DNA from: Clostridia bacterium
GTDB taxonomy: Bacteria; Bacillota; Clostridia; Oscillospirales; Acutalibacteraceae
Reading direction: 5' to 3'
DNA: 51,266 nt
Assembly (NCBI GenBank): GCA_017399175.1
Contig: JAFQEE010000014.1
Span: forward strand, 1-51,266
A program made the translations under genes and the position numbers. Of this stretch, positions 1-51,266 are shown piece by piece (position 1 is the first letter of the stretch; each line of letters opens with the position of its first letter). The notes under the pieces are model-generated. The model did not search any database and had not been told where the DNA came from. It saw nothing but the letters and a program-made list of their open reading frames with translations.

Positions 1-291
1 CCAATCAGCTGTTACTGAGTTTGCCTTAACATCGTCAATTGGGTTATCATCCATGCTAATTCCTTCTGAAAGACCAATTGTGATGTTACCTGTATAGAAT
101 GACAAATCATCTGCTGCATCCATATAAACGCTAAGAGTTGCGATATCGCCAGCATTATATGATTCTTTATCCCATTCAAGAGCAAAAGCTACCTGAGCGT
201 CGCCAAGTGTAACCGCTGCTGATGCAGGAACTGCCATTACAGAAAGGCAAAGTACAAGCGCAAGGAAAATGGCACTAATCTTTTTAATCAT
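1..291 (-). CDS. Secreted protein, possible cohesin-like domain (partial, C-terminus outside window)
   Basis: Only the first 97 residues are in the window. The ATG at 291 is preceded by an AAGGAGA ribosome binding site. Residues 1-25 form a classic signal peptide (MIKKISAIFLALVLCL, then an Ala-rich cleavage region ending near SAA). The mature part begins with a beta-rich stretch (LEWDKESYNAGDIATLSVYM) of the kind that opens cohesin and related immunoglobulin-like carbohydrate-binding folds. That assignment is a guess from style, because most of the domain is missing. The gene lies 76 bases downstream of the giant dockerin gene on the same strand and may be co-transcribed with it. A cohesin beside a dockerin would make sense as a small cell-surface assembly pair. 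Confidence 0.6.
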   Translation of the reverse strand, partial: MIKKISAIFLALVLCLSVMAVPASAAVTLGDAQVAFALEWDKESYNAGDIATLSVYMDAADDLSFYTGNITIGLSEGISMDDNPIDDVKANSVTADW

Positions 292-314
292 AGTAAATTA
301 TCTCCTTTTTTTCA

Positions 315-346
315 GTCACCTGAAAATTAGTGTGTTTTCAGGTGAC
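315..346 (-). other. Perfect 12-bp hairpin between the two surface-protein genes
   Basis: Arms 315-326 and 335-346 are exact inverted repeats (GTCACCTGAAAA and its complement) around an 8-base loop. On the minus strand the hairpin is followed by a run of A, not T, so it is not a typical intrinsic terminator in the direction of the genes. It sits just after the stop of the giant dockerin gene and a few bases before the ribosome binding site of the next gene. It may mark RNA processing or protect a 3' end. Confidence 0.55.
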
Positions 347-367
347 CTTGTAAAACTTGTTTTAATA

Positions 368-3300
368 TTAGTAGATAACGTATTCGTTACATACTACTAA
401 TGAGCCTACTTCTGCCTGTGTTGGTAAACCGCTATAGTTCAATTCGAACCATTCCATGAAACCAGCATCCGCTGCAGTTGGCAATGTGTCACCGTCAAGG
501 TCGCCAGCCATGAACTGATAAAGAGTATCAATACCCATATAGTTCAATTCATAGTATTCAGCGATACCTGCGTCAGATGCACCTACCCAACCGTCCATAT
601 CCATATCACCAAAGTAAATGAACATGTATGTTTCAACTACTTCATAGTTTTCGTCAAGAACATTAACGATTGTACCTGTTGTTTCAACACCTGCGTCACC
701 AACAACAACTTCAAGATATTCATCACCATAAGCTGTTGAAAGGAATTCTGCGATTGTACCATCAGCAACAAATTCGTCATTATAACCAAGTGTGTCGAAA
801 CCATAAACTGTACCTGTGAATTCACCATCACATGTGTTTACTGTATCGATAATTGCTTCGAATGGAGCGTTTTCGTTAAGAACGAGTGTGTTTGGTTCTG
901 CAGGTTCTTCTTCTACTGCGAAGTATGCGATGCATGCTTCGAGGTTTGCATTAGCTGCGTCTACCTTAGCCTGGTTACCCTGCTTGTTTGGACGGTCGTT
1001 ATCAGCATATTCACGTGCTGAGTCAGCATAGAGATTCCATGTGTTGCCGTCTTCACCTACATAGTAGTAGCCAAGTCCTTCGATAAGGTGACCGAGAGCC
1101 TTTTCCTTTGTAAGTCCCTTTTCGATTGCAACGTCTGAAAGTTCGATTGCATCAAGGTCCATAGCAAGGATTTCTTCTGCTACGAGAATGTTTGCTTCGA
1201 GTGCAGCTGTGCCGCCTGCTTCGATGAGTGAATCCTCAAGCTTAAGAAGCTGCTTGTAAGCAACCATAAGGTTGTACTTAACATCGTAGATTCTTGAGTT
1301 GAATTCTGAGAATTCATCTGTGCCTGCTGCTACTGCCTTTGCTTCTGCAAGAGCTTCTGCATATCTACCCCATGTAACTGCTTCGTAATCTTCAGCATCA
1401 AGCTGCTGAGCTTCTACATGAGCGATTTCCTTTTCAAGGAATTCGAGATGGTCATTGTCCTCTGCATTGTTTGCAAGGAACTGCTCGTAGTATTCAAGAC
1501 GAGATGTGAAATCTTCAACATAAAGTCTTGTATGGACAGGCTGTACCCATTCGTTACGAGCTGCGATAGAAGCGTCGATAGCTGCCTGGTCGTTTTCGAG
1601 TCTTGATGCTGTAATAGCTGCTGCAATTGTTGCATTTTCAGCATTTGCAATTACACTATCAAGCTCAGCTTCACTGATACCTGAACCGAGGATGTAATAT
1701 CTGTCCATAATTTCAGGAGCAAGATATGTACGGTAGAGGTCTTCAGCAGCCTGTTTAACATCATCATAGCTGAAGTATTCATAGAATTCGTAATCCTGGA
1801 AGTTGATTTCCTTACCGTTTACGAAGTCATCTTCAATTGCGTTTCTGAGTTCTTCAACATATGATGGAAGTGATGCTGATGCGTCTGCTGATGCGTTTGC
1901 ATCTGCTTCTGCAAGAGCTGCGTCCATAGCTTCCTTAGCTGCTTCGAATCTTTCGATAGCTGCTGGGATGTATGGCTGGATAGCTGTAACGTAGTCAGTA
2001 TCTGCGTGACCGTTATCAGCTGTCATCATTGGGTATGTAGCGCCGTAAACGATTGTCTTCCATGCTTCGTTATATTCGTTATAAACGTCAGCAGGAACGC
2101 CCATGTTTGCATGGTAAGCGTTATCTTTGTTTTCTGTGTAGATATCATAGATATCATAGTCGTTATAATAGATGTAGTTAATTTCCCAGAACTTAACGTC
2201 ATCACTATATGCGATAGAAACGATACCCATGTCATACAAACCGTATTCGAATTCAGTATCAGCTGTTACGCCTGAGTTAGCGTAGTAGAGCTTACCGCTT
2301 GTTGCACCATCCTTAGGGAATGATGAAGCGAAACCACCGTCACGGTTCTGGAAGTATGAGAAGTACTTAGATGCCTGAGCATTCATACCCTTAGGATTGT
2401 CGTTGTTTGTTGCGTTCTTATCACAGTCAATATCAACGTCTGAGTCTGAAGGAGCTAATGTCCAGTGCCAGTTAGATGTACCGCCACCAACTGTTGGGTT
2501 TGTACCCCAAACTGAAGGCTGGAATGTTGTTACAGTAGTATAGATATCTTCTGTGAATACGAATTTCTTGTATGGGTCGATACCGTAGTAACCATCTGCA
2601 TCGTCACCGCTGTAACGACCTTCAACATTAGCGTCTTCATACTGGTTAGAAACGAGGAATGTAACTGAAGTGTACTGTGTACCGCCGATTGCCTGACCAT
2701 CTTTACCAACATAGTCATATTCGATTGTTACAGTAACAGCTTCTTCCCCGTTGTATGTACCGCCAACGGAAACATCGATTGTTTCCCAAGGTGAAACAAC
2801 ATTATCGTAAGTGAATGTAAGTGTGTTTACTGTAGCATCAGATGTGATATTTCTGATATTGATGTCGTATGCGTGGTCTGTTACAGAAGTGTTTCTGTGA
2901 GTTTCAAGCATACCTGCTGAGTTGTTAAGAATTTTAATCTTTGTTTCAGCAGAATCGATTGCACCGCCAGCACCGATATTATACTGGAATGCATAGTCAT
3001 TACCATCGCGGAATGTTGTCCAAACCTGTGGGTCAGCAATTTCCTGTGGGTCTGTCTTCCAACCTAAGAAGAAGTTAAGGATTGGAAGTGCTGTATCAAG
3101 AAGACCGTTGTTATAAGCTGTTTCGAGCTTACCAACAAGGTTAACAGCAAGTGTTCTGATATTTGCATGAGATGCAAGACTATCAAAGTCTGTAACTGCT
3201 GATGGAATAAGTTCGTATGAGCCGCCGCCAATCTTCTTAAGGAGACCGTTTACGATACCCTTAATAAGCGCTGCAAGCTGGTCAAGAACGTTACCGTTTC

Positions 3301-5890
3301 TGAAGTAGTTGTTTTCTCCGTTGAACTGGATTGTGTTAATAAGAGCGTCCCAACGAAGGTCAACAAGACCAAGGATAAGGTCATGACGAAGGAATTTTTC
3401 CATCTTGTTTGTGCCATAATCTCTTGATGTTGAAGAGTCGCTTGTATTAACTGTAAGGATTTCAGATACAGGAAGAAGGTCGCCAAGAATCTTTTCAAGC
3501 TTAGCCCATGGGTCCTGTGCTGTTGTCATGTCGATTGTAAGACCTGTTGTATCAACAAGGTTTTCCATCTTCCATGTCCATTCATAATCCTTATCAAGAG
3601 CCCAGTCAATGATATAGTCGAGAATGCCTTCCCAGTAGTTAGCTGTAGCATTATCGAGTTTAAGGTCAGCTTCAGTAAATTCGCCACCATCTACTTTGTA
3701 TCCTGAGTAGCTGATGAATGATGACCATTCTGTTGTGTCTTCACCGAAATCAGCGAATGCACGAAGGTATTCGAAACCAATGTTGATACCCATTGTAAGG
3801 ATAACATCAAGCCAGTATTCGCTGTCCTTGTTAGCTACGAAAGACTTAACAGGGTCAGCTGTTGTTGTACCGAAGTCTGCATAGATAAGAGCATCATAGT
3901 TGTATTCAGGTGTAAGGTATGCTGCGAATTCACGAACAACCGCTGCAAGAATAGCACCAACCTTAGCATTTGAAGCAACGATTTCGTCAGCTGCAGGAAG
4001 AGTCATTGATGGCATAATGATATCAACGAGCTGTGCTGCAATACCGAGAAGAACTGTATCGTTGTCAGATGACATAAGAAGGTCATAGTAGCATCTTGGG
4101 TTTGTTTCATAGTCAGAACCGAAGATGTGCTGTGGTGAAAGTGAAATTACTGCCTGTGCAGCAGCCTTAATGTTTTCAACAACATTTGCGTTGCTGCCCT
4201 TAACAAATGTTGGACGAGTCCATGTTGCTGTGTAGTCTGACAATGAGTCGTCTGTTTCAGCACTTGGAAGTGTAATTGTTTCTGCAACCTTAACAAGGAA
4301 GTCGTTAAAGTGGAGAAGGAGTCTGTCGTTTGCGTCATCATCGCTTGCAGGAACGAATTCGTTCATGAAATCACCTGTGATTTCATAGTTCCAGTTGATG
4401 ATGTCGAAATAGTTGTTTGTAGCTGAAAGGTCTGCTACATAAAGGTCATCGAGGTAACGGTAGTAGTGTGTACCGTCAACGATTGCGTAGTCTGACCATT
4501 CAAATGCGTAATCGCCCTGTGCATCAGCAAAGATTGCTTCATTACCGAGAGCAAGAACTGCATCGTCGCCTTCAGGACCTGCTTTACCAACATATGTAAA
4601 GCGAGCACCAAAGAATTCAGCAAGAATCTTCTTAACAGAACCATTAAGAACAACAGTAGCTAAATTATCAAATACTGTTGGAATGAATGTGTAAAGAAGT
4701 TCGCCTGCGCTCATAGTTGTAAGGTCGATGTTGTCAGCATTAAAGCCAGCAAGGAACTGTGAATCGTCATTGTAGTACTTAAGAGTTCCAAGATAAATCT
4801 TGTTGCCTTCACTGTCAAGTTCGAAGTCACCGTTTTCGTCAAGCTGATATGCTTTCCAAACATATGTAGCACTGCCTTCAACTTCTGCTTCTAACAAGTA
4901 TACCTGATTTTCCTTAGCGTAGTTGTAAGCAGCTACGTTATTTGTATCATCATTGTCATTAGCACGAGCTTCAGCTTCTTCAGCGTCTACAATGTGGTAA
5001 GACTGCATTGTTGTGCCGTTAATCTGATAGTAGAATCTCAAGCTGTTATCTGATGCTGTAGGAGCAGCTGAACCTGTAGCCTTTGCAAGCCAGTCAGTAT
5101 GTTCAGATGTCATGTTACCGTTAGCATCATACTTGATAGTTGTGATTGACATGTTGTCACTGAAGAGCTTCTTAACTCTTTCGTTTACAGTGTTTTCAAC
5201 ATTACCGTCACCTGTAGCTCTTGTGTCATAAGTCTTGATAAGTGAAACACTGTCGTCCCATCTTTCGATAAGAGGGAATACAAGACCCTTAACAAGTGAT
5301 GGAAGGTCTGTAACCATTTCATTGATAGATGAAAGGTCAAGGCTACCACCGATAAGTCCACCGATAATACCAAGGTCAAGACCATCAGTAAGAACTGTGT
5401 TTACAAGACCTGTATTGTTTGAAAGGAGCTGGAACAACTCTGCGAAGAGTGTAAGCTGTGAGTCACCTGCACGGTCGATACCTGTGTTCCAAGTACTCAT
5501 AGAAAGTTCTTCAAGAACACCAAGGTTAACGATACCCTTTGCAATTGAGAACAAGAAGTTTGACATTGTGTTCGCAACTGTATCAAGTGAGTAGCAAAGT
5601 CTGTCAACGCTTGAAAGGTCAAGAGTAATTGAAAGACCGAGAACGTTGAAAACTTCACCCATGTTGATACCTAAGCCAGGAAGAACAGTATCAAGGAAGT
5701 CCTGAACCATAGAAGCTCTTTCTTCTGATGAAAGTCTTGTAACCTGACCATAAGGTGAATAAGCGTCGAGTGCTTCAAGTTCTGCAACTGTCTTGTACTG
5801 AGCAACTGCTGCTGAACCAAGCACTGAAAGTGCTGAGAACGCAAGAACAACTGCAAGAACAACGCTCAACAATTTTTTCATTTTGTTCAT
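368..5890 (-). CDS. Giant secreted protein (about 1,840 aa) with C-terminal dockerin
   Basis: The start is placed at the ATG at 5890 because an AGGAGG motif (5900-5905) lies 9 bases upstream. A longer reading frame has no ribosome binding site. Residues 1-31 are a signal peptide (MNKMKKLLSVVLAVVLAFSA, cleavage after an Ala-rich stretch). The body matches no family I can name; it is rich in Asn, Asp, Tyr and Thr with short hydrophobic helices early on. Around residues 1250-1650 there is an Ala/Glu-rich, probably helical section resembling FIVAR-type spacers. The last 80 or so residues contain two calcium-loop repeats with dockerin spacing, DMDMDGWVGASD and DLDGDTLPTAAD, each followed by a near-identical E(Y/W)(Y/F)ELNY segment. 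This is a dockerin-like module for attachment to a cohesin. A folded RNA lies in the upstream region. Confidence 0.85.
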   Translation of the reverse strand: MNKMKKLLSVVLAVVLAFSALSVLGSAAVAQYKTVAELEALDAYSPYGQVTRLSSEERASMVQDFLDTVLPGLGINMGEVFNVLGLSITLDLSSVDRLCYSLDTVANTMSNFLFSIAKGIVNLGVLEELSMSTWNTGIDRAGDSQLTLFAELFQLLSNNTGLVNTVLTDGLDLGIIGGLIGGSLDLSSINEMVTDLPSLVKGLVFPLIERWDDSVSLIKTYDTRATGDGNVENTVNERVKKLFSDNMSITTIKYDANGNMTSEHTDWLAKATGSAAPTASDNSLRFYYQINGTTMQSYHIVDAEEAEARANDNDDTNNVAAYNYAKENQVYLLEAEVEGSATYVWKAYQLDENGDFELDSEGNKIYLGTLKYYNDDSQFLAGFNADNIDLTTMSAGELLYTFIPTVFDNLATVVLNGSVKKILAEFFGARFTYVGKAGPEGDDAVLALGNEAIFADAQGDYAFEWSDYAIVDGTHYYRYLDDLYVADLSATNNYFDIINWNYEITGDFMNEFVPASDDDANDRLLLHFNDFLVKVAETITLPSAETDDSLSDYTATWTRPTFVKGSNANVVENIKAAAQAVISLSPQHIFGSDYETNPRCYYDLLMSSDNDTVLLGIAAQLVDIIMPSMTLPAADEIVASNAKVGAILAAVVREFAAYLTPEYNYDALIYADFGTTTADPVKSFVANKDSEYWLDVILTMGINIGFEYLRAFADFGEDTTEWSSFISYSGYKVDGGEFTEADLKLDNATANYWEGILDYIIDWALDKDYEWTWKMENLVDTTGLTIDMTTAQDPWAKLEKILGDLLPVSEILTVNTSDSSTSRDYGTNKMEKFLRHDLILGLVDLRWDALINTIQFNGENNYFRNGNVLDQLAALIKGIVNGLLKKIGGGSYELIPSAVTDFDSLASHANIRTLAVNLVGKLETAYNNGLLDTALPILNFFLGWKTDPQEIADPQVWTTFRDGNDYAFQYNIGAGGAIDSAETKIKILNNSAGMLETHRNTSVTDHAYDINIRNITSDATVNTLTFTYDNVVSPWETIDVSVGGTYNGEEAVTVTIEYDYVGKDGQAIGGTQYTSVTFLVSNQYEDANVEGRYSGDDADGYYGIDPYKKFVFTEDIYTTVTTFQPSVWGTNPTVGGGTSNWHWTLAPSDSDVDIDCDKNATNNDNPKGMNAQASKYFSYFQNRDGGFASSFPKDGATSGKLYYANSGVTADTEFEYGLYDMGIVSIAYSDDVKFWEINYIYYNDYDIYDIYTENKDNAYHANMGVPADVYNEYNEAWKTIVYGATYPMMTADNGHADTDYVTAIQPYIPAAIERFEAAKEAMDAALAEADANASADASASLPSYVEELRNAIEDDFVNGKEINFQDYEFYEYFSYDDVKQAAEDLYRTYLAPEIMDRYYILGSGISEAELDSVIANAENATIAAAITASRLENDQAAIDASIAARNEWVQPVHTRLYVEDFTSRLEYYEQFLANNAEDNDHLEFLEKEIAHVEAQQLDAEDYEAVTWGRYAEALAEAKAVAAGTDEFSEFNSRIYDVKYNLMVAYKQLLKLEDSLIEAGGTAALEANILVAEEILAMDLDAIELSDVAIEKGLTKEKALGHLIEGLGYYYVGEDGNTWNLYADSAREYADNDRPNKQGNQAKVDAANANLEACIAYFAVEEEPAEPNTLVLNENAPFEAIIDTVNTCDGEFTGTVYGFDTLGYNDEFVADGTIAEFLSTAYGDEYLEVVVGDAGVETTGTIVNVLDENYEVVETYMFIYFGDMDMDGWVGASDAGIAEYYELNYMGIDTLYQFMAGDLDGDTLPTAADAGFMEWFELNYSGLPTQAEVGSLVVCNEYVIY

Positions 5891-5964
5891 AAGTTTTTTC
5901 CTCCTATTAGTTTTTCGCATACATATTATATATGCAATTCAAATAGTTCCCTATAATTATTTTT

Positions 5965-6240
5965 ACATCGCCACAGGAGAGGCGATACGAGAGCATCTAA
6001 TCCTTACTCTCTGACCCAGCCGTATAATCCTTAATGTTATACGTGCAGAGCTCGACAAAAGTGCTCTATGTTACCCGGACTGTCTTTCCACCGCTTCCGC
6101 TAATCAATTGAGAAAAGCCACGGCGGAAGACTGATGATACACACCCGAGTATTACCTTAGGATGTGCATCACTAATGGGATATGAAGTGTCACCTTTTAA
6201 AAAATTAGGCACTTCACCCATTACACCATTCCTATGGTTA
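5965..6240 (-). ncRNA. Highly structured noncoding RNA, resembles the raiA motif
   Basis: Reading the minus strand, at least eight stems can be drawn. They are 6174-6179 with 6217-6222; 6183-6189 with 6210-6216; 6136-6146 with 6160-6170; 6094-6100 with 6123-6129; 6047-6051 with 6063-6067; 6021-6027 with 6037-6043; 5989-5993 with 6007-6011; and 5967-5972 with 5981-5986. The 11-bp stem at 6136/6160 contains two G-U pairs that would be A-C mismatches on the other strand, which fixes the orientation. A sigma-A promoter directly precedes it. Length, layered hairpins and motifs such as GGAAAGACAGTCCGGGTAAC recall the raiA-motif RNA (ARRPOF) of Clostridia. That name is from memory and was not verified by a covariance model. 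It could be a free RNA or a long leader of the giant dockerin gene. No coding potential is evident. Confidence 0.7.
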
Positions 6241-6245
6241 TAACA

Positions 6246-6274
6246 ATTATACAAACATTTCCTTAAAATTGCAA
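6246..6274 (-). promoter_or_regulatory. Sigma-A promoter of the structured RNA
   Basis: On the minus strand, TTGCAA (6269-6274) and a perfect TATAAT (6246-6251) are separated by exactly 17 bases. The predicted start point near 6240 falls right at the 5' edge of the folded region. Confidence 0.8.
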
Positions 6275-6590
6275 GTCCTAATTAACAAAAATTTTAAAAT
6301 TTTTACACTTTATATAAAATTATTTTTATCTTTTGTGCATTCTATCAAAAGGGGATTTGAAAACTCGTCAAAAAGTCCTAAAGTATCCGATTTTTATCAA
6401 CATTGTGTATATAAAAAGTAATATTTTGTCATATTTTTCCTATTTTTATAAACATTTTTGTGTTGTTATGTTGATTTTCTTGTTTAACACACTATATCTT
6501 GTGTTTATTGTTTTATCAAGGTCAATTTGTGGAAAAACAGGGGATAGGACAGGAGAATTAGAAGATATAAGGGTAAATAAACACCATTAC
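6275..6590. other. AT-rich intergenic stretch with no supported gene
   Basis: This stretch is very AT-rich. A short open frame crosses it on the plus strand, but it has no convincing ribosome binding site, no recognisable protein features, and runs into the repeat that follows. I see nothing else in it. Confidence 0.5.
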
Positions 6591-6702
6591 GCCCCATCTT
6601 TGAGGGGGCTGTCATGAGCTGTGCGAGTGACTGGGGGAGTAACTCCCTCCGTCATTTTCTCACGAAAATGCCACCTCCCTCATTGAGGGAGGGGAATTTG
6701 AT
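6591..6702. repeat. Intergenic palindromic repeat cluster
   Basis: This GC-richer block contains consecutive small palindromes: CCCC/GGGG around 6592-6607, GGGGGAGT/ACTCCC around 6633-6648, CATTTTC/GAAAATG around 6653-6670, and CCTCCCTC/GAGGGAGG around 6674-6692. The CCCTC...GAGGG hairpin recurs at 41529-41546. This pattern is typical of short dispersed intergenic repeats in gut Clostridia. Confidence 0.6.
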
Positions 6703-6734
6703 AATTTCCCAAACAAATTCTTATTTATACAACT

Positions 6735-6763
6735 AAAAAACGGCAAGGAGTTTTTCCCTGCCG
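6735..6763 (-). terminator. Intrinsic terminator of the downstream-facing lipoprotein gene
   Basis: On the minus strand a CGGCAGGG/CCTTGCCG stem is followed by a run of T (6735-6740). It lies about 30 bases after the stop of the lipoprotein gene at 6791. Confidence 0.85.
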
Positions 6764-6790
6764 TTTAATGTGCTTATATAAAATTTTCAA

Positions 6791-7561
6791 TTATTTCTTT
6801 GGTGCTTTGAATGTGAAGTTCTGACCTAAATATTTTGCAAAGTTGAATGATTCGTCATAACCGTTTCCGCCTTCACAAGCATAGTCAACAGAATATACTA
6901 CTCCGTCTGAAACAAAATAATAGTTTTCTGTATAGTGGATAACATTTCCGTCTTTATCAACTATCTTATAAATACGAATTTCGCTGCTGAGGTTTCCTGA
7001 AATTGTTCCTGTGTTTTCTGTGTGTGTATATTTGCAACCTTCGTATGCTGCAAATGACGGATTCTTTTTAATAAGTTCTGCCAACTGAACAGGGTCATTG
7101 ATTGCTTCACCAACTGCTTCGTTGTTTGCATCAATTATATCAAGATATGTTTCAAGTGTTTCCTCTGCCTTGAGTTCTGCATGTTGTGTAAACTTGATAT
7201 AGCAGTTTTCGTCTGTCTTGTCCTTTACAACTCTACCGTATTTATTACCTGTCCAGCCCTTTGGAACACCTAATTTATATAACTTACCCTGTACCTGGTC
7301 GTCTGTTACATAGTCACCGTCCAACTGAAGCCAATATGTCTGGTCCTCACCGTCAGCATATGTAAGAACTTCACCCTCACGGTCGGTAACAAGAACTGCT
7401 ACCTTGTTTTCTTCGTTAACAACTGTGTTACCGCTTTTGTCTGTCATAAGGGGATATTCTTTACCGTTGATTTCTGTCATATCCAATTTGCTTTTGCACG
7501 CTGTGAATGCTGTTACAATAAACAGAATTGCCAATGCTACTGCTAAAATCTTTTTGTTCAT
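6791..7561 (-). CDS. Lipoprotein of unknown function (256 aa)
   Basis: The ATG at 7561 has a TGGAGGAAAAA ribosome binding site; ten additional in-frame codons upstream do not. Residues 1-20 are a hydrophobic lipoprotein signal ending in TAFTAC, with the cysteine as the probable lipidation site. The mature part is soluble, with no family recognised. It contains a Gly/Asp/Trp-rich section and ends in KAPKK. The gene follows the DUF3048 lipoprotein gene by 54 bases on the same strand and ends at a clear terminator, so it may close the parA-parB-serS-DUF3048 transcription unit. Function unknown; an envelope location on the outer face of the membrane is the only firm inference. Confidence 0.8.
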   Translation of the reverse strand: MNKKILAVALAILFIVTAFTACKSKLDMTEINGKEYPLMTDKSGNTVVNEENKVAVLVTDREGEVLTYADGEDQTYWLQLDGDYVTDDQVQGKLYKLGVPKGWTGNKYGRVVKDKTDENCYIKFTQHAELKAEETLETYLDIIDANNEAVGEAINDPVQLAELIKKNPSFAAYEGCKYTHTENTGTISGNLSSEIRIYKIVDKDGNVIHYTENYYFVSDGVVYSVDYACEGGNGYDESFNFAKYLGQNFTFKAPKK

Positions 7562-7615
7562 AATTTTTTCCTCCATTTTATGTAACCCCAACAGGGGAGC
7601 ATAAACATTATTTTT

Positions 7616-8737
7616 TTACTGAACTGTTGTGAGTCCTTTATTACCTGCAGGAACAACACCAATCCAACTCTGTCCCGGATTGATTACAAGCTCATTGTTA
7701 TTCATATCCTGAATTTTCAAAGGCTCGCTTTTTCCTGCTTTTGACCAGGTAATTTCTTGTCCGACACCATTTGAAACGTAATAACCTTCACCACTTCCGA
7801 TGTCCCAGTTCCATTCCTTGTGACCTGCACCCGTATTAAGTGTTGTAACAGGAACATAAAGAACGATTACATTTTCAACTGCCATTGACTTTCCGTTATT
7901 CCCGTCTGTCATAACCTTGTTATTAAGGTAATTATAATATCTTTTCTCTATTGTATCATATTTAAATGTATGAGTAAAGCCCGTTGAAAAAGTTACTGAA
8001 ATCTGTGAACAATTTGTAGTGTTTATTGATGTAATGTCCTGTCCGTCAACTGCAACATCAAACGGTTGCCAGTTATTTGAATTTGCCTTTGTTGTATAGC
8101 CAAGCTTTGAAATAGCATTTTTGACTGCTGTCTGTGTTGTAATTCCACGATGCTCAATTGCTGTATTTCTTGTGTTATCTCTAAAGAAATATGAACCTTC
8201 GTACTTTTTGCCGTCAATATTGTTCACACCAAGGTTTCTTATTGCCTGATATCCAAGCTGGAAACCTACACCTGAACCGTCACTTGCACCCCAATGAACG
8301 AAAATCGCATTCATTCCTTTTGCAAGTTCAACAAAGTCGTGTCTTGCACTTCTTACAGGGCCGACTTTTTCGGGAATTTTATTTGCATCGGCATAAATCC
8401 ACATCATTCGTGTTATTCCGCCTTCTGCAACACCTTCAACAACAATATCAGGAGTTGTAATTCCCCATTGTGGTCTTGCAGCAGGTGAGTTCTCAACCAT
8501 AATTGCGATTGGTCGTGCTGCGATTGCACTTTCCGATAAATCTGCTATACCTGTCAACGGATTAAGGTTTTCAGGAGTTTCTGTCGCATCAACATCAGAT
8601 GTTAACTCTTCTGTTGGAGCTTTTGTTGTGCTTTCGTCAGGAGTTTCCGGTTCTTCTTTATTACATCCAACAAAAGAACAAACCATAAGTGAAACTACTA
8701 ACAGAATACTGACGATTCTGATTAAACTTCTCTTCAT
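7616..8737 (-). CDS. DUF3048 (YerB-type) lipoprotein
   Basis: This 373-residue protein starts with a lipoprotein signal (VCSFVGC lipobox near residue 25), then a Thr/Glu/Pro-rich linker to about residue 60. Next comes the DUF3048 domain, recognisable from NPLTG near its start, RPIAIMVENSPAARPQ, then DIVVEGVAEGGITR and the VGPVRSARHDFVELA segment. The C-terminal third (from about residue 250) contains the VIVLYVP and WSKAG parts of the second domain. Family members, such as B. subtilis YerB, are surface lipoproteins without an established reaction. It lies 27 bases downstream of serS on the same strand. Confidence 0.85.
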   Translation of the reverse strand: MKRSLIRIVSILLVVSLMVCSFVGCNKEEPETPDESTTKAPTEELTSDVDATETPENLNPLTGIADLSESAIAARPIAIMVENSPAARPQWGITTPDIVVEGVAEGGITRMMWIYADANKIPEKVGPVRSARHDFVELAKGMNAIFVHWGASDGSGVGFQLGYQAIRNLGVNNIDGKKYEGSYFFRDNTRNTAIEHRGITTQTAVKNAISKLGYTTKANSNNWQPFDVAVDGQDITSINTTNCSQISVTFSTGFTHTFKYDTIEKRYYNYLNNKVMTDGNNGKSMAVENVIVLYVPVTTLNTGAGHKEWNWDIGSGEGYYVSNGVGQEITWSKAGKSEPLKIQDMNNNELVINPGQSWIGVVPAGNKGLTTVQ

Positions 8738-8764
8738 TTTGTGTATCCCTCTCTGAATTTGCGA

Positions 8765-10045
8765 TTACTTCTCAATCTTTGTCTTTCCGCCCATATACAT
8801 CTGTAATGGTTTTGGAATATTGATGCTTCCGTCTTCGTTAAGGTTGTTTTCAAGGAATGCAATCAACATTCTCGGAGGAGCAACAACTGTGTTATTAAGT
8901 GTATGTGCGAAATAGTTACCGTCCTTGCCCTTGATTCTGATACCAAGGCGTCTTGCCTGTGCATCACCAAGATTTGAACATGAACCAACTTCAAAGTATT
9001 TCTGCTGACGAGGGCTCCATGCTTCAACATCACAACTCTTAACCTTTAAGTCAGCAAGGTCACCTGAACAACATTCAAGTGTTCTTACTGGAATATCGAG
9101 TGAACGGAAGAAGTCAACTGAATTCTGCCAGAGCACATCGTACCACTTCATACTATCTTCAGGCTTACAAACAACTATCATTTCCTGCTTTTCGAACTGA
9201 TGAATTCTGTAAACACCGCGTTCTTCAATACCGTGAGCACCAACTTCTTTTCTGAAGCAAGGGGAGTAACTTGTAAGAGTCTTTGGAAGTTCGTTTTCAA
9301 GAGTAAATGTGTCGATAAACTTACCAATCATTGAGTGTTCACTTGTACCAATAAGGTAAAGGTCTTCACCCTCAATCTTATACATCATATTTTCCATTTC
9401 AGAGAAGCTCATAACGCCTGTTACAACATCGCTACGAATCATAAATGGTGGAATATAATATGTGAATCCTCTGTCTATCATAAAATCTCTTGCATAAGAG
9501 AGAATTGCTGAATGTAATCTTGCAATATCACCGCAAAGATAGTAGAAACCGTTACCGCTTGTCTTTCTTGCACTATCAAGGTCGATACCGTTAAGGTTTT
9601 CCATAATGTCAACATGATAAGGAACTTCAAAATCTGGTGTTACAGGTTCACCGTAACGCTGAATTTCAACATTTTCACTGTCATCCTTCCCAATCGGAAC
9701 ACTATCATCAATTATATTAGGAATTACAAGCATAATCTTTCTGATTTCTGCTTCCAATTCGCCTTCTTTAACCTGAAGAGAAGCCAACTCATCAGCCATA
9801 TCTTTAACCTTCTGCTTAACTACTTCTGCTTCTTCGCGTTTGCCCTGTGCCATAAGACCGCCAATTTCTTTACTTACTGAATTACGGAGTGCACGGAGCT
9901 CGTCTGCTCTGCCTTTTGCTGCTCTGTATTCAGCATCAAGCTCGATTACCTTATCAACCAGAGGAAGCTTATCATCCTGAAACTTTTTCTTTATATTTTC
10001 CTTAACCACATCAGGGTTAGTTCTTAAAAATTTAATGTCTAACAT
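8765..10045 (-). CDS. serS: Seryl-tRNA synthetase
   Basis: At 426 residues this is full length for SerRS. Residues 1-105 form the long antiparallel coiled-coil arm that grips the tRNA-Ser variable loop. The class II catalytic core follows: motif 2 around CFRKEVGAHGIEERGVYR, and motif 3 around NNTVVAPPRMLIAFLEN with its ATP-binding arginine. Motif 3 carries VVAPPR in place of the common GLAVGR, a variant I associate with some clostridial SerRS. It charges tRNA-Ser with serine in the cytoplasm. The ATG has a GGTGG ribosome binding site. The gene is 12 bases downstream of parB and probably co-transcribed with it. Confidence 0.96.
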   Translation of the reverse strand: MLDIKFLRTNPDVVKENIKKKFQDDKLPLVDKVIELDAEYRAAKGRADELRALRNSVSKEIGGLMAQGKREEAEVVKQKVKDMADELASLQVKEGELEAEIRKIMLVIPNIIDDSVPIGKDDSENVEIQRYGEPVTPDFEVPYHVDIMENLNGIDLDSARKTSGNGFYYLCGDIARLHSAILSYARDFMIDRGFTYYIPPFMIRSDVVTGVMSFSEMENMMYKIEGEDLYLIGTSEHSMIGKFIDTFTLENELPKTLTSYSPCFRKEVGAHGIEERGVYRIHQFEKQEMIVVCKPEDSMKWYDVLWQNSVDFFRSLDIPVRTLECCSGDLADLKVKSCDVEAWSPRQQKYFEVGSCSNLGDAQARRLGIRIKGKDGNYFAHTLNNTVVAPPRMLIAFLENNLNEDGSINIPKPLQMYMGGKTKIEK

Positions 10046-10057
10046 TTCTATTCCACC

Positions 10058-10918
10058 TTATTTATCGAATTCTTTTGCTAACTTAGTTAAGTCTTCTTTA
10101 CCGAAGAACTCAAATTCAAGAGTACCTTTGTGACCTGTACTTGACAAGTATATTTTAACCTTTCTGCCAAGTGTATTTGTGAGAGCAATCTCAACCTCAT
10201 CATAATACTGGTCTCTCTTTTTATCACGCTTTTTAGGTTTTGGTTTTTCACCTTGTAAAGCGTATTTAACCATTTTTTCAACCTGACGAACTGATAAATC
10301 CTGTGAAACAACAGTTTCAGCAATTTTCAGCATTTCCTTTTCATCGTCAAGTCCCAATAATGCACGAGCATGACCTGCTGTGATTTTCCCGTCACTTAAC
10401 AAATTGCGTACAGGTGAGGGGAGTTTAAGTAATCTCAATGTATTTGTAACAGCAGTTCTTGATTTACCAACCTTGTCTGCTGCCTCTTCCTGTGTAAAGC
10501 CATAGGATTCAATAAGAGATTTAAGTCCTTCTGCTTCTTCAACAGGGTTCAAATCTTCTCGTTGAAGATTTTCGATAAGAGCAAAAATACTTGCCTCTTC
10601 ATCTGACATCTCTCTGATTGTAACAGGAACTTCTGTAAGTCCTGCCATACGAGCCGCACGCCATCGTCTTTCACCTGCGATAAGCTGATAACTTCCGTCA
10701 GCCATAGGACGAACAAGTATAGGCTGAATAATACCATTCTGTTCTATACTCTTTGCAAGTTCCTCAAGAGCATTTTCATTGAAATTTTTTCTTGGCTGGT
10801 CTCTGTTAGGCTCAACCTCATTGATATTCAGCATTGTACTGCCGGTTTCATTACCTGTTGCTGAATTATCAAGGAAAAGAGCATCCATACCTCTGCCCAA
10901 TCCACCTTTTTTAGCCAT
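10058..10918 (-). CDS. parB: Chromosome-partitioning protein ParB (Spo0J)
   Basis: This 286-residue ParB binds parS, loads as a CTP-dependent sliding clamp and recruits SMC near the origin. An N-terminal GLGRGMDALF motif, typical of the ParA-interacting tail, is followed by the CTPase/ParB-N domain (about residues 25-115) with the GERRWRAAR motif. A helix-turn-helix (about 130-190, EEAADKVGKSRTAVTNTLRLLKL) and a C-terminal dimerisation domain complete it. It follows parA by 9 bases. Perfect parS sites lie at 11824 and 14895. A second ParB-family gene (noc) lies 2 kb away. Confidence 0.96.
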   Translation of the reverse strand: MAKKGGLGRGMDALFLDNSATGNETGSTMLNINEVEPNRDQPRKNFNENALEELAKSIEQNGIIQPILVRPMADGSYQLIAGERRWRAARMAGLTEVPVTIREMSDEEASIFALIENLQREDLNPVEEAEGLKSLIESYGFTQEEAADKVGKSRTAVTNTLRLLKLPSPVRNLLSDGKITAGHARALLGLDDEKEMLKIAETVVSQDLSVRQVEKMVKYALQGEKPKPKKRDKKRDQYYDEVEIALTNTLGRKVKIYLSSTGHKGTLEFEFFGKEDLTKLAKEFDK

Positions 10919-10927
10919 CTTTTCACC

Positions 10928-11695
10928 TCATCGCTTCTGCTGTGATAAAAATTCCTCGGCAAAATCCATATATGCAACTGCACCTTTGGAATTCTTATCG
11001 TAATATATAATTGGTTCACCGAATGACGGTGCCTCTGAAAGTCTTACATTTCTCGGAATAGTTGTTTTATAAACCTTGTTTGGGAAAAACTTTTTAATCT
11101 CTGTCACAACTTGTTGTGTAAGATTAAGTCTTCCGTCATACATTGTCTGTAAAACACCCTCAAGTTCAATATGAGGATTATAAAGTCTTTTTACCTGACG
11201 AACTGTCGCCATAAGTTGTGCAAGTCCTTCAAGTGCATAGAATTCACACTGTATGGGCACAAGGAAAGTATCCGATGCAGTAAGTGCGTTAATTGTTATA
11301 AGTCCGAGAGATGGGGGACAATCAAAGAAAATATAATCGTATTTGTCATAAAGTTGTGCCACAGCCATTTTAAGACGACTTTCACGCTTGTCCAGTTCAA
11401 TAAGTTCAACTTCTGCACCTGCAAGATTAAGATACGCAGGCATAATATCAACATTCTTGAATTCTGTCTTTACAACAGCATCATTAGCATTGATATCTTT
11501 TACAAGCACATCATAAGAAGAAAAACCGATTTTTCTCTTGTTAATACCAAACCCACTTGTGGAATTGCCCTGTGGGTCAATATCTGCAAGTAAAACCTTA
11601 TATCCCTTTGCACCCACAGCGGCTGCAAGGCTGACGGCAGTTGTAGTTTTTCCCACACCGCCTTTTTGGTTAATAATTGAAATTACTTTTGCCAA
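10928..11695 (-). CDS. parA: Chromosome-partitioning ATPase ParA (Soj)
   Basis: This 255-residue MinD/ParA-type ATPase drives origin segregation and, in Bacillus, also regulates DnaA. The deviant Walker A is KGGVGKTTT (residues 10-18), Walker A' and switch regions are around DIDPQGNST, and Walker B is FFDCPPSLG. The apparent start at 11695 is TTG with a GGAGTGG ribosome binding site about 9 bases upstream. A short terminator-like hairpin (11718-11743) and an extended -10 sequence (TGATATACT) lie in the leader, with a parS site further upstream, so ParB binding could influence the operon. Probably the first gene of parA-parB-serS. Confidence 0.96.
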   Translation of the reverse strand: MAKVISIINQKGGVGKTTTAVSLAAAVGAKGYKVLLADIDPQGNSTSGFGINKRKIGFSSYDVLVKDINANDAVVKTEFKNVDIMPAYLNLAGAEVELIELDKRESRLKMAVAQLYDKYDYIFFDCPPSLGLITINALTASDTFLVPIQCEFYALEGLAQLMATVRQVKRLYNPHIELEGVLQTMYDGRLNLTQQVVTEIKKFFPNKVYKTTIPRNVRLSEAPSFGEPIIYYDKNSKGAVAYMDFAEEFLSQQKR

Positions 11696-11717
11696 AAAAT
11701 TTCCACTCCGAAACAGT

Positions 11718-11743
11718 AAAAAGCCGTTTTTTATATGGCTTTT
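11718..11743 (-). other. Hairpin in the parA leader
   Basis: AAAAGCC and GGCTTTT arms face each other around an AT-rich loop, followed on the minus strand by two or three T residues. It is a weak terminator-like structure in the 5' untranslated region of parA. It could attenuate the operon or be incidental. Confidence 0.4.
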
Positions 11744-11823
11744 ACCCGATTTTGTATAAGTATATCACATTAATTATTAAATTTAAAGTAAAAAAACAGA
11801 AAATTTACAAATTAATCTTAAAT

Positions 11824-11839
11824 TGTTTCACGTGAAACA
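11824..11839. promoter_or_regulatory. parS centromere site 1
   Basis: An exact copy of the 16-bp palindrome TGTTTCACGTGAAACA, the known ParB/Spo0J binding site. It lies in the spacer upstream of parA, about 130 bases from its start. Confidence 0.97.
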
Positions 11840-11845
11840 TGAAAC

Positions 11846-11880
11846 ATAAAAACATTCAGACTGCAATCAGCCTGAATGTT
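11846..11880 (-). terminator. Intrinsic terminator after the dockerin-CAP gene
   Basis: A 9-bp stem (11851-11859 with 11872-11880) is followed on the minus strand by TTTTTA. It closes the gene ending at 11891. Confidence 0.8.
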
Positions 11881-11890
11881 CATATAACTT

Positions 11891-12652
11891 TTATTTTGGT
11901 GTTGCATAAAGATTACTGCATACAACTTTTATTGTCTTTTTGCTTTCGTTCTTATAGAATGCTATGCCCACACCTATTTCCTCAAAATAATCTCTTGTCA
12001 TATTATTATAATGGGGTGCATCATCTGCGAACATACCATAAAATTTCTTTGCAAGGTCCTTTAATGCTTGTTCGTTGAAAGCAACTGAATAATCCGTGCT
12101 TGAATGAGGTCCTGTGATTACATAAGCAAGATTTTCGCCTGACCATTCATATTCATATTTGAATTCGTTTTGAAGAATATCTGAAAAAGGCTTTCCGTTT
12201 GGTCTTGTATGAGAAAGGGAAGTAATGTTTTCCTGTGCTCTTACCATAGCCGCCTTTGTCAGAATTTCATTTTTCACTAATGGTTTTCTTCCGATACGGG
12301 CTCTTTCTGCATTAAGAAGTCGCAAAAATTCTTTCTCAATGATTGCAGTCATCTGCATTTCAACAGTTTCTTCTTTGCCCTGCTCAATTTTTTCAAGTCC
12401 TGCTACAACACGAAGGATTTTTCGAGCATCAACTGCCGACAACTTTCCGTTTCCGTCAATATCACAATTTGAGATTTGTTCTTTTGTTGCAGTCTTTGTT
12501 CCTGCAGAAACCATAAGGATTTCACGGGCATCTATTGCAGATAATTTTCCGTCACCGTTAAAGTCACCTTTAACTGTTTCTTTTGCCGTAACACAAACCG
12601 TACTCATTATAACAATAATTAACGACAGTAAAACCGACACTGCTCTTTTCAA
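11891..12652 (-). CDS. Secreted CAP-domain (SCP/YkwD-like) protein with N-terminal dockerin
   Basis: A signal peptide (about residues 1-24) precedes two type I dockerin calcium loops, DFNGDGKLSAID and DIDGNGKLSAVD. A Glu-rich linker follows, and then, from about residue 105, a CAP domain: LLNAERARIGRKPL, the SLSHTRPNGKPF segment, GENLAYV and the C-terminal EEIGVGIAFY. The dockerin should anchor the protein to a cohesin; CAP domains in bacteria have mostly unknown activity. The start is set at the TTG at 12652, preceded by GGTGA and giving an MKRAV signal peptide; GTG codons at 12664 and 12661 are alternatives without a visible ribosome binding site. The gene is flanked by terminators on both sides and interrupts the usual noc-to-parA order. 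Confidence 0.9.
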   Translation of the reverse strand: MKRAVSVLLSLIIVIMSTVCVTAKETVKGDFNGDGKLSAIDAREILMVSAGTKTATKEQISNCDIDGNGKLSAVDARKILRVVAGLEKIEQGKEETVEMQMTAIIEKEFLRLLNAERARIGRKPLVKNEILTKAAMVRAQENITSLSHTRPNGKPFSDILQNEFKYEYEWSGENLAYVITGPHSSTDYSVAFNEQALKDLAKKFYGMFADDAPHYNNMTRDYFEEIGVGIAFYKNESKKTIKVVCSNLYATPK

Positions 12653-12713
12653 ACTAATCACCACATCGAAAAATTTATATCAGTTATATTATCATAAATT
12701 CATACATTTTTCA

Positions 12714-12755
12714 ACAAAAACAGCAAAAGACTCCTCTTACGAGAAGCCTTTCGCT
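12714..12755 (-). terminator. Intrinsic terminator after noc
   Basis: A long stem built from ACAGCGAAAGGCTTCT and its near-complement (outer arms meet at 12720 and 12755) is followed on the minus strand by TTTTGTTG. It lies about 100 bases past the noc stop. The 12757-12853 stretch between them holds only a small GTGG/CCAC hairpin. Confidence 0.75.
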
Positions 12756-12853
12756 GTGGATGTGGGGTGTGAAAGAGAAGGATATGGAGTGGCTTTCGCC
12801 ACATTTATAAAAACACATTATATCGGGGGATATAAGTGGTTTTACCAAAATGG

Positions 12854-13684
12854 TTATTCGTTGCTTACCAACGGTCTGTCTTCAATTTTTGGAATACGGA
12901 CAATGTATTCAACATATTCGTCAGTTTCCGTTTTTACTGAATCTGCATCAATTCCTGCTCGACGAATGGTATCAACTGCATTATTAAGAGTGTTTATAAA
13001 AATTCTGATGTCTTTAAAGCCTTTGAGCATCTGTCTTTTTGGTGCTTCGCGTTTTCGTAACATCTGCTCAACAAGTGATTCGCTTTCACTTACTGTGAGA
13101 TGTCGGTCGATTATTATTGCTAACGCTCTTGCTCTTTGGACTTCATCAGTAATTGACAGCAACGCTCTTGCATGGCGTTCCGAAAGTCCGGCACGGGATA
13201 TTCTGTATCGCATTTCTTCACTTAACTTCAAAAGTCGTAACTTATTTGATATGGTGGACTGTGCCTTTCCGAGTTTTTTGCAAATTTCCTCTTGACTTAA
13301 TCTGTAATCACTCATTAATAAAGCAATAGCCTCTGCCTCTTCAAAATAATCGAGATTAGACCTTTGCAGGTTTTCAAGGACCGCGAACACCGCGGATTCT
13401 GATTCTGAAATTTCATTAACTATACATGGCACTTTTGTAAGACCTGTAAGTCTTGCTGCTCTGAGTCGGCGTTCTCCTGCAACAAGCTCATATTTTCCGT
13501 CATCAAGCTGTCTTACCAATAACGGTTGTAAAATTCCATTTGCCCTGATACTTTGAGCAAGTCCCTCAAGTTCATCATAATCAAACCTTCTTCTCGGTTG
13601 ATTTGGATTTGGGAGAATATCACCTTGTGGGATTAAGAGGATTTTATTTTCTGTTTTTTTGTTTTCTGAACTTCGCAATCTCAT
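12854..13684 (-). CDS. noc: Nucleoid occlusion protein Noc (ParB paralogue)
   Basis: This 276-residue ParB-family protein has the CTPase motif GERRLRAAR (about residues 74-82) and a helix-turn-helix (EEICKKLGKAQSTISNKLRLLKL). The C-terminal half resembles Bacillus Noc (DIRIFINTLNNAVDTIR and a terminal EYIVRIPK). Noc binds DNA near the origin and blocks division over the nucleoid. Position beside rsmG and mnmG is the normal noc locus. The N-terminus is polar (MRLRSSENKKTENK) and I see no amphipathic membrane-targeting helix like that of Bacillus Noc. The ATG has a GGAGG site that lies inside a long leader hairpin (13692-13739). It could instead be a second ParB with parS specificity. Confidence 0.85.
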   Translation of the reverse strand: MRLRSSENKKTENKILLIPQGDILPNPNQPRRRFDYDELEGLAQSIRANGILQPLLVRQLDDGKYELVAGERRLRAARLTGLTKVPCIVNEISESESAVFAVLENLQRSNLDYFEEAEAIALLMSDYRLSQEEICKKLGKAQSTISNKLRLLKLSEEMRYRISRAGLSERHARALLSITDEVQRARALAIIIDRHLTVSESESLVEQMLRKREAPKRQMLKGFKDIRIFINTLNNAVDTIRRAGIDADSVKTETDEYVEYIVRIPKIEDRPLVSNE

Positions 13685-13691
13685 AAAATAA

Positions 13692-13739
13692 AACCTCCGC
13701 AGTGCTTGTCCTTGTCTAAATCATAGCACCACAGAGGTT
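13692..13739 (-). promoter_or_regulatory. Leader hairpin burying the noc ribosome binding site
   Basis: Arms 13692-13706 and 13725-13739 pair over all 15 positions on the minus strand if G-U pairs are counted (three of them); on the plus strand those would be A-C mismatches. The 3' arm contains the GGAGG of noc, and the stem is directly followed by TTTTATTTT and the ATG. It therefore looks both like an intrinsic terminator and like a translational lock. Confidence 0.7.
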
Positions 13740-13794
13740 AGTTGTAAAGAAAATCCGTTCGTCCTTAATCGACGCATTATCAAAGGTTTTCCTA

Positions 13795-14508
13795 TTATTT
13801 TAATGGCTTTTTGGATATTTGTGCAGATGGTCGTGGATATTTTGTCGGAGTTTGCGAATTCTTTTTAAGTCTTACAATTCGTCGTGGCATATCATCGACT
13901 AAATCAAACAAAATATCCTCTTCTATTTTACCACCAAGAATACTGATTGCCTTTTTTGCTTCGTTAAGTTCTTCGTTACTGTCAGCAGATTTCATTGAAA
14001 CAAAGCTACCACCAACCTTAACGAAAGGAAGACAATATTCAGAAAGAACGGGGAGTGCAGCCACAGCACGAGCCGTCGCAAAATCAAATTTTTCTCTGTA
14101 CTTTGAAAGTTGTGCTGCTTCTTCTGCTCTCATATGAACAATTTCACCCTGAACATCACATTCATTCAAAACATTTTCAATAAAGCCTAATCTTTTCTTT
14201 GTACTGTCAAGGAATGTCATATTGATATCAGGTCGACTGAGTTTTAAAACTAATCCCGGAAAGCCTGCACCTGTACCAACATCAATAATCTTTGCACCCT
14301 CAGGGATATGAACATATTTGAAAATAGAAAGGCAATCTGCAAAATGTTTTACAGTTACATCGTCAGGCTCTTTGATTGCAGTAAGGTTGAAACTTTTATT
14401 TGTTTCAATTAGCATTTCCGCAAATGTATCAAGACGAGAAAATGCTTCATCATCAAGACTGATTTCAAATTTTTCTATTGTTTTATAAAGTAATTCTTTA
14501 TTTAACAT
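13795..14508 (-). CDS. rsmG: 16S rRNA (guanine-527-N7)-methyltransferase RsmG
   Basis: This 237-residue protein is full length for the GidB/RsmG family. The S-adenosylmethionine-binding Rossmann fold shows the glycine-rich motif DVGTGAGFPGLVLKL (about residues 76-90), then FLDSTKKRLGFIENV and the RAEEA segment. It methylates N7 of G527 in 16S rRNA, the modification whose loss gives low-level streptomycin resistance. It lies 11 bases downstream of mnmG, as in many bacteria. The ATG has an AAAGGAAA site. The C-terminus is extended by a basic tail after RIVRLKK. Confidence 0.96.
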   Translation of the reverse strand: MLNKELLYKTIEKFEISLDDEAFSRLDTFAEMLIETNKSFNLTAIKEPDDVTVKHFADCLSIFKYVHIPEGAKIIDVGTGAGFPGLVLKLSRPDINMTFLDSTKKRLGFIENVLNECDVQGEIVHMRAEEAAQLSKYREKFDFATARAVAALPVLSEYCLPFVKVGGSFVSMKSADSNEELNEAKKAISILGGKIEEDILFDLVDDMPRRIVRLKKNSQTPTKYPRPSAQISKKPLK

Positions 14509-14519
14509 AATTATTTCCT

Positions 14520-16391
14520 TTATTTCTTTTCGTATTTACTTAAATGAATAAGCAAAACTGATATATCTGACGGTGAAACGCCACTTATTCGTGATGCCTG
14601 ACCGACACTTTCAGGCTTAACCTTTTTGAGTTTTTCTCTTGCTTCAAGGCGAAGGGAATAAACATCATCATAATCAATATCAACAGGAATTTTCTTGACT
14701 TCAAGTCTTCTCATTTCATCAACCTTTGCTTGCTGACGCTTGATGTAGCCCTCATATTTAAGGTCAATTTCAACTTGTTCAAAAACATCTGCCGGTAAAT
14801 CAGGTCGTGTTTTGTCGAACGGTGTCAAGCATTCATAATCAAGCTGTGGTCGTTTAATAAGTTCTGAAAGTCTTATTCCTGTTTTCATCGGTGCTGTTTC
14901 ACGTGAAACAAGAACTTTGTTGATTTCTTCAGAAGGAGCAATAGTAACAGATTCCACTCTTTCTCTTTCCTGTTTTATGAGTTCAAGCTTATTTTTGAAC
15001 TTTTGGTATCTTTCTTCAGAAATAAGTCCGATTTCATATCCATAATCAGTAAGTCTGATATCCGCATTATCCTGACGAAGCAAAAGTCTGTATTCACTTC
15101 GTGATGTCATCATTCTGTATGGGTCCGAGCAACCCTTTGTAACAAGGTCATCAATTAATGTACCGATATATGAACTTGCTCTGTCAAGGATAAACGGTTC
15201 CTTACCTTGAATTTTACGAACTGCATTAACACCTGCAACAAGTCCCTGTGCAGCTGCTTCTTCATATCCTGATGAGCCGTTGAACTGACCTGCACCAAAA
15301 AGATTTGGAACATCATTAAATTCAAGAGATGCCTTGAGTGCCAACGGGTCAACACAATCGTATTCGATTGCATATGCTGTTCGCATAACCTCAACATTTT
15401 CAAGACCTTTGATGCTCTTCAAGAATTTTAACTGTATATCTTCGGGAAGTGAAGATGACATACCCTGAAGATAAAGCTCTTCTGTATCAAGTCCGCAAGG
15501 CTCAATAAAAAGTTGATGTCTTTCTTTTTCTTCAAATCGTACAATTTTATCCTCAATACTTGGACAATATCTTGGCCCTACACCTTCAATTTTACCTGAA
15601 TAAAGAGGGGAGCGGTGAATATTTTCAAGAATAATTCTTTTTGTTTCTTCGTTTGTATATGTAATGTGACAAACTTCTTTATTTTCTGGTAAAATTTCTG
15701 TTTCATAAGAAAATGGAATAATCTGTTCGTCACCTTCCTGAACTTCAAGTTCAGTAAAATCAACACTGCGTCTATTAACTCGTGACGGTGTACCTGTTTT
15801 AAATCTTCTTAACGGAATATTCATCTTATAAAGTGCTTCTGAAAGACGAGTCGCAGCAAACATACCGTCAGGACCGCTTTCATATGAAACATCACCGATA
15901 TAAATTCTGCCACCAAGGAATGTGCCTGTTGCAATAATAACTGCTTTTGCCTTGTATATTGCTTCAAGTTGTGTTTTAAGACAGAATAAATCGCCATCTT
16001 TATATAAATCAACGATTTCAGCCTGTTTCATATCAAGGTTTTCCTGTAATTCCAAGGTGTGTTTCATATATTTGGAATAATCGCGTCTGTCAATCTGGGC
16101 ACGCAAAGAATGAACCGCAGGGCCTTTACCACGATTCAACATTCTTGTCTGTATTGAATTTTTATCAGCAGCCTTACCCATTTCACCACCAAGGGCATCA
16201 ATTTCACGGACTAAATGTCCTTTTGATGTACCGCCGATTGAAGGATTACAAGGGAGATTTCCAACCCAATCCATATTTATAGTGAAAATAACTGTTGATG
16301 CACCAAGTCTTGCCGAAGCCAATGCTGCTTCAATGCCTGCATGACCTGCACCAATAACTGCTATATCATATTCCTTTGCAAAATATTCCAT
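14520..16391 (-). CDS. mnmG: tRNA uridine-5-carboxymethylaminomethyl modification enzyme MnmG (GidA)
   Basis: This 623-residue enzyme is full length. The N-terminal FAD-binding motif is AVIGAGHAGIEAALASARLG (residues 11-30), followed by the CNPSIGG signature and later the GFE-like family signature around SSGYEEAAAQGL. The C-terminal helical domain ends in RISGVSPSDISVLLIHL. With MnmE it installs the cmnm5 group on U34 of tRNAs. Its partner mnmE is not adjacent but lies at 30995 on the opposite strand. A parS site is embedded in the coding sequence at 14895. A terminator lies between jag and this gene, so it may have its own weak promoter or rely on read-through. Confidence 0.97.
   Translation of the reverse strand: MEYFAKEYDIAVIGAGHAGIEAALASARLGASTVIFTINMDWVGNLPCNPSIGGTSKGHLVREIDALGGEMGKAADKNSIQTRMLNRGKGPAVHSLRAQIDRRDYSKYMKHTLELQENLDMKQAEIVDLYKDGDLFCLKTQLEAIYKAKAVIIATGTFLGGRIYIGDVSYESGPDGMFAATRLSEALYKMNIPLRRFKTGTPSRVNRRSVDFTELEVQEGDEQIIPFSYETEILPENKEVCHITYTNEETKRIILENIHRSPLYSGKIEGVGPRYCPSIEDKIVRFEEKERHQLFIEPCGLDTEELYLQGMSSSLPEDIQLKFLKSIKGLENVEVMRTAYAIEYDCVDPLALKASLEFNDVPNLFGAGQFNGSSGYEEAAAQGLVAGVNAVRKIQGKEPFILDRASSYIGTLIDDLVTKGCSDPYRMMTSRSEYRLLLRQDNADIRLTDYGYEIGLISEERYQKFKNKLELIKQERERVESVTIAPSEEINKVLVSRETAPMKTGIRLSELIKRPQLDYECLTPFDKTRPDLPADVFEQVEIDLKYEGYIKRQQAKVDEMRRLEVKKIPVDIDYDDVYSLRLEAREKLKKVKPESVGQASRISGVSPSDISVLLIHLSKYEKK
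14895..14910. promoter_or_regulatory. parS centromere site 2, inside mnmG
   Basis: A second exact TGTTTCACGTGAAACA palindrome, within the mnmG coding region (reading as Val-Ser-Arg-Glu). It lies 3.1 kb from site 1. Confidence 0.97.
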
Positions 16392-16406
16392 ATTATTTAT
16401 TTCCTT

Positions 16407-16441
16407 AAAAAAACAGCGGTAAGTATTCCTACCACCGCCGT
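16407..16441 (-). terminator. Intrinsic terminator between jag and mnmG
   Basis: Stem ACGGCGGT (from 16441 on the minus strand) pairs with ACCGCTGT, followed by seven T residues (16407-16413). It starts 7 bases after the jag stop. Confidence 0.85.
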
Positions 16442-16447
16442 TTATTA

Positions 16448-17404
16448 TTATTCTTCTGTTTTTGATGAGCGAATTTCTACTTTTCCGTAAAGAACTGAAC
16501 CGTCAATATCGCTCTTTGGTGTTCTGTCAGGAGAAATTTCAGGCTTATATGCTTCTTTTCTTTCTCTTCTGCCACCGTTTCTGTTGTTTCTTCCACGGTT
16601 ACCACCATTTCTTGCACCCTCAACAGGAGAAATCACAACTCGTCTGTCAAGATTTGAACCTATTGAATGTGATGTTGCACCTTCAACCTCCTGAACTGCT
16701 GTATGAATAATTCTTCTTTCATAAGGGTTCATTGGTTCAAGTGAAATGTTTCTGCCCTGACGAACTGCTTTCATAGCAGTTTTTCTTGCAAGGATACGAA
16801 GAGTTTCTTCTCTCTTTGCTCTGTAATTACCAACATTGATTGAAACTCTCTTATAACTTGAGTTACCTTTGTTAGCAACCATTCTTGCAAGATACTGAAT
16901 AGCATCAAGTGTTTCACCGCGTTTACCGATAATAATACCGTAATCATCACCGCAATCAAGTTCAAAAGAAATTTCTTCTTCATTTGATTTTTCTGTGATT
17001 GTGCAGTTTTCCATACCGAGAGATTTAACAATTGATGTAATGTATTCAGCAGTTTTACCGTAAAGGTTTGATTCCTTTAATTCAGGTTCTTCTGCCTTTT
17101 TTTCTTCTTTAACAGGTTCTTGTGCTTCCTGTTTCTTAACTTCAACCTTCTTTTCAGGTTTCTTTTCCTGTTTTTTCTCCGGTTTGTTAAATTTCTTTTC
17201 TTTCTTTTCGGGTTTTGGGTCAGGAACATTAACTGAAACCTTTACCTTTGCAGGATTACCACCGAAAAGACCAAGAATTTTTTTTGTTGGAGTCTGTACA
17301 ACTTCAACGGTAAATTCATCAAAGTCGCTTAAGCCCAATTCGAGCATAGCAGCGGCTTTTGCCTCGTCAACTGTATTACCAGTTCCGATTGCCTCTTTAA
17401 TCAT
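16448..17404 (-). CDS. jag: RNA-binding protein Jag (KhpB/EloR)
   Basis: At 318 residues this has the standard three-part layout. A Jag-N domain (about 1-52, MIKEAIGTGNTVDEAKAAA and the GLFGGNPAKV end) is followed by a Lys/Glu/Pro-rich linker (about 55-115). Then come a KH-like domain (about 120-200, GIIIGKRGETLDAIQYL) and an R3H domain (about 205-265, ERRIIHTAVQEVEGATSHS). The C-terminal tail is Arg/Gly/Asn-rich. Family members bind RNA and influence cell elongation and sporulation. It sits 15 bases downstream of yidC, the usual pairing. Confidence 0.95.
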   Translation of the reverse strand: MIKEAIGTGNTVDEAKAAAMLELGLSDFDEFTVEVVQTPTKKILGLFGGNPAKVKVSVNVPDPKPEKKEKKFNKPEKKQEKKPEKKVEVKKQEAQEPVKEEKKAEEPELKESNLYGKTAEYITSIVKSLGMENCTITEKSNEEEISFELDCGDDYGIIIGKRGETLDAIQYLARMVANKGNSSYKRVSINVGNYRAKREETLRILARKTAMKAVRQGRNISLEPMNPYERRIIHTAVQEVEGATSHSIGSNLDRRVVISPVEGARNGGNRGRNNRNGGRRERKEAYKPEISPDRTPKSDIDGSVLYGKVEIRSSKTEE

Positions 17405-17419
17405 ATATTTATACCTCAG

Positions 17420-18382
17420 TTATTCTTCTTTTTTCTTTTCTGATACATTTTTAAGTATTTTTTCTCTTGCTCTACGGTTAATTGTTTCATCAACCATCTG
17501 TTTTGCAAGTAATTTCTTTGGTGTCATTACCTGATTTGTAATAATCATCTGAATAAATGAAAGGAAACTTGAAAGGATAATGTAAACACCAACGCTTGCA
17601 GGGAAAAGGAATGAGAAATAAATACTCATAGCAGGTGTCATAAGTGACATACAACCCATTGACGGATTTTTAGCCATTTCAGGATTTGTCTTTTTCTGAC
17701 GAAGCCATGTATAAACACCCATCATAAGTGATGTTACACCTGTAAGAATAGGAATGAGCCACAATAAATCCCATCCCATATCTGTTGATGGAGTTCTTGA
17801 AAGGTCAATGCCGAAAAGCTGGAAATTGTCAATAAAGTTTTCCATTTTATCAACAACTTCAGCAGGAACCTTTGATAAATCAAGTTTTTCAAAATGTTCA
17901 ATAGCAAGAAGTTCTATTCTGTACTCAGCATTTTTTTCACTTGTTTCAGCAAGCTTTACATATTCAGGTAAAAGTCTTGCTGCAGATTTAATTGCTTCAA
18001 GTGCAGAATCTTTAATATTAAGCACATAAGACAAAATTTTGTAGTTAACAAAATAAACACCCATCATAATTGGGAACTGAATAAGTAAACCTGAACATCC
18101 GCCGGTCATTGATGAATAACCTTCTTTTGCATAAAGTTCGTTCATAGCCTCATTCATCTTCTGTTGATTACCGGCATATTTTTCTCTTATTCTTTTAAGT
18201 TTTGGTTGCATTCTCTGGGTCTTAACCATACCCTTTTGTTGCTTTATCGAGGACGGAAGTAAAATAAGCTTAACGCAGATTGTCATTAGCAACAATGATA
18301 AAATGTAGTTATCACTGATTTCATAGAAAAATCCTATGAGATAACCAAAAGGAATTGAAAATATTTCTCTGATAAAATCCAT
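17420..18382 (-). CDS. yidC: Membrane protein insertase YidC (OxaA/SpoIIIJ family)
   Basis: This 320-residue protein has the Gram-positive YidC layout of about five membrane spans. The first core span contains a conserved arginine-rich cytoplasmic loop (KTQRMQPKLKRIREKY), followed by the hydrophobic MTGGCSGLLIQFPIMMGVYF. The last two spans sit around 210-280. The insertase folds membrane proteins alone or with SecYEG. The N-terminus lacks the lipobox seen in Bacillus YidC1. A large periplasm-side loop (about 125-200) is present. Downstream of yidD by 32 bases; ATG has a CGGAGG site. Confidence 0.96.
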   Translation of the reverse strand: MDFIREIFSIPFGYLIGFFYEISDNYILSLLLMTICVKLILLPSSIKQQKGMVKTQRMQPKLKRIREKYAGNQQKMNEAMNELYAKEGYSSMTGGCSGLLIQFPIMMGVYFVNYKILSYVLNIKDSALEAIKSAARLLPEYVKLAETSEKNAEYRIELLAIEHFEKLDLSKVPAEVVDKMENFIDNFQLFGIDLSRTPSTDMGWDLLWLIPILTGVTSLMMGVYTWLRQKKTNPEMAKNPSMGCMSLMTPAMSIYFSFLFPASVGVYIILSSFLSFIQMIITNQVMTPKKLLAKQMVDETINRRAREKILKNVSEKKKEE

Positions 18383-18414
18383 TTTGTCCTCCGAATTTTA
18401 AGGGACCACTTTTT

Positions 18415-18651
18415 TTAGTCTTTTTTTCTTTTTTCCTTTTTTTCCGGTACAGGGTCATATCCTCCCGGAAATAAAGGATTGCACCGTAAAAGTCTTAAAA
18501 CAGTAAGAATGGAGCCTTTAATTGCTCCAAATCTTTCAACTGCTTCGACAGCATAATGTGAACAGGTGGGATAATAACGACAGCGCGGGCCAAACAATGG
18601 AGATATTTTTTTTTGATAAAATCTGATTGCTTTAATTATCAGTTTTTTCAT
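18415..18651 (-). CDS. yidD: Membrane protein insertion efficiency factor YidD
   Basis: This small 78-residue protein carries the family signature [19 protein letters not shown] and the [14 protein letters not shown] end. YidD is membrane-associated and assists YidC. Its first 20 bases overlap the end of rnpA, a common arrangement that implies translational coupling. The tail is highly basic (KKEKRKKD). Confidence 0.95.
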
Positions 18652-18982
18652 TTATAACTCCTGCTTCTACAAGTTGTGAAAGCATTATTTCAGCTAATTT
18701 TGTGCTTTTGATATATTTTGTTTTTGACCTTGCTACAAATACAAAATCGTAATTTCCTTGAATTTTTTCTTCTATCATACCGTATGCTGCTCTTATAACA
18801 CGCCTTGACCTATTACGCTCAACAGCATTACCAATCTTTTTTGATGTAGTTATTCCTATACGACAAATTCCCGCACGGTTTTTTAATACATAAGAAACCA
18901 GTGCAGGACCTTGAAATGTTTTACCTTTGCCGTAAATTCTACGGAAATCACAGTTGCTTTTAATTGTTACTGTCTGTTTCAA
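18632..18982 (-). CDS. rnpA: Ribonuclease P protein component
   Basis: This 116-residue protein binds the RNase P RNA for 5' maturation of tRNA precursors. The RNA-binding RNR motif is [12 protein letters not shown] (about residues 55-66), with the [10 protein letters not shown]-terminal segment. The start at 18982 is TTG, chosen because it gives the standard family N-terminus ([12 protein letters not shown]) and no ATG is available nearby. The ribosome binding site is weak (TTGGG). It lies 21 bases after rpmH in the expected order. Confidence 0.95.
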
Positions 18983-19003
18983 TTTTTTTACCCAATCGAC
19001 AAA

Positions 19004-19138
19004 TTAATATGTCAACTGCTTTCTTCCCTTTGCTCTTCTGCGAGCAAGTACCTTTCTGCCATTTCTGTCAGACATTCTCTTACGGAAGCCGTGTTCCATC
19101 TTACGATGACGTTTCTTTGGCTGATAAGTTCTCTTCAT
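19004..19138 (-). CDS. rpmH: 50S ribosomal protein L34
   Basis: Translation gives 44 residues beginning [20 protein letters not shown] and ending [12 protein letters not shown], an unmistakable L34. The ATG has a GGAGGAG site 4-10 bases upstream. It is the first gene leftward of the origin and head of the rpmH-rnpA-yidD-yidC-jag unit, driven by a consensus promoter at 19198-19226. Confidence 0.98.
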
Positions 19139-19197
19139 TACTACTCCTCCGTTTCATTAATAATAGACATACATTGTAAAAATATCTGCAATTAGGC

Positions 19198-19226
19198 ATT
19201 ATATAAGAATTCTGTCAACTTGTCAA
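19198..19226 (-). promoter_or_regulatory. Perfect sigma-A promoter of the rpmH operon
   Basis: On the minus strand a perfect TTGACA (19221-19226), 17-base spacer and perfect TATAAT (19198-19203) are present. A second TTGACA lies within the spacer at 19213-19218. Confidence 0.9.
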
Positions 19227-19505
19227 CTAAAAAATTTTTATGTGATTTTTCAATATCTTTGCCTTTTTTACTAACTTTTTTTCTTTTTCAACTACATATT
19301 GTGTTATTCTTCGGTTTTTAATATCAAAAATTTTTTCTTTTTAATTTTTTCATTGAATTATTGCAAAATGTGTGTTAAAATGATTTATGTATGAAAATGA
19401 GTCAGTACACCTATAAGCAGGTAAAACACTAAATAAAGCCATTTTTATTAAAAATACAATACTTCTTATATAATTTATATTACTTTTTAGAAAGGAAAGT
19501 TTAAA
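19204..19505. other. Probable replication origin region, rpmH-dnaA spacer
   Basis: This extremely AT-rich spacer separates the leftward rpmH arm from the rightward dnaA arm, the normal oriC location in Firmicutes. I find no TTATCCACA-type DnaA box here. Long T and A runs (19230-19350 and 19440-19480) could serve as unwinding DNA. A TATAAT at 19469-19474 may be the dnaA -10 element, without a good -35. Confidence 0.6.
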
Positions 19506-20819
19506 ATGAATTCTTACTCAGAATTTTGGGATGCCATATTAAACTATTGTCAACAAAACATGAACAATATCGCATTTAATATGTGGATTGCTCCCTTACA
19601 ACTTATCAAGCTTGACGCAGAACGAGTTATTATTGCTGCTCCTAAATTCAAAATTGAACTTATTATTTCTAAATACAAAAATCTTATTGAAGAAGCCTTC
19701 TTCAATATAATGGGATTTAATGTAGAAGTTGAATTTATTCCAGCTGAAAATATTCCAAAAGAAAAGACAGAAACTGATAATAAGGATAATTTTTCACAAG
19801 CAAATATTGAAAATGCTAAACTTACTTTCAATAACTTTGTTGTTGGTCCGTCAAATAAATTTGCTTATACAGCATCTTTAAGAGTTTCTGAAAATCCCGG
19901 TTCAGTTTTTAATCCGCTTTTTATTTACGGTAATTCAGGTCTTGGTAAAACTCATCTTCTTCACGCTATTATTGATAAAATTAAATCAATTAATCCTAAT
20001 GCAAACATTGTTCTTACAACAAGTGAAAATATAATTAATGATTTGTATTTTGCAATCCAAACAAAAACAACTCATGATTTTCATCAAAAATACAGAACTT
20101 GTGATGCACTTTTAATTGACGATATTCAGATGATTGCAGGTAAACCACAGACTGAAGAAGAAATTTTCCATACTTTTGATACTCTTACAAAAGCAGGAAA
20201 ACAGATTGTTCTTACATCTGATAAACCACCAAGTGCAATTCCAAAAATTGAAGACCGTCTTAAAACACGATTTGAAAGTGGTCTTCTTTGCGATATTCAA
20301 CCGCCTGACTTTGAAACTCGTCTTGCTATCATTAAAGATAAAGCAAATTATTTAAGATTTGAATTACCTGATGATGTTTGCAGTTTTATTGCAGAAAATA
20401 TTAAAAGTAATATTCGTCAGATGGGAAGTGCAGTTAAAAACATTTATGCTTATTGCTCATTTAATGAAGTTACTCCGACAGTTGAAATATCAAAAGATAT
20501 TCTTAAAGATATTCTTATAACAAGCCAACCTGTAAGTGTTGTTATTGATAATATTATTGAAAAAGTTTCATTTACTTTCGGTGTTACTGCTGAACAGGTT
20601 AAAAGTGAAAAACGAGATTCAAATATTAACAGTGCAAGACAGGCTGCAATGTACATAATAAGAGAAATTACAAATCTTTCTCAGGAAGAAGTAGGTAAGG
20701 TTTTTGGAAGAAACCATTCTACTGTTAACAGCTCTCTTAAAAATGTTCAGCAAAAAATGGCATCTGATTCAAAATATAAAAATCTTATAAATGATATTAT
20801 TAAGAATATAAATGACTAA
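19506..20819 (+). CDS. dnaA: Chromosomal replication initiator DnaA
   Basis: At 437 residues it is slightly shorter than most DnaA. Domain I is about residues 1-75 and a short linker domain II about 80-105. AAA+ domain III has Walker A GNSGLGKTH (142-150), Walker B DALLIDDIQM, and an RFESGLLCDIQPPD segment. Domain IV is the DNA-binding helix-turn-helix (about 345-437). The signature that usually reads FGGRDHTTV is FGRNHSTV (400-407): one glycine is missing, Asp is Asn and Thr is Ser. The conserved RQ of the preceding helix is kept, but the usual preceding proline is absent. Such changes hit the base-reading loop and may shift box specificity. ATG has an AAAGGAAAG site. First gene of the rightward arm. 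Confidence 0.97.
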   Translation: MNSYSEFWDAILNYCQQNMNNIAFNMWIAPLQLIKLDAERVIIAAPKFKIELIISKYKNLIEEAFFNIMGFNVEVEFIPAENIPKEKTETDNKDNFSQANIENAKLTFNNFVVGPSNKFAYTASLRVSENPGSVFNPLFIYGNSGLGKTHLLHAIIDKIKSINPNANIVLTTSENIINDLYFAIQTKTTHDFHQKYRTCDALLIDDIQMIAGKPQTEEEIFHTFDTLTKAGKQIVLTSDKPPSAIPKIEDRLKTRFESGLLCDIQPPDFETRLAIIKDKANYLRFELPDDVCSFIAENIKSNIRQMGSAVKNIYAYCSFNEVTPTVEISKDILKDILITSQPVSVVIDNIIEKVSFTFGVTAEQVKSEKRDSNINSARQAAMYIIREITNLSQEEVGKVFGRNHSTVNSSLKNVQQKMASDSKYKNLINDIIKNIND

Positions 20820-20820
20820 A

Positions 20821-20966
20821 CAATCGACAATTTTTAAGTTTTCAACAATCAGGATTTAGACAAGTTAATTTTCTTCTTTTTAATTAACAATTCTATGTAA
20901 AGTTTTCAAATAATTTTAATTTGATTGTTTTCCTTGATTTTCCTATATTCTAAATACTTTTCGACA
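20821..20966 (+). promoter_or_regulatory. Candidate non-canonical DnaA-binding words in the dnaA-dnaN spacer
   Basis: The spacer has no TTATCCACA. It does contain CAATCGACAATTT (20821-20833), TTTTCAACA (20839-20847) and TTTTCGACA followed by ATTT (20958-20966). CAATCGACAA also occurs between rnpA and rpmH (18993-19002). The shared core is TCGACAA(A/T)TT or TC(G/A)ACA. These are one base from TTTTCCACA; their role as boxes is a guess. Confidence 0.3.
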
Positions 20967-20969
20967 ATT

Positions 20970-20998
20970 TAGACATACCCTATTACTAATACTATACT
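20970..20998 (+). promoter_or_regulatory. Sigma-A promoter of dnaN
   Basis: TAGACA (20970-20975) and TATACT (20993-20998) are spaced 17 bases apart, about 38 bases before the dnaN start. A TTTTCGACA word lies directly upstream of the -35. Confidence 0.65.
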
Positions 20999-21035
20999 TT
21001 TAAATATTTATTTTTTAAAAAAAAGGAGAATGAAA

Positions 21036-22157
21036 ATGAAATTTACATGTTCTTCACAAATTTTAAGCGAAGCTTGTATGAATGTTCAAAGAGCAACATC
21101 ATCAAAATCTACAAACCTTCCTACAATTGAAGGAATTATGATAAAAGCAGAAAACGATAGAATTATGCTTACCGGTTATGACCTTGAAATGGGTATTATT
21201 ACATCTGTAGCAGGACGAGTTGAGCAGACAGGCAGTATTATTATCAATGCAAAGATTCTTTGCGATATTTTAAGAAATGTTCCTGATGAACTCGTAACTA
21301 TTGAGTGTGATGAAAGACTTATCTGTAAAATCAAGAGTGGTGACTCTGAATTTTCAATTACAGGTTTTCCTGAAGATGATTATCCTGAACTTCCAACAGT
21401 ATCAGGCGGTTTCCCAATCGTTGTTAAAGGTGAAATCTTAAAAGATATGATTAAAAAGACAATTTTTGCAACTGCTGATAATGGTGCTAAAATTGTACAT
21501 ACAGGTGTAAGATTTGAAATTTATCCGGGTAGTGTCAGACTTGTTGCTGTTGACGGATACAAACTTGCTATAAGAAATGAAAAAATCGACTATGAAGGCG
21601 ACGAAAAGAATTTTATTATTCCTAAAAAGACACTTAATGAAATTATGAAGCTTGCAGGTGATGGTGAAGATACTGTTTCAATGGTTGTTGCATCTCGACA
21701 TATTATGTTTGAATGTGGAAATTATGTTATAGTTTCTCGTCTTCTTGAAGGTGAATTTTTAAGTTATAAGAGTGCAATTCCAACAACTGCAAAAACAGAA
21801 GTAAAAGTTAATACAAGAAAAATTATCAGTAGTATTGAAAGAACATCTCTTATTATTACAGAAAGAATTAAGAGTTATATCAGATGTATTTTTGATTCAG
21901 AGTCAATAAGAATTTCAAGTACAACTGCATTAGGTACAGCAAATGACAGAATTCTTGCCGACATTCAGGGTGAAAGAGTAGAAATCGGTTTTAATAACAA
22001 ATATCTTCTTGATGCTCTTAAAGTTTGTGATACAGATGAAATTACACTTCGTTTAAATGGTTCTGTTTCACCAATTATTATTGTACCTGAAGATGATGGT
22101 TCACTTATTTATGAAAGAAACTTCTTATTTATGGTATTACCTGTAAGGATGAACTAA
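21036..22157 (+). CDS. dnaN: DNA polymerase III beta sliding clamp
   Basis: About 373 residues, standard length, three clamp domains. The start is the ATG at 21036 because the AGGAG site (21024-21028) is 7 bases upstream; the ATG at 21030 would be only 1 base away. The sequence begins MKFTCSSQILSEACMNVQRA and ends in FLFMVLPVRMN, matching the clamp C-terminus (MPVRL type) that forms the peptide-binding pocket. It tethers polymerase III to DNA. Confidence 0.97.
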   Translation: MKFTCSSQILSEACMNVQRATSSKSTNLPTIEGIMIKAENDRIMLTGYDLEMGIITSVAGRVEQTGSIIINAKILCDILRNVPDELVTIECDERLICKIKSGDSEFSITGFPEDDYPELPTVSGGFPIVVKGEILKDMIKKTIFATADNGAKIVHTGVRFEIYPGSVRLVAVDGYKLAIRNEKIDYEGDEKNFIIPKKTLNEIMKLAGDGEDTVSMVVASRHIMFECGNYVIVSRLLEGEFLSYKSAIPTTAKTEVKVNTRKIISSIERTSLIITERIKSYIRCIFDSESIRISSTTALGTANDRILADIQGERVEIGFNNKYLLDALKVCDTDEITLRLNGSVSPIIIVPEDDGSLIYERNFLFMVLPVRMN

Positions 22158-22161
22158 AATA

Positions 22162-22404
22162 ATGAAAAAAATTGTAGCAAAAATAAAGAAAAAAGAACAC
22201 CGTGAAATAAAAATTGAAAGTGATTTTATTAAACTTGATTCATTTTTAAAACTATGTAACGCTGTTATGACAGGCGGTCACGCAAAAATTGTCATTCAGG
22301 AAGGTGAAGTAAAGGTAAACGGTGAAGTATGTACTGCAAGAGGAAGAAAAATAAAAGTCGGAGATAATATTGAATTTGACAATATTATTTATGAGGTAAT
22401 CTGA
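22162..22404 (+). CDS. yaaA: S4-domain RNA-binding protein YaaA
   Basis: This 80-residue protein is almost entirely one S4 domain (LDSFLKLCNAVMTGGHAKIVIQEGEVKVNGEVCTARGRKIKVGD). It is the usual small gene between dnaN and recF and is thought to act in ribosome or RNA-related processes. It starts 4 bases after dnaN and its stop overlaps the recF ATG by one base, indicating translational coupling. Confidence 0.92.
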   Translation: MKKIVAKIKKKEHREIKIESDFIKLDSFLKLCNAVMTGGHAKIVIQEGEVKVNGEVCTARGRKIKVGDNIEFDNIIYEVI

Positions 22405-23498
22405 TGTACATAAAATCAATAAAAATAGAAAATTTTCGTAATATAGAATTTATGGAAATTTCTCCTCATAACGAGATAAATGTTATTTATGGACAGAACG
22501 GACAAGGTAAAACAAATCTTTTGGAAGCAATATGGCTTTTTACAGGATGTAAAAGTTTCAGAAATTCAAAGGATAGTGAACTTGTTCAGTTTGATGAAGA
22601 TAATTCAAGAATTTCAATAGAATATGATACTGAATTAAGAGAAAATAAAGCATCAATTTGTATTGAAAAGAAAAGAACAGCAAGTCTTAATGGGATAAGC
22701 TTGTCTTCTCCAAGAGAGCTTATCGGTAAATATTATAGTGTTGTATTTTCTCCTGTTCATTTATCTCTTATAAAAGACGGTCCTTTAAATAGAAGAAAAT
22801 TTATTGATACGGCAATAAGTCAGATTGATAATACATATGCAAAAAAACTTATGTATTTCAATCATTTGATACAGCAAAAGAATGCGCTATTAAAAAACGC
22901 ATCAGAAAATCCGTCTTTATTAGATACTCTTGATATCTGGGATGAAAAAATTGCATTTGCAGGTGCTGATGTAATTAAAGACAGAATTGAATATATAAAA
23001 AAACTTCAGATTAAAGCAACTGAAATTTACAGAGGTATTTCAGGTGAAAAAGAAGAACTTTCAATTAAATATTTAAGTAATGTTCAATATGAAAGTGAAA
23101 AAAAAGAAAGTATTGAAGAAATTTATTTTGAAAAGATGAAGAAAAATCGACCGAATGATTTGTATTTAAAAAATACAACAAGTGGTCCGCACAGAGATGA
23201 TATTGAAATTTTAATAAATGGCATTTCTGCAAGAAAATATGGCTCACAAGGACAACAGAGAAGTGCTTCTCTTGCTTTAAAACTTGGTGAGGCAGAAATA
23301 ATAAAAGAATTAAAGGGTGAACATCCGATAATTTTACTTGATGATGTAATGAGTGAGCTTGACAGTACACGACAAAATTACATTCTTAATAAAATGACGG
23401 GAAAACAAGTTTTTATTACCTGTTGTGAAAAAGAAACTATCTCAAAACTTTGTACAGGAAAAATAATAAAAATTGAAAAAGGAAAAGCGATTGACTGA
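22404..23498 (+). CDS. recF: DNA replication and repair protein RecF
   Basis: This 364-residue SMC-like ATPase has Walker A GQNGQGKTN (residues 30-38). The ABC signature region is KYGSQGQQRSASLALKLGEAE, and Walker B is PIILLDDVMSELD. It loads RecA at gapped DNA with RecO and RecR. It overlaps yaaA by one base at its start and remB by one base at its end (TGATG junctions). Confidence 0.96.
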   Translation: MYIKSIKIENFRNIEFMEISPHNEINVIYGQNGQGKTNLLEAIWLFTGCKSFRNSKDSELVQFDEDNSRISIEYDTELRENKASICIEKKRTASLNGISLSSPRELIGKYYSVVFSPVHLSLIKDGPLNRRKFIDTAISQIDNTYAKKLMYFNHLIQQKNALLKNASENPSLLDTLDIWDEKIAFAGADVIKDRIEYIKKLQIKATEIYRGISGEKEELSIKYLSNVQYESEKKESIEEIYFEKMKKNRPNDLYLKNTTSGPHRDDIEILINGISARKYGSQGQQRSASLALKLGEAEIIKELKGEHPIILLDDVMSELDSTRQNYILNKMTGKQVFITCCEKETISKLCTGKIIKIEKGKAID

Positions 23499-23746
23499 TG
23501 TATTTGAATATTGGAACAGAAGTACTTATAAAAAATAAAGACATTTTAGGCATATTTGACCTTGATAATACAACAGTTAAGCAAGCAACAAGAGAATATA
23601 TAAATACGGCAGAGAAAAATGGTGAATGTATAACGGTTTCATTTGAGGAATTACCAAAATCTTTTATAGTAACTACTGAAAATGAAAGAAAAAAGATTTA
23701 TATATCACCACTTAACACATCAACAATATTTAAAAGAATAAAATAA
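23498..23746 (+). CDS. remB: RemB-like DUF370 regulator
   Basis: This 82-residue protein matches the YaaB/RemB family found between recF and gyrB in Firmicutes (MYLNIGTEVLIKNKDILGIF opening, ending in ISPLNTSTIFKRI). In Bacillus, RemA/RemB activate biofilm matrix genes by binding DNA. It overlaps recF by one base. The role here is inferred only from family and position. Confidence 0.85.
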   Translation: MYLNIGTEVLIKNKDILGIFDLDNTTVKQATREYINTAEKNGECITVSFEELPKSFIVTTENERKKIYISPLNTSTIFKRIK

Positions 23747-23762
23747 AGAGTCAAATTTTTGA

Positions 23763-25736
<1,974 letters not shown>

Positions 25737-25747
25737 GAGGTAATAAA

Positions 25748-28261
25748 ATGAGTAAAGCTAACAATCCTAATCTTGGTGGATATGTTCCACTTGAAGAACA
25801 GAATATTATAAATGTTGAGATTAACAAGGAAATGAGAAAATCTTTCCTTGACTACTCAATGTCTGTTATTACATCTCGTGCTCTTCCTGATGTTCGAGAT
25901 GGTTTAAAGCCTGTTCACAGAAGAATTCTTTATACAATGTATGAAAATTCACTTTATCCTGATAAGCCACACCGTAAATGTGCCGATACAGTCGGTTCAG
26001 TTCTCGGTAGATATCATCCACACGGTGACGCATCTGTTTATGATGCAATGGTTCGTCTTGCACAGGATTTCTCAATGAGATATGTTCTTGTTGATGGTCA
26101 CGGTAACTTTGGTTCAGTCGATGGTGACCCACCTGCTGCATACCGTTATACAGAGTCAAGAATGAGCAAAATTGCTCTTGAAATGCTCACAAATATTGAT
26201 AAAGATACAGTTGATTTTACAACTAACTACGATGACCGTCTTAAAGAGCCTACCGTTTTGCCATCAAGATATCCAAATCTTCTTGCTAACGGTTCAACAG
26301 GTATCGCTGTTGGTATGGCGACAAATATTCCGCCACATAATCTTGGCGAGTTAATTGACGGTATCTGCTGTGTTATTGATAACCCTGAAGCAGAACTTGA
26401 CGATATTATGGAATATATTAAAGGACCTGACTTCCCGACAAGTGGTATTATTATGGGACGAAGCGGTATCCGTGCCGCATATGCAACAGGTCGTGGCAAG
26501 ATTACACTTCGCGGTCGTGCAGAAATTGTTGAAAACGAGAAGAATGGCCGTTTCCAGATTATTATTACTGAACTTCCTTATCAGGTAAACAAGGCAAGAC
26601 TTATCGAGTCAATTGCTGATTTACACAAGGATAAGAGAATTGAAGGTCTTTCTGATATCAACGACTATTCATCAAAGCGTGGCGGCGGTATGCGAATCGT
26701 TATTGACCTTAAGCGTGATGCTAACCCACAGGTAGTACTTAATCAGTTGTATCAGATGACACAGCTTCAGATTTCTTACGGTATCATTCAGTTGGCACTT
26801 GTTAAAGGTGAACCGAAGATTCTTACATTAAAGCAGATTATTGAAGAATATATTAAGTTCCAATGTGAAATTATCACAAGAAGAACACAGTATGACCTTA
26901 ACAAAGCTCAGGCAAGAGAGCACATTCTTGAAGGTCTTGCTCGTGCTATTGATATTGTTGACGAAATTATTGCAACAATTCGTGCTTGTAAAGGTGGTAA
27001 GCCCGAAGCAAAAGCGGCAATTATGGAAAAGTTTGATTTTGATGACCCACAGGCAACGGCTATTGTTAATTTCCAATTAGGTCAGTTAGCAGGTCTTGAA
27101 ATCAATAAAATCATTTCCGAACGCGATGAATTGAGAACTAAAATTGCAGAATATCTTGAAATTCTCGGTTCAGAAACAAAGGTTAAAGAAATTCTTAAGG
27201 ATGAACTTCAGGTTATCGGCAAGAAATTTAATGATGACAGAAGAACAGAAATTTCAAATGTTCTTGGTGAAGTTGATATTGAAGACCTTATTGCAGAGGA
27301 AGACTGCGTATTTACTCTTACAAAGATGGGTTACATCAAGCGTCAGCCTGTTGAAACTTATCAGGTACAGCGTCGTGGCGGTAAGGGTATCAAGGGCATG
27401 AGTCGTCGTGAAGAGGACTATGCTGAAAGTATGTTTATTTGCTCATCACACGATTACATTCTTTTCTTTACATCAGAAGGTAAGATGTACCGTCTTAAAG
27501 GTTACGAAATTCCTGAAGGTACTCGAACAAGTAAGGGTATGAATATTGTTAATATTCTTCCTATTACTGCTGACGAAAAGGTTACAGCAATGCTTCGTGT
27601 TCCTGATTTTGGTGAAGATAAATATTTCCTTTGTATGGCTACAAAGAACGGTGTTATCAAGAGAACAGAGCTTGATGCATATAAAAATATCCGTAAGAGT
27701 GGTATTATTGCAATCAATCTTGACGAAGGTGATGAACTCCGTTGGGTAAAACTTACTGATGGTGAACAGAATCTTATGGTTGCTACTCGTAAGGGTATGA
27801 GCATCTGCTTTAAGGAAAATGATGCAAGGGCAATCGGTAGAACTGCTCGTGGTGTTCGTGCAATTACACTTTCTGACGATGACGAGGTTGTGGGAATGGT
27901 TATTTTCGGTAATGAAGGTAAAGTTCTTACAATCAGCGAAAAGGGTTACGGCAGAAGAAGTGACGTTTCTAACTATCGTGTTCAGAATCGTGGCGGTAAA
28001 GGTCTTACTAACTATCATACAGAGCAGTATGGTGAGGTTTGTGCAGTTGAAATGGTAGAAGAAAATCAGGATATCATTATGATTTCTTCTGACGGTGTTA
28101 TTATCCGTCTTCCTGCTGAACAGGTAAGAGAATGTAACCGTCCGTCAAAGGGTGTTATCCTTATGAAGACAAAAGACGGAGAAAAGGTTGCTACTATTTC
28201 TTTGGCAAATCATGAGGATGAGGAAATAGAAGAAACTGAAGAAGCTACTGTTGAAGAATAA
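25748..28261 (+). CDS. gyrA: DNA gyrase subunit A
   Basis: This 837-residue protein is full length. The breakage-reunion domain holds the catalytic tyrosine at about residue 134 (AAYRYTESR), and the quinolone-determining helix reads [10 protein letters not shown] (91-99). Thus the usual Ser83 (E. coli numbering) is alanine (A95) while the Asp87 equivalent is kept (D99). The C-terminal beta-pinwheel contains the GyrA box QRRGGKG, required for wrapping DNA. An acidic tail ends the protein. It follows gyrB by 11 bases with an AAGAGGTAA site. Confidence 0.97.
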
Positions 28262-28290
28262 TTTTCTTCATTGTGAAAGGAAAGATATTT

Positions 28291-29448
28291 ATGGGTAGTG
28301 AACAAAAGGAAATTATGAATGAAGTTTATGATGCTCCCGTAAAAGAAGAAAAGAAAAAAAAGAAAAAGTTTTTGATTATTCTTCTTCCTTTTTTCATTAT
28401 TTTTCTTGTACTTGTTATTGGTGTAGCAGGATTTGTGGGATATAAATTCAGTTTGATTGAATTTGATGATACTGAAAAAACCACAATTGATATCAATCAG
28501 GAATTTTTCGATGACGAAACAATTGATTTTGATGAAATTGATGATGCTACAGGACGAGATTTCAGGGAAATATTAAAAAACTGGGCAACAAAAGAAGGGG
28601 AAAAAATGTCAGAAAAAGATGTTATCAACATCCTTCTTATTGGCAGTGATGCTTCATCAAAAGACCCTAACAGAGCAAACGTTACTGAAAAAGGTAATAC
28701 TGATGTAATGATGTTGGTGTCAATAAATCCTATGAAGCAAACAATAAAGCTTGTTTCGTTTATGCGTGACAGCTATACTTATATGGACCAGTTTGACCGA
28801 TATGCAAAGTTAAATGCTGCTTGTGCTAACGGTGGTCCCGGATATCTTGTGGAAACAATAGAAAATGACTACAAAATCAAAATTGACGGATATGTTATGG
28901 TTGACTTTGATTCATTTGTGAAGGTCATTGATGTTCTTGGCGGAGTAACTGTTAATGTTCCGGCATATGTTGCAAATCATTTGGGACATGGCTTCCCAAG
29001 CGGAAATAATGTTCTTTTGGATGGACAGCAGGCATTACGATTCAGTCGTGTAAGATATTCTGATAAAGATGGCGATATCAGCCGAGTTGCTCGTCAAAGA
29101 CAGGTAATCAATTCACTTATTAACAGATGTAAGGGTGCAACACTTTCTGAAATTAATGCTGTTTCAGATGTTATCCTTGCAAATATCAGAACAAATATAA
29201 GTCGCAGAGCGATTTTAAGTTATGCCGCAAAAGCAGTAGCTGATGGTTGGCCGAATTTTACTGTTACTGAAATGACAATGCCGACACCGGAGACAAGAAT
29301 GCCATATAGCTCAAGGGCAACTGCTTGGATTTGGGTTGTTGACTATCCTCTTGCAGCACAGCAGTTACAGTTAGAACTTTACGGCAAGACAAATATTAAG
29401 TTAGAGGAAAACAGAAAAACTGCCATTACTGTTATGGGTGGCAGATAA
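28291..29448 (+). CDS. LytR-CpsA-Psr (LCP) family cell-wall glycopolymer ligase
   Basis: About 385 residues from the ATG at 28291, which has an AAAGGAAAG site; an upstream GTG (28273) precedes that site and is unlikely. A short cytoplasmic Lys-rich segment and one membrane span (about 29-52) lead to an external LCP domain (about 110-300). Its motifs include NILLIGSDAS, NTDVMMLVS, the conserved arginine in SFMRDSY, and DGDISRVARQRQVI. LCP proteins attach teichoic acids or other polymers to peptidoglycan. It lies 29 bases after gyrA on the same strand. Confidence 0.92.
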   Translation: MGSEQKEIMNEVYDAPVKEEKKKKKKFLIILLPFFIIFLVLVIGVAGFVGYKFSLIEFDDTEKTTIDINQEFFDDETIDFDEIDDATGRDFREILKNWATKEGEKMSEKDVINILLIGSDASSKDPNRANVTEKGNTDVMMLVSINPMKQTIKLVSFMRDSYTYMDQFDRYAKLNAACANGGPGYLVETIENDYKIKIDGYVMVDFDSFVKVIDVLGGVTVNVPAYVANHLGHGFPSGNNVLLDGQQALRFSRVRYSDKDGDISRVARQRQVINSLINRCKGATLSEINAVSDVILANIRTNISRRAILSYAAKAVADGWPNFTVTEMTMPTPETRMPYSSRATAWIWVVDYPLAAQQLQLELYGKTNIKLEENRKTAITVMGGR

Positions 29449-29472
29449 AAACTGACTAAAGGTGTTAAATAA

Positions 29473-30528
29473 ATGGATAATAATTTCAATCAGAACGGTC
29501 AGTTTGGTGGATGGTCTTCGTCACCTTATGGTTACGGAACTGAAATGTATAATGAATATATCATAAAAAAAGCACAGAAGGATGAAAAGAAACAAGAGTT
29601 AAAGAAAATAGGAAGAAAATGCGGACTTGCTGTTATTCTTTATGTTATAATCTCATATGGATTTTCATTTTTGCTTATGTTGATATCATGGGGATTTCCA
29701 TCAGTAAGCAAATTGTATCTTGAAACAACAGCAATGCTTGCTTTTGATGTTGTTATAACATTCTTTTCTATTTTAATTCCTTTCTTTATCATTCATTTAA
29801 CAATGAAAAAGAATAAAACTGCAAATATTCTTCCTTTTGGCACAACATATAATAGGGAGTTTGCCATAAGCCTTGTTATGGTATTTATACCAATAATGGT
29901 AATGAGTGCATTGGCTATTAATTCAATTTCTGCAGTTATTCAGGATTATCTCGGAATTGAATTTACATCTGCAGTAGGTGACATTAAATTAAATGGATTC
30001 AAAGAAATATTTTTAGGTGTTATCAGTGTTGCGGTTGTTCCTGCTATTGTTGAAGAAACAGTAATAAGAGGAATTGTTATGCAACCTCTTCGAAAATTCG
30101 GAGATAAGTTCGCGATTATTGCTTCAGCAGTATTCTTTGCTTGTATGCACGGTAATATGGTACAGATTCCATATACTGTTATTGGTGGTCTGCTTTTAGG
30201 ATACCTTGCAGTTGCAACGGGAAGCTTATGGCCATCTGTAATTCTTCATTTTGTCAATAACCTCTATTCGGTAGTTGTTATTGCGACAAATGATAATTTA
30301 GGTGAAAACGCATCTGTTCTGGCAGTTATTCTTATGCTGATTTGTTTTACGGTAATAGGAGTTATCGGACTAATAAGACTTATTAAATTGAAATACAAGG
30401 TTACAATGGCAGAAGGCAGTAAATTATTGACTATGAGCGAAAAAATCTCTGCCTTTGTAAAAAATGGGCCTATGATAGTAGCTATTATAATGATAACTGT
30501 AATTACAATCAGTAATATTAATTTTTAA
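29473..30528 (+). CDS. CPBP-family intramembrane metalloprotease
   Basis: A 351-residue membrane protein with about eight spans. The CPBP (Abi/CAAX-like) motifs are present in order: EETVIRG (motif 1, glutamates and arginine), the histidine in FACMHGN (motif 2) and HFVNN (motif 3). Family members are Rce1-like intramembrane proteases or scaffold proteins, some involved in bacteriocin immunity. It begins 24 bases after the LCP gene. The N-terminus is Asn/Gln/Gly-rich. Substrate unknown. Confidence 0.88.
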   Translation: MDNNFNQNGQFGGWSSSPYGYGTEMYNEYIIKKAQKDEKKQELKKIGRKCGLAVILYVIISYGFSFLLMLISWGFPSVSKLYLETTAMLAFDVVITFFSILIPFFIIHLTMKKNKTANILPFGTTYNREFAISLVMVFIPIMVMSALAINSISAVIQDYLGIEFTSAVGDIKLNGFKEIFLGVISVAVVPAIVEETVIRGIVMQPLRKFGDKFAIIASAVFFACMHGNMVQIPYTVIGGLLLGYLAVATGSLWPSVILHFVNNLYSVVVIATNDNLGENASVLAVILMLICFTVIGVIGLIRLIKLKYKVTMAEGSKLLTMSEKISAFVKNGPMIVAIIMITVITISNINF

Positions 30529-30530
30529 CT

Positions 30531-30998
30531 ATGGATAAATTTGATTTTATGAGATATGCCCTTGCTCTTGCAGAAAAATCTGCAGAAGAAGGTGAAGTCC
30601 CCGTTGGTGCGATTGTTGTTTGTGACGGTAAAATTGTAGGCGAGGGACGAAATCGCAGAGAAACAGTAAAAAATGCTTTGCACCACGCAGAGATTGAAGC
30701 AATAAATGATGCTTGTAAAAATCTTGGTGGTTGGAGATTGTGGCATTGTGATATGTATGTCACGCTTGAACCATGTCCGATGTGTGCGGGTGCAATTATA
30801 AATTCAAGAATAAAAAATGTGTATTTCGGAGCAAAAGACGAAAAAAACGGTGCTGTCATTTCGGCAGCACAGCTTTTTGATATGAATTTTACTCATAAAC
30901 CTTTATATGAAGGCGGAATTATGGGTGAAGAATGTGCAGAAATACTGTCATCTTTCTTTAAAAAATTGAGAATGCAGAAAGCAGGTGAAGAAAAATGA
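30531..30998 (+). CDS. tadA: tRNA-specific adenosine deaminase TadA
   Basis: This 155-residue zinc deaminase converts A34 to inosine in tRNA-Arg(ACG). The zinc and catalytic motif HAEIEA (histidine ligand and proton-shuttling glutamate) and PCPMCAGA (two cysteine ligands) are intact. It starts 2 bases after the CPBP stop without a clear ribosome binding site, suggesting translational coupling. It overlaps mnmE by 4 bases. Confidence 0.95.
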   Translation: MDKFDFMRYALALAEKSAEEGEVPVGAIVVCDGKIVGEGRNRRETVKNALHHAEIEAINDACKNLGGWRLWHCDMYVTLEPCPMCAGAIINSRIKNVYFGAKDEKNGAVISAAQLFDMNFTHKPLYEGGIMGEECAEILSSFFKKLRMQKAGEEK

Positions 30999-32356
30999 GT
31001 ACAATAGCTGCAATTTCAACAGGCAGAGCTCCCGGCGGAATTGGTGTTATAAGAATTTCGGGTGAAAATGCCATAAGTGTAGCTGACAAAATTTTTTCTT
31101 CATTCAACGGGAAAAAGTTATGCGAACTCTCGGGATATTCTGCACTTTACGGAAAAGCATCTGATGATAATGGCAGTATTGATAATGTTGTTGCACTTGT
31201 TTTTAAAGCACCAAAAAGTTATACTGGTGAAGATGTTGTAGAGATTTCTTGTCACGGCGGACTTTTTGTAACTGACAAGGTTTTAAAAGCAGTATATTCG
31301 GCAGGTGCAGTCCCTGCTGAACCCGGTGAATTCACAAAAAGAGCATTTCTAAACGGCAAAATGGACCTTACAAGTGCGGAATCCGTTATGAATATCATTT
31401 CTGCACAGGGTGAACAGGCTGAAAAAATTGCTCTCGGTGTCCTTGAAGGCAGACTTTTCAAAGAAATAAAAAAGATTAACGATAAATTAGTTTATGATAT
31501 GGCACTTCTTTCTGCGTGGGTTGATTATCCATATGAAGAAATTGAAGATTTGTCAGATAATAACTTAAAAGAGCACATAAAAGAAAGTCGCGAAAGTTTA
31601 CAAAAACTCATAAACGACTTTGATAAGGGACAAATTATACTTGAGGGTGTTGATACTGCCATTGTGGGTTGTCCTAATGTGGGTAAATCAACACTTATGA
31701 ACCTGATTTCGGGTACTGAAAAATCTATTGTTACTGAAATTGCAGGAACAACAAGAGATATTGTTGAAGATACTGTAAATGTAGGTGGAATTACACTTCG
31801 ACTTGCTGATACAGCAGGTGTTCGCGAAACTGAAGATATTGTTGAAAGTATTGGTGTTGATAGGGCAGTAAAAAGACTTGAAAACGCTGAACTTGTTCTT
31901 GCGGTTTTTGATGCTACAAGAGAACTGAATGAAGCGGATTATCGTCTTATTGAACTCTGCAAGGGTAAAAACGCAATAGGAATTATCAATAAAACTGATT
32001 TAGACAAAAATCATCTAAAAGGTAAAATTGAAAAAAATTTCTCGCAGACAGTTTTTATCTCAGCTAAAACAGGCAAGGGAAAAGAAGAACTCACAAGGGC
32101 TATTGAACAGACTCTTGGTACAGCAGATTTTGATACATCTGCAACGGCGATTGTCAATGACCGTCAGTGCGAGTGTTGTAAAAAGGCACTTGACGCACTC
32201 ATTGATGCAGAAAATGCACTTGAGTTCGGTATGACAATGGATGCAGTAACAGTTTGTCTTGATTCTGCTATTGAAAATCTTATGGTTTTAACAGGTGAAA
32301 AGGCAACTGAACTTGTGGTTAATGAAATTTTTGCACAATTCTGTGTAGGAAAATAA
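30995..32356 (+). CDS. mnmE: tRNA modification GTPase MnmE (TrmE)
   Basis: This 453-residue GTPase is full length. It has an N-terminal tetrahydrofolate-binding domain (about 1-118), a helical domain, and an inserted G domain (about 220-375). The G domain carries GCPNVGKST (P-loop), the TTRDI switch, DTAG and NKTD. The invariant C-terminal cysteine motif FCVGK is present. With MnmG it forms cmnm5U34 in tRNAs. It is separated from mnmG by more than 14 kb and the origin, and is coupled instead to tadA, another wobble-base enzyme, by a 4-base overlap. Confidence 0.97.
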   Translation: MSTIAAISTGRAPGGIGVIRISGENAISVADKIFSSFNGKKLCELSGYSALYGKASDDNGSIDNVVALVFKAPKSYTGEDVVEISCHGGLFVTDKVLKAVYSAGAVPAEPGEFTKRAFLNGKMDLTSAESVMNIISAQGEQAEKIALGVLEGRLFKEIKKINDKLVYDMALLSAWVDYPYEEIEDLSDNNLKEHIKESRESLQKLINDFDKGQIILEGVDTAIVGCPNVGKSTLMNLISGTEKSIVTEIAGTTRDIVEDTVNVGGITLRLADTAGVRETEDIVESIGVDRAVKRLENAELVLAVFDATRELNEADYRLIELCKGKNAIGIINKTDLDKNHLKGKIEKNFSQTVFISAKTGKGKEELTRAIEQTLGTADFDTSATAIVNDRQCECCKKALDALIDAENALEFGMTMDAVTVCLDSAIENLMVLTGEKATELVVNEIFAQFCVGK

Positions 32357-32368
32357 AGTAGAATATAT

Positions 32369-32441
32369 GTCATTCTGAGGAGCATAGCGACGAAGAATCT
32401 TAAGTACAGGAAAAGAGATTCTTCACTTCGTTCAGAATGAC
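32369..32441. repeat. Dispersed palindromic repeat, copy 1
   Basis: Ends GTCATTCTGA (32369-32378) and TCAGAATGAC (32432-32441) are perfect inverted repeats. Inside, AGAATCT and AGATTCT continue the palindrome, with GCGACGAAG opposite CTTCGTT. A related copy lies at 41793-41877. No coding content, consistent with a non-autonomous MITE-like or REP-like element. Confidence 0.75.
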
Positions 32442-32488
32442 TTTGAAAATAGCAAATAATTATCTATCTTGAAAAGAGGTTTTATAAA

Positions 32489-33304
32489 ATGAGTGGATGT
32501 AGTGGAAATTGCAGCAGTTGTTCATCAAACTGCGACAGCAAAAAACAGGATTTACACATTCCCGGAAATCCAATGAGTGATGTTAAAAAGGTTATCGGCG
32601 TTGTAAGTGGTAAAGGTGGCGTTGGTAAGAGCTTTGTTACATCATCACTTGCAGTAACAGCACAGACAATGGGTTATCAGACAGCAATTCTTGATGCTGA
32701 TATCACAGGTCCGTCAATTCCAAAAGCATTTGGTGTTCATGGAAATCCTGAAGGTACAGCAGATGGTATGTATCCATTGGAATCAAAGCTTGGCACAAGA
32801 ATTATGAGTGTTAACTTGCTTCTTCAGAGTGAAGACCAGCCTGTTATCTGGCGTGGCCCTGTTATTTCAGGTCTTATTCATCAGTTCTGGCAGGAAACTG
32901 TATGGGGTGATGTTGACTTTATGTTTGTTGATATGCCTCCGGGAACAGGTGATGTTCCGCTTACTGTTTTCCAGTCACTTCCTGTTGACGGCATTGTAAT
33001 CGTAACAACTCCTCAGGACTTGGTTACACTTATTGTTAAAAAAGCAGTTAATATGGCAAAAATGATGAATGTTCCGATTATTGGTATAGTTGAGAATATG
33101 AGTTATTTTGAATGTCCTGATTGTAACAAAAAACACTATATTTATGGTGAAAGCAAGATTGAAGAAGTTGCAAAGGAACTCGGTGTTCCTGTTCTTGCAA
33201 AACTTCCGATTAACCCTGCAAATGCAGCACTTGTTGATAAGGGTTGTATTGAACTTAGTGAAGAAAAGCAGTTCATTGATGTAATTAAAAAGATTGCAGA
33301 ATAA
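32489..33304 (+). CDS. Mrp/NBP35-type P-loop ATPase (iron-sulfur carrier)
   Basis: This 271-residue Mrp/ApbC-family protein has a deviant Walker A KGGVGKSF at about residues 41-48, and later DMPPGTGD. A Cys-rich N-terminus (five cysteines within the first 15 residues or so) and a CPDC pair near residue 212 could hold an iron-sulfur cluster, as in the Nbp35 type. These proteins transfer clusters to apo-enzymes. The gene stands alone between a repeat and a strong terminator; ATG has an AAGAGG site. Confidence 0.9.
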   Translation: MSGCSGNCSSCSSNCDSKKQDLHIPGNPMSDVKKVIGVVSGKGGVGKSFVTSSLAVTAQTMGYQTAILDADITGPSIPKAFGVHGNPEGTADGMYPLESKLGTRIMSVNLLLQSEDQPVIWRGPVISGLIHQFWQETVWGDVDFMFVDMPPGTGDVPLTVFQSLPVDGIVIVTTPQDLVTLIVKKAVNMAKMMNVPIIGIVENMSYFECPDCNKKHYIYGESKIEEVAKELGVPVLAKLPINPANAALVDKGCIELSEEKQFIDVIKKIAE

Positions 33305-33325
33305 TCAAAATATAAAAATAAGCTA

Positions 33326-33356
33326 AAAGGCAGTTTGGATAACCCAAACTGCCTTT
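33326..33356 (+). terminator. Intrinsic terminator after the Mrp gene, probably bidirectional
   Basis: A perfect 13-bp stem (33326-33338 with 33344-33356) with a 5-base loop has AAAA before and TTT at the end of the stem. It separates the convergent Mrp and DUF4345-like genes. Confidence 0.85.
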
Positions 33357-33373
33357 ATAATATTGTTTGATGA

Positions 33374-33784
33374 TTAATATAATGTCTTTGAAAGTACAAA
33401 ACAAGTCCAGAGTGCAATTACAAACAATCCTTCTGCAGGAATTGCAAGCTTTGTATATGGACATTTCCAACCTTTATCAACACATAAAAATATTGTTCTT
33501 GTCACAAAAACTGTTGTTGCGAAGAAAAGTCCGCCAATCATTGAGTAGTATGGTGTTTTAAGGGCGAGCATAAGGAAAAGCAGAAATCCGCCCAAAGCAC
33601 CTGAAATACCGCCATAATAAACTCGGATTTCTGTGATACCTGCATTATCAACAGGTTTTACTGAAAAGCTTTCGGCATTTTTTAATGGACTGATTATAAA
33701 TACAACAGCCATACCAAAAAAGTATAATATAAGACCGATTGTAGCAACTGCCGCAGGAATGTTGGACATTAAAATTTCTTTCAT
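33374..33784 (-). CDS. Small membrane protein, DUF4345-like
   Basis: This 136-residue protein has four predicted membrane spans. The segment EIRVYYGGISGALGGFLLFL resembles the conserved part of the DUF4345 family, whose function is unknown. It follows the 300-residue membrane protein gene by 12 bases and shares its transcription unit. ATG has an AAGGAGAA site. Confidence 0.7.
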   Translation of the reverse strand: MKEILMSNIPAAVATIGLILYFFGMAVVFIISPLKNAESFSVKPVDNAGITEIRVYYGGISGALGGFLLFLMLALKTPYYSMIGGLFFATTVFVTRTIFLCVDKGWKCPYTKLAIPAEGLFVIALWTCFVLSKTLY

Positions 33785-33796
33785 TGTAATTCTCCT

Positions 33797-34699
33797 TTAT
33801 GCTTTTACTGTTTCTTTTGTATCCTTTTTATCAAAGAATGATGTAAAGTTGATGATGAATAACAGTGCATAAGCAACCCACATAGGAAGATTTTCAATAA
33901 AAGCACTCTTGCCGACTGTTACAAGAAGAACGAGCATCACGAGAAGTACAGCTACGAAAATAATAGTAGCAATTATGTATTTTTTATCTTTTTGCTTGCA
34001 TTTATGGAACAAGAAGATGATAACACCTGCTGCACCTAAAAATGCAAAGATAAGAGCAGTTGCCCAATGACCTAAACAACGGGCAGTCATAACAAGGTCA
34101 AGACCTGCAGATGGCACATTTACTGTCACAAAAATTGATGCACAGCCAAGCGATGTAACAATAACACCTGATTTACCTTGATAATTGTTTTTACGATACA
34201 TATAAAGAGTGTTTGTAAAAATAGAAAGTGATGCTAAAACACCCCATAACCTAAATGGCCATGGATAGCGAAGTCCAAGCATACTTGCTGTAACATCAGT
34301 TAAAATGTTGCCGAATTGTTCGGGGAAAGGCAAAAATCCGTACCAAGTGATAAATATGAAGCCTACTATAAGGTTTGTGATACAAAAAACAGTTGTTGCT
34401 TTGCCGAGTTTTTCTGCAAAAAGGATTTTTCTTATAAATAATGCATATAAGAAAAGAAGAGCAGTTGAACCGATTACCCAAAGCCAAAAAACAGTAGCAT
34501 TTGCATATAAAGGTTCATAAAGCATACCGTCAAATTTTGCAATAAACTGGTCAGCAGGCAAACTCATATCTGCTTCTGTCGGAATTATGTATGGATATTG
34601 GTCCCAACTCATAAAGATAGACATCCACAATCCATAAACAACTGCGATAATGCCCCACATAACAGTATAAATTTTCATCATTTTTTTATTGTCTGTCAT
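33797..34699 (-). CDS. Multispan membrane protein of unknown function (300 aa)
   Basis: The start is the ATG at 34699, which has a GGAGGGA site; a longer frame upstream runs through a promoter and repeat DNA and is not real. About eight membrane spans are predicted, with a loop after span 1 (about residues 30-60) facing one side. A possible short tail motif FFDKKDTKETVKA ends the protein. I do not recognise a family. It is paired with a DUF4345-like gene. Confidence 0.75.
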   Translation of the reverse strand: MTDNKKMMKIYTVMWGIIAVVYGLWMSIFMSWDQYPYIIPTEADMSLPADQFIAKFDGMLYEPLYANATVFWLWVIGSTALLFLYALFIRKILFAEKLGKATTVFCITNLIVGFIFITWYGFLPFPEQFGNILTDVTASMLGLRYPWPFRLWGVLASLSIFTNTLYMYRKNNYQGKSGVIVTSLGCASIFVTVNVPSAGLDLVMTARCLGHWATALIFAFLGAAGVIIFLFHKCKQKDKKYIIATIIFVAVLLVMLVLLVTVGKSAFIENLPMWVAYALLFIINFTSFFDKKDTKETVKA

Positions 34700-34719
34700 A
34701 TCAATCCCTCCATAAAAAC

Positions 34720-34748
34720 ATTTTAACACAAGATAAGGTTTTTTGCAA
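34720..34748 (-). promoter_or_regulatory. Sigma-A promoter for the membrane-protein pair
   Basis: TTGCAA (34743-34748 on the minus strand) and TAAAAT (34720-34725) are spaced 17 bases apart, about 20 bases before the ribosome binding site. Confidence 0.7.
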
Positions 34749-34779
34749 CGAATTTGTGAAGGTTGATAAATTGGAGATT

Positions 34780-34926
34780 GTAAGGATAATTCGTAATGCG
34801 TAATTCGTAATTCGGAATTAAGGGGTGCGGGTGTCCGGTGGACACCTCTGCGAAGCAGAAGCACTGTCTGAGCCGGTAGGCGAGTGTCTGCGACGCGATT
34901 ATAAATATTAACCAATGGGATTGGTT
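34780..34926. repeat. Composite of short intergenic repeats
   Basis: The block begins with reiterated AATTCGTAAT units (34786-34818). It continues into a GC-rich segment with several palindromes, including GTGTCCGGTGGACAC (34831-34845), CTGCGAAGCAG and AACCAATGGGATTGGTT (34910-34926). It has no coding signal and a base composition unlike its surroundings. Confidence 0.6.
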
Positions 34927-34999
34927 GTAGGGGCAGGTCTCCGCGCCTGTCCGTAGTCAACCGATAAATCCGCGGTCGGGCACGGAGACCCGACCCTAC
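34927..34999. repeat. GC-rich inverted-repeat element
   Basis: Two 26-base arms, 34927-34952 and 34974-34999, are imperfect inverted repeats (GTAGGG at each outer end, GGTCTCCG inside each) around a 21-base centre. It resembles MITE-like elements found in many gut bacteria. The sequence from 35000 to 35066 is plain AT-rich spacer. Confidence 0.7.
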
Positions 35000-35066
35000 A
35001 AGGTTTTCATTTCTATTTTAATTTCATATTCTTCCCGATAAATTATAATGTATAAAATTTATCAAA

Positions 35067-35096
35067 CAAAAAAAGGACTACCGATTTGGTAGTCCT
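35067..35096 (-). terminator. Intrinsic terminator of the zinc-ribbon gene
   Basis: A perfect AGGACTACC/GGTAGTCCT stem is followed on the minus strand by seven T residues (35067-35073). Confidence 0.9.
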
Positions 35097-35116
35097 AAAT
35101 TTTTTAATGAATTGAA

Positions 35117-35548
35117 TTATTCTTCGTCTTCACAGCAGTCGCAATCGCAATCAAATTCTAAATCGAATTCAAGTGATTCGCCACAGTTTGGACATTCTGC
35201 TTCACCGTCTTCAATGATTTCACCGTCAAAGTAAATCACTTCACCACAGTTTGGGCATTCAACTTCATACATATCTTCGTCGCAATCACAACAATCGTCA
35301 CAATCACAGTCACAGTCGTCACATTCATCATAGAAGATGTCTTCAAGCTCTGCAAGGTCTTCGTCAACCTCGTCAAGCTGTTCTGTAACGAGAGCCATTT
35401 CGTCATCAAGGTCGCTTACTGCAAGAGCAAGGTCCTCAAGAACATCAAGAACTGCGTTAATAACTTTTGTTTCCTTATCGTCCTTGTCAAAATCAAGACC
35501 TTCAACAAGACCCTTAAGGTATGCTACTTTTTCTGTTACTGTCATCAT
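35117..35548 (-). CDS. Coiled-coil/zinc-ribbon protein with Asp-Cys-rich linker (CD1247-like)
   Basis: A 143-residue acidic protein. Residues 1-70 form a helical region (VAYLKGLVEGLDFDKDDKE and a Leu/Glu/Asp heptad stretch), like the CD1247 N-terminal domain known in Clostridia. Then comes a dense run of alternating Asp and Cys, followed by a paired CPNCGE...CPNCGE zinc-ribbon (about 98-128), and another Asp/Cys tail. In total about 17 cysteines lie in the last 75 residues. Probably a metal-binding regulatory or scaffold protein; no reaction is inferred. It lies 43 bases downstream of efp on the same strand. Confidence 0.75.
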   Translation of the reverse strand: MMTVTEKVAYLKGLVEGLDFDKDDKETKVINAVLDVLEDLALAVSDLDDEMALVTEQLDEVDEDLAELEDIFYDECDDCDCDCDDCCDCDEDMYEVECPNCGEVIYFDGEIIEDGEAECPNCGESLEFDLEFDCDCDCCEDEE

Positions 35549-35591
35549 ATTTATTCCTCCGTTAAGTATAGTTTAACTTAATCAGCAAAAA

Positions 35592-36149
35592 TTATGCTCT
35601 TGACATATACTCGCCTGTACGAGTATCAACGTTAATCATTTCGCCTTCTTCAATGAAGAGAGGTACTTTGATTTCTGCACCTGTTTCAAGAGTAGCAGGT
35701 TTTGTAGCGTTAGTTGCTGTGTTACCTGCAAAGCCAGGGTCAGTCTGTGTTACCTGAAGCACAACAAAGTTTGGCGGTTCAACACCGAAAACACTGCCCT
35801 TGTATGAAAGGATTTTACAAACCATGTTTTCCTTAACGAACTTGAAGTTGTCGCCAAGGTCTGAAGCATTTACAGGAACCATATCGTATGTTTCCTGGTC
35901 CATGAAGTAGTAAAGACCACCATCATTGTAAGAATATTCCATATCTTTTCTTTCAATGACTGCTGTCGGATACTTTTCAGTTGGGTTGAATGTTCTTTCA
36001 ACAACACCGCCTGAAATAACGTTCTTAATTTTTGCTCTTACGAAAGCAGCGCCTTTACCCGGTTTAACGTGCTGGAATTCAACGATTTGGAATACGTTGC
36101 CATCCATTTCAAAAGTTACGCCGTTTCTGAAATCACCTGCTGATACCAT
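35592..36149 (-). CDS. efp: Translation elongation factor P
   Basis: This 185-residue protein is full length with three beta-barrel domains. The tip loop of domain I reads [13 protein letters not shown], with the lysine that in many bacteria is modified; the C-terminus is of family type ([15 protein letters not shown]). EF-P relieves ribosome stalling at polyproline stretches. ATG has a GGAGGTA site. It has its own promoter (36188-36216). Confidence 0.97.
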
Positions 36150-36187
36150 AGGTAATATACCTCCAATTTGTTTTTATTCACCTTAAA

Positions 36188-36216
36188 ATAATACAATAAA
36201 TTTTAATATATTTCAA
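36188..36216 (-). promoter_or_regulatory. Sigma-A promoter of efp
   Basis: TTGAAA (36211-36216 on the minus strand) and TATTAT (36188-36193) are 17 bases apart, in the spacer after the DUF4015 gene. Confidence 0.6.
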
Positions 36217-36230
36217 GTCTTTTTGTAAAA

Positions 36231-37364
36231 TCAAGGAACAATTATATAACTTTGTGCTTCACTTGACGCCAAATCTTCGTAAAATTCTGTATTTTCCACA
36301 GGATTTTTAATAGTCGGAATGATTTTTACAGTTGAAAAATTGTTTTTTGCCTTGTTGTTAAGAACAAGATAACTGTTCTCAATATAGGTTAAAAAGTCGC
36401 CATTATTGGGAGCTTCAAGTACAGGGGAGCAAATATTAGCGGCAGTATCAAAAAGTGTTCCGCCCCATTTTTCTGTATTTCCGCCATCAGCACATTCTAA
36501 CGGACAACCTAAAATGACGGGTCTGCCACTTGCCCCAACAACTGCTTTTTCGATAAAATTCATTAAAATGATGTTTCTGTTAAGAGTTGTGTCGTCAGAT
36601 GTATAAACAGGGACAGCACCTGTTCGTGATTCAGGGAATTGCACCGAATCAAGATAAATACAGTCAACACCCATTGATACAACTTCTTTTATGACAGAGC
36701 AGAGATAATTTGTTGATTTTGAATTTGTAGGGTCAAGCCAAACCTTGCCGTTCATAATGGCTGAATCGTCAAACCATATTCGTGTTTTTTCTACATCCTC
36801 ATAAATATATGCGTTAAGTCGCTGCGGTGCGATTGTATCTTCAAAGCAATAAATTCTACCAAGAAGTAAAAAGCCTTCTGATTTGATTTTGTTAATTATC
36901 TGTGAATCAATTTCAATGTATTCTTCGTCACCTGAATATGAAATCAAGTCGGAATTATAAGTTAAAAGACCTTCTTTTGTCTTGAAATCAAGCATAACTG
37001 CATTGAAGCCGTTTTCTTTGGCAGAATTAAGGTTATTCTCAAGGTCTGTCATATCACGAAGAACATAGTTATCGATATAAGTTGCTCTTACCGTACCAAT
37101 ATTTTCTGCAGTAACCAAAGGTGGTGAATCAATATGATTTTTATCTAAAGGTCGTGTTGAAAGATTATAACAGAACTTGGCAAAAACAAAAATACCCACA
37201 AAAAGGCAACACAAAAGGACGCAAAACAGAATTGTTCTGATGCGTTCTCTTTTTTTCGCCTTTCGACTTTCGTGAATAGGACGTTCACCGATTCGCGAAG
37301 GATATTTTTTTTGAAAACCGTAGTACCCTTTAAGCCTACGCTGGTTGTTTTCCTTTTTTGCCAT
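36231..37364 (-). CDS. DUF4015 putative glycoside hydrolase, membrane-anchored
   Basis: A 377-residue protein with a basic cytoplasmic N-terminus, one membrane span (about 45-68), and an external TIM-barrel-like domain of the DUF4015 (putative glycosyl hydrolase) family. Features include ENGFNAVMLDFKTKEG (strand with acidic residue), DGKVWLDP-like NGKVWLDPTN and GVDCIYLDSVQFP. Substrate unknown, probably a cell-wall or extracellular glycan. It is the last gene of the Rnf-like operon, 14 bases after rnfA. ATG has an AAAGGAAA site. Confidence 0.8.
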   Translation of the reverse strand: MAKKENNQRRLKGYYGFQKKYPSRIGERPIHESRKAKKRERIRTILFCVLLCCLFVGIFVFAKFCYNLSTRPLDKNHIDSPPLVTAENIGTVRATYIDNYVLRDMTDLENNLNSAKENGFNAVMLDFKTKEGLLTYNSDLISYSGDEEYIEIDSQIINKIKSEGFLLLGRIYCFEDTIAPQRLNAYIYEDVEKTRIWFDDSAIMNGKVWLDPTNSKSTNYLCSVIKEVVSMGVDCIYLDSVQFPESRTGAVPVYTSDDTTLNRNIILMNFIEKAVVGASGRPVILGCPLECADGGNTEKWGGTLFDTAANICSPVLEAPNNGDFLTYIENSYLVLNNKAKNNFSTVKIIPTIKNPVENTEFYEDLASSEAQSYIIVP

Positions 37365-37378
37365 ATTTTATATTTCCT

Positions 37379-37972
37379 TTAAATAAATACAGATGTGCCT
37401 GAAATTCCTGTAAATGCCAATGATAAAAGGGAGGTATAAATGAAAATTGCAGGAGTACCCTTAAAAGCCTTTGAAATAGTGGTAATTGTATCAAGTTTTT
37501 TTAGTCCGCTGTTAATAAGGATAACAGCAATAATGTATGCAAGACCTGCACCAAGACCTGCACCGATTGATTCGACTACATTAAATGCAGAACGGTAATT
37601 GATTAACGGCATTGCAAGAACGAGAGTATTGAAGGCTGCAATACCGATTCTTCGTTTTGTAGCAGGCTGAACCTTTGGAATTATATTTGCAATAATCATT
37701 GCGATGATATAAACAACAAGAAGAATGCCTACATAAATAAGTGCGTGATAAATCTCGTTAAGATTGTGAATTAAAGGGAATAAATCAATAAGAACGCACA
37801 ATGCTGAAATAACGGTTGAAAAAAGAGTAATAAAAACAGCCATAGGTAAAAGCTGACGGGGTTTAGCACTCATACGGACTGCTTCGCTTAAACCGTAACC
37901 ACCGTTAAATATAAGATTTTGGAACAGCATAACATAGAGTGCAGCGGAAAGAAGGTTTAAAAAGATGTTCAT
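37379..37972 (-). CDS. RnfA-like membrane subunit, cysteine ligands missing
   Basis: A 197-residue protein with six spans, recognisable as RnfA/NqrE from overall pattern and from FKGTPAIFIYTSLLSLAFTGISG at the C-terminus. In canonical RnfA/NqrE two cysteines (C26 and C120 in NqrE) bind an intramembrane [2Fe-2S] cluster with two from RnfE/NqrD. Here the GLC motif is GLS (S29) and the NCAVLG motif is NTLVLA (T116); the only cysteine (C59) is elsewhere. The redox cluster is therefore probably absent. Overlaps rnfE by 4 bases; ATG has a GGAGGTGG site. No rnfB, rnfC or rnfG lies nearby. Confidence 0.88.
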   Translation of the reverse strand: MNIFLNLLSAALYVMLFQNLIFNGGYGLSEAVRMSAKPRQLLPMAVFITLFSTVISALCVLIDLFPLIHNLNEIYHALIYVGILLVVYIIAMIIANIIPKVQPATKRRIGIAAFNTLVLAMPLINYRSAFNVVESIGAGLGAGLAYIIAVILINSGLKKLDTITTISKAFKGTPAIFIYTSLLSLAFTGISGTSVFI

Positions 37973-38934
37973 TTCTTGCCACCTCCGTCGTTCTTGTTTT
38001 TGTATTCCTGAAGGTCAGAAAGCATATCTGAAAAATCATCCATGTATGTTCTGTTACCTTCCTGTTCAACAGGAGTTTCTTCAGTAACAACTGTTGTTTC
38101 GGGAGAAGAAGTGTTTTCATTGACAGACTTACGATTACGCTTTGATTTCTTTTCTTTTTTAGGCTTAACCTTTTTCTCTTTTTCCTCTTTTGATTTAGGA
38201 ACATAGATTTTAATATTGTCTTCTTCAGCAGTATCACCGTAAGGATTGAAATCATCCTTCATAAGTTCAACAAACTTATCACGGAGAGAACGCCTGATTT
38301 CTGATGTGTCAAAAGCCTTGTTTGGGTTTGCTTCAGGATATTTTACACCTATAAAGGCTTTAAGAGCAGCAGCAAAAAATCCCATAAGTAAAAGTCCGCC
38401 AAAAGGCATTAAAAATGCAGGGAGTTTTATAGGGATATTGATATCATAACCCAAAATAGTGCCGTTTCCTAAAAGTTCACGGACAAAGCCTGTGATAATT
38501 GCGACTGCACCATAGCTGAGTGAAGATGACACAGCATCAATAAAACTTGTTTTTACATCATTTTTAACAGCAACTCGTTCACAATGAAGTGCAATAAGAG
38601 AGTTGACAGTCATTAAAGGAAGATAAACACCAAAGTTTGCTGAAATGTCAGGGAAAAGTTTATCCACACCATACATTATGGGGAAGATAATTGCAACACC
38701 AAAAACTGTGTAAAGTGCAACTCGCCAGTAACGACGGACATTTTTAAGGAATTTTGATGCCAATACCTCGCAAACAATCAATTCAACAGCAGTAACAACT
38801 GCTAAAAATATGGCAAGCTTTAAAGAAAAGGCAATAGCAACAACGGGACAAAGACCGATTGCCTCAAAAAGAATAGGGTTTTTGATAATTGCACTATTAC
38901 GAATAGTCTTTAATGTATGATTTTTATTACTCAT
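37969..38934 (-). CDS. RnfE-like membrane subunit with Lys/Glu-rich tail
   Basis: About 321 residues from the ATG at 38934, which has an AGGAGG site 8 bases upstream. The first 205 or so form the RnfE/NqrD six-span domain: KNPILFEAIGLCP with the conserved C29, then LPLMTVNSLIALHCERV and FVRELLGNGTI. The second expected cysteine ligand (NqrD C112) is serine (S112); a different cysteine (C118) lies six residues on. A long charged tail (about 205-321), rich in Lys and Glu, is unusual for RnfE, which normally ends soon after the last span. It overlaps rnfD by 8 bases and rnfA by 4, so translation is coupled. Confidence 0.88.
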   Translation of the reverse strand: MSNKNHTLKTIRNSAIIKNPILFEAIGLCPVVAIAFSLKLAIFLAVVTAVELIVCEVLASKFLKNVRRYWRVALYTVFGVAIIFPIMYGVDKLFPDISANFGVYLPLMTVNSLIALHCERVAVKNDVKTSFIDAVSSSLSYGAVAIITGFVRELLGNGTILGYDINIPIKLPAFLMPFGGLLLMGFFAAALKAFIGVKYPEANPNKAFDTSEIRRSLRDKFVELMKDDFNPYGDTAEEDNIKIYVPKSKEEKEKKVKPKKEKKSKRNRKSVNENTSSPETTVVTEETPVEQEGNRTYMDDFSDMLSDLQEYKNKNDGGGKK

Positions 38935-40087
38935 TGCTGTCACCTCCTATAAAGAAAGGTGCATCCTGCTCTGTTACAGTATTTTCTTCAGAAATAACTG
39001 TTTCAAGAGTTTCACTTTCACGATTTATGGTTTCTGTTTCTTCGTCTGAAGTTTCAGTTTCTTCCACAATTTCTTCAACAGGAGAAATATCAGGAATAAG
39101 TTCAAGAACTTCTTCAGGAACAACAGACGGAACAGGTTCAACAATTTCAATATATGGTTCAAGTGCCTTGATTTGTTTCTTTTCTTTTCGGGTCAACGGA
39201 AGACCGTCAAAAAGGTCAGAAACAGCACAAGAAATCAAGAAGCCGAAACAAGCACCTTCTTCAAACGGGCAAACATAACGGATAACCATACAAATTATGC
39301 CACTTACAAATCCCCAGAAGAATTTTGCAACTGTTCGTTTTGGTGCAAAAAACGGAGATGAAATGAAAAATACTGCACCGAATAAAATCATTCCTGAGCA
39401 AAGTTCCATTACAACTGACACAACTCGACCTGTTGCTACTCTCGGGAAAAGAATAGCCATAAGGCAGATAGCAATTATGAATGTAAAAACAGGAATACTG
39501 TCTTTCGGTCTGCGAATTATTATAAAAACAAGTAAACCGATAAATGCCATAGCACAGCCTGTGCCCAATGCAGACGGAACACTACCGACAAACGCTTCTA
39601 ATATAGCAATAATGTTGTCGTCAACGGAATTTCCGTATAAGAGCATTTTGCCCAGTGAATCACCAAAATCTGAATAGTTATAAATTTCTTCAGGCCAACA
39701 AAGTGTGGCGAAACAAAGTGCAGAAACTGATGGAATAAATGGTGCGTTTTCAGGGCTACCGAAAGGCAACACGCAAACACCCATAGCAAAACTTGCACTT
39801 ATAGCGATTATCCACCATGGTGCGGATGCAGGTAAAAGTAATGCAACAGCAGTACCGATTACAAATGTATGATATGTTCTTGGTGGGAACTGAACATCAA
39901 GAAGCTTTTTACCAACAGATTTAAAAATCCAACAGGTAACAAGGGAAATTGCTATGTTAATAACAGCAAAAAAGCCGTGAATGAAAACAGCCACAGCCAT
40001 AGGAACACAAAGCATAAGAGCATAATCTCTTATTACTGAACGCTTAAATTCTTCTGTTAAATTTTGAGGCATATTTGTATCAGTCAA
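38927..40087 (-). CDS. RnfD-like membrane subunit with acidic tail
   Basis: A 386-residue protein whose first 310 residues form an RnfD/NqrB-type multispan domain (FPPRTYHTFVIGTAVALLLPASAPWW and the GSPENAPFIPSV stretch). A threonine occurs at GSVPSALGTGCA, near where RnfD carries covalent FMN, but the SGAT context is absent, so flavinylation is uncertain. The final 75 residues are very acidic. The start at 40087 is TTG with a GAGGGA site 7 bases upstream. First gene of the rnfD-rnfE-rnfA-DUF4015 unit; its upstream neighbour mecA is divergent, so rnfC is not here. Confidence 0.85.
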   Translation of the reverse strand: MTDTNMPQNLTEEFKRSVIRDYALMLCVPMAVAVFIHGFFAVINIAISLVTCWIFKSVGKKLLDVQFPPRTYHTFVIGTAVALLLPASAPWWIIAISASFAMGVCVLPFGSPENAPFIPSVSALCFATLCWPEEIYNYSDFGDSLGKMLLYGNSVDDNIIAILEAFVGSVPSALGTGCAMAFIGLLVFIIIRRPKDSIPVFTFIIAICLMAILFPRVATGRVVSVVMELCSGMILFGAVFFISSPFFAPKRTVAKFFWGFVSGIICMVIRYVCPFEEGACFGFLISCAVSDLFDGLPLTRKEKKQIKALEPYIEIVEPVPSVVPEEVLELIPDISPVEEIVEETETSDEETETINRESETLETVISEENTVTEQDAPFFIGGDSNE

Positions 40088-40120
40088 AGCATATCCCTCA
40101 CTTTTTCCAATATTTATTTA

Positions 40121-40149
40121 TTGCACATTGCAAGTCCCTGTAATATTAT
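40121..40149 (+). promoter_or_regulatory. Sigma-A promoter of mecA
   Basis: TTGCAC (40121-40126) and TATTAT (40144-40149) are 17 bases apart and 31 bases before the start codon. Confidence 0.65.
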
Positions 40150-40180
40150 GAAATAAGGGTATTTACAAGGAGGCAAGATT

Positions 40181-40705
40181 GTGATTTTTGAAACTCTTAA
40201 TGAAAATGTAATGTTACTGGAATTATCGGGCGATGAAATGGAGAAATTCCATATTACATATGACACACTAAACTGCGATGATGAAAACACAAAAAATATA
40301 CTTAAATCACTTTTATATAAAATTGATACAGAAAACAGAATTTCAAAGGGAGAAAAAGTTCTTGTTGAAGCAATGCCGACGGAAAATGGCGGATGCTTTT
40401 TTATACTCACCTTCGCCCGAAAGAGAAAGACTGTTTATAGGTTAAAAAGGAACAACGCACCTGCAATTTTTCATACAGACACCATTGACAATGTGCTGGA
40501 TTTTTTGTCTGCAATAAGAAATAAGGAGATAGCAGACCAAAAAATCGAAGTGTTCTCAATGGATAGTGAGTATTTTCTCCATATTTCCCAAAACAGCAGA
40601 AAGCTCAATATAATTATGTGTGAATACGGAGAAAGTGTCCACAATGTAAATTATGAAAAACTGAAAGAGTATGGCGAATCCTTAGGTACAGTTTATTTAC
40701 AGTAG
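40181..40705 (+). CDS. mecA: MecA-like adaptor protein (ClpC targeting)
   Basis: A 174-residue protein with the MecA layout: a short N-terminal segment resembling the substrate-binding end, an acidic middle (ENTKNILKSLLYKID), and a C-terminal alpha/beta domain (from about 85). The start is GTG at 40181 with a strong AAGGAGG site 7 bases upstream. In Bacillus MecA delivers ComK to ClpCP. Sequence similarity is moderate, and the target here is unknown. Its 3' end overlaps that of rpe by 13 bases in convergent orientation. Confidence 0.75.
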   Translation: MIFETLNENVMLLELSGDEMEKFHITYDTLNCDDENTKNILKSLLYKIDTENRISKGEKVLVEAMPTENGGCFFILTFARKRKTVYRLKRNNAPAIFHTDTIDNVLDFLSAIRNKEIADQKIEVFSMDSEYFLHISQNSRKLNIIMCEYGESVHNVNYEKLKEYGESLGTVYLQ

Positions 40706-41361
40706 TTTTCTTCTGCGATTTTTTTGAATTTTTCGATTGTGCCTTTACGGTCAGCACTTGAGAAAATTGCGTTACCTGAAACGAAAACATCAGCACCTGC
40801 TTTTGCAGCAATAGCGATAGTGTTCTCGTTGATACCGCCGTCAACCTCGATTTCACAGTTAAGACCGCGTTTTTCGATTTCTTGTCTTAATGCAGAAACC
40901 TTTGGCATCATATCTTCCATAAAACTCTGGCCACCAAAACCGGGCTCAACAGTCATAACAAGCACCATTGAAAGCTTGTCGAGATATGGAAAAATATCCT
41001 CGACAGGAGTCTTTGGTTTGACAGTAAGTGAAGCCTTTACACCGTTAGTAAGTATTTTGTCGATAGTTTCGTCGATAGGTGAGTCACATTCTGTGTGGAA
41101 AGTGATAATATCAGCACCTGCTTTACAGAAATCGTCGATATATTTAAGCGGTTCACTAATCATAAGGTGAACATCAAATGGTACATCAGTTGCTTTTTTG
41201 ATGCACTTAACAAGAGGAGCACCAAGAGTGATGTTTGGAACAAAATGTCCGTCCATAACGTCAATGTGCATATAGTCAGCACCGCAAAGTTCTATATCCT
41301 TTAATTCTTCTGCCATTCTTCCGTAATCGCAAGAGAGAATAGACGGTGAAATTTTCATCAT
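40693..41361 (-). CDS. rpe: Ribulose-phosphate 3-epimerase
   Basis: This 222-residue TIM-barrel enzyme interconverts ribulose 5-phosphate and xylulose 5-phosphate in the pentose phosphate pathway. The first strand is KISPSILSCDYG, followed by MHIDVMDGHFVPNITLGAP (metal-binding HIDVMDGHF), the VMTVEPGFGGQSF phosphate loop and EVDGGINENT. All metal-binding residues appear intact. ATG has a GGAGGAG site. Promoter at 41396-41424. Confidence 0.97.
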   Translation of the reverse strand: MMKISPSILSCDYGRMAEELKDIELCGADYMHIDVMDGHFVPNITLGAPLVKCIKKATDVPFDVHLMISEPLKYIDDFCKAGADIITFHTECDSPIDETIDKILTNGVKASLTVKPKTPVEDIFPYLDKLSMVLVMTVEPGFGGQSFMEDMMPKVSALRQEIEKRGLNCEIEVDGGINENTIAIAAKAGADVFVSGNAIFSSADRKGTIEKFKKIAEENYCK

Positions 41362-41395
41362 AATAACTCCTCCAAAAAATAAGTATTATCAATAT

Positions 41396-41424
41396 ATTTT
41401 AACATATATTGAATGGAAATACAA
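41396..41424 (-). promoter_or_regulatory. Sigma-A promoter of rpe
   Basis: TTGTAT (41419-41424 on the minus strand) and TAAAAT (41396-41401) are separated by 17 bases. Confidence 0.65.
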
Positions 41425-41677
41425 TATTTATTATTTTACATAGTAGGGTAATGTAAGATTGGGTTTTGTTACTGATGATATAGATGCAAATTGGAGGTTG
41501 TCGAGATAAACTGATTGTGTGTTCTTGGCTCCCTCTGACGAGGGAGGCATTACAATCGCAACGCAGTTCCGACATTTTGCGCTCTACACTTTGCGTTTTG
41601 CACTTATTAATCATCCTGATAAATTATGATTTGAATGTTAGTTTGTTCTTTAATTAAAATGCAGATATTTACCCAAA
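41425..41677. other. Non-coding spacer with repeat fragments
   Basis: No gene is supported here. It holds a CTCCCTC/GAGGGAG hairpin (41529-41546) like that in the 6591-6702 repeat, and otherwise AT-rich sequence. Confidence 0.5.
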
Positions 41678-41678
41678 A

Positions 41679-41701
41679 GAAAAAACGACTCGAAAGAGTC
41701 G
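41679..41701 (-). terminator. Intrinsic terminator after tRNA-Arg
   Basis: CGACTC (41696-41701 complement) pairs with GAGTCG around a short loop and is followed on the minus strand by six T residues. It lies just past the 3' end of the tRNA. Confidence 0.85.
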
Positions 41702-41704
41702 CTT

Positions 41705-41779
41705 TGGCACCCCCTGCGGGAATCGAACCCACATCTAATCCTTAGGAGGGATTTATTCTATCCATTGAACTAAGGAGGC
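41705..41779 (-). tRNA. tRNA-Arg (anticodon CCT)
   Basis: The 75-base sequence folds as a cloverleaf: acceptor GCCTCCT with AGGGGGT, anticodon stem AATCC/GGATT with loop CTCCTAA giving CCT, T arm with GTTCGATTC, and a genomically encoded CCA end. It reads AGG codons. Confidence 0.96.
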
Positions 41780-41792
41780 ATATATGTTCAAT

Positions 41793-41877
41793 GTCATTCT
41801 GAGCGAAGCGAAGAATCTTTCCAATAGTTACATATCAACTAACAGAGATTCTTTGTCGTTTCACTCCTCAGAATGAC
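41793..41877. repeat. Dispersed palindromic repeat, copy 2
   Basis: The same GTCATTCTGA/TCAGAATGAC ends as the copy at 32369, with AAGAATCT and AGATTCTTT inside, in an 85-base palindrome. It sits 13 bases upstream of the tRNA. A separate GCAGGC/GCCTGC hairpin follows at 41881-41898. Confidence 0.75.
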
Positions 41878-41918
41878 TTTGCAGGCGTGGAAGCCTGCCA
41901 CTACGCGATTATCATTAT

Positions 41919-42776
41919 TTAATCCACTTCATAACTTTGTGACCACTGGGTAATCAAATTTTCGAACTCTTTGCCTTTTAAACTTCTCAGGCATTGAGTT
42001 CTGTATTCCTCATAATATCCGTATGTTTCGTCAAACACATCTATTCGTTGAACAAGGAAAACGTAATCGTCTAATGTGATTGTTCGTGCTGAACCGACAT
42101 TTATAGTTGCAACTTCTTTATAGAAACCGCTTGGGAAACTGCCGTCATAAGACGAATTGATGATTGTATTACGCACATCATTGTCAGTTGATGCTTCAAT
42201 AGGTGTTCCCGTGTTGATAAGTGCTTCGGATTTTGCGAAATCATTTATGACAACTGCTTTTTCAGAGTCTGTCATAGGAACAGTTGCACCTGTTTCGTCA
42301 ATATTGAACAAGTATCCTGTTGAAAAAGCAATCGCGATATAATTTGACTTGAAATACTTTTTAAGAGTATCTTCGCTTACCGGTTCAACACCGCCCTGAC
42401 CGTAATAATAGTCAAGGAGTACTTCTTCATAAACCTTTGATGTTTCGATTTTATAGATAGTCTGTCGCGAAATATCTGCTTTTGTATAATGAACTCCGTA
42501 TAAGTGCCAAAGGTCGTCAACTCTTATTGAAAGATTTGATTTTTGCACGGGAGTCAGTTTTAAATTTCTTTTATCGAACTCTGAATTTATTGTCACATAT
42601 CGAGAAATTGCTTTTTCGATTTCACTTTCGTTTCCGCTATACAAATCGTCAAAATAAGCATAAATCTCGTTGTCAATCTTTGTTCCGTTGACTTTGACTT
42701 TTGCAGGACCTGAACAGGATGCAAAGGATAAAGCACATATAACTGTCACAAGAATCAATGAAACAATTTTTTTCAT
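41919..42776 (-). CDS. Lipoprotein, SurA/PrsA-like foldase-related
   Basis: A 285-residue lipoprotein with signal ending SFASC (Cys21). The mature part opens with VKVNGTKIDNEIYAYF, like the N-terminal chaperone domain of SurA/PrsA foldases. No parvulin (PPIase) core could be identified with confidence. Its ATG overlaps the stop of the upstream membrane protein gene by 4 bases (ATGA), so the two are coupled. Probably acts outside the membrane in protein folding; this is inference. Confidence 0.65.
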   Translation of the reverse strand: MKKIVSLILVTVICALSFASCSGPAKVKVNGTKIDNEIYAYFDDLYSGNESEIEKAISRYVTINSEFDKRNLKLTPVQKSNLSIRVDDLWHLYGVHYTKADISRQTIYKIETSKVYEEVLLDYYYGQGGVEPVSEDTLKKYFKSNYIAIAFSTGYLFNIDETGATVPMTDSEKAVVINDFAKSEALINTGTPIEASTDNDVRNTIINSSYDGSFPSGFYKEVATINVGSARTITLDDYVFLVQRIDVFDETYGYYEEYRTQCLRSLKGKEFENLITQWSQSYEVD

Positions 42777-43471
42777 TGAGCATCCCCCTTTGACTCCAAA
42801 TATTCCTTATAAAGCTTGTCCTTTAAAAGACGCTTTTCCTTTTCAAGACGGCGTTCTTCTTTGATTTTTTCCTTATCCTTACCGATAATTCCATTTCGTA
42901 AAAAGGCAACAACCAACATTGTGATTACTGCTCCCACAGAACAACTGATAAAGTCTACCATTGTATCTGTGTTACCCTTCTGGAGTGTCATTCCGTAAAG
43001 GCTATCCATTGTGAATTCATAAACTTCCCAACCAACAGCAATACCAAGTGCAAATGTTATTGAGAAAAGTGATGACATTGCAGGGCCTAAATCACCGCGT
43101 TTGCGATAAATTATGTTTGCGAAATCATAACCAAACCAAGCAGAAAGAACACCTGACGCAAAATGAGTAACAACATCAAAATGTTCAAAGGTTGTTCTGT
43201 TGTTGATTGTTGAGCCGACACAGACACCGATAAAAATGAAAAGTGAAAGCATTGTTTGTGTTGATGCCTCAACCTCGATTATAAATGATTTTTTGCCGAA
43301 AATCTGAAAAAAGTCCCAAAGGTGAGTAAAAATGATTGCAAAAATAGCTTCTAAAAACTCTACAACAGAACCGTGGAACAAACCGAATATGCCCCAGCAT
43401 AAAATAATTACACGAAGGCAAATCCACAGTATTCTTTGATTTTTAGGTAAGAAACCATAAGCTTTAGTCAT
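42773..43471 (-). CDS. Membrane protein, YjdF/DUF2238-like
   Basis: A 232-residue protein with about six spans. The FDVVTHFASGVLSAWFGYDF and WEVYEFTMD segments with TMVDFISCSVGA fit the YjdF (DUF2238) family of uncharacterised membrane proteins. The C-terminal 45 residues are a charged cytoplasmic helix. Coupled by overlap with the foldase-like lipoprotein downstream. Confidence 0.65.
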   Translation of the reverse strand: MTKAYGFLPKNQRILWICLRVIILCWGIFGLFHGSVVEFLEAIFAIIFTHLWDFFQIFGKKSFIIEVEASTQTMLSLFIFIGVCVGSTINNRTTFEHFDVVTHFASGVLSAWFGYDFANIIYRKRGDLGPAMSSLFSITFALGIAVGWEVYEFTMDSLYGMTLQKGNTDTMVDFISCSVGAVITMLVVAFLRNGIIGKDKEKIKEERRLEKEKRLLKDKLYKEYLESKGDAQ

Positions 43472-43524
43472 TTTTTAACCACCAAAAGTTTTATTACATA
43501 AATAATATCATATATGAGCCTTTT

Positions 43525-45390
43525 TTACAAGGAAAGTATAACAAAAGAGCATCCGTCAATAAAAACCTCACCATTCTGAACACTATCGCCATAAAGGATT
43601 TTTGCGTTATGATAAAATTCAGGTAGTCCGTATTTTATTGAATGTTCGTTTCGATTTACAATTACCATAATATCGCCATTTTCATCGTGACGACGGAAGG
43701 CTACACAACCAAGCATAGAGGAAACAGGGGAGAAGTAACCTTTCGAGAAAACTTTGTTTTCTGTTCTGATTTCACCCAAAGTTCTGTAAAAAGTGATAAG
43801 TTCTTGATTTTCTTTCCCCCAAGGATAGCAACCACGATTAAACGGGTCTTTATATCCTTGCATACCTGCTTCGTCACCATAATAAACAGATGGCACACCT
43901 GGTAATGTATATTGTAATGCAACAGCACATTTTAAGAGTTTAACGCCTTTTGCATATTTTTCATCGTCAAGGAAATGACAGGACTGCCAGTAACGGTCAC
44001 GATATTCACAGGATTCGCCCGTAATTTTTGTGATTGCTCGTTCAGTATCGTGAGTACCGATGTGATTCATCATAACATCAAGGCATTGTTTAGGATAATT
44101 TTCCACAATCTGCATTACAGTTTTCATAAAGTTTTCCGCTTTTCCGTTACGACAAAAGTCGAGAATGGCATTTGCGAAAGGATAGTTCATCACAGAATCA
44201 AACTGACTGCCCAAAAGATAACGGCGTCTGCTACCGTAACTGTGTTTTGTTGTGGCATCTTCCCAGACCTCGCCCATTAAAAGTGCGTCAGGCTTTGTGA
44301 TTTTAAGTCTTTCACGCAATTCGTCAATGAAAATGTCAGGCAACTCGTCAGCAACATCAAGTCGAAAACCGTCAGCGCCCGTTTTAAGCCATTTTTCCAC
44401 AATTCCGCCTTTACCATTGATGAAATTACGGTATTCTTCACCTTCTTCAATTACTTCGGGAAGTGTGACAAAGCCCCACCAACTCTGATACTTGTCGGGA
44501 TAATTTGTAAATTTATACCATTTATAGTATGGACTTTCGGGAGAATTGTATGCTCCCAAAGTGTCGTATCGGCCTTTTCTGTTGAAATAAACGCTGTCGT
44601 CACCTGTATGGGAGAATACACCGTCAAGGATAATGTGAACACCTTGTTTTTTTGCCTCTTTACAGAGATTTTTAAAGTCTTTTTCAGTACCTAAAACAGG
44701 GTCTATTTTACCGTAATCGGCTGTATCGTATCTGTGATTTGAATGTGATTCAAAAATAGGATTAAGATAAATACAATTTACTCCAAGTGATTTTAAATAT
44801 GGTAGTTTCTCTTGAATACCCTTTAAATCTCCACCGAAAAAGTCATTGTTGAGAACTTTTCCCTCAGGCGTTGGTCGCCATTCAGGTTCATTTCCCCAAT
44901 CATCACGCATAATACGGTCAGCAGGTACATTTTTCTTTTTTTCACCGGAATTATAGAATCTGTCGGGGAAAATCTGATAAATAATTCCGCCTTTAAGCCA
45001 ATCAGGTGTAGTGAAATCCTTTTCAGTAACAGTCAATTGCCAGTCTTTTCGTGCGAATTGTGAACCTGCAAACCCGCCGATTCCGTTATCGCATTGAAGA
45101 ACTGAACTTCGACCATAAGATGAACAATAGTCAAAATGATACCAGTAAAGACCTTCGTTTTCTATGCTTGTATGAATGTCCCAAATTTCTGCATCATTGC
45201 CACACATACCAGCCCATTGCATCTCTCTTTCTTCATAAGCACCGTCATCACGACGAATGACTAAAATTGCCTTATTGCAACAAAAAGAGCGTGGCATACA
45301 AAGGCGAAAATGTATTTCTTCACCTGCTGAAACACTACCGAATTTATCTTTAAAGAACAAATCTCTTGAATTATAGGGGATAAAGCCCAT
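43525..45390 (-). CDS. GH13 alpha-amylase family enzyme (neopullulanase/cyclomaltodextrinase-like)
   Basis: About 621 residues from the ATG at 45390, giving the usual MGFIPYNSRDLFFKDKFG opening; an extended frame upstream overlaps the promoter. An N-terminal beta domain (about 1-130) precedes the GH13 barrel. Catalytic regions are DGVFSHTGDD, GFRLDVADELP (nucleophile Asp), GEVWEDA (acid/base Glu) and NHIGTHDTERA (third acidic residue). There is no signal peptide, so it acts in the cytoplasm on maltodextrin or cyclodextrin-type substrates. A promoter lies at 45422-45450. Confidence 0.92.
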   Translation of the reverse strand: MGFIPYNSRDLFFKDKFGSVSAGEEIHFRLCMPRSFCCNKAILVIRRDDGAYEEREMQWAGMCGNDAEIWDIHTSIENEGLYWYHFDYCSSYGRSSVLQCDNGIGGFAGSQFARKDWQLTVTEKDFTTPDWLKGGIIYQIFPDRFYNSGEKKKNVPADRIMRDDWGNEPEWRPTPEGKVLNNDFFGGDLKGIQEKLPYLKSLGVNCIYLNPIFESHSNHRYDTADYGKIDPVLGTEKDFKNLCKEAKKQGVHIILDGVFSHTGDDSVYFNRKGRYDTLGAYNSPESPYYKWYKFTNYPDKYQSWWGFVTLPEVIEEGEEYRNFINGKGGIVEKWLKTGADGFRLDVADELPDIFIDELRERLKITKPDALLMGEVWEDATTKHSYGSRRRYLLGSQFDSVMNYPFANAILDFCRNGKAENFMKTVMQIVENYPKQCLDVMMNHIGTHDTERAITKITGESCEYRDRYWQSCHFLDDEKYAKGVKLLKCAVALQYTLPGVPSVYYGDEAGMQGYKDPFNRGCYPWGKENQELITFYRTLGEIRTENKVFSKGYFSPVSSMLGCVAFRRHDENGDIMVIVNRNEHSIKYGLPEFYHNAKILYGDSVQNGEVFIDGCSFVILSL

Positions 45391-45421
45391 TGTGACACCG
45401 CCAAAAAGTTGATAATAATAT

Positions 45422-45450
45422 ATTTTACCAAAAGAAAAGGTATAATGCAA
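45422..45450 (-). promoter_or_regulatory. Sigma-A promoter of the GH13 gene
   Basis: TTGCAT (45445-45450 on the minus strand) and TAAAAT (45422-45427), spacing 17, about 30 bases before the start. Confidence 0.65.
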
Positions 45451-45453
45451 TAG

Positions 45454-45486
45454 AAAAAGGATAGTGTTGTTGGCACTATCCTTTTA
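45454..45486 (-). terminator. Intrinsic terminator after the LCAT-like gene
   Basis: GGATAGTG (45459-45466) and CACTATCC (45474-45481) form a perfect 8-bp stem followed on the minus strand by five T residues. Confidence 0.9.
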
Positions 45487-45507
45487 AGTCGTTTTCTTGT
45501 CACAATA

Positions 45508-47466
45508 TCAAAAACTGTCTGTATTTGGAATAACAACATCTGTCACATAGTTATTGTTATCAGTTGTTGGTTCGTCAGGTTTAACATCAGGTTTTTCAGG
45601 TTTGTCTGTTGGATTTTCAGGTTCAACAGGTAATTCTGTTGTCCCGTCGTCTTCTATGTTATCTACCTGCTTTGCAAGATGAGGATAAAGTTTCATTTCT
45701 TCGTCACTCACGGCAGTAAAACCAAACTCTTTCACAGCGAGAGTATGCATTGCGTTATCAATCAGGCAAGTTACTGCAACAGTAAATGGCTTTTCTGCAT
45801 TTTCAAGTGATGTTTCAGTTATATCAATGACATATTTTTCGCCCACCTGAAGCACAGTATCAATTTCGTGAGTATATTCCATATCGGCACCAAGTAATTT
45901 GACACAAGGAATGTGAATTGGTGATGTTCTTGAAAGATTTTCAATAATCAGTTCTGTGTCGGTTGATGAATGGTAACCAACATCTGTATTATTGAAATGA
46001 ACATAGATATTGTCTGCGTGTTTTTGTGCATAGTTAAACTGTGGGAATCTGTCATCATCAAATACAGTTTCAAGGTCATTCCACAGGAAATTGCAAACAA
46101 TCTGCTTTGTGTATGGGTCATTGAAATATTGTCCGTGTCCCTGACCTGTAACATACCATGTACTGTCAGGTAACGCACCTGTTGATGCGTCTATATTGAA
46201 TTCAGGTGAAATGTGATAATGTGCAGGGTCATCACAAATCAAACCATTCTGAACATAACCTGCTTCAAAGGTTTCTCCAAATGGTGCACAAGTAGCACCA
46301 CCTGAACCAAGATATGTGTCAATAAGGAAGTCCGAATTTGTTCCCACACTGCTTACTGCAGTATATCCGCAACCAACAATGTAACCGATTTTTGTTCCGT
46401 TTTTCTGTAATTCTGCAAATTTATCTGCAAGATTAGTACCTGTGTGAACATCTCTGTGATATTTAACTGTATCATAATAGAGTTTTCCGTTTGTTTCGGG
46501 ATTCAAACCGATATTTTCAATAACTTCGTCAAATCTGTCCATAGGAACAAAATCAAGAAGTGACGGTAACTGAGAAAGTCTGTAATTAATTCTGTCTTCC
46601 TGTAAGACTCTGTTTATACCACCAATAATATTATCCAATGAAAGAAGGTCAAAAATCCAATTAAAGTCTTCTTCTATATCAAATATATGTTCAACGAATT
46701 TCATAACATTTTTTAAATCAAGGTCAACATATTCATTCATCATAACAGTGCTGACAAGTGTTGTACCACCTGTTGCAGGATTTGCAAGAATTGCATTTCT
46801 TACATCACCTTTATCTCCGTAATAATAAAGGTATGTTGTGCCGTACTGACCACCGTGACTAAGTCCCATAAGGTCAACTTTGTCACTGCCTGTAATTTCT
46901 TTAACCTCTTGGATATATTCATCAACTGCTTTTACATAGTCAATCTGACTTCTTCGCCAGTCAAATGTGAAACCAAAAACATTTTCTGCACCAACACGAG
47001 CTATTGCTTCTTCTACAAATACGCTTTCAGGGATATATTCGGTCATATCCTTTTCAATAAGTGTTGAAACCTGAGTAGCCTTTGCACCTTTGGGATAATA
47101 TGTAAGATTCTGCCATGATGTACCGTCTTCAAGAATTACAAGTGGCATAAGTGTATCCTTGACAATAGGCACAAGTGCTTCAACAATAGCATCTTCACCA
47201 ACAAGCTTACCTGCAACCATTCCCGGCAAAGCAGAAATTACCTGTTCACCGATTTTTGCAAAGTCAACAGGCCAAGCCTTTACAACATCACCTGTTTCAG
47301 GGTCGATAATCGGTTCACCATTTTCATCAGCGTAGACGAGTGTTGGACCTGAATATCCCTGAAGTACAACCACAGGTACAGGTTTTTCTTCTTTTGCAAA
47401 GGCAAAAAGAGAAAATGTTGTGAAAATCATTACAATTGCGATAAATACTGATAAAATCTTTTTCAT
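45508..47466 (-). CDS. Secreted alpha/beta hydrolase, LCAT-like
   Basis: A 652-residue protein with a signal peptide (1-24). The fold is recognisable from the nucleophile elbow GLSHGGQ (about residue 205), preceded by FGFTFDWRRSQID and VKEITGSDKVDLMG, the layout of lecithin:cholesterol acyltransferase-like hydrolases. A long insertion (about 240-330) probably forms a lid. The C-terminal tail (from about 615) is rich in Pro, Glu, Lys and Thr, typical of a surface spacer. Likely an extracellular lipase or acyltransferase; the substrate is unknown. Confidence 0.8.
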   Translation of the reverse strand: MKKILSVFIAIVMIFTTFSLFAFAKEEKPVPVVVLQGYSGPTLVYADENGEPIIDPETGDVVKAWPVDFAKIGEQVISALPGMVAGKLVGEDAIVEALVPIVKDTLMPLVILEDGTSWQNLTYYPKGAKATQVSTLIEKDMTEYIPESVFVEEAIARVGAENVFGFTFDWRRSQIDYVKAVDEYIQEVKEITGSDKVDLMGLSHGGQYGTTYLYYYGDKGDVRNAILANPATGGTTLVSTVMMNEYVDLDLKNVMKFVEHIFDIEEDFNWIFDLLSLDNIIGGINRVLQEDRINYRLSQLPSLLDFVPMDRFDEVIENIGLNPETNGKLYYDTVKYHRDVHTGTNLADKFAELQKNGTKIGYIVGCGYTAVSSVGTNSDFLIDTYLGSGGATCAPFGETFEAGYVQNGLICDDPAHYHISPEFNIDASTGALPDSTWYVTGQGHGQYFNDPYTKQIVCNFLWNDLETVFDDDRFPQFNYAQKHADNIYVHFNNTDVGYHSSTDTELIIENLSRTSPIHIPCVKLLGADMEYTHEIDTVLQVGEKYVIDITETSLENAEKPFTVAVTCLIDNAMHTLAVKEFGFTAVSDEEMKLYPHLAKQVDNIEDDGTTELPVEPENPTDKPEKPDVKPDEPTTDNNNYVTDVVIPNTDSF

Positions 47467-47490
47467 TTTTCAATCCCCATTTCAAATGAA

Positions 47491-47519
47491 ATTTTATAAC
47501 TTTATTTTATTCCTTACAA
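47491..47519 (-). promoter_or_regulatory. Sigma-A promoter of the LCAT-like gene
   Basis: TTGTAA (47514-47519 on the minus strand) and TAAAAT (47491-47496), spacing 17. Confidence 0.65.
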
Positions 47520-47533
47520 CTCCTGTTGTCAAT

Positions 47534-47568
47534 AAAAAGAAAAACGGTATCCTATAAGAATACCGTTT
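47534..47568 (-). terminator. Intrinsic terminator after the M28-lipoprotein pair
   Basis: AAACGGTAT and ATACCGTTT arms are followed on the minus strand by further T residues. It lies about 20 bases after the lipoprotein stop at 47589. Confidence 0.85.
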
Positions 47569-47588
47569 GAATCTGTTTTGTTATGTTC

Positions 47589-48704
47589 TTACCAACCGAA
47601 GTTGTATGTAAGTGAAGATGTACATGGGAATTCAACAACAACTGTACCGTAATCAGCCAAAGCACCTGTAAATGTGATATTTGCTGTGATAATCATATTC
47701 TTTTCATATGTTGTGTATGCCATTTCATCGTTAACAGCATTTATACCTGCTGTAATTTTGCAAGGTGTAAAAGCAATTTCAAATGAGTTGAGAATCAAAT
47801 AGTTTTCTGCAACCTTGAATTGTTCCATAATTCCATCTTTCTCGCGAACAGTAAATGCCTTTTTAACACTTGCTTCTTCAGGTTTTACAACCATATTAAT
47901 TGTTCTGTAAAGTTCTGACGGAACAAAGATATATTCGCCTTCTTCATCTTCAGCATTATTACCTTTTTCATCGAGGTCATAAACCATTGTAGGAACAATT
48001 GATGTATAAATTGGGAATGTGTTTGTTTTCTCGTCTGTATAAAGGTCATTAAGCGTCAATGTACTTGCGGTTTTTTCACCAAGAGGATAGATAACATCAG
48101 TTAAATCAGCATTCTTTTTAGTTGCATCTTCCTGACTGAGATTCATAAGGAATGAACCGATATCCTTAAGTGCCATATCGGCATAAAGACGGAATGCTGC
48201 ACGGAATTTGTCCTGATTTTCCAATTCTTTTCCGTCTTCTGATTTAAATACAACACCATCACCGTGGTTAATCCAGAAATTTTCGTAGTATGAAACTCTT
48301 GCAGAACCATTTGTCTTGATATCGTTAATCATACCATTGAAATAATCAAGTACTTCCTGCTGATTTCCTGTGAACTGTGCCCATTCTTCGTCAGAAATAA
48401 GAGCTAAAATATCGTTGAAATATTCTTCTGAACCATATTTTGAAACGAGTTCATAGTATGAAAGTTTAACAACTCTGTCATCTGTCTTTTTGTTAAAGTT
48501 TTCATAAAGTGTTGCAAGCTTGTCACCGGGAAGAATATTCTTCAATTCACCATATGTGAATTCAAAATAAACATCACCTAAATCAGTTTTTGTTTCAACT
48601 GGAATAGGTCTGTTAACTTCACTTGTACTGCAACCTGCAAATGATACTGCAAGCATTGTAAAAGCCAATACCACAGCAATAATTCTAATAACATTCTTTT
48701 TCAT
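47589..48704 (-). CDS. Lipoprotein of unknown function (371 aa)
   Basis: The signal peptide ends in SFAGC (Cys25), giving a lipid-anchored protein. The rest is a soluble alpha/beta protein without recognisable domain motifs, ending in a beta-rich section (ITANITFTGALADYGTVVVEF). It begins 24 bases after the M28 peptidase gene and ends at a terminator, so both are one unit. No function is inferred. Confidence 0.8.
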   Translation of the reverse strand: MKKNVIRIIAVVLAFTMLAVSFAGCSTSEVNRPIPVETKTDLGDVYFEFTYGELKNILPGDKLATLYENFNKKTDDRVVKLSYYELVSKYGSEEYFNDILALISDEEWAQFTGNQQEVLDYFNGMINDIKTNGSARVSYYENFWINHGDGVVFKSEDGKELENQDKFRAAFRLYADMALKDIGSFLMNLSQEDATKKNADLTDVIYPLGEKTASTLTLNDLYTDEKTNTFPIYTSIVPTMVYDLDEKGNNAEDEEGEYIFVPSELYRTINMVVKPEEASVKKAFTVREKDGIMEQFKVAENYLILNSFEIAFTPCKITAGINAVNDEMAYTTYEKNMIITANITFTGALADYGTVVVEFPCTSSLTYNFGW

Positions 48705-48728
48705 ATTTATTTTCCCCTTTCGGTGAAA

Positions 48729-50000
48729 TTAATAACTGTCTTTAAGTCCCTGTTCATCAAACAGGAAAACAGTTTCAAGAACAACTTTAAGTGAATCCTC
48801 AAGAGTTTTCATTTCAAGAACGCTTACATTGTCATCTCTTGTATGATAATATCTCGCAGGAGCAGGGTCCATGCTTGTAAATCCGACTGATTTAATACCA
48901 CCCTGTTGCATAGCAGCAGCATCAGTTGAGCCTAACGGAGTTGTTGTGAAATTAACAGGAACACCTGCATTTTCACTGGCCTTTTTCATAAGAGCACAAC
49001 CCTGTTTATCAAGATTAACTGTTGCTGTCATATCTTTTGTAACAATACCCATAAATTCATAGTCACGAAGTGTGTCAAGAGCGATGAAAAGTGTTTCAAC
49101 ACCGTCATTTTTGTATTCGTCACCGTGAGCCTTTGCAAATGCCTTTGAACCGCGAAGACCTTCTTCTTCAGCACCAACTGACATTGCAACGATTTCAGTA
49201 TTTTCAAGACGAATGTCATTGTGCTTGAAATAAAGAAGTGCCGCCATTGCTGTAAACACACCTGTAAGGTCATCAGCAGCACCGTCAACAGGTAATTTCC
49301 AGTTAACAAAGAACATTACTGAAACAAGTGCAGGAATCATAAGAGCCTGAACAACAATCAATACGATTTCTGCTGTACGGTTATCAACAAAGAAGCCTGC
49401 GATTGAAAGTCCCATTGTAACAAGAAGACCTAAAACAGCAGAAACAACAACTGTTGTAACTAACTTTGGTCCGCCAAGATATGTGTATCTCCATTCATAA
49501 GCAGTATCCATATGACCGCCGATGATGATTCTTCTTTTTGTTTCGCCTGATGCTTTTCTTGTGCAAATCACATTACTTGATTCCTGCTTTTTGAAGAACG
49601 GGTCAAGAACTTCTTTGTAGAAAAGGAATTCGCCCAAAAGGAAGAAAACTGCAATAACAACAAGTGCAACTGACACTATTCTCATTACCATTTCAACAGG
49701 CTCTGGCATATTAAATGCAAAACAGAGAATTCCCAAAACAGCAGCAACAAGAGCTAAAATGCCGTCAATCATAACCCAACTCATAAAAGCTTTTGGACTT
49801 AATGTGAATTTTTCTCTTTTAACTTCGTCGGCAATAGGAGTCATAAGTTTTTCAACATAATCCTGACCTTTTCTCTCGCCTTCATAACCTGCAGGACGAG
49901 GGCCGATTTCTTTACAAACCTTTTTTATTTCTCTGATAGCAAAGTTTGAACACTCACGGACTTTTGATGAATAGTGAGCGTGACTTTCATGTGCTTTCAA
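48729..50000 (-). CDS. M28-family metallopeptidase with membrane spans
   Basis: About 423 residues. The start is set at the TTG at 50000, because the GTGGAGG that would otherwise encode an earlier GTG start is itself the ribosome binding site, 8 bases upstream. The M28 zinc motifs are present in two parts: GGHMDT (His ligand), DGAADDLTG (bridging Asp), GAEEEGLRGS (catalytic and ligand Glu), LDTLRD and YYHTRDD (final His). Two pairs of membrane spans are inserted (about 75-130 and 180-240), the second inside the peptidase fold between HMDT and DGAADD. Probably an aminopeptidase held at the membrane. Confidence 0.85.
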   Translation of the reverse strand: MKAHESHAHYSSKVRECSNFAIREIKKVCKEIGPRPAGYEGERKGQDYVEKLMTPIADEVKREKFTLSPKAFMSWVMIDGILALVAAVLGILCFAFNMPEPVEMVMRIVSVALVVIAVFFLLGEFLFYKEVLDPFFKKQESSNVICTRKASGETKRRIIIGGHMDTAYEWRYTYLGGPKLVTTVVVSAVLGLLVTMGLSIAGFFVDNRTAEIVLIVVQALMIPALVSVMFFVNWKLPVDGAADDLTGVFTAMAALLYFKHNDIRLENTEIVAMSVGAEEEGLRGSKAFAKAHGDEYKNDGVETLFIALDTLRDYEFMGIVTKDMTATVNLDKQGCALMKKASENAGVPVNFTTTPLGSTDAAAMQQGGIKSVGFTSMDPAPARYYHTRDDNVSVLEMKTLEDSLKVVLETVFLFDEQGLKDSY

Positions 50001-50035
50001 ATTACAAACCTCCACTCGGATATATATACTGATTT

Positions 50036-50064
50036 ATTGTAGCACAATTTTTTTGCTAAGTCAC
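50036..50064 (-). promoter_or_regulatory. Sigma-A promoter of the M28 gene
   Basis: GTGACT (50059-50064 on the minus strand) and TACAAT (50036-50041), spacing 17, in the divergent spacer. Confidence 0.55.
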
Positions 50065-50090
50065 TATTATTTTAAAAATTTTTGCAAATA

Positions 50091-50119
50091 TTGACATCGG
50101 GGACAAAAAAGGATAAACT
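50091..50119 (+). promoter_or_regulatory. Sigma-A promoter of the VanY-like gene
   Basis: Perfect TTGACA (50091-50096) and TAAACT (50114-50119), spacing 17, 37 bases before the start codon. Confidence 0.7.
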
Positions 50120-50155
50120 ATAACACGAAAAAAATTTAAGTTTAGGAAAAGATGT

Positions 50156-50983
50156 ATGAAAGAAATGCAGTTAAAAATCCGTAAATTTCTCTTTATTGCA
50201 CTTGTGGCAATTTTAGGCATACTTTTAATATTGTATATAGCATTCTGTCGCGGTGGGGATTATAATTCTGCTCACATTGATGAACCAACAACAAAGGTTG
50301 AAAGCACAACAGAAGCACCCACAGACCCTATCGAGGAAGAACCGACAGACATAGTAGAAGAACCTGAAGAAAGCACAACAGAAGAGCCTGTAATATGGGA
50401 TAATTACAGTCCGTCAAAGGTACTTTTAAGTGAAAACTGGATGTTGGCTCTTATCAACAAAAACTATCCGCTTGATAAGAACTATTCAATGTCAACTGCT
50501 ACAGTTGTTGAGGGCAGTTCCGTTACAGCCGATATCCGTGTTGCAGAGGCATACAGACAGATGTACAATGCCGCTATGAGTGAGGATGTTGTTCTTACAC
50601 CGTATTCGGGATATTGCAGTTATCAGCGACAGAAAATCATTTATGACAATAAGGTTCAGGCATTCTTGCTTCAAGGCCTTACGGAAGAAGAAGCAAAACA
50701 GAGTGCTGAAAAGCGTGTTGAACCTGCAGGCTGCAGTGAAAATGGCGCAGGACTTGCAGTTGATGTAATCAGTGCAAGTGCAGGTTTCGCATCAACTAAC
50801 GAATATAAATGGCTTGTGGCAAACGCTCATAATTTTGGTTTCGTTCTCCGTTATCCCGAAGATAAAACTGAAATTACGGGTATGATTTACCAACCTTGGC
50901 ATTGGAGATATGTCGGTGTTGATGTGGCAACAGAAATGAAAGACCAAAACCTTTGCCTTGAAGAATATTTAGGTGCAGTATAA
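50156..50983 (+). CDS. VanY-like (M15B) protein with lost catalytic residues, probable pseudoenzyme
   Basis: A 275-residue membrane-anchored protein: cytoplasmic Lys-rich start, one span (11-31), a Thr/Glu/Pro linker (42-80) and a VanY-type D,D-carboxypeptidase domain (about 95-265). Family motifs are clear but altered: SGYRSY is SGYCSY (Cys154), SEHxxGLAVD is SENGAGLAVD (zinc-ligand His replaced by Asn196; Asp203 kept), and EPWHWRYVG is QPWHWRYVG (catalytic Glu replaced by Gln246; His249 kept). Three of five key residues are gone while the surrounding fold is conserved. It may bind peptidoglycan stems without cutting them. The reading frame is intact. Confidence 0.88.
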   Translation: MKEMQLKIRKFLFIALVAILGILLILYIAFCRGGDYNSAHIDEPTTKVESTTEAPTDPIEEEPTDIVEEPEESTTEEPVIWDNYSPSKVLLSENWMLALINKNYPLDKNYSMSTATVVEGSSVTADIRVAEAYRQMYNAAMSEDVVLTPYSGYCSYQRQKIIYDNKVQAFLLQGLTEEEAKQSAEKRVEPAGCSENGAGLAVDVISASAGFASTNEYKWLVANAHNFGFVLRYPEDKTEITGMIYQPWHWRYVGVDVATEMKDQNLCLEEYLGAV

Positions 50984-50986
50984 TCA

Positions 50987-51057
50987 TACACCGCAGGTGT
51001 ATTTCATATCGTAGGATATTTCATAATCGATGATTATTTTATATTGCGTAGCAATAT
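50987..51057. repeat. Array of four short hairpins spaced by TTTCAT-like linkers
   Basis: Four palindromes follow each other: TACACCGCAGGTGTA (50987-51001), ATATCGTAGGATAT (51006-51019), TAATCGATGATTA (51024-51036) and ATATTGCGTAGCAATAT (51041-51057). The linkers are TTTCAT, TTCAT, TTTT and TTCATT. It begins 3 bases after the VanY stop. Confidence 0.8.
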
Positions 51058-51091
51058 TTCATTAAAATTAATAGATAATTAAAAACCATAA

Positions 51092-51126
51092 ACAAAGGTG
51101 GAGTCTTAACCTGACTCCACCTTTGT
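51092..51126. terminator. Perfect 14-bp hairpin, terminator-like
   Basis: Arms 51092-51105 and 51113-51126 pair perfectly around a 7-base loop. On the minus strand it is followed by TTATGGTTTTT, on the plus strand by AT-rich sequence without a T run. It may end transcription entering from the right, or belong to the adjacent element. Confidence 0.55.
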
Positions 51127-51136
51127 TGTATAGTAA

Positions 51137-51266
51137 AACCACGCGTTAGACGCGTGGTTCGGTAGAGATTAATCGGTGAAACAGGATATAGAAAATAAAA
51201 ACTCCTTCGAATATAATAAAGGTGCGGTCTGCCAACTGCACAATAAAAATAACGAAGGAGTGTCAA
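51137..51266 (+). mobile_element. Probable left end of an IS200/IS605-type element (truncated by the window)
   Basis: A 9-bp hairpin AACCACGCG/CGCGTGGTT (51137-51159) is the kind of subterminal structure bound by single-strand transposases. Further in, ACTCCTTCG (51201-51209) is exactly complementary to CGAAGGAGT (51253-51261), so the strong ribosome binding site at the window edge is locked in a stem, with a GTGC/GCAC hairpin inside the loop. The same design represses tnpA translation in IS200. The transposase gene itself would begin at or beyond the edge and is not seen. Confidence 0.6.

Follow-up and report, generated by a model that had tools for sequence, protein, structure and literature searches.

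The question raised by this locus is what work can be done by three Rnf/Nqr-type membrane subunits that are encoded together without RnfC, RnfG, or RnfB. In the window, by which we mean the whole 51,266-nucleotide stretch analyzed, these are an RnfD/NqrB-like membrane subunit of 386 amino acids with a TTG start (positions 38927 to 40087; Pfam PF03116, 1.2e-38), an RnfE/NqrD-like subunit of 324 amino acids with a GTG start (37969 to 38943; PF02508, 2.5e-28), and an RnfA/NqrE-like subunit of 197 amino acids (37379 to 37972; PF02508, 8.9e-19), all on the minus strand. D and E overlap by 17 bp and E and A by 4 bp, as expected of the single overlapping unit described in the first-pass annotation. 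Upstream lie a MecA-like gene divergent from the operon (40181 to 40705, plus strand; PF05389, 1.5e-09) and rpe, encoding ribulose-phosphate 3-epimerase (40693 to 41361, minus strand; Pfam, 7.4e-74). Downstream, 14 bp behind rnfA, is a DUF4015 gene encoding a putative glycosyl hydrolase and possible partner (36231 to 37364, minus strand; PF13200, 2e-21), followed by EF-P. A very acidic, Cys-rich protein of 143 residues adjoins EF-P (35117 to 35548, minus strand), a placement repeated in part of the genus loci. Neither NqrA nor NqrF was recognized among the open reading frames adjoining the trio, and PHROGs gave no match.

The trio matches PF02508 and PF03116 above gathering score and the fold of A is the same, which places the set in the Rnf/Nqr superfamily, yet it lacks the tested defining features of an Rnf complex. 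Where an Rnf operon would contain the six genes rnfA, B, C, D, E, and G, the locus has only D, E, and A; NCBIfam scores are all well below cutoff (55.1 of 229.3 bits for RnfA, 71.4 of 207.05 for RnfD, and 70.5 of 213.4 for RnfE); and neither the four A/E cysteines nor the covalent-FMN motif of D is present. The set also does not qualify as a two-subunit NQR/RNF-like system, as D matches PF03116 only and the single FMN_bind match in the genome is on another contig, C72.

In the genome of the window (2.11 Mb in 72 contigs, 96.9% complete), four Rnf-Nqr matches were found, two at the trio and two on C72, where complete rnfC, D, G, E, A, and B genes follow in that order behind a gene matching ApbE. 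C, D, E, A, and B of this operon exceed the NCBIfam subfamily cutoffs, and its G is the FMN_bind match. Within the genome, rnfC and rnfB score above cutoff on C72 only, and the contig of the trio (C7) has not even weak rnfC, rnfB, or FMN_bind matches. The trio is therefore a second, divergent set rather than part of a scattered Rnf. The first-pass annotation was right that C, G, and B are missing around the trio; it had also stated that finding them elsewhere in the genome with matching subunits would count against its reading, and all three are present there but within a complete operon that has its own D, E, and A.

Divergent sets are not peculiar to this genome. Using window D as the query, 38 of 39 genus genomes had a D of the same kind together with another D match that was weaker; the remaining genome (G005) is 81% complete and had the weak match only. 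All 38 genus loci have D, E, and A with rpe upstream, and 37 have DUF4015 downstream; one contig (L088) ends inside A. The GTDB family of the window genome is Acutalibacteraceae, in the order Oscillospirales. At a threshold of 1e-40, which may miss more distant relatives, divergent A was found in 71 of 395 genomes of the order (25 in the same family, 1 in family f23, and 45 in family f26) and in 9 of 391 genomes of the class, all within the same order. A 55% complete genome of family f5 (G240) appeared in one separate search only. The divergent-A profile gave 113 and 129 bits to canonical A (n = 2) and at least 172.7 bits to divergent rows, many of them part of the profile, except for the truncated L088 sequence (115.8 bits). 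A first scan of genome contigs found no relatives, and a second with alignment A1 gave 80 loci, which served for naming only. Canonical A accompanies the divergent one in 68 of 69 carriers checked (the 71 except G033 and G035), with 65 above cutoff and three at 225.7 to 228.6 bits. The exception (G140, 99% complete) has a divergent C-D-E-A locus (L232) and no canonical rnfA, so that its divergent set is seemingly independent of canonical Rnf. The membrane core of Rnf was duplicated long ago, and in our samples the duplicate is confined to one clostridial order and nearly always accompanied by an intact Rnf.

Sixteen of the 89 divergent D-E-A loci have an rnfC-like gene ahead of D, and neither G nor B was recognized at these C-bearing loci. 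The two C proteins that were scored reached 168.7 and 167.3 bits, compared to an rnfC cutoff of 246. Every one of the 16 retains the eight Cys residues of two 4Fe-4S motifs and has a different sequence, mostly a D-E-x-D-G-x-P-like segment, in place of the GLGGAGFP loop (FMN/NADH). Trees were built from 43 of the 89 divergent sets and 61 canonical sets (60 of them the highest scoring in genome searches), with two canonical rows for D and 79 rows in one tree; alignment A2 comprised 35 of 38 E rows, and A7 comprised 41 of 43. Divergent sets form their own clade, within which the best tree requires three changes for each of the D-E-A and C-D-E-A arrangements; well-supported branches alone force one change of the C-bearing label. 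The best tree and the presence of both states within each of families f1 and f26 suggest that C would have been lost at least twice, given vertical descent.

Selection on the divergent genes is strongly purifying (dN/dS, 0.04 to 0.21), and full-length frames of D, E, and A occur in 87 of 90 loci, with two of the other three cut by contig ends. Neither broken frames nor relaxed selection, the marks of a pseudo-operon, were found apart from a short E at L250. That RnfE-like frame (positions 6781 to 7185, minus strand) has 134 residues, is separated from A by a 188-bp gap, and may be broken; its locus is the sole divergent one inside a contig with a short or broken-looking subunit. Large negative intergenic gaps are partly due to overcalled starts, since open reading frames were begun at the first start codon.

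Residues of known cofactor sites are lost in all three subunits. In window A, residues S29 to R33 (S-E-A-V-R; 37874 to 37888, minus strand) align with canonical C-P-F-L-G, with S29 replacing the first cluster cysteine and E30 and R33 in the same segment, and T116 replaces the second cysteine beside the ion-site Asn, which is kept as N115 (both residues, 37625 to 37630, minus strand). Window E retains C32 (38848 to 38850, minus strand), the sole one of four cluster cysteines kept, and has S115 (38599 to 38601, minus strand) in place of the other. The first-pass annotation had listed the same substitutions, numbering those of E as C29 and S112, which fits a count from an in-frame ATG three codons beyond the GTG used here. 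Canonical sets have the four cysteines in 61, 61, 60 (plus one gap), and 61 of 61 rows. In divergent sets, the first and second cysteines of A are kept in 0/89 and 7/89 and those of E in 46/90 and 0/90, leaving no cluster cysteine in 38 sets, one in 50, and two in 1 (n = 89; the window has one of four). None of the sets seen can therefore carry a [2Fe-2S] cluster on the four known ligands. According to the accessible text of PMC11889175, Rnf and Nqr are alone in having a membrane-buried iron-sulfur cluster between A and E. Homologous trios with all four cysteines, which had been named in advance as evidence against a converted core, were absent among the 89 sets. The segment of A around the old first cysteine has Arg at position 33 in 75/89 and Glu at position 30 in 63/89.

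The D-x-x-[ST]-G-A-[ST] flavinylation context, a motif as given in accessible text of PMC12052999, is absent from window D, in agreement with the first-pass annotation, and so are the Asn and Asp of the riboflavin site. Rows of the same family without an rnfC-like gene (C-less rows) keep Asn123 in 1/63 and Asp249 in 21/63, compared to 14/16 for each residue in C-bearing sets. Two candidate replacement sites were considered and rejected. A Ser lies next to the old Thr column of D in 74/90 rows, but this was not counted as a displaced flavinylation site because the D-x-x-[ST]-G-A context is missing. Added cysteines C121 of E (column, 62/90) and C59 of A, which are common in C-less sets of the same family and of which C59 is nearly invariant in alignment A1, are predicted by analogy with canonical topology to lie near opposite membrane faces, arguing against a new metal site, as do the 38 of 89 sets without any cluster cysteine.

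The aligned residues indicate that part of the ion path is retained, rather than the whole published network. The A-E pair has been named as the ion path, and in Acetobacterium woodii Asn112 of A helps to hold a buried Na+, the hydroxyl of Thr110 of A touches that ion, Glu88 of A belongs to an ion-pair network, and R67 of E is in an ion pair with E115, its mutation strongly lowering Rnf activity (accessible text of PMC11889175). Fifty-six columns of A and 50 of E are invariant (at least 95%) in canonical sets; 7 and 4 of these, respectively, are kept at 90% or more in 43 divergent sets, and these 11 include Asn112 of A, which is N115 in the window, and Arg67 of E, which is R74 there (38722 to 38724, minus strand). 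Asn107 of E, the symmetric counterpart of ion-site residues, is kept at 84% in the same sets. Thr110 and Glu88 of A are lost in 43/43 divergent rows, and the residues of A that contact the last cluster of RnfB, Lys32 and Arg154, are mostly gone. Glu115 of E (window E122; 38578 to 38580, minus strand) is kept in 15/16 C-less rows of the same family (the other has Asp), 7/11 C-less rows of f26 and f23, and 2/16 C-bearing rows. The fold of A is kept in a model of A alone, with Foldseek matches reexamined by VIA-align (a second look at those matches, not a search). The model is weakest in residues 1 to 30 (block means of 68, 61, and 58), where the TM1 break and the former first-cysteine site are located.

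Long charged tails on RnfD and RnfE, another feature reported at first pass, are evident in the window as an acidic tail of ~87 residues on D and a charged tail of ~125 residues on E. The median E tail is 152 residues in 63 C-less rows of the same family versus 15.5 in 16 C-bearing rows, and D is extended instead (median, 65) in the 11 C-less rows of f26 and f23. D and E tails sum to less than 60 residues in 5 of those 11 rows and to 60 or more in 2 of 16 C-bearing rows. Loss of C appears to go with long charged tails in the window's own family, a pattern drawn from few independent events. At one locus (L098; 5676 to 7769, plus strand), an RnfE-like protein has a tail of ~496 residues rich in charged residues.

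Neighboring genes vary in constancy. The most constant is rpe, which lies upstream at 84 of the 89 loci; three of the others are at contig edges and two are without it (L091 and L096). The short MecA-like gene is found in 66/89 and could conceivably be linked to the charged D and E tails. DUF4015 is downstream in 72/89 and missing in 16/89, making it a frequent neighbor, not the constant one that had been supposed. An N-terminal membrane-like segment occurs in 69 of the 72 DUF4015 proteins, including that of the window, so the topology would resemble that of RnfG. Among hand-picked genomes, DUF4015 was present in 10 of 15 with the trio (away from it in G164) versus 4 of 17 without the trio (one below cutoff), and a role as obligatory partner was rejected on these counts. 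The two loci lacking rpe have a gene between D and E (L091, 5418 to 6191, plus strand; L096, 6309 to 7091, minus strand), where rnfG usually lies in a canonical operon. Its product is rich in Thr, looks secreted, and ends in a CAP domain (PF00188 at both loci).

Since the iron-sulfur and flavin parts are lost and some of the ion pathway is kept, this divergent Rnf core in gut Clostridia probably does a new, non-redox job. That part of the first-pass proposal stands, the cysteine-poor set being widely conserved, under purifying selection, and in a clade of its own; sequence does not discriminate among the three roles it offered (transport, scaffolding, and ion leak). Because the A-E fold (modeled for A only) and some ion-site residues are kept, the most likely function, which we put forward tentatively, is a D/(A-E) membrane complex that would move Na+ or H+ with no electron transfer, serving either as an ion-coupled transporter or as a device driven by ions. 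At the level of sequence, the parts for electron entry, transfer, and exit are gone from the locus. The alternating-access inverted fold would be retained in A-E, as supported for A and presumed for E and the pair, and a partial ion site with charged residues near the old cluster site could let the pair move an ion without redox chemistry. In the window lineage, the tails may bind a cytoplasmic partner in the place of RnfC, and the DUF4015 protein, which has one membrane pass and a probable outward orientation, may work outside in the place of RnfG. Several observations speak against parts of this model. Asn and Arg were possibly kept for folding, the ion network is not whole (Thr110, Glu88, and, in most C-bearing sets, Glu115 are lost), and both the possibly broken E of L250 and the weak start of the A model weigh against the main reading. 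The incidence of DUF4015, missing from some loci and present in some trio-less genomes, argues against partnership, and the short-tailed C-less and long-tailed C-bearing rows argue against tails replacing C. A bolder version, in which alternating access of a cluster-free A-E would move an extracellular partner (DUF4015, or the CAP-domain protein in L091 and L096) as canonical A-E does with RnfG, is a long shot; if true, ion flow would power a mechanical or catalytic activity at the cell wall.

Loss of ion movement altogether is a less probable but serious alternative, in which D, E, and A would be a static scaffold or receptor holding extracellular (DUF4015 or CAP-domain) and cytoplasmic (tail-binding) partners. 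The many C-less sets with long charged tails on E or D and the extracellular-enzyme-like neighbors fit such a role, but an ion-site Asn and Arg among so few kept columns, together with the kept fold of A, are more than a scaffold seems to need. It is unlikely that a divergent D, E, or A replaces its counterpart in the canonical complex of the same cell or regulates that complex: near-universal co-occurrence with canonical A is what an accessory would predict, yet G140 has none, the residues contacting RnfB are mostly lost, and the set lies in its own genome on a different contig from the canonical operon and in a conserved place behind rpe.

Redox activity by another path, through noncovalent flavin in D or the 4Fe-4S clusters of C in C-bearing relatives, is somewhat less likely still. 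The cluster cysteines of C and the riboflavin residues of C-bearing D favor it, but the locus has neither a donor nor an acceptor subunit, every C has lost the FMN/NADH loop, C-less rows of the same family mostly lack the riboflavin residues, and for the new common cysteine of E no conserved partner was found. Least credible of all is that the set is a duplicated Rnf operon in decay. The loss of genes and of cofactor sites, the length of the branches, and the short E of L250 would be in keeping with decay, which is nevertheless contradicted by intact frames, selection, and the same placement across the order. A lineage in which the cluster is removed, the fold and some ion-site residues are kept, and C-bearing intermediates survive offers a natural experiment for studying ion movement apart from electron transfer. 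In gut Clostridia, Rnf matches at the Pfam level also include sets unable to work as Rnf.

No recognizable paper on a cysteine-free D-E-A set was found in the open-access literature, and the sole paper found naming DUF4015 (PMC12700454), in its accessible text, has a YkyA fusion and no Rnf context, unlike the downstream gene of this family. Compared to the Rnf complex (RnfABCDGE; A. woodii 9eri, Azotobacter vinelandii 8ahx, and Clostridium tetanomorphum 7zc6), the divergent set lacks B, G, the ligands of the [2Fe-2S] cluster as a set, and the flavinylation motif, and its C is missing or without the FMN/NADH loop. Two-subunit NQR/RNF-like systems are likewise partial Rnf with an RnfD homolog lacking the flavinylation Thr, but as described in accessible text of PMC8238504 and PMC10979944 they consist of D fused to an NAD-binding domain and an NqrC/RnfG-like protein, these two subunits only, whereas the divergent set retains D, E, and A and has neither the fusion nor the NqrC/RnfG-like protein. 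A parallel in route is Na+-NQR, which is held to derive from rnf duplication, loss of rnfB, and decay of RnfC cofactor sites (accessible text of PMC4014512), the same course proposed here. NQR retains the A-E cluster (accessible text of PMC12174285) and a G-like subunit and gained NqrF, whereas the divergent set is without a membrane redox path. The origin proposed for NQR, from an rnf duplication, would have a counterpart here with a non-redox endpoint.
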